Shown: positions 1 through 64,000 of the stretch, piece after piece
Numbering within the stretch: position 1 is the stretch's first letter
Layout of the letters: each line of letters begins with the position of its first letter
From: Spinellus fusiger
Lineage: Eukaryota; Mucoromycota; Mucoromycetes; Mucorales; Phycomycetaceae
Assembly: GCA_025094145.1 (NCBI GenBank)
Contig: JALLLS010000042.1
Location: 1-64,000 of the forward strand
Direction of reading: 5' to 3'
DNA: 64,000 nucleotides
Notes under the pieces: generated by a model
What the model was told of the DNA's origin: nothing
Seen by the model: only the letters and a program-made list of their open reading frames with translations
The model's database searches: none
Position numbers and translations under genes: made by a program

Positions 1-3000
1 CCTTTTTTTTCCCTCTGTTATGCACTATTTCCATAGTCAATGTATAATCCGATGGTCCACTGTTTTTTCTCTGATCCTTTTCGCACCAAGGGCACAGCAG
101 AGATAAGGTTCTCCTATGTACACAACTGCACCACTCCACGTGGAGAATGGTTGACAATCATCGGGAGAGAAAGGGGAGAGAGAAGGGAAAGGAAGAGAAG
201 GAGGAAGAGAGAGGAGAGGAGTTTCCTTTTTCTTCTTTTAGATTATAAACAAGTCAGAAATAACAATAAAAGAAGCTTCTGTACCTGGTGAAGAATCCAG
301 ACACTTGTTACCTATAGAGTGTCACACTGCCAAGGAGATATAAAACAGATGTTATGGCCTGATCATTGTCTTTTTTTTATTCTTTTCTTTTTCTTAACAA
401 AATAACAGTGAGAAATGAAAAGGTGTCTTTTTTTTTCTTTCTTTCTTTAAAATAAATAAATGAATAACAGCAACAGTAATTATTATTATTATTATTATAA
501 TAATAATAGTAACAGCAACAGCAACAGTAATAATTATAATTATAACAGTAGTAATAATAACAGGCTTCCCACTTTTCGTGGTATTTCCTTGGAGGGTTCT
601 AAATCTAAAATAAAATGAAATCAACTCTCTTAATATTCTTGGACTAGCAGAAGAGTGTCAACAACAGTAGAAAGTAAACGTGGGCAACGATACACACACA
701 TCTCTTCTCTCTCATTGGTGTACATGGGATCGAGGTCAAAATGAATCCGAAAATAAAAATAAAAATCCTGCCATCGGTGTACATAGTACAGTGAAACACC
801 TACTGATCATCACTCCACTTTGTTAAGAAATAAAATAAGATCTGTGTGATTACATTCTTATTCATCAGAGCGCTCTATTGCATCTGGGTTTTCTTATCTC
901 CATAAAAGTGCTGTTTTCTATATTGCACGTGAAAATAATAGCATAGTGTATGGCCTCCAGCCTTTTTAAATAGTCCAGACGCGAATGTCTATTTATCAGG
1001 TAATAGTTCGTGTATCTATTTACCAGATTATTTCTTATGGTTCATATTCCATGGCTTGTTTCCCATGTTCTTTTGCCAGGGCGTTAAATTGAGAAACGGA
1101 GACCCAACCCCATATTGAGAAAATTAATTTGTTTTCTGTGTAGGCAGGTAGATAGGTAGGTATGTACATTTGCAGGTACAGAAGGATGCGCACGTATGCA
1201 TGCGCATGCATGAAACTGTATGTGTATGGTTTTTCTTACTTCCATGATAAATATCTTACAAACGTAATCTATTTGCTTATTTCAAGTAGTATGGCTTATC
1301 TGCTATCGTGTGACCTATCATGATACAGCATACAGTTGTTATTAACTTTTATAAACATAATTGGGACTCACTGTCGTAGAGCAGACCTGCTTTATGTTTT
1401 ATGCTATGTATGTGTGTTTTTACTGTCTCTTTCCTACTAAAATACACCAATGAAAACTCCGTGTTACTTATCTTTGTTGTATTGATAGGCCTATAATGTT
1501 TTGGGATTAAATGTGCGCATTTTAAATTCTCTTTTCAGACCAAAAGAGAAAAAAGGACAAGAGTGGTGAAAAGCAAATCGAAACATACTAAGAAATAAAC
1601 TTTATTTACATCAATATCCCATTTGAAATAAATTGTTCTATTCACACATCACAGAGTATTCTATGAATCTCTTGTTTTCTTTTCAACGCATGTTTTCTTT
1701 TTTCACTCAGTAGCATAAACCTAAAGTATAGTATTGGCCATCTCTTTCACATTTCGATCTTTCCATAAATGACAAGAGTGTCGAATCTGACAATTACATT
1801 TCCTTTCGCCTTTCATTTTAGGAAACAGAACATGGAGAGAGAAGAAAATTTTTGTTTTATAAAATAAAAAGTAAAAATTTATTTATGGATTTCAAATAAA
1901 CATTTGTAATTCATATTTACAAAAAAAATTGTATGTACATACATTCAAGACATCTGCAAGAAAACAAGTCTAACTGATTAAAGTACACAGAAATAAAGCA
2001 AATAGGACTTGTTTAATAATAAAAACTCAACTGTGTTATGATATGTGAAATATCCATGCAATTGGAAAATAAAAACATAAATCGATTACCATATGAGGAT
2101 AGTGTTATAGATAACTCCCATACAAATAATAACACAAATTGACTTTAGCTACTTGTGCCATCATTGATCGTGCATATGCAAAATAAACCAAGATAAAACA
2201 ATGAATGAAGCAGACAAGTTCCGTCTACTGATTAGAGTCTACATTACCCACCACACTATCAGCTTCATTTTATTTTTATTAAGTTATCCATGGATATCTA
2301 GCTCAAAATATAGAAAGCTTTTTCGATGGTAGGTTTTACTTGAAAAATCATCAACAGGAATCATAATTCGATATTTTTGCTGTAAAAAATAATCTCATAT
2401 CACAAAGTATTCCAACTGTATTAGTATATTTTATTTACAAGAAAAAACCCATAAAACTTATGCTAAATATAAAGGGAGGCTTTTTTACTCTATCTTATGT
2501 AGTCGATCTTTAAGCGATCTCATGCATTTTTGAAAAAATTAAAAAAAAATTAAAAAAAAAGGAAAACTGTATTTTGAGCTATTCCCTCCGGACTTAACAA
2601 AGACAGTTTCTATAGTATCCCTCATGTCAAATAAGATAAACTGTTAAAGTTATCCGTTATCAAATATTTACACTCCTTTCCTCTTTTCAGTAAGTCATTA
2701 TACATGCCTAGTAGAGTAGTGATTAAGCCTTCTTAATGTAGTGTAATAATATGTAATACCCCACTAATAACTTCCCTTCTTAGAAGAACAAATTTCTATT
2801 GATATAGATTCCATGGAAGAATAAATAATTGATATTTTACAATCTATGAGAGAGTTTATTAATAACCACCTTTCTGTAAATATATCAAGCGCTTTGGATG
2901 TTTATTTCTACTATACAGCTAGCATTAATGTATCAAAAACATGATATCATACCCTGGTTGTTTCTCTTAATCTTTGTTATAAATACAGAATTGGCCAGAA

Positions 3001-3618
3001 AATAAAGTTATAGCGTATCATGCAATTATTCTCTTTTCCAAATGCTCAGCTTAAATTATAAATAGTATAGTTTTTTTAGTCATCTATTCCAAGTAATAAT
3101 GCCTAAAGATATCAATCAGAAATACCCCACCATTAAAGTAGTAAAAAAACAGTTAGCGCTTGATCTATTTATTTATTAATATATTTATGTTTCACGGACA
3201 TAGGACTATAAGTATATTTATTTATGAAATAAATGTCTCAAACAAATTCTAAACAGAAAAAAAAAGAGAAAATGTTAGTAATTAAAAGGTTTTACCGCTA
3301 AAGCTTGACAAGAGGTATTTATATTATCCATGAAAAAAAGTACAAATAATCGGGCACTAAACCAAAAAAAAAAAAAACGTTCAAGACCAATGACATCCTG
3401 AAAAAAAAGGTAATATTAAATAACACAAAAAATGGAAATGAAACAGATTTCATATCTTAAACAACATGACATAAGTCAATATTCAAACTGTATCATAAGT
3501 CGAAAAGAAAACAATTCTATATCAACGTGACCTAGACAATAAACATACATACTCACTAACAGTACCAAAATAATAAAGAAAAAAGGGGAAAATATCACTG
3601 CTATACAATCCCAAGTAA
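1..3618. other. AT-rich gene-free region
   Basis: I see no supportable gene here. The first 300 bases include a purine-rich GA tract (about 165-225), and 466-560 is a trinucleotide-rich ATT/AAC microsatellite. The rest is AT-rich sequence with many homopolymer runs and stops in all frames. No conserved protein motif, tRNA or rRNA signature was recognised. Confidence 0.6.
466..560. repeat. ATT/AAC-type trinucleotide microsatellite
   Basis: Runs of ATT, AAT and AAC/AGT triplets follow each other without a break. The open frame across it reads as poly-Ile/Val/Thr, which is a by-product of the triplet period and not a gene. Confidence 0.8.
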
Positions 3619-3620
3619 TA

Positions 3621-4883
3621 CACATCCAAAGATCCTTAGGATATATAAAGAAATATCCTGAGAATAAAATTGCAATATTCTTATGATTGGCTAATGTGTT
3701 TAAAAAGGCCTTTTCGCTGTCTAAATGATCAATTTCAAACTCTACTTGCCTGTTTAAGCAGTGACGATTGACTTTGCAATTAAAAAGTATAGAATTGGCT
3801 GTAAAGACAAGAAATAGAACAAGAATCACCCCAAAATTACAACTCAGTCACTGCATTTATTGTTTAACATAATGTGTTAACTATAAGCCCATAGTATTTG
3901 CAGTATAACACTGCTTAAGAAAGATATATTATAGAACTTATAGAGTTAACTCTAGTGGTCATTGTCCATAAAATAGAACCAAACTTACTTATATTAAGAA
4001 CAGTGTATTCATTTATTGACTAAATATCTATAATCACCTCAATTATCTCATTGTAACTGGTATTAACAGTAGTGCTTAATGATAACAAGATATTGGTTCT
4101 AATACTGTCTTTTAGGCCCAAGGCAAATAGAGTGTGAATTGTTTGACTTGTGGATTTTGACTTGTGGATTTTATGAGTGGAGGCTAGTGTATACATTACC
4201 AGAATAAAGCTATTTTTCATTTTTTGGTCTGTTATTCTTTTGTTATTTCTCATACTGTCTCTACAACTTGACACCCAAGTACTTGTCAATATGAGCATAA
4301 GTGAGCAAGGTAATGTGCCATTATTAACAAAAAGAAACAATAGAAGGAAGTGATAGACACTACCAAGGACTATTCCAGAGATAAAAAGGTAAATAGTGTC
4401 ATCATCTGGGCTTGAGCTCATTGTATTCCATAAGACACTCATTGTATTGTTATTAGGCAAGTAAAGACTCGTTTCAAGTCAGTCCCAGGTGGTCTTCTAC
4501 AAGGTCAATAATGTCTGGGGTATACTCCTGAGCATATTTATCTATCTCCCAAGGATAAATCACAAGGATTTTAGGGTGTGGATTCTATTGCTATGAGGGA
4601 ATGCACTTGGGCAGTAGCTATAGTCATACTATAGTATTATCTATACTATTATAATAAACAATTCTATTCATCAACACTATTGTCGTCTTTGATAATACAA
4701 TTTGATAGTGAGGTATCCACAAAAAGAAATATTATTTTTGATATCTACAAACCTTTTGTTTTAAATGAAGTTCCATAAAAGGTAAGATTTTGCTCATCCA
4801 GAAAGGAAGGTGATATCCCCGCCTAAAAGCCAGAAAATTATTGCCTTTTATGAAAATATGTTTAAAATCAAAAGGTTTGCAAG
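3621..4883 (-). mobile_element. Non-autonomous TIR transposon, left inverted copy
   Basis: This copy reads on the minus strand. Its 3' end, seen on the plus strand, is TACACATCCAAAGATCC at about 3619-3635. Its 5' part reaches into the palindrome centre near 4790-4846, where a sequence resembling the reverse complement of the Fanzor element's 5' end (GATATCCCCGCCTAAA) is visible. Bases 4847-4883 look like a further scrap of element interior, matching 13798-13838, so the centre is probably a nested or rearranged junction. It has no transposase-like coding sequence. The inner boundary is uncertain. Confidence 0.7.
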
Positions 4884-6103
4884 TACACACCAGGAGATTT
4901 TTCTGGCCTTTAAGCGATGATATCTTCGCCCTTTAAAACCGAAAATTTCTTACCTTTTATGGAACTTCATTTAAAACAAAAGGTTTGTAGATATCAAAAA
5001 TAATATTTCTTTTTGTGGATACCTCACTATCAAATTGTATTATCAAAGACGACAATAGTGTTGATGAATAGAATTGTTTATTATAATAGTATAGATAATA
5101 CTATAGTATGACTATAGCTACTGCCCAAGTGCATTCCCTCATAGCAATAGAATCCACACCCTAAAATCCTTGTGATTTATCCTTGGGAGATAGATAAATA
5201 TGCTCAGGAGTATACCCCAGACATTATTGACCTTGTAGAAGACCACCTGGGACTGACTTGAAACGAGTCTTTACTTGCCTAATAACAATACAATGAGTGT
5301 CTTATGGAATACAATGAGCTCAAGCCCAGATGATGACACTATTTACCTTTTTATCTCTGGAATAGTCCTTGGTAGTGTCTATCACTTCCTTCTATTGTTT
5401 CTTTTTGTTAATAATGGCACATTACCTTGCTCACTTATGCTCATATTGACAAGTACTTGGGTGTCAAGTTGTAGAGACAGTATGAGAAATAACAAAAGAA
5501 TAACAGACCAAAAAATGAAAAATAGCTTTATTCTGGTAATGTATACACTAGCCTCCACTCATAAAATCCACAAGTCAAAATCCACAAGTCAAACAATTCA
5601 CACTCTATTTGCCTTGGGCCTAAAAGACAGTATTAGAACCAATATCTTGTTATCATTAAGCACTACTGTTAATACCAGTTACAATGAGATAATTGAGGTG
5701 ATTATAGATATTTAGTCAATAAATGAATACACTGTTCTTAATATAAGTAAGTTTGGTTCTATTTTATGGACAATGACCACTAGAGTTAACTCTATAAGTT
5801 CTATAATATATCTTTCTTAAGCAGTGTTATACTGCAAATACTATGGGCTTATAGTTAACACATTATGTTAAACAATAAATGCAGTGACTGAGTTGTAATT
5901 TTGGGGTGATTCTTGTTCTATTTCTTGTCTTTACAGCCAATTCTATACTTTTTAATTGCAAAGTCAATCGTCACTGCTTAAACAGGCAAGTAGAGTTTGA
6001 AATTGATCATTTAGACAGCGAAAAGGCCTTTTTAAACACATTAGCCAATCATAAGAATATTGCAATTTTATTCTCAGGATATTTCTTTATATATCCTAAG
6101 GAT
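3632..6103. repeat. Near-perfect palindrome formed by two inverted element copies
   Basis: Bases 3632-4787 are the reverse complement of 4948-6103, about 1,156 bp per arm around a 160-bp centre. Position p pairs with 9735 minus p. The ORFs on the two arms (4020-4460 minus and 5275-5715 plus) give identical 146-residue translations, so the arms are essentially identical. At the outer ends the match breaks into two similar but non-identical transposon termini (ATGTGTA on the left, GGTGTGTA on the right). The centre (4788-4947) holds two related but diverged versions of the element's 5' end facing each other. Confidence 0.92.
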
Positions 6104-6116
6104 CTCCTGGTGTGTA
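4884..6116 (+). mobile_element. Non-autonomous TIR transposon, right copy (1,233 bp)
   Basis: The copy starts TACACACCAGGAGAT (4884-4898) and ends with its exact reverse complement ATCTCCTGGTGTGTA (6102-6116). This is a perfect 15-bp terminal inverted repeat with TA at each outer edge, consistent with a TA target duplication. Its left 0.65 kb and right 0.15 kb match the Fanzor-carrying element at 13730-16075 at lower identity, but the Fanzor gene is absent and about 0.4 kb of different sequence lies in its place. It is best read as a non-autonomous derivative. Which transposase mobilises it is not visible. Confidence 0.85.
5293..5715 (+). CDS. Element-encoded ORF of unknown function, 140 aa
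   Basis: I do not recognise this protein. The first ATG in the open frame is at 5293, and the product begins MSVLWNTMSSSPDDD. A hydrophobic stretch follows (YLFISGIVLGSVYHFLLLFL, about residues 16-35), which could be a membrane segment. The inverted copy at 4020-4442 on the minus strand encodes the same residues. A diverged counterpart lies in the Fanzor element at about 14128-14277, where the reading NVLWNTMSTSPDEDTAYLFI is kept before a stop. That shared frame is the only sign of coding selection. It may instead be conserved for DNA or RNA structure. Confidence 0.3.
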   Translation: MSVLWNTMSSSPDDDTIYLFISGIVLGSVYHFLLLFLFVNNGTLPCSLMLILTSTWVSSCRDSMRNNKRITDQKMKNSFILVMYTLASTHKIHKSKSTSQTIHTLFALGLKDSIRTNILLSLSTTVNTSYNEIIEVIIDI

Positions 6117-9100
6117 CTCTATACCTTCTAAACTTGGGATGTTGTCTTTATTTTGTAGTGGAAGAATAAATAAATAAATATATTAATGCTGTAGTATAAA
6201 TCTGTCTTTTCGGTGACAAATAAAAATAAAATAACAAACAAATGACAGATTTGACTGTTTTCGTCCAACCTATCCCTCGTGCTCTTATTCTATTCAACCT
6301 TAATGAATAACTAGAAAATAGACAAAAAAGAAGAAATGCCAGTCTTCATCTTGTTTTTCTTCAAAGTATTATAGAGTCAATTTGGCTATTGGCCATCCTC
6401 GTTGTGAGTGTCAACTTTATAGTCTCGCATACTTCTTCCAAATGATTAAAACTGCATAATAAACTAATAATGTTTGAATGACGCCTACACACCCATTTCC
6501 TCATTTCCACATTGTCCGCCAGAGATTGCCACATCTGTAGGGATGTTCTATTTTATTTTTATAATACGTCTCAATTTCTTTCCATCTGACTATCTTTTAA
6601 TTTAACATATCAAGATTACATAAAGAAGTATTATATATCAAAAGGATAGATACAACACGGATGAAAGAAATAGAAATCAATCAAAAACAAGTGAAGAATC
6701 GACACTCTTCATTTATGGAAACATATCATGAAAGGTAGTGTGTGTATCTTGACACAGATTCAGGGATTCTCTGAGTATTTTTATCTTTTTTTTTATTATT
6801 TTTATCTTTTTCATCTGTTCTATTAATGATCTGAAGAATGTGCTTTCTGTTATATCTTTTGTTGTTTTTCTTTTTTGTTCTTGTTCCTCACTGTGGGAAG
6901 TTGAACACTTTACACTCCGAAATGAGACTATTTTCTTCCTCTGAATAGGGTGTCGGTTTGATTTGACGTTTGTTCTATCCATAATGAGATTGAAAATAAA
7001 CCAATGAATAGGATGGAAAATGGGTTGGAAAGATATCTACATTTTGTAAAATAGTAGCCAATCAATAAAGTTCATATTTTAAAAGGTAGTGAGTGTGTCT
7101 ATAAATAAAAACTATAGAATGGGACAAGAAAGCTAAAGTGACAATGAACAAAGTAGACAAAAGCAAAAAAGGTCATTTTCTAGCAAACAAAGTCCTTTGC
7201 TTCTCTCTCTTCTCTTCTCTCTCTCCCCCCCCACACACACCTCTTTCCCCTTCCAGAGATGGCCTACATCGATAAAAAAAGGGAATATATTGAACGCTGT
7301 GAAATGAAGTTTAGTTTTTGTCTTTTTCCAATTCTATTTCTTTAGTGTCCTTCTTACCACTGTGGTTTCTGTATTCATCGGTAGCAGGGCGATGAGTCAC
7401 TACTGTTTTTCTTACCCAGCTTTCGTGTCTACAGAATCAAGGTACATCCTCCATCGCATCATCTCTTTTCCTTTAAACAGATTTTCTAATGATTTCTAAT
7501 GGTCTTTTCTCCAATGAGACTGTTAAATACACTTATTTTTTATTATCTTTTCTTATATTTAAATATAAAGCCAATGCTTTGAGATGAATGGACACTTCCA
7601 GCCAGTCCAGCAAAAGAAGAAAATCCCGACTCCAGCCAATGACAGCACTGGCTAGACACCCTATTATCTGGTGTAAGGTGGAGCGAGAAAGAAGAGTGCC
7701 TTTGCTATTCTCCCCTTCCTTTGTGACAGGCTGGTACAAGTAAAATACATTTGGAGTTTTTCACTTTTTCATACATACAAAGCAAGGTGTAGATAGCAGA
7801 GTATGAATAAGTGATCAATAGCTGACTATAGATATCAAAGGATGAATACCAAGTGATAGATAAGCCATGACTCTTTTCCCTTTATTTCTCACCAAAGATG
7901 TATTTGTTTTCTGCTCTGTAGTTTACCAAAGTTGACTTTGAGATCCAATGTTGGATGGGTTTTTATTTTTTATTTTATATTTTATATTTTATATTTTATA
8001 TTTTTATTTTTCTATTTTTATATTTTTATGTTTTTATGTTTTTATATTTTTTAAAATAATAATTATAATAATAAGAGGGGTCCTTTTGCATTGGTGTCTT
8101 TGTATTTTATAAATCTGCTCCTGCATCTAAAAATGCATTAAGCAGGAAGCATTTTTGTAGAGTTTAATTCTATACTCAAATGAAAAAGGAAATGAAAAAG
8201 AAAAAGAAAAAGAAAATAAAGTAATATTTTTGTGGTTTTTTTTTTGATCGGAATTGACGTGTTTAAAAAGAATTAAGATTTGTGTTACCTTTTATCATGG
8301 ATCGGACAATGAAAGAGAGAAAGAGAGAGAGACAAAAAGCACGAGGTGTGTCGCCATCCTCTGCTTATAAAAATATAAAAAATAAAGGCACCTCCCTTGA
8401 CAAGTGGATTTTATGTTTTACATTTTATACTCTATTCTTTACATTTTATATTATAGTTGATATTTTATACTCTGCTTTATACTCTATTCTTTACATTTTA
8501 TACTCTATTTTATACTCTGCTTTATACTCTATTTTATACTCTGCTTTATACTCTATCTTATACTCTGCTTTATACTCTATCTTATACTCTGCTTTATACT
8601 CTATCTTATACTCTATCTTATACTCTATCTTATACTCTGATTTATACTCTATTTTATACTCTGCTTTATACTCTATCTTATACTCTGATTTATACTCTAT
8701 TTTTTTATTTTTACATTTTCATAACTGTATACTTCTCTCATTTCTCTCGCTTCTTCCTAAAAGAAAGACATGCCTATCTATTATAACACTACGAATGTAT
8801 CAGACAGACAGATAGAAATGAGCCTACTTCTCTTCTGTCCCATAGACGTATCTGTTCAAGAGGGAGAATGGCCTACAAGTGGAGAGTAAATCATTGAGTA
8901 GAATCGAGTGTCTTATGTTAGTGTTTATTTGTGCTTTGTTGTATTCTCTGTCTTAACGGTTGACTCTCCGAACACTCTAGTGTTTGTCCGATACACTTGG
9001 AAAAGTGTGTCAGTGGAGTTTGTTGATTTCTTCTGCTGGATTGCTGTCTGTTTTTCTGTCAAAGTAAAAGGATATTCCGAGTGCTTTGATAGAAAGAACA

Positions 9101-9648
9101 GACCAATCCACTTTGCCAACAAGACAATCCACTCTTCATGATGCTGAATGACGTGAGGTGCTTCTTTCTATAGCAAGATGATGGGTCTATGTGGGGTTGT
9201 TCTTTCTGAACACTGACATGCATGAAATAGCCATGCATGGGCTCTTTTCTTTCTGGTTTTATTGGTATTCTACTAATATTTCATTGATGGAGTCCATTCT
9301 CGAGTCCATTCTCAGTCAGACTGAATGATCAACAGTCATAAAAAGAAAAAAGAAAAAAGAAAAAAGAAGAGAGAAAAAAAAGAAAAAAACCACCCATAAA
9401 TCTCCCCTAATGCAAATAAGAAAGAAATGCTTCCACCAAAGAAGCGCCCAAACTTACACACTCTTCTTACACTGTCGTTCAAGTGGCCAAAAAGGAAACA
9501 AAACTAGCAAATTTTTTTCATCCACTTACCTTTCCATCTCCGAAAGAGTTTTTTTATTAATTCTGTCTGTTGATATCTGTTTTTTTTCCCTTCTTTTTCC
9601 ACTCTTCCAAGCAAATTCACTCTTTTTTTCTTCTTCTTGTTCTTCTTC
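6117..9648. other. Intergenic region with low-complexity tracts
   Basis: I could not support any gene between the palindrome and the C2H2 gene. It holds TTTTATATTTT-type repeats (7967-8050), a 12-bp minisatellite (8466-8702) and a poly-A/GA tract (9340-9390) just upstream of the C2H2 gene. Open frames at 6713-6982 (minus) and 8908-9141 (plus) have no recognisable domain and biased composition. Confidence 0.55.
8466..8702 (+). repeat. 12-bp minisatellite TTATACTCT(GC/AT)(T/C)
   Basis: About twenty tandem copies of a 12-bp unit, mostly alternating TTATACTCTGCT and TTATACTCTATT/ATC. Because 12 is a multiple of three and the unit has no in-frame stop, two plus-strand frames stay open through it (LYSA/LYSI and YTLL/YTLS repeats). 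Those frames are a consequence of the period, not evidence of a gene. Confidence 0.9.
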
Positions 9649-10660
9649 ATGCCTGCTAATACAACGGATGTGCAACAGTCCTCTAGTCTGAGAGAGGACT
9701 CGGGCGTGCTGCCTCCTCCCTCTGCTCTCTTTGGATCTTCCTGCTTCTACCCCACCACAGCTGCGCCCTCCACCGCCACAGCAGCAAGCACTGTCAGTAC
9801 AAGTGGTGTGTATGGAGAGGGCTCACCCAGCCCAAGACCAGTGTTTATTCTCCCTCCTCCCACGTCTCTCCAGGGCTACCACCTGCACCCACCACACGCA
9901 ACAATGCAGCCTTTTCTCTTTCCACCCACACCCTCACCTCCACACTTGTCAATGTCTCGTTCCTCCGATACACTGGAGTCGTCGGGTCCACCCTATGGCA
10001 TGTACTACTACCAGCAATACCCAATGCCCTCGCCTTCCTCCAACAGCACCCTCTCCAACAGCACAGTAGAAGAGAAGCAAGACGACACTCCCAAACGCAA
10101 ACGTCGTGGGGACGCCAGAAAGAAACAGTCAGGAAGATCCCACCAAAGTCCGCCCTCCACTCCACCCAACTACCACTATGAAGTCATTGAACTTCACCGC
10201 AACCAACCCCAGAGAAAGAGACCGACAAAGAAGCAGAGAAAGGAGCACGAGGCAGTCTCTGCTGCTGCTGCCACACTGGCCTCTTTTGCCACGGCCTCAC
10301 CCTACGACACCACCCCTCCATCGACTCCGCCCTACTATGTGCCTGGACAGGAAGAGGAATGCGATGATCTGGAGGAGGCGGTGTGTGTAGGCTCCGGTCC
10401 ATTGGAGTGCAGCCACTGTGGGATCACCTTTCGTCATACCAACTGTCTTCAGCGCCACCGTCTTGAACACGATGATGGCTGGAAAGAGCTCCAAGGCAGG
10501 GCATTGAACAAGCAGCAGCAGGCTCAATTGTTAGAGGTAAGCCCACCACAGGCAAAAGGGGCGAGTAAGAATGGAATTCTCATATCACCTCTTCCTCCAG
10601 GCTGCCCAGATTCTTATGGACATTGCACGCTATGGCATGCGTATGCGAGTTGTGAACTAA
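9649..10660 (+). CDS. Fungal C2H2 zinc-finger protein (two exons, 315 aa)
   Basis: Coding exons are 9649-10536 and 10601-10660, joined by a 64-nt GT-AG intron (GTAAGC...CTCCAG) in phase 0. The N-terminal 240 residues are low-complexity Pro/Ser/Thr with basic patches (KRKRR, RKRPTKKQRK) that could act as nuclear localisation signals. One C2H2 finger, CSHCGITFRHTNCLQRHRLEH, sits near residues 257-277 with spacing C-X2-C-X12-H-X3-H. It is followed by a conserved-looking tail, KQQQAQLLEAAQILMDIARY, which exists only if the intron is removed. Fungal single-finger proteins of this type carry a similar finger plus a KHQQVQLLEAA tail. Role in transcription is inferred. The first ATG after a long CT-rich leader was taken as the start. 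Confidence 0.85.
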
Positions 10661-11447
10661 TGTCGACGCTTCTCTCCTTCCACCACAGACAGCAAAGCAA
10701 AAAGCAAAAAGCAAAGCAAAAAACAAAAAAGCAAAAAAAAACAAAAAAAACAAAAAAAAACAAAAACAAAAAGAGTGGCCTTGTTTTCATTGCATTTCTT
10801 TTCTTCTTCTTGTTGTTCTTTTATTATTACTATTTACATTCCCCCTTTCTTTCTTTTTCTTTCTTTCTCTTTTCTCTCTCTCTTCTTGGTAGATTTAGAT
10901 GTAGTAGGGGTGATATGGCAAGTGTTGAGGTTTGGCTTTGTACGTGCACAATGCACACTCTGTTTTAGTATCCTTTTCTCTCTTCTTTACCCATGTCATC
11001 TCTTTTTGTCATTTATTCTCTTCTCCCTCAGAAATAAGCAAACAAAACAAGAGGAATGATAAGAATAAGAATAAGAATCACACTAAGAATCACACTCTCT
11101 GTATATACATACCTACATACCTACATAAGAAAAACACAAAAACACATCAGTAATAAACCATTCCAAAAAAGTACGTTTCAATAAAATACTGGGCTTCTCT
11201 CTCTCTCTCTTTCTATGGATGTATCGATCTATGGATGTAGTGTAGTGTAGTGTCTCCTTCCATAGGATGGTGAGTGGGTGATGCATTTATCAAGTGATAA
11301 AAGGGTTTTCTATGGTGATATGATCCCTGTATCTATCACTGTATCTATCCCTGTATCTATCACTGCATATTTATATACATACATATATCAATCTACATTG
11401 TAAACATAAACCCACAGTCTTGTCTTGTTTTATTTTGCTTTTCTCAT
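10661..11447. other. Shared 3' region of two convergent genes
   Basis: This is the gap between the stop codons of the C2H2 gene (plus) and the ArfGAP gene (minus). It holds an AAAAAC/AAAAAG tract at 10685-10775, CT-rich tracts and plus-strand AATAAA signals near 11150-11185. No gene is visible. Confidence 0.6.
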
Positions 11448-13236
11448 TTAATAATTGTATCGGTTCTGTAGAGAATAATAAAGAAAAAGACTTTATTCAA
11501 CACTCAGTCACGATAAAGAAAACAACTTACCTGAAGATCATGAAACATATCCTGTAACTAAAACAACAACCATAGCATGAATACACTCTGCCCTAGAGAC
11601 ACAACAGACGCAGACCTTACCTTGGCAGTTGCATTCTCTGCTAAATCCTTCACAGCATCCAGATCAGCAGAGGCCTGTCCTACAAATGTACGTGCCATGC
11701 CTGTAGCCACTGTCTGCAAGGCATCCCAGTCTGTTCCCGAGACAGACACCGAGCCAGACCTGTCCATGCCCTCTTCCTTGCCAAAGTACTGATCCGAGGA
11801 AATAGCCCGTGCTCCCTGGAATTGAGAAAGACGGGTTGCCTGTGCAGCAGACACAGAGGGATCGTACTGGTTTCTTTCAAAGTACTGATCAGAGGAAATG
11901 GCCTTGGCACTTCCAAACTTATCACGGGCAGACTGGGTGGGTGAGTAGGACGGAGACTCTTCTCTTCCCCAGTGACTACCACTGGTGTCATTTGCTGAGT
12001 GGGACGAGGGCACAGAGGCCTGCAGACTCACTCGGCCCATCCCAAACCCAAGCTTCCCATAGTCTTCTTCCTGGGAGGGCTGCTGTGTGGGTTCTTCCTG
12101 GTACTTTAGGCGTGAGGACATGACAGGTGCCATTCTAGGCTGGTGTTCCTGCCCCACTGTCTCCTCTATATCTTCCTTTGCATCCCCCAGGGCTGTTCTG
12201 CGCTCATTCTCTTCTTTTTCTTTTGCCTCTGCTTCTTCAAAGTTGAATTGGGTGGTTGTCTTTTTAATGCCGAGTTTTCCTGTCTTTGTGCCTGTGCGAG
12301 GGGCTGTCTTTCTACTGCCCATGGGTGGGCGTGCAGTGGTGCGGGTGGAGACAGGTGGGCGGGTGGAGACAGGTGCTGTAGCCACCGTAGCACTTTCTGC
12401 CGTAGCACTGTGCTCCTTCTCTACAGGTGCTGTGCTTGGAGAAACAGACGCCTCTTCTTCTTTGGCTGTGGGTTCTGGTGGAGAAGTCACATGGGACTGT
12501 TCTTCACTCTCTGCATTGATGTCCACCACTACTGAGGTAGGATATCTGTTACCAACAGTGTCAATGGGCGACGTTCTTTTTCTTGTCATGGCCATACGAA
12601 CCTCCTCCCTCCCTCCCTCCCTTTCTTCTCTCTCTCTTTTTTTTTAATTTCATTTTTGGGTACTTACTCGACAGCATCTTCAGCACATCTCTTCTCCAAT
12701 AACTCCTTGTACTGCTGGCCTGCCTTGCCCCCGTATTTGAGCCTGGCGTCTTTATTGGAAGCACCCTCATGCTTGGAGAAGAATTCTGTGGCTGGCTGAT
12801 TACCACCCACCTTCATCAGTCTCAGCTGGTCCCATGTCCAAGTATCAAGCACAGTGGACCTGCCAGACGCATAAGCAAGGTCTTTCTTTCTCTCTTTCTG
12901 TCATCTCCCTCCATGGACACATTACCTAACAAAGCTAATATGTACACCAAGATTACGGTGGATGGACGAGCAGTCGGTGCAAATGTAAATGCCAAGAGAG
13001 GCTGAGGCCCATGTAGGATTCTTTGAGCTGCAGTCAAAACACGCCTATAGAGATATGTATAGATAGATAGATAGATGTGTATGTATAGATAAACACACAC
13101 ACACACACGCACTCTCTTTTTGTTAGTTCTTTTCTGTTGACTCTGGAGCAAGAACAGTAAGACGAGCCTTGTTGTATCGGTTCTGCTTCAACTTCTTGAA
13201 CACGAGTTCAATATTTTCTTTAGTGGGTTCAGGCAT
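11448..13236 (-). CDS. GLO3: Glo3-like ArfGAP (ArfGAP2/3 family), six exons, 468 aa
   Basis: GTPase-activating protein for Arf1 acting on COPI vesicles at the Golgi/ER interface (family knowledge). Exons in transcript order: 13168-13236, 12926-13044, 12668-12859, 11621-12608, 11531-11551 and 11448-11465; the sum is 1,407 nt and keeps frame. The ArfGAP zinc finger is at residues 25-48 (ACFDC...CTDC) and the Arg finger in [10 protein letters not shown] (R53), followed by [20 protein letters not shown]. The C-terminal half has two copies of a Glo3-type motif, AISSDQYF. The protein ends DMFHDLQNRYNY. Oddities: intron 1 seems to start with GC (AAG|GCTCGT), exon 5 is only 21 nt, and the 3' splice site of intron 3 is chosen by frame among several AGs in a GGGA-rich tract. 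Read-through of intron 1 would stop after 20 extra codons. Confidence 0.9.
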
Positions 13237-13282
13237 AATAAGAAACTATTAAGAGATAAAAAGGAAAAGGAAATAAAAAAAG

Positions 13283-13408
13283 GTAATAATAATAGTAATA
13301 GTAATAGTAATAATAATAAATAATAAATAATAGATAATAGATAATAAATAATAAATAATAGATAATAGATAATAAATAATAAATAATAAATAATAAATAA
13401 TAAATAAT
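13283..13408. repeat. AAT/ATAATAGATA microsatellite upstream of the ArfGAP gene
   Basis: Uninterrupted ATA/AAT/AGT triplets just 50 nt upstream of the ArfGAP start codon. The overlapping open frames (IIYYLL repeats on the minus strand) are period artefacts. Its position in the 5' leader or promoter means length changes could affect expression; that is inference. Confidence 0.75.
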
Positions 13409-14127
13409 CTCCACACACTTGCACACTTGCACTTGGACATTTGCCTGCTGTCCCTGCTGCACTACAGATGGACTGCACATCCACCCATAAACCTACATTC
13501 ATACTCATCTCTCTATAATGATTTCAAACAGCGACAGTGAGCAGGGCTTTTTGTTACGTGTCTGTGGGTGAGTGGGAGCATCAATGAAAAAAAAAAAAAG
13601 AAAACAGACAGTCTGTTCCCTAGAATGACGTCTGTAGACAGGCTCACTCACTTGCACCCAATTCACCCGTTGTTCAGTGGACTTGTCTTTTTATTATTTA
13701 TTTATTATTATTATTATTATTTATTTTACTACACACCAGGAGATTTTTCTGGCCTTTAGGCGGGGATATCTCCTTCCTTTTACGTCTAAAATTTCTTGCC
13801 TTTTATGGAACTGTATTTAAAATCAAGAGGTTTGCGGATATCTAAATAATTGTTTCCTTTTGTGGATATCTCAATATCAAATTGTATTATCAATAAAATA
13901 TATTGTTTATGAATAAAATTGTTTATTATAATAGTATAGATAATAGTATAGTATGACTATAGCTACTGCCCAAGTGCATTCCCTCATAGCAATAGAATAT
14001 ATACCCTAAAAACCTTATGCTTTATCCTTGGGAGATAGATAAATATGCTCAGTAGTACACCCTAGAGACCCTAGATAGTACAGAAGACCATCTGAGACTG
14101 ACCTGAGAAGAGTCTTAACTTGCCTAA

Positions 14128-14277
14128 TAATAATACAATGAATGTCTTGTGGAATACAATGAGCACAAGCCCAGATGAAGACACTGCTTACCTTTTTATC
14201 TCAAGAATACCCTCTAGTGGTGTCTACAACTTCTTTCTATTGTTTGTCTTTGTTAATAATAGTACATTACCTTGATT
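14128..14277 (+). pseudogene. Degenerate copy of the element leader ORF
   Basis: This frame reads NVLWNTMSTSPDEDTAYLFI and then runs to a TGA/TAG-type stop, matching the leader ORF of the small element (5293 onward) with substitutions at several codons. The reading frame is kept for about 45 codons across the two diverged copies. Function is unknown. Confidence 0.45.
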
Positions 14278-14459
14278 AGTTATGCTCATCTTGACAAGTA
14301 CTTGAGCGTTAAGTTGTATGTGCAGTGTGAAAAATAACAAGATAATAACAAGAACAAAGTATAAAAAATATTTTTATTCTGGTGAGGTAACAGTCCCATG
14401 CAAAAAATGAGTAGACAGCAAATCAATTTTCTATTTTTATTTTACAACTTATTCAAGCA

Positions 14460-14648
14460 ATGACTTCAAGCAATGAAAATCAGCCATCTCTTAGCCAAGA
14501 ACATGAAGATAGTCCCATCAAAAGAAGAGAGAATAATATGTCTATTAGAGATCAAATCACAGGACAATGGAAAAGACATGCTACTTATCAAGAGATTGCT
14601 GACACTCAGTTAAAGAACAACTATTACAACTATTGTATTATTCCATGA
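14460..14648 (+). CDS. Small ORF inside the Fanzor element, 62 aa
   Basis: The ORF begins with ATG at 14460 and has a polar N-terminus, then a segment (SIRDQITGQWKRHATYQEIA) that vaguely resembles the start of a helix-turn-helix. It lies upstream of the Fanzor-like gene and in the same direction, and could be a remnant N-terminal exon or an unrelated ORF. I do not recognise it and no partner motif confirms the HTH idea. Confidence 0.25.
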   Translation: MTSSNENQPSLSQEHEDSPIKRRENNMSIRDQITGQWKRHATYQEIADTQLKNNYYNYCIIP

Positions 14649-14983
14649 ATCTTTTATTATGAACATCTTTGACTGATAGATGTACCTTTATTTTTCAAAA
14701 TAAAATAAAAATAAAATTGATGTCTACTCACTTATTGTATGGGACTGTATATGTGCATAGAAAACCCATAGGATTCACAGTTTCCATTGATAGATATACA
14801 AGCTTTATGCTTTAACACAACTTCTTAGTTTTCAGATCACGGATTGAATCAATGGCATGTAAAACCCAATTATAAAACAGAAATAGTATAAAAAGAAAAA
14901 AGGTCAACTCATCTTTATTTTATTTTCTTCATGGAACCTGCTTTAAAGATGATGGCAATGAAAAGGTCAATCACTGGTATTGA

Positions 14984-15802
14984 ATAGAAGCCGAGTTATC
15001 TCTATCAGGACATACATCTTCAACAGTTAATTGTGAAAGGTTTGCAAGATACCTCGAGGAGAGAGCCGTAGTTACCTCAGTATTGCATAACTTTTATTCA
15101 AATGAAGATACTGCTGCTGTGGAAAACCAGAATGTCAATAGCTTGATCCTATTTCTTAGAATGAAGCTTTTGATCTTTATGAATCAGCAACAATCAGACA
15201 AACGGCTAGCTAGAAATCTTCGAAGAAAGTTTGGCAATGATGCTGTAATGGTGATTGGCAATTGGTCTGTAAGAAACACAAAGTTCCATGAACCAGTGAG
15301 AGGTGTTGGAATAAGAAGAATGTTGAAGAAAGAAGGGTTCAAGGTGTTCCTTATTGATGAGTTCAAAACATCTATTTTTTGTCCTTCTTGTAAGAACGGT
15401 GAGCTTGAGAAATTCAAGAAAGTACAAAACCCAAGACCCTTCAGAAGAGAGAAGAACCCCAGTGACATGTCATAGTATTTTAAGGTAAAAATACTCTTCT
15501 TTCTTCTATAAAAGTCAAAGAAAAGACTAGTTAGTTTATTATTTTTATTTTTATTTAGGTGCAAAAACCAACAATGTTTGAAGATCATGACTAAAACTGC
15601 TGGAGTTTCTGATGAGATAATTTCTCAACGCTTTTGGAATCGGGACATGGCAGCAACATTGAACTTTCGTCATGTTCTTTTTGGACTACGAGAGGAAGGC
15701 AAGCGACCCAAACGCTTTTGTCGATCCAAGATAGTACAGTCTGTTGGTACCAAAAGAAAGGAATCGCCATTATCTAGTAGTAGTCGATCCACCAAAACAT
15801 AA
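14984..15802 (+). pseudogene. Fanzor/TnpB-like RNA-guided nuclease, broken C-terminal part
   Basis: The frame at 14984-15475 reads ELSLSGHTSSTVNCERFARY, ARNLRRKFGNDAVMVIGNWS and then GVGIRRMLKKEGFKVFLIDE. The Glu at 15359-15361 (IDEF) fits RuvC-II. CPSC at 15380-15391 is the first half of the zinc finger. A one-base frame change near 15440-15460 is needed to continue as VTCHSILRC. A 74-nt GT-AG intron (15485-15558) then joins to CKNQQC, the second zinc-finger half. RFWNRDMAATLNF follows, with the RuvC-III Asp at 15644-15646. These motifs and their order match the fungal Fanzor/IS605-OrfB family. Stops upstream of 14984 remove the RuvC-I region. The gene is therefore inactive as it stands, unless the frame break is a sequencing error. 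Confidence 0.85.
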
Positions 15803-16344
15803 AAAAAGAATCCGGTGTAGTTATCACTGTACTAAACTAAGATACACGTAAGTCTTTTTGGAACCATACTACATCTCTATACTATAATTTCCCCAAAGAT
15901 GCACCAATACTTTATGAAAATAGTGTAGCTATTGCTAGAATAGGCAGACAGAGTTTGAAATTGTTCATTTAGACAGCGAAAATACCTTTTTAAAACACAA
16001 CAGCCAATTAGAGTAATAGTGTTATTTTATTGTCCGTGTATTGACTTTTATATCCCAAAAATCTTTAGGTGTGTATCCAATGTCTCTTTTATAGATTACA
16101 GGATACGTTCTATTGAATGAGGAGAAAGATACCTTTGTTTTGGTGTGTTTGCTCTTTAAAGTAGTATTAGAAGAATAAATAAGAGGAAATAAGATGGGTC
16201 TTTTTCTTTTCCTTTTCCTACAGTAACTAAGGCAACTCCACCTTAGTTCTTACTTCTCCAAGGGAAGGTGGGTGGCTCTTACAGTACACCACTGGATCTA
16301 TTTCAGACTCAGAAGTATCTTTCTCTGATGTTTATTATCGATTG

Positions 16345-16455
16345 GCAGTGATTAGTATTCATTAGTGTTATTCACTAGTATTCATTAGTATTTAGTGTTA
16401 TTCACTAGTATTTACTAGTATTTAGTATTATTCACTAGTATTCATTGGTATTCAC
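16345..16455. repeat. TATTCACTAGTATTTAGT-type tandem repeat
   Basis: Imperfect tandem copies of a TATTCATTAGT/TATTCACTAGT unit of about 11-18 bp. They lie just beyond the 3' end of the Fanzor element. Confidence 0.7.
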
Positions 16456-17299
16456 ACTAAAACACAAGAATCCAAAAAAGAAGAAGAAAAGAATACACAG
16501 CGTATGCTCTTCACATGAAAATGCCTTTCTGTCCATGCACCAAAGCCAATATAAGCAGACTCAATCGCTCTTTGAATATTCTACCTTGTTTTATTCTTTT
16601 CCACCTCAAAGAGTATCAATTAGAGAAAGAAGAATCAAAGCAAGCAAAGAAGGTTCACTGACAAGATAAATACCAATTCCTGATTGGCTCCTGATAGACT
16701 CATTACGCTTCTTCTTTTCTCTCTCTCTCTCTCACTCACTCTAGTGTGCTGATTTTACAGTGAAGAATGTTTCAGTACCCGCTGCAAAACGTGATCTTTC
16801 TTTTCTTACATTTTTTTTTAAAAAAAAATAGAGGGTGAAGAGAAGAATGCAATCAATTCTAGTTACTGGTTGAAAAACACAACTCCCTATGATATTCTTT
16901 GATACGTGAGGGGGAAAAGCAACACAGAGAAGAGTACTTTATGTTTCATGCAAAGTAAAAAGACAGTCACTCATGTTCTTTTTGTCTGCTTACCTGCATA
17001 GCCCACCCTGACACAAAGGACACAGCGGATCAATCCACTCCCTTGTACCCACAACACTGTCCCTGGTGCATTGAATTCCTTGAAAAGGAAATCGTATCGT
17101 ATCGTATCGGAGGAAAAAGAAAAGAAAAGAAAAAAAGGGGGGAGAAGGAGGAGCTCTATTAGAGCGTCATTCTTTGGTGTCTGTCCCCGTCGCTTATTTA
17201 AATTAAAATAAATAAAGGGTGGCACAGGAAGATATTGAGAGTGATCTGTCACTGGCTATTTTCTTTCTTTCGAAGTTAAAAGAGAAATAAAAGAGGAGG

Positions 17300-17480
17300 A
17301 GAAGTATCAGTAGTATCAGTAATAGTAATATTAGTGGTAGTGGTAGTGGTAGTGATAATAATAATATCAGTAATAGTAATAATATCAGTAATAGTAATTA
17401 ATAATTAATAATAATAGTTGTCATAGTAATAGTAGCCATAGTAATAGTAGCCATAGTAACAACAATAACAATATTAACAA
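17300..17480. repeat. AGT/AAT/GTA triplet-rich microsatellite
   Basis: Alternating AGTAGT, AATAAT and GTAGCCATA triplets run for about 180 bp with no coding signal. Confidence 0.7.
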
Positions 17481-18295
17481 TAATAATGGCAGCAGGGTTA
17501 TTATTGAAATAGAATAAAAAAAAGTGCCATGTAACTTAAATAAAGAGAAATTCTACCCAACCACATATGTCATTCGAGAAGCGGAGACAGACAGACAAGG
17601 AGAAATTTATTTTTATTTTTCTATTCTTCCTTTCTCGAGGACAGAATTTCAAGTTTCTGTAATTTTAGCAGTCTCAAAAAGGCGAAAAAAGGTTAAAAAA
17701 GGACAATAATAAAAAGGCAATTCAGTCCAACCATCTCTTGCAGTAAGAAAGAGCATTGCGTCATATCAGATCAAATGTATCCAATCTATCCAATAAAACA
17801 TTAAAACATTAAAACATTAATAAATTAGGAAACCCTACTCATCTCATTTCCTGCTATCCACAGGTGTAATACAAAAGAGGCAATGATCGATTGAAATACG
17901 TCACATTTCCACAAGGTGCGTCTCTGTTCAGGTACCACTTTATGTTGCTGCCTACAGTAGCTGAGGCTATTTGGTGGTGTGTGGTGTGTGGTGTCTATAG
18001 GCGATAAGGTATATGCACACTACACACTGCACACTGTACACTATATTGCACTGTACACTACACTGTACACTACACTACCCTCTAGTGGGTAGAAGCCATC
18101 TCTAGCACCAAGACCTTAATCTCCGTATTCATTTTCATGCTAGTCTTCCTATGGGCATTATGATTCTATTAAAGCTATCAAGGGAGTACGGTCGGATCAT
18201 TAATGTGATAGTGCCTTTTCTATTTTGTAAACACGGAAACATATCCATCTTCATCTGCCTGTAGAAATGCCTCTGTATTTGTTTCTATCGATGGA

Positions 18296-18385
18296 TCAGC
18301 ATCAGTATCAGCATCAGTATCACTATCAGCATCAGTATCACTATCACTATCAGTATCACTATCCCTATCAGTATCAGTATCAGTA
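18296..18385. repeat. ATCAGT/ATCACT hexamer repeat in a promoter
   Basis: About fifteen hexamers of CAGTAT/CACTAT type lie directly upstream of a TATAAAT motif (18384-18390) and about 125 nt upstream of the glycerol-3-phosphate dehydrogenase ATG. The minus-strand Asp/Thr-rich ORF through it is an artefact of the period. Confidence 0.75.
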
Positions 18386-18390
18386 TAAAT
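18384..18390 (+). promoter_or_regulatory. TATA-like box for the glycerol-3-phosphate dehydrogenase gene
   Basis: TATAAAT occurs 120-126 nt upstream of the start codon, right after the hexamer repeat. The position is plausible for a fungal promoter; it has not been shown to be used. Confidence 0.4.
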
Positions 18391-18509
18391 AGATACATCC
18401 CACCCATTCAAAAATAAAGATTAAAAAAAGATTAAAAAGGACATTTCTTTTCTTCTTTATATTCTCTACACACCTACCTGCCAACCGTCTCTTGCTTTTT
18501 CTATCCACC

Positions 18510-19603
18510 ATGTCCCTTGAAAACGTCTGTATTATTGGCTCTGGCAATTGGTAAGCACTTACTAGACTCCCTCCCATGAAAGCATAGAGCTAGCACTGAT
18601 CTACTTGTCCAGGGGCTCTGCGATTGCAAAGATCATCGGCACCAATGTCCACAAACACCCCCACCTCTTCTCTCCCACCGTACGCCAATGGGTCTACGAA
18701 GAAACAATCCAGGGCGAAAAACTCACAGACATCATCAACACCCGCCACGAAAACATAAAGTACCTCAAGGGGATTGCACTCCCCACCAATGTTGTTGCTG
18801 TCCCTGATGTGGTCGAGGCCTGCAAAGATGCCACCCTTGTTGTGTTTGTCGTCCCCCACCAATTTGTCCACAGCATCTGTGCCCAGATGAAAGGCCACCT
18901 GGCTCCCACAGCACGCGCCATCTCTCTCATCAAGGGCCTTGAAATCACCTCCACAGGCACCCGTCTGTTCTCTGAAGAAATCAGCCGGTGTCTGGGGATT
19001 CCCTGTGCTGCTCTGAGCGGCGCCAACATTGCCGACGAAGTAGCACGAGAGCGGTTCTGCGAGTCCACGATTGGCTGCGAAGAGGCCCAGGACGGACAGC
19101 GGTGGCACGCATTATTCCACACAGACTATTTCCGCATCACAGTGATTCGTGATGTGACAGGTGTTCAGCTGTGTGGGGCCCTCAAGAACATTGTTGCTGT
19201 TGGAGCTGGTTTCTCTGACGGCCTTGGGCTTGGCAGCAACACAAAGGCAGCGATCATTAGGCTGGGGCTGATGGAGATGCGCAAGTTTGGCCAGACCTTT
19301 TTTGGAGAGGCTGTTCAGAATGAAACCTTTTTCGAGTCGTGTGGTGCGGCTGATCTGATCACAACATGTTCTGGTGGACGCAATCGCAAGGTGGCAGAGG
19401 CGTTTGTCAAGACAGGGAAGCCCATTGAGACGCTTGAGTTGGAGCTGTTGAACGGGCAAAAGTTGCAAGGCACTCTGACAGCACAGGAAGTCCATGTATT
19501 TCTCACAGCAAGGAACAGGGTGGCGGATTTCCCGTTGTTTGATACCGTGTACCGAATTGTGTATGAGAATGCCTCTCCAGAGTGCATTGTTCGTGACATT
19601 TAA
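18510..19603 (+). CDS. GPD1: Glycerol-3-phosphate dehydrogenase (NAD+), two exons, 343 aa
   Basis: Reduces dihydroxyacetone phosphate to glycerol 3-phosphate with NADH, feeding glycerol and phospholipid synthesis (family knowledge). Exons are 18510-18550 and 18613-19603, with a 62-nt intron (GTAAGC...TCCAG) that splits a Trp codon. The junction restores the dinucleotide-binding loop IIGSGNWGSAIAKIIG at residues 8-23. Other family landmarks are VVFVVPHQF, LIKGLE, the LSGANIADEVA segment, the substrate-site GALKNIVAVGAGFSDGL, and NTKAAIIRLGL followed by CGAADLITTCSGGRNRKV. It ends RDI. Length is typical for the cytosolic enzyme. An AATAAA lies at 19719. The gene is intact and more GC-rich than its surroundings. 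Confidence 0.95.
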
Positions 19604-19718
19604 GGGGGTGGTTAGTAAAGGGGCATTGGAAAGAGATGATGTGTTGGAGGGGGGTGGGTTTTCCTATAGACTTCAATGAAAAACCATGCGACACTGGCTG
19701 TTGACTTTTTCTTTGTTT

Positions 19719-19724
19719 AATAAA
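19719..19724 (+). terminator. Candidate poly(A) signal of the GPD gene
   Basis: AATAAA lies 116 nt after the stop codon at 19603, followed by T-rich and AATGGAATCTTTTG repeat sequence. Assigned by position only. Confidence 0.4.
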
Positions 19725-20186
19725 CTCTTTTGAGTAGAATCTTTTGAATGGAATCTTTTGAATGGAATCTTTTGAATAAACTATTTCATTAAAGACAAGA
19801 ATAGAGTGTCATTTTATTCTATTCAGACCTATAGCATGGTTCTTTCTAGGGAAATGGGATCATAGATCAAAGCAAACAGGGGTAAATGACCCACATGATG
19901 GATTTATTTTAACATTCCTACAGCAAAGACTGTTTTATAGATGGAAAAGATGACAGAACACTTATAGGCCATGGTTCTCCCCTCCCCTCCCTTAATAAAC
20001 ACACAAGAAATGCCTTTTTTCTTCTTTTTCTTTTTACTATGATGTATATTCAATGGTATTATATCTTTATTCTTGATCTAAAGAGTCAACAAGAGAGAAG
20101 AGAGAAGAGAGAAGAGAAGGGGAGGGATGAGATGGAGAAGAGAGAGAAGGGGAGGAGGGGAAATGTACAGAGACCGAATCCACCCT

Positions 20187-21725
20187 TCAACTCACAGGAA
20201 GAATAGGTCGATCATGCCTCATTTGTTCCTCAGCTTGTGCTTTGAACAGTTGTGCCTTGGGTTCGGGTATGATTGTCATTTCACTCTCACCCATCTTCAC
20301 CTCCAGCCCCCTTTCCCCCGTGTAATATTGGTCTTTGATAGGCTGGAGAAGAACATTCAGCTTGGGTGTGATAACCAGCACAGTGTTCGTGGGAATGGTA
20401 AGCCAGTCTGCCTTTTCAAATGTCAGTGGTTCTACACAAAGAAAAAGAAAACATTCCAGAGTCCATGAGTTGATCTGGCCTGTTCTGTGGTAGATGTGTC
20501 TACTGACTTACCACTTGCCACCACCACCATGTCTTCTCTTCTGTCTGCCTTCACCATGCGATAATGGCCAGGACGATAGCACTCGAAGCGTGTGCCTGAA
20601 GAGAAGTACAGTGACGCCGCCTCCTCTGTTTTGCTGCTCACATATCTCACACATACAACAGACTCCCCATCTGTTACTGCAAAGTTCAATAGGGAGGGCT
20701 ATACCAGCAGAGTCAATACAAACTCCTCTCCCATGCCATTCGATGTATGCACCTACTTCTGTGATGTTCTCCTGCTCCGTCCATTCATTCAACTGTGCAA
20801 TTGTGCTGACCAGAGCATCTTTAAGTTCCTGATGATCAAATCTCTCGGCATTTCGATTCCGCAACTAAACACCATGACCATCAACCTACTTCCTACACAC
20901 CTCCCACACACAGATTACTTACAAAACTCAAGAACAGAGCAAAAGCCCATTCGGAATCTGTATTGCCTTGGACAAATAGAAAGAGTTCTTCTGGCAATGC
21001 GTTTTGTAGTTTACGTTTGATCTGTTGTGTTTTTATTATTAGTAGAGAGTTGTGATCACCTCTCTATAATTATAGAAAGAGATTCTTTTTATATACCTTT
21101 TCAAACTGAGCAATGCCACCATTATGCATCCACATGATGCGTCCGTAGCTATGGAGATTTGTTGTTACTCTTTATTATTCTATTCACTGTTCTATTCACT
21201 GTTCTATTCACTGTTCTATTCACTGTTCTATTCATTGTTCTATTCACTGTCCACTTACTGCCATGGGTGACAGTTGACTTCTGTGACTGCCCCTGACGTG
21301 CTGGCTCTGACATGAGCAAAGACCAGAGGACTTTTTACTTTCTCGGCCAACCGTACTAGGTTGGTGTTGTTCCATGCTGGGGTGACAGATGTGAATATGC
21401 AGGGTGTGATGCGAGTGTCTTTTTCGGGTTCGGTGTCATACCAGCCAACACCAAATCCATCGCCTAATAATGAAGTGCAAGAACAGAAAGTGTAAGAACA
21501 GGAGTGCAAGAACGAATGAAATAGATAAGGATGTGGCAGCAGTAACTACCATTGAGAGGTCTTCTATGATCTATCCGCAGTTTAGAGTCAAATGATTGGT
21601 TGATAATAGAGTGAGCAGGGTTGGTCAATAGCTAGTCCTAGAGTGAGTGGAAGCATGACAAGAGTTGAATTTACATGAGCCAGTAATATGGGCTGCTTTC
21701 CCTTGTAGAGCAATAAACGACACAT
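20187..21725 (-). CDS. DUG3: Class II glutamine amidotransferase, DUG3-like, eight exons, 342 aa
   Basis: N-terminal-nucleophile amidotransferase. In yeast the family member Dug3 works with Dug2 in glutathione degradation; the same role here is inference. Exons in transcript order: 21675-21725, 21550-21631, 21259-21463, 21097-21148, 20923-21021, 20757-20864, 20512-20698 and 20187-20431, total 1,029 nt, all in frame. The product starts MCRLLLYKGKQ; Cys2 is the expected nucleophile after Met removal. The glutaminase landmarks RRPLNGDGFGVGWY, FAHVRASTSG, NCHPW and GRIMWMHNGGIA follow, then QGNTDSEWAFAL. The C-terminal part (LLNFAVTDGES, EPLTFEKADWLTIPTNTVLV) matches fungal DUG3-type proteins. 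Intron 1 is only 43 nt, and intron 3 holds a 12-bp minisatellite. The gene is intact and convergent with GPD. Confidence 0.93.
21178..21250. repeat. 12-bp minisatellite CTATTCACTGTT inside an intron
   Basis: About six tandem copies of TTCTATTCACTG fill most of intron 3 (21149-21258) of the amidotransferase gene. Length variation would change intron size without touching the coding sequence. Confidence 0.85.
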
Positions 21726-22639
21726 GGATTCAATGAAAAAAAAGAGGGGAAATAAAAAGGGAAAGAAGGAAGAGAAGACTGTGTTTATATCTATTCTACC
21801 TGTCTGTAGATAGAATCAGCAGAAGAAGAAGGAAAGAAGAAGAATCAGCAGAAGAAGAAGGAAAGAAAGAGGAGTAGAAATAAAGATAAAGAGTGAGTCA
21901 ACCTCTTCTCAAGATAACGGAATGAAGGTTAAATTGCACGTCATATCCGATTGAACCACCGACACCCTTTCTCTCCTCTTCTCCCATGAAATCGCATGGC
22001 CTTCACCCAGTAAGAATGGCCTTTGGGGATTTATGCCGTAGAAGACGAGCCAACACCGGGAATGATGGTGTTTTCTCCAAGGATGCCTTTTAAAAGGGAC
22101 TGCTTTCTAATCAGTCAAGTCTCTACTAAGAATTATTGCCTTTATGACGGGTGTTTTATGTAGGTGTGTAGGGTTCTCCGTTTCTACAGGGTTCAAAAGC
22201 TGCCCTGTCTATTCCATCTATCTATATTTATATAGATATCTATGTAGGTGTGGGTGTGGGTGTGTGTGGGTGGGTGGGTATTTCCCTGCCAAGTAGCCCT
22301 TGTCTTTCTTTGGACAGGTTGGAGGGTTCGTTTGAATCTTCCTCCTCTTCTTTAGATGGGTAAAAAGAGAATAATAAACACAGGAAGAAGGAAGAGAAAA
22401 AGAAAGAAACTAGACTCACAACAAAGAGGACAATTTTCAAAGTTCAAACTTCATCCGCATACTTCTGTCTTATGCCACGTGTGCCGAACTCCCAGTGACT
22501 GCACCTTGTTTCTGTCTCTGTTTCTGTCTCTGTTCTTTTTTTAGTGTTCTTCTCCTGCCACGGACATTGAATAGACTGTTGTGACTACTCTTCGTGTGTT
22601 ATTGTCTTTCAAACCAAGCCTTTGCCTCTTCCTTTCCTC
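21726..22639. promoter_or_regulatory. Divergent intergenic region between DUG3-like and uL4m genes
   Basis: The 914 bp between two divergent start codons must hold both promoters. It contains GAAGAAG-rich purine tracts (21740-21900), a TG-rich tract GTGTGGGTGTGGGTG (22245-22280) and CT-rich leader sequence before 22640. No gene is supported in it. I could not identify a specific factor site. Confidence 0.45.
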
Positions 22640-23767
22640 ATGTCATTGCTACGAGCCTTCACCACTGCAGCTGGATCTGTGTCTGCCTTCACCAAAGTAA
22701 AACCCACCCACCCACTCCCAGGAAGAGTGACTGCTGAACATACCAGAAAGTATAGCTTATGCCTTGTTTCTTTCTTTCTTTCTTTGTGCATAGACAGCTA
22801 CTGCTGTACAAAAGTCCACCTTTGCTACAATAGCAACCACAGTGCCTAGAGGTAGTTTACCACCCACACCTGAAAAAATAAAATAAAATATGCCCACCTA
22901 TCTACACATCCGCACACACACACACACACAATGATACACACACCCGCACACACACACTCATGTTTATCCTGTCACTCTACAGCAACTCCCGTCTTCTCAT
23001 CCCACGTCCAGGCATTTCTTCATGACTTTAGCACCAACGAGCCTGTCTCGATTGTCAACCTCGACCGTAGTGTGTTTGGAGCCCCCATTCGAAAAGACAT
23101 TCTCCATCGTGTTGTGGTGTGGCAGCGAGACGGCATGCGACAGGGCACCCACTCCACCAAGGGACGTGCTGATGTGCGTGGATCCACACGAAAGGCTGCA
23201 CCACAAAAGGGTCGAGGAAGAGCAAGAATGGGTAGTTTGAGAGCACCCCACATTCGAGGAGGTAATTGAGCTGTTTCTATTCTGCAACACAGATGGCAAT
23301 ACGGATTGCAACACGAAGAATAAACCTTCTTGTGTGGGTGTGTTTATATAGGTGGTATTGCCTTTGGACCCAAGCCTAGAGATCACACCACAGATCTGCC
23401 AAGAAAAGTACAGGAAATGGGACTGCGCGTTGCCCTGAGTGCAAAGTATGCCCAGGACCAACTCATTGTCGTGGACTCCTTTGCCCAGTTCACATCGCCC
23501 AAGACACGCGAATTGAAGCATATCATTGATACCGCCTATGGGGAGCCTACTATGCTGGTGGTCCTGAATGACTGCAATGTTCAGCTGGAGTTGGCGGCTC
23601 GTAACATCCCTCGCTGTGAAGTCATTCATGTGGAGGACACTAATGTAGTAGATCTTCTAACCTATGACAAGGTTGTTATTGAGAAGAGTGCTGTGGAGAC
23701 ATTACAGATCACGCTGGGATATCCCAAAGACACGCCAGAAGTACTTGTAAAGAAAGAAACACTTTAA
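22640..23767 (+). CDS. YML6: Mitochondrial large-subunit ribosomal protein uL4m, four exons, 269 aa
   Basis: Component of the mitochondrial 54S/large ribosomal subunit lining the exit tunnel (family knowledge). Exons are 22640-22696, 22794-22851, 22983-23261 and 23352-23767, total 810 nt with consistent phases. The N-terminus ([12 protein letters not shown]...) is basic/hydroxylated and lacks acidic residues, as expected for mitochondrial import. The L4 core shows [39 protein letters not shown] and [20 protein letters not shown]. The last exon gives [20 protein letters not shown]. The C-terminal Rossmann-like part ([15 protein letters not shown]) is complete. The gene diverges from the DUG3-like gene. 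Confidence 0.95.
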
Positions 23768-23908
23768 TCTATACTCTACATATTTTACATACTATTTGTG
23801 AATGGGAGGGTATGCATGCTGTTTTTGGGTTAAATAAAAATACAGAGAATTCTTGGCCTATACTCTTTTCTCTTGTTCTTCTTGTTCTTCTTGTTCTTCC
23901 TGTCTAGT

Positions 23909-24906
23909 ATGTCTAGTATGTCTGATCCACAGTCAATACGTACAAGGCACTTTCTCTTTCCCTTGAGTGATTCTACTGTAGGGTATAGGCTTGTGGCTTT
24001 GGGAATGAATGCCATTTACCTTGTAGGTGTTGATCCATTTCAACCTGCCATTTGTACTTACATATGTACTTGCACTATAGCTGAGCGTAATAGAAGACAT
24101 GGTTACAACTGGAAGTGATCTTTTACAAGGTACCTTGCCTTACTCTACTCAATTCATCACACATAGACACAACACAAAAACTCACTCAGAAATGTCATTA
24201 GCCACTACACACAGTCCCTCTTCAGATCCATCCCTTGCTACCTCTGCCATCTTCCTGGCCATGACAAGTGTACTCTTGCTCTGTCTTGTAGTGGATCTGT
24301 TGGCCATGACAACGGTACAGTAAAGCAGACAGAGAATCCCTTTGTTGTTGTTGTTGATGCATTATGGATTAGACCAAGTCATGGGCGGTATCTCCCGTTT
24401 GGCACCCTGGGGCTTTCTTCTTTTGTATTAATTGTACTCACAAGGCCTTGTGTGTTCTGGGGCTGCTGCTCAATCAACGCATGCTGTTGAGGGAATGTGA
24501 GGAAAAGTACACATTCTCTGGTCTTCCTATGCAGGGTCTCTCTTTGGAGATATGTCAACTAAAGCTACAATTGAACAGTCTTACTGCTTCTCTGTTATTT
24601 CTGAAGGATGCAGTAGTGTGTGTAAGTCCTACCTTTTGTTTGTTTAAGAAAAAGAAAAAAAAGACGCGTGTATCTTCTGTTACTGATATGTATCTATGTA
24701 TCTATGTATCTATGTATCTATTTATAAAGGGAGTGTATGTTGTGGCTGCTCATGTCTATGTTGATAGAAGGAGAATGAGAATCAAGGCACAGCAGACATT
24801 GGATCCTGAAATCCCCATGCCACTGATGGGCTGCCAAGTGCCTCGGACTACTACAAGTCCCACTTTTAGTGAGGCACCCACCCTATTGGAACCCCATAGA
24901 CATTGA
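23909..24906 (+). CDS. Unrecognised multi-pass membrane protein, five exons, 209 aa
   Basis: I do not recognise the family. Exons inferred from frame and splice sites: 23909-24022, 24081-24129, 24202-24314, 24445-24621 and 24730-24906, total 630 nt, with every junction in frame and all introns GT-AG (58-130 nt). The spliced product begins MSSMSDPQSIRTRHFLFPLS. It has hydrophobic segments near residues 28-43 (VALGMNAIYLLSVIE), 70-110 (two spans: AIFLAMTSVLLLCLVVDLLA and ALCVLGLLL) and 133-160 (LNSLTASLLFLKDAVV, GVYVVAAHVYV). A polar tail rich in Pro/Thr follows and ends HRH. Consistent splicing and membrane topology argue for a real gene between uL4m and the cyclophilin-RRM gene. Its role is unknown. 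Confidence 0.65.
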
Positions 24907-25508
24907 TAAGGAAGAGGAAGAGGAAGAAGATAGAATAACACACTGCATACACTATAGAGATAAGATATAGATAGATAGGACAAGAGAGAAGATAATAATA
25001 ATAAATATAATCCTCACATGGTATTAATGTCTACAAGCAAATACAAGACACCAAGGATGGTATAGACTACTCATGAAGAACTGTGGATTGTTATTGGGTT
25101 GGAATCAAAGATACCACCCACTTCATTGCTGGTATAATGCAGATGTATCAGGCCATGTTAGTTAAAGAAGGATAGCTTATGCATGTTTCTAGTCAATTCT
25201 TTCTGTAATAATAAAGGCTTTTATTTTGTACAAAAACACTCTTCTCTTTACTTGTTGAGAGTTTAAAATCTATATCTCATAGTCATGAAGTTATAGCAAT
25301 ACGAAAGTGAGGTATGCAAGGGGAAGAAATCATCCAGGATTTGAAGTGTATATTCTTTCATGTACCTCTTTCTCTGTCGTTGTGCCTGTCGTTGTGCCTG
25401 TCGTTGTGCCTGTTTCTGTCGCTGTGTCTGCCCCTGTCCCGCTCTCTTTCTCTTTCTCTTTCTCTGCCCCTGTCCCGCTCTCTGTCCTCTTCTCGCCTGT
25501 CTCTAGGG

Positions 25509-27042
25509 TCAGAGCCTCTCTCTGACCGGTGATGAGGCCTTCCTTCTCTCTGATCTCTCTGATCTCTCTGATCTCTCTGATCTCTCTGATCTCTCTGATC
25601 TCTCTGATCTCTCTGATCTCTCTGATCTCTCTGATCTCTCTGGTCTCTCTGGTCTCTCTGATCTCTCTGATCTCTCTGATCTCTCTGGTCTCTCTGGTCT
25701 CTCTGGTCTCTCTGATCTCTCATCTATCTTTCTATCCGCCCTCATGTCTGCTGTCTTTTGCCGCTTACTGTCCTCTTTTCCTTTAGATTCCTCCTGCTCT
25801 TTGGCACCTTTCTGTTCTCCCTCAAACACCATATCATAATCATCACCACGCGACTGTTTTCTTTCTCCTTCTCTGTAACGTGTCCTCTTTTGTAAATTAT
25901 CAAATCCACCCATGGACTCACCCGCACCATTCATTCTCTTTGTAATCCAGTCTCGATGCAGTTTAGACACTGACTGTGAAAAGTCAACATGGATACGACG
26001 ATCATCAATCAAGACAGACTGCATTTTGAAATAGGCCTGTTCCACTCCATAAGTCAAGGACCCAACACCCACCTACAACTCACCTCCTCAGCATCCTCCT
26101 TTTTATCAAACTCAATAAACGCATAGCAGAGAGAATCCCCCGTCTGTCGGTCACGAATGATCTCACAGCTATTAATGGGCCCAAAGCGCGAAAAGATCAT
26201 CTCAAGGTCCTCGTCCCGTGTCACTGGATTCAATTTACATATAAACAAAACATCTTCTGGCGGCTTGACCTCAGCAAACGGCAAGTCCCCCACCATCTCC
26301 AGCGTCAATGTATGCGCCTTGGCCTCTCTTTCCCTTCGTCTGTTCTCAATCTCCTCTGGATCCCCCACCTCCTCAATCTCCTCGTCCTCTGCAATCCGCA
26401 TCGAGGCCATCTGTTCCTTGGTCGGCACTGGCGATGCATCAGGCACCACCAGTCCCTGTGGATCAGGAAATGGATCGTCAAGAATCACCGTGTGTCGAAT
26501 ACGAATGTCGCGGTAAGGACGTCCTGCATGGTCACAGTAAGCCTCGTTGATCTTGTCCAGTGTGTCGTATCCCTCGGCCACCTCACCAAACACTGTGTAT
26601 TTGCCGTCAAGGTAGTCCAGGTCCTCTGCCAGCGTGATAAAAAACTGACTGGCACTGAGGCCCCCACTTTCCACTGTGGCATCCTGAGCCACGGCCATGG
26701 ACACAGTGCCTCGCTTTAGATGTTTGAGTTTTGGGTTGATCTCTGCTGAAAAGTAGCGCTGCGAGGGGCCGTTGAGAATGCCGTAGACAGATTCATCCTT
26801 GTCGCCTTTTCCCGTGGGATCACCGGTCTGGGCCATAAAGTCCTTTTGGACATTGTGGAAGGGTGAGAAGTTGTAGTATTTGATCTTGCAGAGTTTAAGG
26901 AAGTTGAGGGTGGTTTTTGGACATTCTTCAGTGAACAAGTCAATGACAATATCTCCCAGGGATGTTTCAAGAAGAACAGACTAGACATGATGGTGTTAAT
27001 AGTGCGCACTGGACGTGGTATTCAATGTAGGCTCCTTACCAT
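25509..27042 (-). CDS. Cyclophilin-RRM protein (PPIL4-like), three exons, about 475 aa
   Basis: Peptidyl-prolyl isomerase fused to an RNA-recognition motif, a nuclear family linked to RNA processing. Exons in transcript order: 27040-27042 (the ATG alone), 26084-26980 and 25509-26036, in frame. The start is supported because ATG|GTAAGG...CTAG|TCT gives [20 protein letters not shown], the expected PPIL4 N-terminus. The cyclophilin domain covers about residues 1-165 ([16 protein letters not shown]). The RRM is about residues 244-320 with RNP2 LFICKLNP and RNP1 CYAFIEF. The tail is charged ([19 protein letters not shown]) and then a long SER/PER repeat. The repeat-bearing frame stops at 25509. 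An overlapping minus-strand frame (25358-25723) carries DQR repeats followed by an RD/RE-rich tail, so the true C-terminus is uncertain. Confidence 0.88.
25547..25722 (-). repeat. 9-bp coding minisatellite at the C-terminus of the cyclophilin-RRM gene
   Basis: Nineteen or so copies of a TCTCTGATC-type unit (GATCAGAGA on the coding strand), with C/T variants making Ser-Glu-Arg or Pro-Glu-Arg. The 9-bp period keeps all frames open, so single-base slips could swap the SER frame for the DQR frame downstream. Confidence 0.9.
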
Positions 27043-27615
27043 GGCGGAGGGAGACAGGAAGAAGTGTTCTGATGAAAAGAACAGTCAGGCGTAGTGGTCT
27101 TGGGCACGTGACTAGGCAGAGGAGGAAGGCAATAGGAAGGAAAAGAACCACTTGGCTATTTTATTCATTGGCCGCATAATAGTGTGATGGCATTGTTATG
27201 GTCTTGGGAGGGAGAATAGGTTATATGGAGATGGCGTGTTCAATCGAAGAGTACAGTTTAATTGTACCGAGCGGGATGAGGCTATAATAATAATGGAGAC
27301 GGTGTATTTACCTTGAAGAACTGTCTAATATACACATCATCAGTAGACATTAAGTATTTAGGAAGAAGAGTATGTATTATTGTTCTCTTTTATTTCATTT
27401 TATTAGGGTGTACTCAACTGCCTGTATTGAGAAATAAAGAGAGAGAGAGAGAGAGAGATTTGAATAAAGGTGAATGATAGTATGGCCAGCCTGGAATCTG
27501 TCTGTCTGTTTGTTTATTCTATTGACGATAGAAACTCTATAAGATATATCCATGAGGATTGAGTGGATGTCATCTAATATGAGACAAGCCCTTTATCCTA
27601 ATGGAATATAGACAG
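27043..27615. other. Gap between cyclophilin-RRM gene and LINE
   Basis: Upstream region of the cyclophilin-RRM gene; contains a GA dinucleotide run (27440-27460). No gene is seen. Confidence 0.5.
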
Positions 27616-27748
27616 TTTTTTTTTGTATGGAAGTCACTGACTTCAATTTTATTTACACGCACAACCTATCAGAAGGAGGGAGGAGGGCGAGAGAAAAGGA
27701 TATATCTATAAAGGACAAAATAAAAGGAAACAAAATAAAATAAAACAA

Positions 27749-30700
27749 CTACTGATAACTGTCTAGCTCTTGCTCTTCTGCCAGAGTAGTCACCAAAGAG
27801 ACTGCACGTTGGGCTACCACAGGGGGTAGAAAAGGCTCATCATCAAAAATAAGTCTCCAATGGGCTCTCCAAATGGCTAGTAAAATTGAACTGATGATTT
27901 GGCAAGAGTACATAGACTCATGTGCATTCTCGTATGGAAAAGATAATGCAAAAAGAGCATCGGAAATGGTTAAGAAGGTAGGTGCATGTCCAAATTGAGA
28001 CGACCAGACATCAAACCAAACCTGCCACTTGGGTGGGCATTGGAATAAGAAGTGAAGAGGATCTTCAACAGGGTGGTTGCACAAGGGACAAGAGCTGGAA
28101 GCAAAAACTGCAGGAACAAGAGAGTGGAGTCGTTGGCGGCAAGGTAGTTTACCATGAAGTAGGCGAAACCACACATTGCGCGCCGAGTGTTGTATTTGAA
28201 AGTGCCAGAAGTCCTTCCACTGTATTGCTGTGAGAGGATGGCTGAAGGAAGGAACTGCTTGAGCAGGCAGAGCAGGCAGAGCCAGGCGACGGAAAGAGCG
28301 AGAGCTCAGTTTGTGAATAGGAATATTTCCTAATTTCAGGCAGCTCACCACTGGGCAAAGATCGTAGATCCCTGGTCTATGTTCATCAGAATCAACCGTC
28401 AGGGGAGGAAGACAACATCTCACTAGCAGAGCAGCTAAGAGAATTTTCCTTCTAGCATGGGCACGACGAAGACGGTGAATCAAGCGGGGGGCTACTTGTA
28501 AATCTGCTACTGGCTTCCATCGAAGTCCCTGTAGAGATGGATCAAAGAAAAATGCATCTTTGACCAGAAGTTTTCGGTATCCAGGAGAGTCTTTAAATGT
28601 CTCTGAGTTTACTTGCCAAACATCCTTCAATGGTAAAGTCAAGCATGTGGTTGGTGACAGAGAACAATCAAAGAGAGACCGGGGCAAGGCATCCATGGCT
28701 TTAAGCAAAGTGGCTAGAGAATTGAGGCCATTTTGCAAAAAGAAAGGGCAAGAAGACGGAAAGAAAAGTGGGATAAGATAGTCACCAACATTGCACAGAG
28801 ACTGAAGAACATGTCTGATATAAACAGTAGCAAAGGAGCCACTGGCACGAGGTGAAAGTAGAGGTGCAAGCCAACGCCATTGCAGTGCTAATTGCTGTCT
28901 AGGTGGATCCAATATACCCAATCCTCCTTTACCCTTGGGTGCAGTAAGAAAAGAGTAACGAACAACAGGAAACATGCGGCGTTGAAGAAAAGAAGAGATA
29001 ATTGACTGGAGTCGACGAAAGAAAAGCTTAGAAACAGGGATCACCCTGAGAACATGCCATGCCTCGAAAGAATAAGAGTATTCATAACAGTTGCTCTACC
29101 AAGAACAGACAGCTGCCGTTGTGAATGGATCTGACATGCCGTACTGATAGTATCCAGCAGTCGAGTGCAGAACACATCTCTCTGAGCCAAAGAAGTATAC
29201 AGTGGGAACCCAAGATAAATCAATGGATGAGTAGAATGTCTGTCGTGCCAACTGGTCATACCATGCTGTTCAAGAGCAGGTTGCCAAGAGGGCAAAGATG
29301 CACCAGAAAGAGAAAAGGCTTGGGTCTTTGCAAAATTGATTTTCGCATTAGACGCCTTACTGTAGAGATCCAAATGTAATTGCAGTCTATTCAAGTCCTG
29401 CTGATCTTTAAGAAAAATCAGGGCATCATCAGCATAGGCCAATAGTTTGACAGGAGCAGGAATAGGCTCAAAAGAGTGCGGATTGGTGTGAACAAGAGAG
29501 TAGCCATTGAACTGAGGATCATTGAGGATACAGCGTAATAATGGTTCAAAGGCCAAGTTGAACAGTACAGGAGATAGTGGATCACCCTGACGCAAGCCTC
29601 TGTCTTGGAGTATTGGTAAGGATAAGAACCCATTAACATTAACACGAATCTTGGTTCCAAAGAAGAGAGCTGTGATAGAGTTGACTAACTGGGGAGGAAA
29701 GCCAAACCGAAGAAGAACAGAAGATAGATACAGGGGGTGAACACGGTCGTACGCCTTTTCCTGATCTATCATCACACCAATACTAGAAGATCCACACCTC
29801 TGGGCATCTTCCATCACCAGTCGTGCCATCATACCATTGTCAGCTATGAACCTACCACTCACAAAGCCAGTATGACGGGGTTTACCAAGGATCCACATTT
29901 ACCAATGATACGTGCATTCACCAAGCGAGTGAACACTTTAGCGTCTGCGTTAATGAGAGAGATAGGTCTCCAATTGCGAAGCAAAGAGAGATCACCTGTC
30001 TTGGGCAAAAGTACCATAACTGTATCACGCCAACTAGGAGGGAAGATACCAGACACCAGAGCATCTTTGTACACTTCTCTGACTAAATTGCCATACAGGT
30101 GATGTTGAACAACGAGAGCAAGAATTTCATATGGAATTCCATCTGAGCCAGGACTACTTCGACGTGGTGTGTGTGAAACACCTATCAAAAGATCATCCAT
30201 AGTGAATGGATCGCATAGCTTATCTCTAACAGTAGCTGGTATGATGCATGATGTGGGAATAGCCTCTAATGCAGAAGCAAGGGCTGTATCCTCAATTGGA
30301 TCTGGAGTGTACAATTGTTTGTAGAAGTACTGAGCAGCCTCAGTTTTCTCGCTAGGAGTGGTGCACAAGTTGTTGGTATTGGGGTGACAAAGACTAGGGA
30401 TAGATCGCTGCTGTTGCCTGGTGGTTACAGTGCGCTTCAGATACCCTGCTGACATCTCTCCATGTTCCCTCCAATGCTTTCCGGCCTTCAAAGCAGTAAT
30501 CTCTATTATCTCTCGCTGGATCACAGCAATCTGTGTCTCAACAGGAGGAAGAAGAGTAGTGAGATAAGAGGTGTAGCGATAGTTGCGGAGAATACGGTTA
30601 CGTTTGCGTTGAAGCAATTTCAATTGCTGTTGGCGCCAAGCAGCTTGCTTGCGACCAAATTGTTGAGCTGTCTGTCTAACAGACTCTTTTACTCTTTCCC

Positions 30701-31530
30701 ACTGGCACTGAGTGTCCAAAGCATTAAGCTGAGGAAAAAGATCCGTCAAAACAGAGGAAAGTTTATCCTGGAAAGCAGGTTTTGCAGCCAAAGCTGGATT
30801 AGCACGATAAATCCCTTTACCATGAGGTGTCGGGCCAAAAGAAAAGACTGTGGTAAGAAGAGCATGGTCTGTCCAAGCAGAAGAGATAAACTCCACATTC
30901 GAAGAGTGCACAAAGGGTGCCATGTCGTTGGATGAGAAGATATAATCGATGCAAGAACTAGAATTAGCTCGACGAAAAGTAGGTAGAGGGAGCATATTTG
31001 GAGCTGTAAGGCAGTCCAGGAAGTGAGATGCTAGTGTGTTAATCCAAGAAGAAGGCACACCACAAACAGGAGACAAGAAAGAAGAAGAAAATTGAAATCT
31101 CCAGCAAGGACCAGGCATTTAAAACTGTCAGATTCTTGTGGATCAGACAATTGTTGTAGAAGTGATTGAAAAAAGGTCTTCCTGGGTCCAGCTTGTGCTG
31201 GAGCATAGATGACAAGAAGATCAAATGGATCAAAGAAATTGTTAGAGTGAGAGACAGTGGCCCATAGTGCACAACCATCTAAATCTAAAGAAGGAAGGAC
31301 AGGAGAAAGTAATATTGAAGAATCCAAAGACATAAGCCACAGTGTTGAGACCACAGGCTAGATGTGGTTTGGAATTCAAGGTCAAGAGTGGGAACAAAGT
31401 TGGGAGAAGCATTTGTCTCTTGAAGAGCCACTAAATAAAGATCTTGCATTTGTAAAAAACAAACAAGACTTTGCCTAGAAGATGCATCAGAAGACATGAC
31501 AAGACTTGACAGTTTAGGCTGCCAATCCTA
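27749..31530 (-). pseudogene. LINE ORF2: endonuclease and reverse transcriptase, frameshifted
   Basis: In transcript order: the endonuclease start RIGSLNCQ (about 31525) shifts frame to LYLVALQETNAS (31285-31497). The frame then shifts near 31340 to LLVIYAPAQAGPRKTFFQSL...LVLAGDFN. A further shift near 31095 gives the endonuclease end and RT start (29859-31118: DYIFSSND, GSDGIPYEIL, LLRNWRPISLIN). Another near 29880 leads to the RT core (29041-29898) with GLRQGDPLSPVLFNLAFEPL and the catalytic YADD at about 29425-29436. A last shift near 29042 leads to the C-terminal part (27749-29044) with CPLCNHPVEDPLHFLFQCP, a zinc-binding pattern typical of this LINE group. The RT residues are intact but the frame is not. 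Confidence 0.9.
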
Positions 31531-31676
31531 AGAAGGTTGTTAGACATATATGCCTAAGTGGCTTGGTGTCTTAGTAGTGCAACCACTCCTGGTCTTTGTA
31601 TGTGTCAATGGAGCATGCTTAAAGGCTGTCTTAACCTTTTTCTTAATCTGAGTCTTGGCTAATATCTTTGTTTTCT

Positions 31677-32964
31677 CTAAAGCTGTAAGAGACTTGTCTG
31701 TTCTGATTGGGAGACTGTATCCAGTGTTAGTGTTATTGAGGTTTCTGCCCTATCTACGGCATCAGCAAAGTGCTCCATGTTATCATCAGAGACATCTCCT
31801 TCCTCATCTTCTTTATTCCCTTCATGCTCTTTATCTTCTTCTAAGGCTTTCACCTCTCTCTTCCCTTCCAAGGCCTTTTCCTTCTTTTCCACTTCTTTTC
31901 CTTTATCTTGCTCTGTGAGGGAGAGGTGGTGGTGGTGGCAGGTGTGTTCTTAGTGAGCTCAATAGGCTCTGTGGTGGGTGCTGACTGCACGACCTTAGGA
32001 CGCTTACGGCCCAAGTCATCTCTGTTTCTAGGACAATTGACTGCTACATGTCCTTCTTCTTGACACCCATAACATATCCATTTAGGGCAAGTGGGGCACC
32101 GTTCTCTTGAATGGCCCTCTTTGTGGCAGTAGGAGCAGTGCTCTGGCATATCCAGCCAGTAGCAAAAAACTACTTGAACCATTGTACCACTCTACTCTAT
32201 GGCTCAATGGCTTAAAATTGACCGTTGGAGAGGCAGTACATGCCAGGAAAGCATACCCCCTTCCTAGATACCACTCTCCATGTTCCTTCACATGTAGTCC
32301 TACTTCCAGAACCTTCCCATATGGTGTGAGGGATTCTAATAGTCCTGCACGCACACTCTCAGTATCATCAAAAGGAAGGTTTTTGAGGGAGAGCTTGGTA
32401 ACTTTGCAGTCACTGGGGATAGCTGGGTAGGCCTTGAAGACACTGCCTCCAACTTCCAAGCCACTACCTTCACAGGCAGTAACACAGTGCTCCTCAGACT
32501 GAAGGATGACCTCCACAATCGTCCAAGATCCTTCTTTATGGGTGGCCATGGCCAAGCCTATACCAATAGGGAAGGCTTTATGGGCCTCCCTGTAAAATTG
32601 AGAGGATTTCACTTTGGTGTTGGTGACATCATAGAAATACAAGGCTTCTTGCTGGAAGCCTGATGCCAGACTTGGGGTAATGAGGCTGGAGCCTTTGTAA
32701 GATTGTCCACTGGTGGTGTAAAAGGAACAGTCTTGTACTTGGCTGCTGCTGAGTAAGAACAAAAGGTATTGCTTTATGCTGTTGTTTTGGTCCATGAGGT
32801 GTGTTGGGTGGGCTATGTGCACCACTTGGCAAGTCCAAATTTTTAGCAGGAAGAGCCATGTAGGATGCAATAGAGCAGCAGGATCCAGAAAAAATAGAAT
32901 CATTGGATGCCAAAATAGGAAGTCTTATTTGATTGAGGTGTGATATCCAATTCACAATGCTCAT
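31677..32964 (-). pseudogene. LINE ORF1 with CCHC zinc knuckles, frameshifted
   Basis: The long frame 32082-32903 carries a nucleic-acid-binding-like region (LSLKNLPFDDTESVRAGLLE, KVLEVGLHVKEHGEWYLGRG). Near 32170 the frame changes to 31850-32182, which has two knuckles, CSYCHKEGHSRERC and CYGCQEEGHVAVNC, then a basic linker (KEKKWKRRKRPWKGRER). A third frame (31677-31892) continues as an acidic Glu-rich tail. It probably encoded the RNA-binding protein of the LINE ribonucleoprotein. Confidence 0.85.
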
Positions 32965-33335
32965 CTTGTTGGGTCAACATATCCATTCTCTCTTAATGCC
33001 CTCACAGTGCTGAGATAACTGAGAAGGAAATACAAAAGAGGAGATACACTCACTATGTTTGCAAAAGAGTCTCTTTCTATGCCAATGTCTTTTTCTAGTG
33101 GCATAGGTGTTCTGTTCTTCCATCAAAGGGCATACTTATTACTGTGGGAACATAATAATACACAGTGATTCCTAGTCACTGCATCAGGCCAATCAGCATA
33201 CAGAATCCAATGAAGTTTTTTCTCACTTGATTCTACCCCTATAACAACCACCCACAGCTGTTCTTATTTTCAATCATCAATTTGCATGATTTACTCAGCA
33301 GCCACCCTTAAGTCACAGACTCCTATTTCCTACTA
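32905..33335 (-). repeat. Repeat R1, copy 1 (at the LINE 5' region)
   Basis: Resembles 51385-51755 and 59190-59520. Shared landmarks are GATATCCAATTCA(C/T), CTCAGTGC, GCCATAGGTGTTCTGTT, ATCAAAGGGCACAT, ACAGTGATT(C)...AGTC and TTTTCAATCATCAATT. It lies at and upstream of the LINE ORF1 start. Judged by eye; the exact identity was not computed. Confidence 0.65.
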
Positions 33336-33340
33336 TAGCC

Positions 33341-36300
33341 ATAAGAGTATAAGTACCTGTTTTATGTCTACACCTTTTTTCTTCTTTCTCTTTCTCCTCC
33401 TATTTACCATTGCAAACATTATATAGGGCTAGGAGGGTTGATTCTTAATATGAAAACTCTCTGGTCTGAATGGTGTTTGTTATATGTGGCTTAATTTACT
33501 CTCTGGCCTATCAATTCCACAGCGTACCTTTAGGAACATGTGGTTGATAGCCATAGACTGCGGGTATCTTTCCTTCTCTCTGCAGTGTTGATGATGTGGT
33601 TGCTAGACATGGCTATTCTTTTACATTATAAGTATCCTGTCTGTTCCCCTCCATCCTAGGCATTGTAGTGGTTGTGATAGATGGACTGCATTGTGGCTAT
33701 TATATGCGGTAGATACAAGTGGGTAGCTCTAATACTTGTAGGCTCAGGATTTTTTAAGGTTTGCCCTTTTTTGCCTGGTCCCATTGTTGCAGGTAGTGCA
33801 GCAATGTTGTAAACAATTAAGAAAATGATAATAAGCAGTCTATTGCACTGTGGCTTTGTTATATCTATATCCATAATGAAGATAGAGTAGTTATAATAAT
33901 AAACAATGAAGAAGTGTGTGTATGTTTCACTTGCTAGGTGTACTCATCACACTGATTGACTTTGTAAAGGGCCTTTTATTTTATTTTTGGTAAATAGACA
34001 GTGAGTGCCACTTTAACTCTCAGTCTTACAGCAGAACAGAGTCCAGCCTGCCTTGCTTATTCTGCATACTTCCAATGGCCACCGCAGATTAAAAATGCTG
34101 TGTCTGTTGAGTACAATGTGTGCCCACTGCACAATCACGGCTCCTTCTGCTAATACCCAGACACTGTTTGCTATAGACACCCTTAAAAACAAACAAACAA
34201 TACCCACACCCGCACCTGCACCTGCACCTGCACCTGAGCCTGTACTGTCTTTAGTCAACACAGCACACTGGAGTTCAACAACAACGTCCTCCCTCATCCA
34301 CTCACTAGACAATAGACTCTAGAGTTATTTTTGTTTGGAAAAGAGGTTGTTCTTTGAGAAGCGTCATCTTCAACGTCATGAGTCATCTAGATCAACGTCA
34401 TGAGTCATCTAGAAACACAGTCTCAGTTGTTTGAGTCTATTGCTGCTTATTGCTCATTGCACTGGGATATACACTATGCTATTCTCTTTTACGGCTTTTC
34501 TTAATACACACCACAGACACCCTCAGAGAAAAGATAGACTCTCTACCACCAGTCTTCATGGCAACTCAACACCCACCACTCAGTCTTACCATGGACTTTT
34601 ATCAGTAACTCCTGTGTGTGCAATTGCTGTTGGTTATTCACAGACAAGAGTGGATTTAGGCCACAAACAACACACTCTTCTCTGTTATCTTTCAATGTTG
34701 ATGGTGTTTTTCTAGTAAACTCATTCTGTTCCTATTGTCAAGCAGTATTCATCATATTCACATTGCTTGGACTGACCAGGTTTCATTCTCTATCTACTTG
34801 TCTTTTGGCTCTTCACTCTACAGTCATAGTTAAGGAAGAGTCAATCCAGTTCTTTTTTATTTTATATCAGTACTTACAGACATATGATCTAATAGAGATA
34901 ACTTTGGTCGATCAGAATCTGTTGATTATCCAAGAAGAGTGTTGTGTATTTGCTACTGGATAACTACTACAGTGGGTACTCAAGACACTTTTTTGGTAGT
35001 TGTCCGGAGCAGATGGTACACTCCGTGACATCTTTTAATTGATACAGGTATAACCACTTGCCAAGTGTTAGAGACAGACAGTGAGTAATAGGTAGTGTGC
35101 CTTGGTATCAGATAGTATAAGAGATACTTGGCAGAAGGAAAACAGACATCAGACTACTTTGTTTATTTAATACATCACAAAGCCATCTGTACTGTGCAAA
35201 TGAGTCTTCAATCTAGATCTGTCTGACAAGGATAAATGAGCAATAAGAGCTGTAGTGCATTCTTATACTATTGCAACACTGTGCCAAGATGTCATCTCAT
35301 GCTACTAGTATGGATCTGCTCTGGCGACAACTGCATTGGAATAAGTGCAACCACTGATGTGTGTAGCCGATACTTTTGTTTTGCTTACGATTGAGATGTC
35401 ACTGTCAACTCTTCATCATGTCATTGACACCTCACTATTTTTACATCCCTCAAGTTGTTTCTTTTAGACTGTCATTAGTGGTCTGTTTATGATACACATG
35501 TTCCCTTGTATTGAATTCTTTACACTGCTAGTGAAGAATCCTCTCTGCTGGATATACATTATGTGTCTTCACTTGTTGGTTTATCTGGTACTTATCCAAA
35601 ACACAGACATCTGTTGGTAGAGTATTATCATGGCATTGGTCTTTATGTGGATCATATGTGTTATGCAAATGCTAGAAACAACATGAAATAATTATTCTAT
35701 AATCACATACACTGACATATTCTGATGTCTTGTTCTCTTAATAAGCTCTACTCTTGATACATAACAGAAGAATGCTAGTGCACTAGTAAAGACTCATTTC
35801 ACTGACTATGAGATGTGTTGGCATTACTCTCTTCTGTATAAGCGCACTATCCCTACCGATTACTTTGTGGATAGAATGTTGGTTGACTTTGGCATTGTAA
35901 TTAACAATTGAATGGATGTTATTAAAGATGCTTGTTGAGGGATGGTTGTGTAGTGTAAATATTCAGATAAAACACTATTCGAACATTAGGAAATAATTGT
36001 TAGATCAAACATAGATAACAATATCAAAATACACCAAGTGGAAGGTACTTATGAATGCAAAACTCAAATAATAATAAATGAATTCGCTGCTTACTTTAGA
36101 CGACTCCTCTAAGCTATACATTTTTTTTCTATGGTAGAGCTGTTCTAGTCAGCAGGATAATGAGTGCAGTTGATATCTAAGATGCAAATGAGTTGGTGAA
36201 TATCTTTATGGTAGAAACCATCAGTAGTTGTGCATGTGCCTATTTTTCTTTTTTTTTTCATTAAAACCAAACCATAGAATTGTAACTATTCACTGTTTTC

Positions 36301-37353
36301 AAGACTGCTTCTACACGAGTAGCTGTATGAGTGTGAGGATAAAGTAGGCAGACTGACTGTAGACTTACATCCATACAGGGTGGTTCTTTTGCCAATTCAG
36401 TGTTGCTATCACATACACTCTGTCTCTACTTCACTGTTATATTTCATCCATCTAGCATTGTATGGATGAATGTTCATGTATCAACAACAACAACTAGTTT
36501 AATGAAAGAATGAGTAAACCACAACAATAAGAAAGAGAAGATATTAAATGTGTAGTGCTGCTGATAGTATTGTTCGGAATCCTTAAGCAAAAAGTGTACT
36601 GTTTGGAATTATAAGATATGTTTCTCAAAGATGCAAAGGGTGCATCTGTTCTCATTATTTATGCTATTCTACATTACACACATATGGTATTACTATAATA
36701 GGTTTTATTGAAACAGGTGGCTAGGTATGTCTATTTCCAACAATATCATCTGTAAAAACACAACTCTGATAAGCATTAGATTGATTTATGAGTGCAAAGT
36801 GCTAGCAATAATTGTCTGTTACAAAAGACCAAGTGCCTGCTAGTAAGATGTTAAAATATTTAAACAAAACAAAAAATAACAAAATTAAAGTGTTTTTTTT
36901 ATTAAAACAATAAAAGTACATACTCATAGGAAGTGTAATTTTTCCCAGTACACCCCCTTCACTGGAGATGATACGCTGCTTACATTAGAAAAAGGCTATT
37001 TTTTTTCTTTTTGCTTTATAATCTATTACTATCTTAAAAGTAATCCCATCTTAGCATAGCTTGGCAATCAAATAACAATAAAGATATATCATAAATAATA
37101 CAGAGTGTAATCACTAGAAACTAAACTATTGAGTATAAGCAATAGGGCATTGATTAAGATAAGAAATAAATGAAAATCATAAAAAACATACAAAATAGCA
37201 TTTAAATGATATAAATCAATAGAATTCATATAAAAAAAGAAAAGAGGAAACATTAACTGCTATAGGATCGATTCTTCTACTCCATTATTTGGCCATCGGG
37301 GATAATACTTCCATAAGAGTTGGCTGCCCGTTGATAATTACAGAGTTTATTTA
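33341..37353. other. AT-rich region without a supportable gene
   Basis: Short open frames occur (34053-34322, 34431-34715, 34616-34963), but none has a recognised domain. A GCACCTGCACCT repeat sits at 34205-34235. A short block at 35905-36050 resembles 52145-52260. This looks like old, decayed repeat sequence. Confidence 0.5.
35905..36050 (+). repeat. Repeat R3, copy 1
   Basis: Shares TGTTGAG(G/T)GAT(G/A)GTTGTG(T/C)AGTGT(A/G)AAT and AGATCAAACA(T/C)AGATAA with 52145-52260, in the same orientation. Function and full extent are unknown. Confidence 0.5.
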
Positions 37354-37774
37354 TTATACACTCCACCCAGCCTTAAAGCTTTCTACTTTCATCACATCTG
37401 GTTTGCTATTATGTACATTGAAAGTATGACGTAGGTGGTATATGAAGGGTGTTTCACCTGACAATGGTAGACTGTTCAAATGATATGAAGTAGATAATTC
37501 GTCCAGAGAAGTATCTTTCTTGATAGATAACTCTGTATCTGCCTTGGTGTTGACCAGAGAGTAAGCAGTAGGCTTACAGTATCGACTGGCTGCTGCTGTG
37601 AACGTCGGATGCACTTCTCTGTGGCAGCTGCTTTTACAGTGATTGGTGTAAAATAAATCTTTTTTCTGTTTTTTTATGCAGAAGAGTCCACTCCACTAGC
37701 TTGTCTAGTATGCTTGTGTGTTTCCAGAAGTTATCTGGACAATGTTCGCTTGTTGTCACCACAGTTGCGGGCAT
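37354..37774 (-). CDS. Candidate unrecognised gene, possibly spliced
   Basis: On the minus strand an ATG at 37774 opens MPATVVTTSEHCPDNFWKHT and SILDKLVEWTLLH. A TATATAAAAATAAG motif sits about 25-35 nt upstream. Downstream a separate frame (37354-37614) reads NTKADTELSIKKDTSLDELS and ends FKAGWSV. A GT-AG intron between the two would be needed, and I could not fix its borders. No family is recognised. It could be a real small gene or a remnant of one inside repeat-rich sequence. Confidence 0.25.
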
Positions 37775-38809
37775 AATAGAGGAAATCTTATTTTTATATA
37801 GCGTAAAAATAAAATAAATGAATTCGGTAATAGCTGTAGGATAAAAAACAACAACAAGAGAGAGAATGAAAAGAGGAGAAATGAAAAAGGGAAAGGCTTT
37901 ATATACAGAAAAACAAGCATAGACAAAGAACAAAAAAATGGCGTTTTATCTTTGTTTTAAAAAAATACTATTGAAAATAGAAGAAAAAGACAAATGGATA
38001 GAAAAAAGTACCAAATCTTTTATGTTAGTTTATAATATTTCTTTGCCATTCTCTATTCCATTCCTTTATATATAGTAGTGGAATGAATGGAGAAATAATT
38101 GTAGTTGTTTATTAACTTAATATCTTTTACACCATAAAAATAAAGCTCTATAATAAGTAAGATGGCTATGATTACTATATTCACACCATAGGCAAAATCA
38201 CCTCAGCTTATTTGAATCGATTCTCACTATCGATTTTTCTATTTTTTCATTTACCAGAATCTTCTATGAATACAGTCTTATTTTATTATCTTTTTTGCTC
38301 TTATGTTAATTGTAAATATTTTGATAATATAAAAAGTAAATATACTTAGTAGAATACTAGCCATGCTATTATTCAGGGTGATTAACAAGGTACTAGGTAT
38401 GCTATTAAGTAAGACACCAGCCATTTTATTAATCTACCACTTGTCTTATTAAAAAAAAGAGAAGTTATTAGTTAACAAATCGTGAAAAAAAAAACGGCCA
38501 CGAGTGGGATCTAAATTCTTTTGAATTACCAAAGCTCACAGATACCAGAAAGTCAAAGCATATATACTGATGATATTGTTTGCAAAGAAGTATAGTGATG
38601 GAAGAGATGTATCCGATGCCTTTCAAATTCCAAGCCATCTTCATACTAGAAAATAACATACACCATTATTTTCTCTTTCATAAAACTACCTTTTTTTTTA
38701 ATAATGCCTCAATCGTACAACACTGTAAATTTTTTTGCTAAGACCCTTGAGGTGTATGGGAAATATATCAGTCTTATGACTTGTAAGCTATTCTCCATAA
38801 GGTTCTGAA
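37775..38809. other. AT-rich gap
   Basis: Poly-A/T runs and short stops in all frames. A short ORF at 38468-38659 (minus) has no recognisable feature. Nothing further is seen. Confidence 0.5.
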
Positions 38810-39560
38810 CAACAACACCCTGGTCAAAACATCTTGTATGTTCAACATCCCTGCTTTCACTGTAAGAGATATTGCAAAGCACTACAAGGAAACCAAACGA
38901 GTTGAATATTCAATCGATAGTGGTTGAAAGAGAAAACACAACGATAAAGCCCTCTGGTGGTTGAGAAGAACAGCTGTAAGTGATCTCCAGCAAACAAAAG
39001 AAGCTATCGGGACAAACATAACCATCAAGGTCTCAGAACCAACCCTAAAGAAGTACCTTGTTGAAATAGGCCTCTATTCATTCAGTCAATTGTTGAATCT
39101 TCTTATTAAAAAGAAAAACAGAGTCTTGATTCTAATGGGCCCAAGAATATGTCAATTGGACTAGTGAACAATGGCATACGATTGTCTAGTTGGTTAAGTC
39201 CAGAGTATAGCTGATGAGCCTTGATATCTTTGTCAAATTCAACAGACCAATTGTTAAGACCTTTAAGCCTGAGAATTTTCTGAAAGCAAGGAATTTTGTA
39301 GGTAATGCAATGATAATATGATGCTGTTTCAATGGGGAGGGTTTTGGGAGATGGATCGTAGTGGGGGTAAGGTAGACTCTAACAAGTATATTGACGTCTT
39401 AGGAGAAGCTTACTGCCTTGAGCTGGAGCGTCTCTTTCACCTAGACCCTGGAGTCAGTCACTGCTTGTAAGATAAAAATGCTAGACTTTATACAGTCACA
39501 CAATTAGAAAGGGTACGATTTTTCTTTTTTGAAATCCTGAGAAAGAATAGGCTTCACGGA
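38810..39560 (+). pseudogene. Tc1/mariner-like transposase remnant (plus strand)
   Basis: Broken frames read NIPAFTVRDIAKHYKETKRV, KRKHNDKALWWLRRTAVSDL and QQTKEAIGTNITIKVSEPTL, the order of a paired-type helix-turn-helix with the KHNDK...L linker of Tc1-like proteins. It is followed by a degenerate catalytic region (about 39340: FNGEGFGRWIV-like). Multiple stops make it inactive. Confidence 0.75.
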
Positions 39561-39639
39561 TATAAATGTTACAACCTCAAAACACATACTAATGACTTTA
39601 AATTCAACAAAAAGTTAGTTTAACATATTGTCTATAGTA

Positions 39640-40360
39640 ATATATATATATAGTTAATATTTTGTATGGCCTCCTTTGGCATCAATGACTGTCTGGTATC
39701 TATCTGTTATTTTTTGAATTTATTGTTATGTAAGTTCAATACCAAATCACTCCCAATCTTCTGCAATTAGAGCCTTCAAACATTCAACATTGGTAATAGA
39801 TACCCTTCTTTTATCAATTCGTCTTTCCTTGGCCCACCAGACGTGTTCAATTGGGCTCAAGTCAGGGATTTGTGTGAGCTATTAATCAAAGCTCTAAATT
39901 TGATGTGTCTCTTTTCCACCATGTTGTATAGCCACTTGTATGGCAGCTAACCCCATCTATTGGAATATAAATTCCCTGTTCTCTTTCTAATTCAATTCAA
40001 TAAACCATGGTAGATAGTTTTCTGCCAAAATATTGACATATATGTCTTGATTTACAATGCCATCAATAAAGACCAAAGACCCAAATCCACCAGCCCAGAA
40101 ACATTTCCAAATCATTAGGTTACCTTTCCCTTCATTTGGTTGTAGATACACTATGAGCAGCCTTGTAACTTTCTCACATCTTTGAATCACTCTGGTTTCT
40201 TCCTAAGTAATATTCTACTTCAAACCGTGACTCATCAGACTATACAACACGTCTCCAGTCCTCAGGGGTCCAATTGACTTGTTCCTTTGCCTAAAGAAGC
40301 CTTTTCTTCATGTTTTCTTCAGATAATCTTGGCTTGTGTGCTTTAAAATAGATGAATCAT
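39640..40360 (-). pseudogene. Tc1-like transposase remnant (minus strand)
   Basis: The frame at 39987-40190 reads GNLMIWKCFWAGGFGSLVFI and DGIVNQDIYVNILAENYLPW, the catalytic core of Tc1-like transposases. Upstream are NWTPEDWRRVV and SDESRFEV. Downstream are DLSPIEHVWWAKERRIDKRR and VIDAKGGHTKY, the usual C-terminus. Several in-frame stops interrupt it. Only the terminal inverted repeats were not located. Confidence 0.85.
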
Positions 40361-40845
40361 GCTTAAAATTGTATAAATTATAGGGTCATATACTTACTAA
40401 TTTTCTGTGACTATAGAACGCTTTTAGAACTTGGGAGAATACTTGTTAGATCAAACACAATCAATGAATTGTTTAAGATGTCGTTGTTGTAGGTGGGAAG
40501 AGTGCCAGTTAAAAAGAAATAGAACAAAAACTGCCACAGGTAAATGTTTATTTTCTGGACTTTACATGTGATTTAATTGTGTAGTATTTGATGGTTTCTA
40601 TCAACTTGATAGAAACGGGCCAGATATATAAACAATTGTTTCTTTTTTCTTTTTTTAATATTGTTTATTGTTTATTTTTATAATTAATTTTTCAAGCCGA
40701 ATTAGAATTGTCAATGACAAATATTGAGAACTGTCTAGTTAAAAAAATACATAAAGTGGCCATAGAGACCAGAAATTTTTATCATGCATGCTATATGCAT
40801 TCCTAGGCATAAGCCTTAGTCATGACAACTAGTAATTGATAGAAA
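40361..40845. other. AT-rich gap before the kinase pseudogene
   Basis: No coding feature recognised. It includes CTTGATAGAAACGGG-type sequence and T-rich runs. Confidence 0.45.
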
Positions 40846-42125
40846 CCAAGGATCCTGAAGTATTTCTAAGACCTGAATTCGATCCTTTGGCTCTGGATTT
40901 AACATTTTGTATATCAACTCCCAAGACCGACCTCGAGATACCCAAGTATGCCCCATTGGTTTGAACCAACTTGTCTTATCATTCTCTCACGAGAACGAAG
41001 GTATCTCGAGTATACATTGTCGTCTTCACTTGCAATGAACCAAGGATACTCCTTTGTTCTCATTAAATGGTATATTATTGCACAGCTCCATACATCCAAT
41101 AGTCTTGCATCGTACTTTTTTTGTATGAGGATCTCAGGAGCCATGAAGGGTGTGGTTCCCATGATACCTTGGCTGTGAGAGACCGTGCCTTGGTTGGCAT
41201 CCATCTTAAAATGGGAGGAGCATCCAAAATCGGTAATCTTCAGACATCCGTCTGATGTCAAAAGAAGATTCTCTGGTTTGAGATCACAGTGTGCTAAGCC
41301 AACAGAGTGGAGATATCCCACGCCAGACAGAAGCTGCTGGAAAAAGCAGTTGGCCTCTTTGGCTTTAAGCCCGGAGGAATACGGGAGAGATGGAAGAACA
41401 AATCACCACCATTGCAGTACTGCATCACCTGGCAGTAGGTGTGGACTCTGCACTTAATGGTAATAGGTCAAACATCTTAACCACATGGGCATGCTTGATA
41501 TGAAGAGTAGCATAAAACTCTGGTGCTATTTTTTGGGAATAGACACAGGTAGAGTCTTTCTTCTTTCTTTTTATTTCCTATGATAGTACAGTGCATCAGA
41601 TTAAATGTGCTACTTTTGTATAGATATTTAAATTACCTTGACGGCACAGACAGTAGCACTGCCAACAGCACTCTCTTGAAAAGAGACAAGTCTCACAGTT
41701 CCACCAGCTCCTTTTCCTAGGACAGTATCTTTTTCACTGTAGGCTGTCCAAGTATTCTTCAGAAACCACTCATTAGTCTCCCTTCCAAGAAAGGCGTCAA
41801 TCTCTCTGCGTTTTGATGCAAGTTCTTCACTTGTAGGCTTTTTGCTTTTAGAAATTATTGGGATTCTAAACTTTCTGGATCCGATTTTGGCCAGAAAGGC
41901 ATCAACAGTCTCTTGAAGAGTCTTCACCCAACGAGAGGAATTATCTTCAGTAGGATTATAATGCAGATAGTGAGAGTGAGAGCCATCAACATGTTGCTCA
42001 TATCGGTCTTTCTTCACATGGACAGGATCCAAGCTTTGTACTACATCGGAGACAGGCATAGGTGAAGTCCCTGTGACAGAAGCCTTAACATCAACTAGAA
42101 AATCTGGTACGTAAACGGAAGGCAT
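40846..42125 (-). pseudogene. Ser/Thr protein kinase (NPR1/HAL5-like), frameshifted
   Basis: Exon 1 (41637-42125) starts MPSVYVPDFLVDV and reaches the glycine loop GKGAGGTVRLV and AVK. A GT-AG intron (41578-41636) leads to EIKRKKKDSTCVYSQKIAPE. Frame changes are then needed near 41470 (to VMQYCNGGDLFFHL), near 41365 (to LKAKEANCFFQQLLSGVGYL) and near 40950 (to LIYKMLNPEPKDRI). The catalytic loop reads AHCDLKPENLLL, so the HRD Arg is Cys; KITDFG and GTTPFMAPEIL are kept. The layout resembles fungal nutrient/ion-homeostasis kinases. Three frame breaks and a changed catalytic motif make a pseudogene the best call; clustered sequencing errors are less likely. Confidence 0.82.
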
Positions 42126-42799
42126 AGCGATAATAGCAAAAGAGACAATAAAGGCAGAAAGAGTAATATCAATCAAAAAGAAAATAGGAAAATTTGTGGT
42201 GAAGAAAGTATGACTTATATACGGATAGAGAGGTGTATGTGGAAACTTAAAAGAGTATATCATGAGGCATACTTTTAAAACCCTAGAGAGAGAGAGATAG
42301 TATGAGAAGTGAAACTGAACCAATGATCAGTATAGAGTGTATCTGGACCCAAGTTGTTTTATCTTACCATCATAAATGATGAAATAGCTATAGGCACAAA
42401 TGTGCATAGAAGCTTTTGTAAGGATATAGGGGAAATGAAAGACCAATCAATTGTTTCGCATTTAAACACGGTGGCTATTCAACTTGCTTTGATTTCTTAT
42501 AGCATCGACTTTACAGATATAGACAATACCGACTTGAGTAAATTATTAAGTGAATAAAAGAATATTGAATTGTATAATCACTAGCATGTTTATTGGTATG
42601 TCCATTAGGATATTACTATAGAATCTGAAATACTGTCGTCTTTGATGTTAGATATGAAAGAAAATCCATCCAGTTAACGTATGGTTGAACTCTGCTCTTT
42701 ATTCATTCAACAGTGTACTTTTATACTATTTTAACGCACTACATCTACTAACTTATGATACAATGATTACATCTCTAAGATGTACAATCTTTTAGTTGG
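42126..42799. other. Gap between kinase pseudogene and Tc1 fragment
   Basis: Upstream sequence of the kinase pseudogene and AT-rich spacer. A short plus-strand ORF at 42354-42557 has no recognisable motif. Confidence 0.45.
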
Positions 42800-43135
42800 C
42801 TTCACTAAAAATGCCACTTTCTTTTTATGGAAAGTGGCATCACGAAAATAAGGTTAAGGCTGGGGCTTTGTGGGGGCCAGTATGTCATAACAGTTATGTC
42901 CTCTTTTTGATTTGGTTTCCTAGGCAATATTCTGGTATGGCAATTAGAACTATTCTCATGAAATACATAAAACATATCTTGATTGAATGTTTTATTGTAG
43001 ACTATCTCAGGCCAATACTCTTCCTTCAAGATTTTAATGTATTTGGCAGAGCTGATATTAATTACTACAATTCTAATATTTTGGAACCTTCTTTAAAGAA
43101 AAAACTCCACACCATTATACCCACACCTTAAGAAT
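42800..43135 (-). pseudogene. Tc1-like transposase C-terminal fragment (minus strand)
   Basis: The minus frame reads NSSNCHTRILPRKPNQKEDI and then MTYWPPQSPSLNLIF, equivalent to the catalytic NASCHTA...WPPQSPDLNPIE block of Tc1-like transposases. The rest is absent or unreadable. A perfect 11-bp hairpin (42811-42840) overlaps its 3' end. Confidence 0.75.
42811..42840. repeat. 11-bp perfect hairpin
   Basis: ATGCCACTTTC (42811-42821) and GAAAGTGGCAT (42830-42840) pair perfectly around the 8-nt loop TTTTTATG. It lies at the end of a Tc1 fragment. Confidence 0.85.
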
Positions 43136-43649
43136 CCTTTATTGGCCTAATGCTTTTTTTGGAAGAAATAATGACTCCCTTCTTTATTTATTTTAAACTA
43201 CTATGATGAAATGATAGATGGAAAGCAACAAAAACATGACTTATCAAGCCAAACATTTGACAATAATTGATCATTGGTCTAGTAAAATACTCTTTTGCTC
43301 ATACAATTAATTTATTTTCTTGTGAGTATTGGTTATATTAGTTTTAAGAAAAGACATTAAGAGCAGAGACCAGATCTCTTCATTATTATTTTTAGATTAT
43401 TTTCTTTAGAGTTTTGTTATCATGCCCCCATGGAAAAACCTCATTATCTTGAATTCATCTTGAGTCAATTCAAGGATAGCTTCTCTTGTTCATCTCAGTG
43501 AGAACAGTCTTTTGATGGGTGTCTTTTCAGCTATAAAAGTTTATTCTATTTTTATCTCTCAGGAATGACACATATAGCCATAATACTGACATTAGCTAGA
43601 ACAGATATCCAGTTAGATAATATTCATCTACACATGGCTAATACGTAAT

Positions 43650-43657
43650 TATTTATT

Positions 43658-43693
<36 letters not shown>

Positions 43694-43695
43694 TT
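43650..43695. repeat. TTTA/ATT microsatellite
   Basis: ATTTATTTATTT followed by ATTATTATT runs, then poly-A/G sequence. Confidence 0.8.
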
Positions 43696-43814
43696 AAAAA
43701 AGAAAAAAGAAAAAAAGATTGAACTCTATTCAACCTGTAGAAGATGAACTTGGAAACTGAATTGGTCATGATGATGTGTAATTCATCTATTGTTTGGAAT
43801 GACTTGCGATTCTA

Positions 43815-44249
43815 TTAATGAGTCAACTCCAACTTGTCTTCTTCAGTGATTCTGGCTCTTGATTTTATAAAATCTATAGGCCCAATAGGCCTGTTTTTCC
43901 TAAATGTATTCAGGATGGAAATAACAATCAGTTTGATAGCACCAACCATGACATCAATCTCTTCTAGAGAGAGGCCATTAACAACGTATTTATGCAGGAT
44001 GAAATTGTACGTGTCTTCATTTATAGTTTTAATTCTTCCATGACTTATTAGAGTCTTATTAGCACTATGAGTATGTTTCTTTAATATCTTGAAAACAACC
44101 ATCTCATTTGCATCGACCATGGCAGAAATCTCTTTCAAGATGCAACCATTGACATTACACTCATGAGGAATAGTTTTGTCTATGTACTTATCATCAGATT
44201 TTTTCTCTAGGATGTTTATGGGTATTTTCATTACCTGGAATATGTTCAA
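43815..44249 (-). pseudogene. Transposase DNA-binding-domain remnant (minus strand)
   Basis: A 144-codon open frame reads GCILKEISAMVDANEMVVFK and GLSLEEIDVMVGAIKLIVIS, two helix-turn-helix-like repeats separated by GRIKTINEDTYNFIL, in the pattern of Tc1/mariner N-terminal domains. It ends RARITEEDKLELTH. It lacks any catalytic part. The classification is by pattern and moderately uncertain. Confidence 0.5.
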
Positions 44250-44899
44250 TAGTGTTTTCTTTCTCAGTGCTGAGTTTCTTTTTAATCGCGATTATCTTCT
44301 TAGTATTTATTGTTTGTTTATTTGTAGTCATTCTCTTGTCAGACAAAGTAGATATTAAGTAATAGATGGAATAGATGGAATAATAAGAGTATAGAGAAAG
44401 TGATACTATGATATTTCAATTTAAAAATTTAACAATACAAGTTACCTATATGTAGAGCTGATGTTATGAAGTGCACTCAATATCTCTACTAACGTTATGT
44501 GGAATAAAAGTGAGAGATTTTAAAATAAAAAAAATCTGTATAATCCCATATAGTATAGTCATTAATAATTTATTGTCTTTTACTATTTAATTTTAATATT
44601 AAGTAATGCAAAGGTACCGTTACTCTAGTTATTATTGCCATTTGTCAGTTTTAAGATCATTTTCTACCTTTTTGTGTTTTGTTGTACTCCATAACTATGT
44701 GCGGTATTTTGATCTCTTTCTGACACTGCTGATCTATTATTCTACCCGCATTCTGTGCTCAGATATTCTTCTATCCCATAAATCACCAAATATCAAGCAC
44801 ACTTTATGCCAAAAAAAATAACATACGCTATTCATTTTTCTGTTCATAAAACTACCTTTTTTTTTAAAAAAAATAAAATAAAATAAAATAAAAAACTAA

Positions 44900-45330
44900 C
44901 TCATCCGACAGTGTAAACATCTTCACTGGAACCTCCGAAATGTATAAGAAGTCTACCAGTCTCGATACATGTTTATTCATTCTGTATGAGATGTTGAACA
45001 ACAACAACAACACCATGACCGAGGTATCTCAAATGTTCAATGTACTTCCTAACATTGTAGGCAGTAGTGTAAAGCATTTTATGGCGACAGGCTTGATGAA
45101 ACTAATGAGCTTTGACAGAGGCATCATAATCATAAGTCAGTATGGTACGGTATTTGACCATAAGAATTTCTTAGAGAAGAAACTTGGAGGTGGCGATGTG
45201 ATGGTATGAGGTTGCTTCAGTTTCTGTCTAAAAGAAGTGACACACACTCTGATCGCCAGCATAGGGTGGATATGCCAGGCTGTTATCAATATCAAGGGTC
45301 GCGATAGTTAGTACTAAACAATCATCAAAT
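44900..45330 (+). pseudogene. Tc1-like transposase remnant (plus strand)
   Basis: The frame 44940-45209 starts near LDTCLFILYEMLNNNNNTMT, then EVSQMFNVLP (HTH-like). It jumps to GGGDVMV*GCFSF at about 45188-45225, corresponding to the GGGSVMVWGCFS motif of Tc1-like enzymes with the Trp codon mutated to a stop. An internal deletion removed the middle. Confidence 0.65.
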
Positions 45331-45482
45331 AAAACCATTATTATATATTCTCTTCATTATTGTATGTAACTATTAAAGCCTTTAGTTTTTTAGCTAATGG
45401 TTCATAAAGTTATAACACTATTGGGATAAAGTACAAAACTAAAAAAAAGAAATATGCATTTAAAATATTCCAATTCTTTCTT

Positions 45483-45782
45483 TTGGTCTCTTTAACTTCT
45501 GGTGTTTTGCAGGTGATTGCCAACAGCACTCCGATGTTTACTTGGAATCTTCCTTTAAACCAATGGCATGACTGGATCTATTATTCTTACTATATCACAC
45601 TACCCACACACACACACCAAAAATGCGCCCCTATCTTCCCACTCTTGTGTAAAGTAGATCAGGCCAATGAGATCATTCAGTTCTCATATAAAGTAGACAG
45701 TCCCTGCTATGACCAGACATTTCACAGTCAGCTGGGGGGTGCAAGAGATCCACCAAAAGACAAAGCCCACTTTCAGGGCTGA
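45483..45782 (+). other. Unexplained open frame of about 100 codons
   Basis: The frame reads TPMFTWNLPLNQWHDWIYYS, then QANEIIQFSYKVDSPCYDQT and FHSQLGGARDPPKDKAHFQG before the stop. It follows a CAG that could be a 3' splice site (TTTTGCAG|GTGATTGCC), lacks an ATG near the start, and is more GC-rich than its surroundings. It could be a terminal exon or gene relic. I recognise no family. Confidence 0.3.
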
Positions 45783-48239
45783 ATCAGGCAAGTCTCGACT
45801 CGGATTTTTATCTATTTAAGGCCGGCATAAACTGCAAAAGTATTTTCTTCTTTTTCTCTCTCTTTCCTCTTTTCTCAGAGAACTAGGAAAAAATAAACTT
45901 TTGCTGTCTATCGCAGCTGCACCTATTTAATGGGGTCGAATTAGCGTTCACTTTTACGTTTACGTTTACTTTTAATTTTACTTTCTTTTCTAACTTGAGT
46001 AAAGTGCATATATAATGACAATAGTAAAATGAATGTCAAGTGTTATAGTGATAATGGTCCACTTGAGAAGAAAAGGCCATACACTGAGCCTATGATCTGA
46101 AGAGTTTCTTCAGTTGAATGCTTGTGTGTGAGCTCAATACGAGTTGCTTGGTGTGACTATGGTTTTTGGGGTCGATCTGAGCAATGTGTGTGGGTAAATA
46201 TGTTAGGTGTGATTGACACTGGAATTCTTGTATGAGACAATGTATATTATTCAATTGCAATTCATTAACAGAGATATATAATACATAGACTAGTTATTAA
46301 CAAGTGTTGATTAACAGGTTCATACTGTACACATCCAGAGAAAAACACTGCCGGAGATTGAGAAAACAATTTATGGATGAAATGCTGAGCATAGACTATA
46401 GCACAGCAACAGCAATGAACGACACCGAGTGATCGATAATCTTGACTTGTAGATTCCGACATATCTAGCAGTAATCTTAGAGACTAAAATATATTTCAAA
46501 GAGTGGATCTGAGACTGAGACAAAGAACAGGTGTAGATATATTTGTTTTAAGCAATCACACTAGCCTTGATCCCATTTTGTTGGGTCTATTACTGAGAGT
46601 GTGTTATGGATTTATCATAAATGATTCTTTGCTATGGCTCATTCATATGTTCTCTTAATTGACACTATTGGTGGCACCGCACCTGATTGTGTTTGTCTAT
46701 AGTGGTTGTAGTCTACTAATCTGTCAATTAAGAGTACCTTTTCTTTTTGGTTACTGTATTATAGCTATTAGTGTTGAGTTATTCATTAAACATAGTTTTC
46801 TAGATAGCAGAATACTACCAATCACCAATCTAACACAGACAACTCTCTTGACAAGTTAGTTTTTTCTACCTTCTATTGTCTGGAATAGTAGTTTTTCAGA
46901 TGACTCTGTAAACATTAGGCTTTATTCTTATTTAATTAATAGCATCAAACCCCAGGCATTCATTTTCTTTGAAAATAGAGAACACCTTAGAATATTATAT
47001 TGACAGGACTATTTTTAATTGATTTTTACTGTAGAGTATATTTGCTATATACCTGTATCCCGTAAATGCATTGTCTTTTTATTCAATGTTATACCCAATT
47101 CCCTTCTCATATGAAAATACTGAAGCATGATTAAGAAACCTTCATATTGATTCTAAAAGAAACAGTCTCATAGTTTCTTCACTACAGTCCAACAGCCATT
47201 AATACACACCCTCATTTTTGGCATTTAATGTACGCTAAACACGGATCTCAACTCAATTGAGTATTTTATTTGTAGAATTATATAAAATATTTCATTTTAA
47301 GATTTTATAAGAAAAATAATAGAATGGCTTTGAAGACCATCATTATACTTGAGTAAGAACAATCCCCATGGAATATACTGATGGCTTCATTGAATACATA
47401 AGACAGAGATATTAGACTGATGAGTGCCCAAAATATCCATATCAAACGCTGTATATTATAATAAAAGCGTCTTTATTATACTATAAATACTCATTTATTT
47501 TTCCAATGAATGTTTTAGATCCTTATCTAAGGAATCTAAAGATTTATGGTCATATCAAGGTAGAGCAATCAAGTGGAAAAAGTCAAGAAATAGAGGGTTT
47601 CTCAGTATAGTTTGTGGCAGCATTAGACAGTACTTTTCTCAACAGTGTCATTTTTGGTATTGGTCCAAAGGAAGTCAAGACAGTTTTGGTAAACAGATTA
47701 TTTAACTTGTTAATGAGTCTCTCCACCTCTTGTTTTATTTCTATTATTGTTGATACATATCATTTATTATAATACAGTATTCCTATATTATTGTAGTGCT
47801 CAAATCCTTGTGATTGGTCTGTTCTGTTACAAATAATGATTGATCTTATTCTTGTTTGTGGTAGGTTATTCTATAAAAAGCCATAGATAACCAATAGCAA
47901 TGTTACTAGGTATGGAAACGTAACATGAGAGTGTCAATAAGCAACCCAGATTCCAATTGATGACAAAATGACAACATAAAAGTTGAATCAATAGAGGCCA
48001 TGAAAAATAATAAATATGGATAATCAGAGTGAATAAACGTATGGAATAAACTGGCAAAAGTAGGAAAATTATTGTGAAACATAAGACAACATCTACGCAT
48101 ACAAATTCTTATTCATTTATACTATTCTTCAATGCAGTTTATAAATAAAGACAAGAGAGTGACTTTTTCTTTGAATTTTACAAGGAACCTATAGTGAGTT
48201 TATTTCTTGAGAGAGAATAACTATACTTTAGAAAGTAAC
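45783..48239. other. AT-rich gap
   Basis: No coding or RNA gene is supported. A run of CTTTTACGTTTACGTTTAC occurs near 45950. Short ORFs at 46265-46462 and 46659-46859 have no identifiable feature. Confidence 0.45.
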
Positions 48240-48720
48240 CCCAAAATACAACATGGCATTGTTTAGAACAATACACAAAACATTCAATGAAAGAGGAGTA
48301 AGACACCTTCTGAATGTTATTGGCAAGAATAGACGATTGACTTTAAGTGAGATAGCTGTAGCAATACCCAAAAGATGCAGCAAGCACACCACTTGATATT
48401 GATGGAAAATGGAACACCCACTCACAAGAGTATTGTAGCAAGTGAGTGAAAGAGAAAAGAAAAATTGGTAGTTTGGGGTGGCCTTCTCAATCACCGGATC
48501 TGAACCTTATTGAAACCATTTGGATACAGACAAAAGACAAGGTCCAGAGAGATGCAATGATTCTGTCAAGATAGACAAGTTCAAGGCAATTATAAAAGAA
48601 TTCTGGGATTCTTTTGAGTCAAAAAAATGAAATTCTTCTTATTGAAACAATGCCAGCATAAATTCAAGAAGTCATCAAGAACAAGTGTGGGAGTACTCAT
48701 TATTAAAGCTACATTTGTAG
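48240..48720 (+). pseudogene. Internally deleted Tc1-like transposase (plus strand)
   Basis: Reads FNERGVRHLLNVIGKNRRLT and then LSEIAVAIPKRCSKHTT (HTH part), followed closely by the C-terminal block WPSQSPDLNLIETIW-like (about 48478-48530; the sequence shows a frame change) and KNKCGSTHY-like end. The catalytic middle is missing. Confidence 0.7.
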
Positions 48721-50145
48721 TAGTTTTTTGAATGTAGAATAAAAAATAAAATTACATTAAGTATTCTAGAGACTTTATTTAACATGACATCAGTCTTATT
48801 AAATTATAAAATACGTTGTATTTCTCTTGATACTGGAAAAACATTGTATTGATGATATGAAATCCATTGTCTTTTTTTAAAAAAAAATTGCCAGTTTTTT
48901 GTCCTCCCCACTGTACATTTTCTTTCCATCTATAAAAACTCATCGCTGCTATTTTGCCAAGCAAAAGATAGTTTTATTTATTTTTAGTCCTACTGCAAAC
49001 ATTACTCATAATTACCCACAGAAACACTCTCTGGATGAGCTAGAATCAAATACTTCCCCAACGCTATCTTTATCCATGCACATTGTCTAGACAGCCTTTG
49101 CTTCTACAAATGGTACACAGTTACTGTTTGAAAACTTCAATGATTTATTCAAGAGAAAACGGTTCTGTTTATATAGCTAATGAATTCAAGTGGTTGTGAC
49201 TATTTGCCCTGAACTTAAGGCTTTAACGTCTAGGGATCTTTTGTTTCTCTTTTTCATCTTGCCTCAAAGTACTGTCAGGGGCAGAGGACATTAATCACAA
49301 AGAAGATAAAGATACTTTTTATTGAGAGTCTTTTGAAGGTTTTTTATACTTTTCTATTCTAGAGAATGTATACCCTTATGCTACCAAATGAATCTCTCTA
49401 AACTGTCACAACCATTGCTTTGGTTGACATCGTAATGGAAGTTCACTCCAATACTCTGTCTAGTTCAGTTGGATATTCCTGATTAGGTAACATTGCCGAC
49501 TCATCTGTAGTGAGCTGTTCGCTCTTACTCTCATCTATTCTCACCCATCGAACGCACTAGAAGGTTGTCACATGATCGGTCGCTCATACAGTCAATCGTC
49601 AGATTCAGCACTTTATTGTAGAAATGAATACTTTCTCCACCCACCTTTCTACCAAATAACATTTAAAAGTATCTCATCTACATCTCATCCATATTCATCT
49701 ATAAATGCACTCTGGTCTATCAACTTATTACAATGAATCTCTATTTTTTATATTTATTCCAAAAAATACACATATATTTCTCTTTTCACTCTCATCAACA
49801 ATCTATATTACCATACTATTCTCTATTTTACTCACCATAATTACAAAAAATCACTCTCATTATATATATACTCTCTACCCATATTCTCCAAAAAAGGATT
49901 TAAAAAAAGTTTATTTTCAACTATTATATTATATTATATTATATTTTAAATAATAATAATAAAAAGAGCCACATCCATCTTTTCATAAAAGATCATCTAA
50001 CAGCACACTCTTTTATTCTATCTCTTTTCTTGAAAAATAAACCTGTTTTCTTCTGATTCTATCAACATAAAATACTCTATACTTTAAAAATTCAAATCAA
50101 TAAATATATTTTTATACATAAAACTACATTGTATTTCTCTAATGG
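48721..50145. other. AT-rich gap upstream of the 5S gene 3' end
   Basis: Contains an ATATT repeat (49920-49945) and many short frames without motif. No gene is supported. Confidence 0.45.
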
Positions 50146-50155
50146 AAAAAAAAAT
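50146..50155 (-). terminator. RNA polymerase III T-run terminator of the 5S gene
   Basis: On the minus strand the 5S sequence is followed after two or three bases by a run of T residues (AAAAAAAAA on the plus strand at about 50146-50154), the usual Pol III stop. Confidence 0.75.
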
Positions 50156-50157
50156 AA

Positions 50158-50278
50158 CAACCTACAATTGCGGGTTTCACAAGTGGCCCCCCACCATGCT
50201 ACTGACCACACCAGTAGAGGCTTAACTGCGGAGATCAAACGGGATCCGGTGCGTTTCTCAGTGTATGACCGTAGATTG
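50158..50278 (-). rRNA. 5S ribosomal RNA gene (121 nt)
   Basis: The minus strand reads CAATCTACGGTCATACACTG at the 5' end and contains GGATCCCGTTTGATCTCC, GCAGTTAAGCCTCTACTGG (box A region) and AGTAGCATGGTGGGGGGCCAC, ending GCAATTGTAGGTTG. The first eight bases CAATCTAC pair with the last eight GTAGGTTG (one U-G pair), giving helix I, and the length is 121 nt, as in eukaryotic 5S rRNA. A T-run follows the 3' end. Only one copy is seen in the window; it stands alone among repeat-rich sequence, consistent with dispersed 5S genes in many fungi. Confidence 0.95.
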
Positions 50279-50789
50279 TAACAATATTTCTACACTTGGT
50301 CCACACCCTTTCCCATCCGTTCCTTTACTTTAAAATCTGAAAAATCCCCATCAATCCATCCAAACCATAGTTTACTACTCACAACAACAACAAGGATGTA
50401 GTAACCCAAATAAGACCACTCTTTTATTTACACCATTTTCCCCGCCATCAATCCTACTCTTTTATTTTATATCACTTTCTTGTCCCTGGTCATACACTCC
50501 CTTATTTTCCGTATAGCATATTCTACTTAGCAGTTAGATAGTAGCTTAGAAATACCCTTAGAAATACTCATCCAATTGTCTTAATAAAATATGTATTCTG
50601 CTACCCGCTATCAGATACTACTCTACACTATCTTTTGTCCAATTCACACAACACATAGTACTGTTTTCTTATCTGTTCCCAGTGGTCCCTTACAGGTATC
50701 ATGTTTTGAACTCAGTGTGACTTTTCTCCACTTGACCGCTTCACTATTATGACTATAGCTCTATGGGATCTGTAGAAATAGGTATCGTA
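50279..50789. other. Gap between 5S gene and repeat R2
   Basis: AT-rich sequence upstream of the 5S transcription start; no gene is seen. Confidence 0.45.
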
Positions 50790-51380
50790 TCTTCAACAGA
50801 TAGAGATAATAGTGTTCTTTATCAGATATTAAACTTTTGAATATACAGATCATACCGTCTTTTTATGTCGTTCTTCATGCATGATTATTGGCTTAAAATA
50901 ATAGTAGTCATATTTGGAAGAGAATGATGCGTACTTGTCACCTATTCCTTTGCACTGAAAGTATAGCCTGAGAAAAGGGCCATGAGCAATGTATATATAA
51001 TGGGAACATTGATTCACAAGTAGTGTTTATGGTGCATTAATAAACTCTTTTTCTTTATGAGAGGCTAATAGAGTCTTGTTTATATGAGTTTCAAACATCA
51101 CAGTGTCTGCATAATTAGACAGTTGTCTGGGTTAAATAGACGGTCTGATAATCCACATTACTGGTAACAGTAACTGCGGTCCTAGTACTGACAATAAGCA
51201 TAGGTTTTATTTGAAGCATCATCTGAATTAGTCTTAGATGGCTTTAATTTTTGGAGATTGTTTCAATGGGATAAGTAGTAAGACAATGCAATTAATAAAA
51301 CAAATGTTAGAGTAAAGTGATATTCAATGAGTCTCACAACCAAACAGTAGTGTCTAGAGAGAGAGAAGAGTGTCGGTTAC
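50790..51380 (+). repeat. Repeat R2, copy 1
   Basis: Aligns by eye with 58425-58980 in the same orientation. Shared blocks include TTCATGCAT(G)ATTATTGGCT, TTTGGAAGAGAATGATG(C/T)GTAC, TAGTGTTTATGGTGCATTAA and TAAACTCTTTTTCTTTATGA. One copy lies outside and one inside the large inverted repeat. There is no coding signal. Confidence 0.7.
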
Positions 51381-51384
51381 TGAA

Positions 51385-51755
51385 ATAGAAAGGCCTATTT
51401 GACTGAATTGCGATATCCATTCATACCATTGAGCTTGTTTCTTTAACACACAGATACTCAGTGCCCTGACTGAGCTTAGATGATGAAATGGCTAAGATAA
51501 TACAGGGAAGATAATACATTTAATAAAACTACAGAACAGACCGCTTCTTCCAATGCCATAAGCGTTTGTTCTGCTATCAAAAGACACATTCATCACTGTG
51601 TCAACAGAATAAGCACAATGATCTACAGCCAATAGGACAGATCAATCAGCACACAGAAGTCGATGAAAACTTTCTCTCTTGGTTCTACCACTGCAACAGG
51701 TCATCCTTATTTTCAACCATCAATTCCCATGGTTTACTCAGCAGTCATGTTAAGT
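51385..51755 (+). repeat. Repeat R1, copy 2
   Basis: Follows R2 copy 1 directly. Shares GATATCCATTCATACCATTG, TGCCATAAGCGTTTGTTCTG, TATCAAAAGACACATTCATC and TTTTCAACCATCAATTCCCA with R1 copy 1 near the LINE 5' region. Confidence 0.65.
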
Positions 51756-52144
51756 CACAGACAAGCTTCTGCATCTCATAGTAAAATTATAATATTCTAA
51801 TGGTTTTCATCCACTAAAATATAAAACATATACTTTCTTAAAATTAAGGTAGTTGAGAGAATTATATTACACATGTGCTTAGGTCCATAATGTAAATAGT
51901 CTTATTTACATAAGCAGCAGTCTTTTATATGACTATTAGTTCTTTATTGAACATGAGCGTATATAGAGTTTACCAACACTTATCATGTCTAATATATGAA
52001 TTCATGTATATTACTAGTTTAATAAACAAACTCTTTTTTCTTTAGATGCTGTGTTTATGATATATAGTATGGTGTTTATGTACTGTGGATGTTTCTCACT
52101 GCCTCTTAGCATAATTTACTCTGCAGAATGTCCTATTCTTTATT

Positions 52145-52260
52145 TTTCGATCGTTAGATTAGCATGTGTTGAGTGATAGTTGTGCAGTGTGAATGATCTG
52201 TAAATCAAACACAGATAATTCAACACATCAAATGAAAAGTAAGTAGGACTTTTAGACTCA
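52145..52260 (+). repeat. Repeat R3, copy 2
   Basis: Counterpart of 35905-36050; the block TGTTGAGTGATAGTTGTGCA and ATCAAACACAGATAATTC is shared. Confidence 0.5.
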
Positions 52261-55167
52261 ATATATATGTCATTATTCTATTGGTATATGTAAAATCTAG
52301 TCCAGTTTGCTACTTTTCAATAACATGCTGAAGGATGCTCTATAAATAATACAAATGACTGCACTGCTAAGCCTCTCTCTAGGGGAAGATTAGGCATATC
52401 AACTGAATTTAAATAAAAGTAGTATTTACATCTAAATATTCCTATCTACAACTCCATACATACATAGTAAAAGACACTTTATGTAACAGCTAGTGTAGAT
52501 GTTGAAGAGGTACAGAAAAAAGCATTATCTACATGCTGAGGGCAATAAGTAATTCCATACGTCACTGCCGCCTATGGTAGTAATATGCCCTATCTTTGAT
52601 GCTATTTTTCGTTTTCATGTTATGTTACCATACCGATTGGTTGGATCTGAATGCAGCAATATTGGAGTCAACTTTTGGCACTATTGGTATGTCTCTATAT
52701 GGAACATTGATAAAGTATCCATTAGATTACCTAGGTATGCATGAAAGTTATAAAATATTAAGTACAACAAGATTGTTTTTTGCTTGTTTGTTTTTTGCTT
52801 GTTTGTTTTTTACTACAACATACATAAACATCTAAATATGTCTGTGGCATTGACAGACACTGCTCATGGAGACATTGAAGTCTATTAGATGTGCTTTATG
52901 TTAATATTTTTTATGAAGAGCACTACTGCTCAATAATGTACATGTGTCGATAGTGCTGTTTAGACAAGACTATAGCTACTATAATGGCATATACTCCTAT
53001 ACTATTTTCTATGATGTAGAGTAAAAAGTATTATTGACTTGGGGGTGGAGAAAGCCTAGTGTGGTTAGTGTAAATTATACTAAAACTGTGTTAATTTAAA
53101 CTTCATGTCACTGCTGTCCTCTTTTAACAAAGTACTATGAGATGATCAGATTACGAAAGGGCCAGTAGTCCAACAAGACTGATGGTAAGTTTTTTATTGA
53201 TTGATGAATGGTTCAGTATTTATATTTTTTTATGAATGCTTAGGGGTAATAGATTCTGCCTTATGGTTGATTAAGTGTTTCTGATAAATAGAACATTAAT
53301 TAATTAATGTCTTTTATGAACCAATATCAAATGTTAGCATTTTCCAGTTAGCATTGTAATCACAGCAATAATATATACTGCCACTGACTGATTACTAGGT
53401 CATTTCCTTTCTACAATTTAATTTATAGTTAAGGCATCACATGTTAAAGTCTACTGAACAATCCATAATTAACAGAAACACAAAAGTAGTAACGCATGAT
53501 TCAATGTATACAGCCACCTGTATATTTTTGTTTTAATAAAAGTATCTTGTTTTGAGTCTGATTATTCTTTCTTGAATATAATAATATGGTTTATAGTCTG
53601 CAACATATGAATTAAAGATACTAACAGGCCCTCGATAAAACATAAACAAGATACTTCTCATCAGCCTGCAACTGTTTACCAAGCTTCTACTAATCAATAG
53701 TATTGAGTAAATACAAATATCACCATACTATAGTGTGTGGGATTTTAATTAAAATTCACAAACCAATGTCATTTTCTTTTAACTTCATCTTCTCATGGGC
53801 CATTAGGATGAAGACATAGACAGTTTAATGGTATGTTTGTTTTTTTAGAGAGACTCATATTGAATTTTAATTCTATAAGTGTGGAAGTTATTTGTTACAT
53901 TGGCATGCAATCGACTATAAAGTGGTCAGCCTCCAAGATGTGAAAGGTGGTATTCTAATAGCTTCTTTTTACCAATGATATATATCCATAAGCAACGGTT
54001 GTATTTTCTATAAATGAAGGATATTTTGTAAAGTATTGTTAGTATCTTTTCTTTCATTTATTCAATCATCTCTACCTACATTATCATCTATTAGTTTTAG
54101 TTTTATTTATATATTAATAAGGAATTCCACTTTGGCTTGTTCTTATTTAGTGATGTAATGAATTGGTTTCTGGTATGGATGCTATGGTCTTTACTAGTAA
54201 AGAATAATATCACTTTATTGACTTTGACAATACACTACGATATATATTGGATAGACCATGGACCATAACAATGTAGGCAATGGTAGAATTCTTATAGTTC
54301 TTTTAAGTGAGTGAGAGATACTGACAATTCGTGATTTTTTATATTTTACTGACATTCTCAATGAAAATTCAGAGACTATGATGGTCTATTTGACAATATG
54401 AGCATCCAAGACCAATAGGTATTCATACTAATGATGTATATAGTAGGAATTACAAGAAGAATTCAAGTGAAGAATCCCCGATTTCTGAATCAACCTCTAG
54501 TGACTCATTTCATACTTTAATATCTTCATTACCCATTGAGTCTTTTCTCGTTGATTCTATATTGCTGGGAATATACCTAATAATAAATCGATTATATTGT
54601 GCTCTTGAAAAGTAGCTAGTATAAATAGTTAAGTTATTTCCAACTGCTGCTGATTTCCAAGTTAAAATATATGCATAAAGTTATGTGTACAAACTGCACA
54701 GAACCTTTTACTCAAATCTATGTATTGGAATTCAAAAGTCTATAGCTACACGCTTCATAAAGTTATCTTTACAATAAAGAATAATATAAAGATAAGAAAA
54801 ACTACCCAGAGTTTAAAGTAGATTGATTGATAATATGTGCAGCTATAACCATAGAATGTACATGTTCAGAAAAGTGCTATTAGGGTATAGGAGAATAAGC
54901 CCGGGATCAAATAAAGAGCACAGACGGGTTTTATTTTAATATAGTTGTTTAAACAAACCATCCCTACTCCATGTATTATAAGTCTCAATCTACAATGATT
55001 TTATTTATTATTGGTAAGAGAAGCATTGTGAATAGCACTGAAATAAAAAAAATCCCTATTTTTCTCTCAGCTTGTAGATTATGCCCATTAAGACTTTAAA
55101 AAAAAATTAAACGTTCCTGACGTCTGTCAGTGGAACATGACAGAGGCTGAAAATGTCAATTCACCAA

Positions 55168-55236
55168 TGGAGCGATCATGGATTGAGACTAGGACTTTCT
55201 GTTAATAGGCTGCACTACTATCATTACAGCATACCA
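55168..55236 (-). other. Decayed tRNA-Asn-like sequence (left arm)
   Basis: The minus strand reads GCTGTAATGATAGTAGTGCA, then CCTATTAACAGAAAG, then CTAGTCTCAATCC. This recalls a D-arm, a TTAACAGAAAG anticodon region as in tRNA-Asn, and a degenerate box B. The acceptor ends do not pair and the anticodon stem is broken, so it is not a functional tRNA. It could be a tRNA-derived SINE head or chance similarity. Confidence 0.3.
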
Positions 55237-55641
55237 AACGTTCTCATGTTCATTGAAATTAGAGTGGTCATGCTCTGGTACAATCCATTCGGGGTCTAAA
55301 AATGAACGTGTCACCTCAAGTATTTTTCTCCTGTCTCTCTTAGTGACAATGGGCTTACAGTCAATACTCTATTTAGTCTTGAAAACACACAGTTTATCTA
55401 TATTAACTGAAGAAACAAGAGACATTATGAAAGTTTACAACAAAACAAGTATGCCATGACACACCATGACACACCATGACAGCCATATGTCTTTGTGTGT
55501 GGCGCAGCAACTGTTATCAATATATTATAGCACGGATTCCAACTATGAATTGAAAGTAGCTGTATACTATGGTCACTGTCACTTGGTATAGATAGCTGCA
55601 ACTATTTTTTGCTGTGCATTTTATATAGCACACAACACCTA

Positions 55642-55884
55642 TTACACACACACACACACACACTTTCTCTCTTCTCTATGTGTGAGTGTCCCTGCCTCTG
55701 TCTCTGCCTCTAACAAAACACCATTCTTGATTTTAATTGTGCTTTTTCCAGCTACTCTTTGTATAATAAAGCAGCACTTGGACTCGTCATTCTTTCTTTT
55801 ATTATTAGAAATAAGCTCTGTTGTTTTATCAACACCAATATATGAAACAGACACTGTATAGTTAAAGACAGACTCTGATCCCAC
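55642..55884 (-). CDS. 80-codon ORF intact only in the left arm
   Basis: The minus-strand frame starts at or near 55884 and reads ESVFNYTVSVSYIGVDKTTE, then IIQRVAGKSTIKIKNGVLLE, and ends in a CA-repeat-encoded VCVCV tail. In the right arm the matching sequence (60690-60920) has an extra G in GGAAAAAGGCACAA that breaks the frame. TATTTAAG lies about 30 nt upstream. No family is recognised; the CA-repeat C-terminus argues against strong constraint. Confidence 0.25.
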   Translation of the reverse strand: MGSESVFNYTVSVSYIGVDKTTELISNNKRKNDESKCCFIIQRVAGKSTIKIKNGVLLEAETEAGTLTHREERKCVCVCV

Positions 55885-57066
55885 AAGTCAATTAAGTCCT
55901 TCAAAAAGGCGGCTTAAATACGTCCAGCGCAGTTAAATTTAATAGTCCCATTCCTCGTATCTGTACTATATGTGACAACCAAAGCTATTAAATTAGCCGG
56001 CCCCCCTGTCACACCCTGAAGAGGGTTATCGCTAGGAGACGATCAATGCTGAGTAATAGTACAGTTGCGTGTGAGTGGGCTCATTTTTTTTTCTTTCTTT
56101 CTCTTTCTTTCTCTTTCTTTCAAACATTCAATAATGGATAAAGAAGCATAACATAATCAGTGTCGTTTTGATTGTGGAGCGTCTTTTATCACCTGGTGAT
56201 TTTTGAAAGACGTTAGTTCTTGTGCGTACACTATACACAAATATCCTTTTATGGAATAATTACTCTCTTTATAGAATATCTCTTTCACTGTGCACGTATA
56301 CCTGGCTTTCATCATCAATACAGCATGTACATGCTTAGACTGTTTGACCTATCTTATTTCATAAGCAAAAATACTACCTGGTGATATAAATACCACATGC
56401 TACACTGTAGAGTACCTTTCCTTTCCTTTTCTTTTATCACTCCACTCTTTTCACTCACTCACACACACACACACATTGAATGTATGAATGCATGTTCCAT
56501 ATTTGAAGCACGGGGGAGAAGATCATAAAAGTGCTCTCCTCATCATGTCTTCCTCATCACTCATTCAGTTTGGACATGACGCTATTCAAACTTGGTCATG
56601 TTCAACTTTTTTTTTTGTTTTTTTTTCTGAGGCACCTTATCCAGCCATCAATAACTATGGCTTTAGTCAACATTCTTCTGTTGATACTGATAGAGTCACC
56701 GCATGGATCAGTGTAGCTGATGTAGCTTTTATAAGCACAACCAATCAGAAGCATCTTACGGACTTACTGGTAAATATGAAAGATCTCTCTTATACTCAAT
56801 CTATACTTACCTATGTTTGTTTTTAGAACAATTTTTACATAAAAGAAGCATACCATTAGTCAAGAGTACTCATAGACACCCAAGGAAAGTTCATTTGATA
56901 CAATCTATTCTTTTTACTCTTTTATTCTTGACCCATGGCCAATATAGAATGAGAATAAAATCAATCACAAAAAAATCAGAAAAAATCTCATTCTATTTGA
57001 CCATGCACTGGTATCTTCTTGGGTCCTATTTCTTGGACGCCTTTTGTCACTCGTAGTTCTATGCCC

Positions 57067-57273
57067 TCATTGGGCCTTAGTTAAGGCCATAGTGTGCCAT
57101 AGGTTTTTAATATCACCTGGTTTTTTTTGGTTCCGTGTTGTTTTCTCTCTCTGTCTGTCTTGGGAATTGCTTAGTGTTCCCTCTTCTGGGGAATGTTTAT
57201 TTGGTGCCTTTTCTTGAGCGTTGGTCTTGGTGGTTCCTTGGGGCATTGATTTGGTTGGTTCTCTTTTGGACAT
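57067..57273 (-). CDS. Small basic ORF in the spacer, 68 aa
   Basis: ATG-initiated frame, highly polar with Lys, Thr and Gln, as in disordered nucleic-acid-binding segments. Local base composition is more balanced than the flanks. I recognise no family, and there is no second copy in the window to judge coding constraint. Confidence 0.25.
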   Translation of the reverse strand: MSKREPTKSMPQGTTKTNAQEKAPNKHSPEEGTLSNSQDRQREKTTRNQKKPGDIKNLWHTMALTKAQ

Positions 57274-58424
57274 TGATGTATGTTTTCTTTAGTGAGTTTT
57301 GATGCCTATATAGTCTTTATATGAAATAATAGAAACATATTTTCTCTTTCTCATTCACCAGGAGCTATTTTTAATAATAAGTGGTTGAATACAGTTGTGG
57401 TATTTGACTGATTAAATCAGTATGGCTTTTGTTACTGAATAGTAACTAATGCATACATTTCATTTTATGTTTTTCAAATTGATACTGTCTTTCCCCTATA
57501 ATTCAAAACCGTAAATGCTCCAAGTCCACATCTAAGGAACTCATTGACACGTGGGAGAATTTTCTTCCAGTATAACACCAATTCAACATCACATCCTCCG
57601 TTACGGATAACTTTTCTTATTTAGACAACTTTTATCTTTCTACCTTTCTAGCTAGTAATTTGACTCAAACAATTTACCATTATTATTCTCTTTTTCATTT
57701 CGCATTCACAATCAAACTCCTTATTGCCGGCTATTTTTCTTTTACACTTTTTTTTACTATTAATCTTCTTTGTCGACAACTCTGTTGTCATTCTATTCCT
57801 TTTTTTTCTTCCGTTCTCTCGGAATAAATATCAAGGACCATCAGTCCAGACAATTATTAGTCATTCAATTGATATGAAAAACGTATAAATATCTATGAGA
57901 ATTCAATGAAATAAACATCATCTTTCACTTGTCTAAAACTTGCTTTTTTTGTTCTTATTCTATTTGTATTTTGATCTGTCTTCAGTTCTGTGTTCTGTAA
58001 TGTTGTCCTGAGTGAGATATCGAACTTACTGACTGCCGTAGTTAATTATTTATTGCTGTCTTTATTCTTATTTTTTTAATTTATTTGATCCTTTGATCAA
58101 GCTACACCTTTTGTTGTGTCTGTATCTCTTTTTCTCTAATCTTTGATCATATTTTATTCTTATTATATAACTTTAATCTAATTAATTGGTCAAGTCATTG
58201 TTATTGTTTTATTTATTTTTTTCTATTATCATTCTTTTCTGAATGTGATCACTACACAGCTAATCTCACCAAGTATCACTCTTGAGTAGAGTCTGATACT
58301 ATAGCATCATTCTATAGGATGAGATACAAATCAAGGTGTTCTATCTTAAGCTCAAGATGACTTTCTTCACATGACAGCTATATTAAAATAACTATAACTA
58401 TACGAAATCCTTAGAGATAGACTA

Positions 58425-58980
58425 TATAATATTAACAGATAGAAATAAGTGTTATTTATCAGAAAGAAAACCTTTGAGTGCACAGATCATGTTTTTTATG
58501 TCTCTCTTCATGCATATTTATTGGCTAAAAAAAGTAGCCAAGTTTGGAAGAGAATGATGTGTACCTGTCACACTATTTCTCTCTAATAATTAGTTTAAGC
58601 TTGAGAAAAGAGCTACAAACAATGTTAGTCTAAATGGAACATTGATTCAAAAGTAGTGTTTATGGTGCATTAATAAACTCTTTTTCTTTATGAGAGACTA
58701 ATTGTCTTGTCGCATATGAGTTTTAAACATTACAGTCTCTGCATAATTAAAACCCTGCTGAGGCTGAATAGCTGATATGATATTCCACATCAGTGGCAGT
58801 AGCAACTATGACTCTATTACTGAGAACAAGCATAGTCATTATATGATTCATCATTCTAATGAGTCCTAGATGTGTTTGTGTGTGTGTGTGTGTAATTCCA
58901 CGGTGGGGTTTCATTATTTTCATTATCTTGGCAGTGTGATCAATAGAACAAATGATAAAATCCTGTAAGATTTAATGAGT
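58425..58980 (+). repeat. Repeat R2, copy 2
   Basis: Direct-orientation counterpart of 50790-51380, at about 75-80% similarity by eye. It contains TTGGAAGAGAATGATGTGTA and AGTAGTGTTTATGGTGCATT. Confidence 0.7.
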
Positions 58981-59189
58981 CTCATAGCTTCAGTAGTATA
59001 ATATTTCTTCTTCTTTGAACTTCACTGCTATATACCTTTCCATAAATTTCATGGATAAATGATTTAGTTTAATTAACAATAAATAAACATAAAATTAGTA
59101 TATGCAGAGAGATCTCATTGTTAATGCCAAAAATAAAATAAAGAGAAGTGTACAATCAAACAACACTGTCTAGAAAGAAGAATGTCTTG

Positions 59190-59520
59190 GGTACTAAAGT
59201 CGGAAGGTCTGTTGGGCTGAATCTCGACATCCGATTCATATCGCTGAGCTTGTTCCTTTAATGCACAGACGCTCAGTGCTCTGACTGTTCTGAGATGACT
59301 AAGAAGATACAAAAAAATAATACACTTGATAGGACTACAGAACAAACTGCTTCTTTCGATGCCATAAGTGTTTTGCTCTGTTATCAAATGGCACATACAT
59401 TACTGTGCCAATAGAATAAGCCACAATGATTCACAGTCTATGAAAAAGGTAATAAAATGTTTTTCAATAACAACAACAGCCAAGTCATACTTACCCTATT
59501 ATTGACTTGCAGCTCTCACG
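59190..59520 (+). repeat. Repeat R1, copy 3
   Basis: Follows R2 copy 2 in the same order as at 50.8-51.8 kb, so R2-R1 is one repeated unit of about 1 kb. Shares CTCGACATCCGATTCATATC, ATGCCATAAGTGTTTTGCTC and CACAATGATTCACAGTC with the other copies. Confidence 0.65.
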
Positions 59521-60144
59521 TCTGCCTATAGTAATCATTCTTCAGTCACAAAATCCATTTTACACTTAGATGAATATTTTATAAACTCCTTAGTATTTTC
59601 TGTACTGAGTCTTGTTTGAGATTTCTTCAAATTAAAATCTCATAATATTTTACAGTGAATAGACCTATGTCCATGATTTCAATTGTCTCTTTACGCTTTT
59701 TATCATTTAATCTCTATCAGAAATCATTCGACTCTTTTCAAGAACTCTGTAAATGAAATCCAATATAATAGTTTTTATGGTTGATCTTTTACAGCTACCA
59801 ATTTATTGATAAGCAATAAGCAGAAAAGGTGAGTTACATAGACAGAATAACAACCACACAATATGTCAGTAGCTTAGACTGCCTATAGCATCAGCCATTG
59901 TTGATTTCTAACTCACAATAGACTCTCCAGGGTACCTACTTACTAATTCATATAGACACTCTCGATTGCCTTATTAAAGATAATATCACAGCCTTTTAAA
60001 AAGCACAAAAAGCCACTTCATGTCATAACCACTATCTCTGAGCTTTATAAAGTAAAGACTACCACATACACTAAACAGAGTCAATAGTCAAAGCATAGCC
60101 CAGATATCAGTAGTTTAACATTTCAATAATTAAAGAAGAAAAGA

Positions 60145-63100
60145 AAAGGTACTCTACAGTGTAGCATGTGGTATTTATATCACCAGGTAGTATTTTTGCT
60201 TATGAAATAAGATAGGTCAAACAGTCTAAGCATGTACATGCTGTATTGATGATGAAAGCCAGGTATACGTGCACAGTGAAAGAGATATTCTATAAAGAGA
60301 GTAATTATTCCATAAAAGGATATTTGTGTATAGTGTACGCACAAGAACTAACGTCTTTCAAAAATCACCAGGTGATAAAAGACGCTCCACAATCAAAATG
60401 ACACTGATTATGTTATGCTTCTTTATCCATTATTGAATGTTTGAAAGAAAGAGAAAGAAAGAGAAAGAAAGAAAAAAAAATGAGCCCACTCACACGCAAC
60501 TGTACTATTACTCAGCATTGATCGTCTCCTAGCGATAACCCTCTTCAGGGTGTGACAGGGGGGCCGGCTAATTTAATAGCTTTGGTTGTCACATATAGTA
60601 CAGATACGAGGAATGGGACTATTAAATTTAACTGCGCTGGACGTATTTAAGCCGCCTTTTTGAAGGACTTAATTGACTTGTGGGATCAGAGTCTGTCTTT
60701 AACTATACAGTGTCTGTTTCATATATTGGTGTTGATAAAACAACAGAGCTTATTTCTAATAATAAAAGAAAGAATGACGAGTCCAAGTGCTGTTTTATTA
60801 TACAAAGAGTAACTGGAAAAAGGCACAATTAAAATCAAGAATGGTGTTTTGTTAGAGGCAGAGACAGAGGCAGGGACACTCACACATAGAGAAGAGAGAA
60901 AGTGTGTGTGTGTGTGTGTGTAATAGGTGTTGTGTGCTATGTAAAATGCACAGCAAAAAATAGTTGCAGCTATCTATACCAAGTGACAGTGACCATAGTA
61001 TACAGCTACTTTCAATTCATAGTTGGAATCCGTGCTATAATATATTGATAACAGTTGCTGCGCCACACACAAAGACATATGGCTGTCATGGTGTGTCATG
61101 GTGTGTCATGGCATACTTGTTTTGTTGTAAACTTTCATAATGTCTCTTGTTTCTTCAGTTAATATAGATAAACTGTGTGTTTTCAAGACTAAATAGAGTA
61201 TTGACTGTAAGCCCATTGTCACTAAGAGAGACAGGAGAAAAATACTTGAGGTGACACGTTCATTTTTAGACCCCGAATGGATTGTACCAGAGCATGACCA
61301 CTCTAATTTCAATGAACATGAGAACGTTTGGTATGCTGTAATGATAGTAGTGCAGCCTATTAACAGAAAGTCCTAGTCTCAATCCATGATCGCTCCATTG
61401 GTGAATTGACATTTTCAGCCTCTGTCATGTTCCACTGACAGACGTCAGGAACGTTTAATTTTTTTTTAAAGTCTTAATGGGCATAATCTACAAGCTGAGA
61501 GAAAAATAGGGATTTTTTTTATTTCAGTGCTATTCACAATGCTTCTCTTACCAATAATAAATAAAATCATTGTAGATTGAGACTTATAATACATGGAGTA
61601 GGGATGGTTTGTTTAAACAACTATATTAAAATAAAACCCGTCTGTGCTCTTTATTTGATCCCGGGCTTATTCTCCTATACCCTAATAGCACTTTTCTGAA
61701 CATGTACATTCTATGGTTATAGCTGCACATATTATCAATCAATCTACTTTAAACTCTGGGTAGTTTTTCTTATCTTTATATTATTCTTTATTGTAAAGAC
61801 AACTTTATGAAGCGTGTAGCTATATACTTTTGAATTCCAATACATAGATTTGAGTAAAAGGTTCTGTGCAGTTTGTACACATAACTTTATGCATATATTT
61901 CTAACTTGGAAATCAGCAGCAGTTGGAAATAACTTAACTATTTATACTAGCTACTTTTCAAGAGCACAATATAATCGATTTATTATTAGGTATATTCCCA
62001 GCAATATAGAATCAACGAGAAAAGACTCAATGGGTAATAAAGATATTAAAGTATGAAATGAGTCACTAGAGGTTGATTCAGAAATCGGGGATTCTTCACT
62101 TGAATTCTTCTTGTAATTCCTACTATATACATCATTAGTATGAATACCTATTGGTCTTGGATGCTCATATTGTTAAATAGACCATCATAGTCTCTGAATT
62201 TTCATTGAGAATGTCAGTAAAATATAAAAAATCACGAATTGTCAGTATCTCTCACTCACTTAAAAGAACTATAAGAATTCTACCATTGCCTACATTGTTA
62301 TGGTCCATGGTCTATCCAATATATATCGTAGTGTATTGTCAAAGTCAATAAAGTGATATTATTCTTTACTAGTAAAGACCATAGCATCCATACCAGAAAC
62401 CAATTCATTACATCACTAAATAAGAACAAGCCAAAGTGGAATTCCTTATTAATATATAAATAAAACTAAAACTAAAACTAATAGATGATAATGTAGGTAG
62501 AGATGATTGAATAAATGAAAGAAAAAGATACTAACAATACTTTACAAAATATCCTTCATTTATAGAAAATACAACCGTTGCTTATGGATATATATCATTG
62601 GTAAAAAGAAGCTATTAGAATACCACCTTTCACATCTTGGAGGCTGACCACTTTATAGTCGATTGCATGCCAATGTAACAAATAACTTTCCACACTTATA
62701 GAATTAAAATTCAATATGAGTCTCTCTAAAAAAAACAAACATACCATTAAACTGTCTATGTCTTCATCCTAATGGCCCATGAGAAGATGAAGTTAAAAGA
62801 AAATGACATTGGTTTGTGAATTTTAATTAAAATCCCACACACTATAGTATGGTGATATTTGTATTTACTCAGTACTATTGATTAGTAGAAGCTTGGTAAA
62901 CAGTTGCAGGCTGATGAGAAGTATCTTGTTTATCGTTTTATCGAGGGCCTGTTAGTATCTTTAATTCATATGTTGCAGACTATAAACCAGATTATTATAT
63001 TCAAGAAAGAATAATCAGACTCAAAACAAGATACTTTTATTAAAACAAAAATATACAGGTGGCTGTATACATTGAATTATGCGTTACTACTTTTGTGTTT

Positions 63101-64000
63101 CTGTTAATTATGGATTGTTCAGTAGACTTTAACATGTGATGCCTTAACTATAAATTAAATTGTAGAAAGGAAATGACCTAGTAATCAGTCAGTGGCAGTA
63201 TATATTATTGCTGTGATTACAATGCTAACTGGAAAATGCTAACATTTGATATTGGTTCATAAAAGACACTAATTAATTAATGTTCTATTTATCAGAAACA
63301 CTTAATCAACCATAAGGCAGAATCTATTACCCCTAAGCATTCATAAAAAAAATATAAATACTGAACCATTCATCAATCAATAAAAAAACTTACCATCAGT
63401 CTTGTTGGACTACTGGCCCTTTCTTAATCTGATCATCTCATAGTACTTTGTTAAAAGAGGACAGCAGTGACATGAAGTTTAAATTAACACAGTTTTAGTA
63501 TAATTTACACTAACCACACTAGGCTTTCTCCACCCCCAAGTCAATAATACTTTTTACTCTACATCATAGAAAATAGTATAGGAGTATATGCCATTATAGT
63601 AGCTATAGTCTTGTCTAAACAGCACTATCGACACATGTACATTATTGAGCAGTAGTGCTCTTCATAAAAAATATTAACATAAAGCACATCTAATAGACTT
63701 CAATGTCTCCATGAGCAGTGTCTGTCAATGCCACAGACATATTTAGATGTTTATGTATATTGTAGTAAAAAACAAACAAGCAAAAAACAAACAAGCAAAA
63801 AACAATCTTGTTGTACTTAATATTTTATAACTTTCATGCATACCTAGGTAATCTAATGGATACTTTATCAATGTTCCATATAGAGACATACCAATGGTGC
63901 CAAAAGTTGACTCCAATATTGCTGCATTCAGATCCAACCAATCGGTATGGTAACATAACATGAAAACGAAAAATAGCATCAAAGATAGGGCATATTACTA
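60145..64000 (-). repeat. Large inverted repeat, right arm (continues past the window)
   Basis: Reverse complement of 52578-56419 at about 99% identity by inspection. The arm reaches the last base of the window, so its outer end and any target duplication cannot be seen. The ORF of the left arm at 55642-55884 is frame-broken here, while the 79-codon frame at 63743-63982 matches 52596-52835 with one residue different. Confidence 0.95.
61331..61397 (+). other. Decayed tRNA-Asn-like sequence (right arm)
   Basis: Plus-strand copy of the tRNA-like stretch in the left arm (GTATGCTGTAATGATAGTAG, CCTATTAACAGAAAG, GTCTCAATCC). The same caveats apply: no acceptor pairing and a broken anticodon stem. 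Confidence 0.3.

Follow-up and report, generated by a model that had tools for sequence, protein, structure and literature searches.

Fanzors in Spinellus fusiger may well act as the copy-keepers of a CMCT-type DDE transposon: two Fanzor lineages appear to have left footprints, TTAC and TC, beside the elements that carry them, and transposase-only sister elements bear none. This statement is held at slightly better than even odds. For the mechanism as a whole, in which a transposase acts in trans, the Fanzor RNP cuts emptied TAM sites and repair restores the element, a probability of roughly 0.6 seems appropriate. If true, the family would provide genome-scale evidence that a Fanzor shapes which insertions survive in nature. 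The analysis centres on a copy in the window, that is, the whole 64,000-nucleotide stretch of DNA analysed, and this copy, now dead, has suffered an internal deletion and belongs to a large family of S. fusiger transposons with terminal inverted repeats (TIRs).

The element, its ends and its insertion site

The window holds two members of the family, the first of which contains a smaller element of its own:

13730..16075, + strand: whole element, an internally deleted Fanzor1-bearing copy of 2,346 bp, with TA-flanked CACACC...GGTGTG ends
13730..13748, + strand: left terminal inverted repeat; the first TA is probably target duplication
16057..16075, - strand: right terminal inverted repeat; the last TA is probably target duplication
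13730..14389, + strand: left subterminal region of about 660 bp, common to the transposase-bearing copy L053 and MITE-like family members
14390..14748, no strand assigned: nested Tc1-like element with inverted arms at 14390-14441 and 14697-14748 (52 nt, 77% complementary)
14460..14648, + strand: relic of a Tc1-type helix-turn-helix ORF in the nested element, with a longer homologue in copy L025
4884..6116, + strand: second family member, a non-autonomous copy of 1,233 bp without Fanzor, partly resembling L053

The element starts with TACACACCAGGAGATTTTT (13730-13748) and finishes with AAAAATCTTTAGGTGTGTA (16057-16075), giving a terminal inverted repeat of 19 bp with 3 mismatches. An earlier note on this DNA, made from the sequence alone, had delimited a 2,346-bp segment by TACACACC...GGTGTGTA ends, and these limits are borne out by other copies. 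A DNA search of the S. fusiger genome with the window element gave at least 125 matches (40 of 2,006 candidates scored), many of which begin at query base 1 or stop at 2346, and both ends lie at identical points in 25 of 35 fetched stretches with copies, with substitutions in a few, the boundaries coinciding with the TACACACC ends. The sequence TACACACCNNNAGATTTTTNNGG, allowing at most one mismatch, occurs at 1,136 sites in 38.08 Mb, and its reversed control at 0, so the ends are found far beyond chance. That this genome is from S. fusiger or a very close strain is shown by the protein BDF14DRAFT_1746438, whose residues 38-539 have 100% identity to C17:10122-11663, with a single stop in that interval. 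Among the copies read, terminal bases 1-8 are nearly invariant and positions -1 to -4 are variable.

The family inserts at TA. The TA that the earlier note saw at both edges behaves as a 2-bp target site duplication, as the 45 paired copies have TA on both sides and no duplication of 3-10 bp stands out. In addition, an empty-site paralogue, L057, joins DNA similar to both flanks of copy L010 through TAC and then a single TA (76% identity over 296 alignment columns, with a 13-bp gap near the junction), an arrangement that supports the TA duplication and the presence of the flank motif before insertion. No further convincing span beyond L057 emerged when other empty sites were sought in the fetched DNA.

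The arms of the nested element are matched in other copies (query rows 661-715 and 968-1022), and the L025 homologue of its ORF resembles Pfam HTH_SB (E 1.9e-05, below cut-off). A Tc1/mariner identity for the outer transposon was considered and rejected: Tc1-like sequence is seen only as this nested helix-turn-helix relic with its own inverted repeats, and the ORF found between the outer ends is of the L053 type described below, with no mariner-type transposase.

The Fanzor gene

The gene remnant in the window consists of the following pieces:

14984..15475, + strand: Fanzor relic exon with the RuvC-II E codon at 15359-15361 and CPSC at 15380-15391, frame shifted near its end
15485..15558, + strand: GT-AG intron splitting the zinc finger, predicted from sequence and by comparison with copy L021
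15559..15802, + strand: last exon of the Fanzor relic, with CKNQQC, the RuvC-III WNRD (NRD codons 15638-15646) and a TAA stop at 15800-15802

All the parts that had been named from the letters alone, namely the RuvC-II Glu, the four-Cys zinc finger split by an intron and the NRD motif, are present, with the RuvC-II Glu sitting in IDEFKTS. The reading frame shifts between about 15455 and 15475, and comparison with fuller copies places at about 14981-15001 a deletion of the N-terminal half including RuvC-I. Fuller copies of 3.5-3.9 kb include L011, L021, L022, L023 and L028. For instance, L021 has an open frame of 479 amino acids preceded by a frameshift and a stop, which leaves its intactness unproved, and no fully intact Fanzor gene of this subfamily was found among the copies examined.

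The profile check proposed for the window translation gave a divided answer. The coding pieces of the window alone match Pfam TNB weakly (E 0.0089, below cut-off), whereas the homologous L021 exon clearly matches Fanzor1: a phmmer search of the PDB returned 9cf0, the Fanzor1 of Parasitella parasitica (PpFz1), at E 6.4e-128, as well as 8gkh (SpuFz1) at E 1.3e-44 and 9cer at E 2.6e-07. The identification of a Fanzor relic inside a TIR transposon thus stands by way of L021. The L021 frame carries LIDPGRRD and DEFKTSIFCPSC, with CKNQQC and WNRD following after the intron, and the Fanzor1 signature D-X(125,275)-[TS]-[TS]-X-X-C4 zinc finger-X(5,50)-RD (PMC3627910) can be read by eye in LIDPGRRD ... 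KTSIFCPSC ... CKNQQC ... NRD. The first D of this signature is gone from the window copy along with the N-terminal half.

Homologues of the L021 frame number 243 at E<=0.001, and the named ones among the 120 listed are mostly from Mucorales. Within the genome, the L021 exon gave at least 96 matches (89 of 693 candidates scored), among them long open frames that belong to other Fanzor lineages and are about 45-51% identical. The median pairwise dN/dS is 0.455 (126 pairs from 17 copies, single printed pairs ranging from 0.2 to above 1), which is indicative of past selection on the Fanzor protein.

Transposase-bearing sister elements

Between the same ends, some members of the family carry a transposase and others a Fanzor. 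The earlier note had inferred a family with no separate transposase in view, a reading that must be given up, and had also suggested a genome-wide search with the ends for relatives and a transposase-coding copy, which proved productive. Among twenty further stretches fetched around family ends is L053 (C1:524040-528150; 4,111 bp), which shares its ends with the Fanzor element and contains an open frame of 915 amino acids. The relationship extends beyond the ends, as L053 1-442 and 558-805 match L021 1-405 and 416-663 at 76% and 86% identity, and the right subterminal DNA of L053 is 80% identical to that of L021, a full Fanzor copy.

The 915-aa ORF has at least 61 matches in the genome (50 of 1,116 candidates scored). 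Forty further copies were chosen, each with a start position that allowed extrapolation and a left end absent from the existing list, and 650-800 bp were fetched at the predicted place. The family left end lies upstream of 31 of the 40 and is absent in 9. In 26 of the 31 it has at most one error in its 23 bases, the search having allowed five; the chance expectation is about 0.44 for the pattern with at most one mismatch, a figure that does not apply to the looser five-error search.

On its motifs, the L053-type transposase is placed here in or near the CMCT group. The L053 ORF carries CRKC, HLLGH and ETERGEQFNK in that order, which in a reading of the sequence correspond to C(2)C, H(3)H and E; CMCT transposases are defined by C(2)C and H(3-4)H lying between the second D and the last E (PMC12730594). 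The termini (CACACC...GGTGTG inside TA) and the duplication (TA, within the CMCT range of 2-5 bp) likewise agree with this group. In a regular-expression scan of 39 proteins, the three motifs occur in order in 8 and H(3)H in 19, many of the others being fragments. The L053 ORF itself matches no Pfam family. Across 16 proteins, Pfam Tnp2 and Plavaka each match two, at E 1.9e-04 and 3.5e-04 respectively at best; membership in Plavaka is not borne out, with no Pfam match for the L053 ORF and a match of E 0.005, below cut-off, for the protein P0002. A PDB profile search with the transposase alignment gave no match at E<=1, and an AlphaFold2 model of P0002 built from 10 sequences has a mean pLDDT of 47. 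Homologues of the ORF number at least 10 and at least 32 in two protein searches, the named ones being mainly from Mucorales.

The suggestion that the host transposon might be of an undescribed type is thus only partly sustained: protein motifs, termini and TA duplication fit CMCT, and what survives is that no paper placing a Fanzor there was found in the literature consulted. A transposase and a Fanzor in one element were not found among the elements examined here. A Choanephora protein, P0010, a transposase ending in a Fanzor-like zinc finger, was considered as a fused gene and set aside on weak support (Pfam TNB E 1.6, blastp E 0.08, profile E 0.56, no PDB match).

A left-flank motif that follows the Fanzor class

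Immediately outside the window copy lies a short sequence that proved to distinguish classes of elements:

13726..13729, + strand: left-flank TTAC, outside the element, a candidate TAM together with the TA that follows (from the class comparison of flanks)

Fanzor1-type copies often have TTAC at the left and ghost-B copies often have TC, whereas transposase-bearing copies and the right flanks of Fanzor1-type copies have neither. Classes were compared after removal of identical 8-mers. The Fanzor1-type left set (n=33) is made up of 25 paired copies, 4 with a left end only, the window copy, L056, L059 and L108. The ghost-B left set (n=39) comprises copies recovered through DNA similarity to L062, a copy with relatives that contain the motif CQSCGIVWNRDVNAS; the ghost-B copies probably carry a second Fanzor relic, judged from a short motif with weak matches to known Fanzors (best E 0.003). 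The transposase left set (n=37) combines the 31 extrapolated ends with 8 listed ends near the ORF, two identical ones being removed. Left out of the counts were L009, L017, L018, L019, L025 and L026, which have no readable left end, and four or five ghost-B-matching copies whose flanks end in C, none in TAC. The counts, with the corrected information at positions -4 to -1, are as follows:

Fanzor1-type, left: TTAC 17/33, TAC 22/33, TC 4/33, C at -1 29/33; 3.64 bits
Ghost-B, left: TTAC 0/39, TAC 0/39, TC 22/39, C at -1 32/39; 1.81 bits
Transposase-bearing, left: TTAC 1/37, TAC 1/37, TC 6/37, C at -1 14/37; 0.40 bits
Fanzor1-type, right, read outward: TAC 1/28, TC 1/28, C 5/28; 0.40 bits
Ghost-B, right: TTAC 1/14, TAC 2/14, TC 1/14, C 6/14; 0.81 bits

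Fisher tests against the transposase class give 7.5e-09 for TAC in Fanzor1-type and 3.4e-04 for TC in ghost-B copies. Label permutation of the information gives 5e-05 (the floor of the test) and 2.5e-04 for the same two comparisons, and permutation of base counts gives 5e-05 and 0.002; transposase left flanks and Fanzor1-type right flanks do not differ by base counts (0.42). An earlier count, made before classes were assigned, had found TTAC beside 16 of 32 Fanzor1-type copies, beside 2 of the remaining 93 listed left ends and beside 1 of 100 right ends. Here, 93 is the 100 listed ends minus 7 sharing an 8-mer with a Fanzor copy, one of which (C58) is possibly a different copy, and one of the two other ends with TTAC proved to be Fanzor1-type (L108). 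The motif persists in Fanzor1-type copies lacking query 1484-2042 of the gene (TAC in 8 of 12, versus 14 of 21 among the remaining copies).

Of 15 MITE-like copies that lack a Fanzor relic, as judged by eye, 9 have C at -1, and neither neighbouring class differs clearly from this share (p 0.22 and 0.15). This value lies between the classes and is not predicted by copy retention through Fanzor.

TnpB-like TAM logic calls for a motif that is confined to the left flank and depends on the nuclease lineage, and this is the pattern seen here, the Fanzor nature of ghost-B being the weaker part of the comparison. With near-identical inverted ends, a bias on one side is not what a transposase alone should produce, and the copies that carry the transposase show no motif. 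The transposase-bearing siblings serve as a built-in control, by which a Fanzor-linked footprint can be separated from transposase target choice.

Copy retention and alternative explanations

TTAC(TA) is read here as the putative TAM recognised by this Fanzor, maintained through cleavage and repair of the sites that copies vacate, because the one-sided motif follows the Fanzor class and because the CA conserved in front of the left repeat in Spizellomyces agrees with the TAM CATA measured there and is shared by ghosts (PMC10432273). The transposase would move all family elements by cut and paste into TA, acting in trans on carriers without a transposase gene, and the right end of a Fanzor-type copy would give rise to an omega RNA whose guide is the right flank. 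Once such a copy has left, its donor site would close to a TAM (TTAC-TA or similar) joined directly to the guide target. The Fanzor RNP would cut this site, and repair templated by the sister or the homologous chromosome would restore the element. Retention of this kind would be limited to copies with a TAM to the left of their insertion site, so that the TAM would become enriched there and would differ by Fanzor lineage. The predicted TAMs are TTAC or TTACTA, and TC for the second class. Against this account, 11 of 33 Fanzor1-type copies lack TAC, and a conserved RNA fold was not found at the right end.

The putative source of the guide is the right end:

15803..16075, + strand: 3' non-coding region and right end, the presumed place of an omega RNA scaffold

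Comparison of alifold scores with column shuffles in 28 copies revealed no conserved fold in the last 80, 120 or 160 columns (z 0.76, 0.83 and -0.09). Lower values occur upstream of there: several windows score z between about -2 and -5 at weak energies, and z is -14 in the first 80 columns, a stretch that takes in the gene end. Single-sequence folds at the right end likewise gave no omega RNA fold.

The alternative that survives best, albeit an unlikely one, is transposase target choice, whereby different transposase lineages move different subfamilies and prefer different flanks, and Fanzor is uninvolved. The transposase copies are diverse enough (most listed long matches are 65-98% identical to L053) that lineages with different tastes could exist, and C at -1 is fairly common in ends drawn regardless of content (68 of 100 listed left ends and 37 of 100 listed right ends), as it is in the MITE-like copies. 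However, the 37 transposase copies come from many places and show no motif, with 0.40 bits as compared to 3.64 bits for Fanzor1-type copies, and the bias is on the left flank only despite ends that are near-identical inverted repeats.

Somewhat less probable still is Fanzor-guided insertion, where the RNP would open or cut TAM sites and the transposon would enter there, the motif reflecting entry preference and not retention. The flank pattern by itself cannot separate entry from retention, and the TAC found without an element at the empty-site paralogue suits this explanation too. However, the right flanks of the 45 paired copies differ over their first 14 bases, which implies that guides are not handed on from one target to the next, a step that insertion directed by guide match would require; moreover, in known TnpB and Fanzor logic the guide comes from the right flank (PMC10432273).

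It is very improbable that the motif belongs to the element itself, as the outermost stretch of a left end that exceeds the right one in length and has worn away in old copies. TTAC does directly adjoin the element in half of the Fanzor1-type copies, but bases 1-8 are nearly invariant while -1 to -4 vary, the paralogous site without an element also reads TAC-TA, and the same left end in ghost-B and transposase copies is preceded by TTAC in 0 of 39 and 1 of 37. Least probable of all is an ordinary Fanzor1 TIR element of the SPu-1 kind, with hitch-hiking relics and no special use of Fanzor. SPu-1 too is bounded by TIRs with putative TA duplications, has a CA conserved in front of its left repeat and has ghost loci (PMC3627910, PMC10432273). 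However, no transposase was found between the repeats of SPu-1 (PMC10432273), whereas here one is found and provides the control that isolates a Fanzor-linked motif, and the median dN/dS of 0.455 speaks against a pure hitch-hiker.

Relation to known systems

Fanzor-only TIR elements without a transposase are not new as such, SPu-1 being one (PMC3627910), and hAT and Crypton have been added as Fanzor-associated transposons (PMC10711439). The literature consulted contained no paper found to place a Fanzor in the CMCT group, with the qualification that a 2023 Science Advances survey may note one. The word Fanzor is absent from the main text of the CMCT paper PMC12730594, and for Fanzor with Plavaka or EnSpm the search gave just an algal preprint naming them as separate repeats. 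The elements PBl-1, PBl-2, MCi-1, ROr-1 and ROr-2 of Phycomyces, Mucor and Rhizopus (Bao and Jurka) are not in the main text of that paper, and the literature searched contains no paper pairing Spinellus fusiger with transposons.

The transposase side of the family resembles the CMCT group (EnSpm/CACTA, Mirage, Chapaev, Transib, Plavaka and ESTA; PMC12730594) in its C(2)C, H(3)H and E motifs, its CA...TG termini and its 2-bp TA duplication, and is unlike typical CMCT in that L053-type proteins show little Pfam similarity (Plavaka, Tnp2). With TnpB of IS200/IS605 (PMC10432273, PMC10711439) the family shares a motif on the left flank only and a free right flank; unlike IS200/IS605, it is a TIR element with a TA duplication and a CMCT-like (DDE-type) transposase instead of the single-strand TnpA.

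On the nuclease side, PpFz1 (PDB 9cf0; PMC11423790) is the best PDB match and has the same order of parts as L021. The alignment is interrupted between L021 residues 357 and 361, a point at which PpFz1 is longer by about 100 residues; this extra segment may be its FRI insertion. PpFz1, the closest solved Fanzor, has the TAM ATN and not TTAC (PMC11423790), a point that weighs against copy retention as described here.

The closest parallel is SPu-1/SpuFz1 of Spizellomyces punctatus, where a Fanzor1 likewise lies between TIRs with putative TA duplications, conserved left bases and many gene-less ghosts, and the Fanzor1-type copies of Spinellus that lack query 1484-2042 keep the left motif, as SpuFz1 ghost loci do (PMC10432273). 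Unlike SPu-1, the Spinellus family has a different TIR, the flank motif TTAC and a transposase between the same ends, and it has two flank motifs in one family, following two Fanzor-type classes. Fanzor1-only TIR elements, TA duplications, left-flank motifs and ghosts are thus already known; new, as far as the searches go, are the CMCT-like partner and the control by which the flank motif is tied to the class of Fanzor. PMC10432273 describes the natural role of Fanzor as unknown, and the Spinellus fusiger family makes one candidate role, copy retention, testable in a fungus.

Other elements within and outside the window

Two further features lie in the window that holds the Fanzor element (13730-16075):

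14390-14748, Tc1-like element nested within the Fanzor element and holding an HTH relic between inverted repeats of its own
4884-6116, another member of the TIR family, 1,233 bp, without Fanzor

Many copies of the Fanzor element contain this nested Tc1-like element, which has travelled with them. The 1,233-bp copy is apparently derived from the transposase element (L053, with a 915-aa ORF between the ends common to the family) through internal deletion. In the MITE-like copies that lack a Fanzor relic (L048, L054, L057 and similar), the left end is preceded by C in 9 of 15 cases, an intermediate frequency. Elsewhere in the genome, two members are foldback-like, with left ends inverted at both sides (L044, 650-2850, and L047, 695-1361).

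Other Fanzor lineages and a Choanephora gene model

Further Fanzor lineages were found in the same genome at C2:336734-338218 and C110:854010-855476, where the genome search gave 47% identity to the window-type Fanzor, and where the open frames are 641 and 663 aa, respectively, the matched part being free of stops. None of the TIR-family ends listed, which include no left ends for contig C110, lies near these Fanzors.

In Choanephora cucurbitarum, a transposase-like gene model of 1,081 aa (P0010) has a C-terminus (residues about 976-1060) similar to a Fanzor zinc finger. This similarity, weakly supported, could hint at one element holding both transposase and Fanzor.
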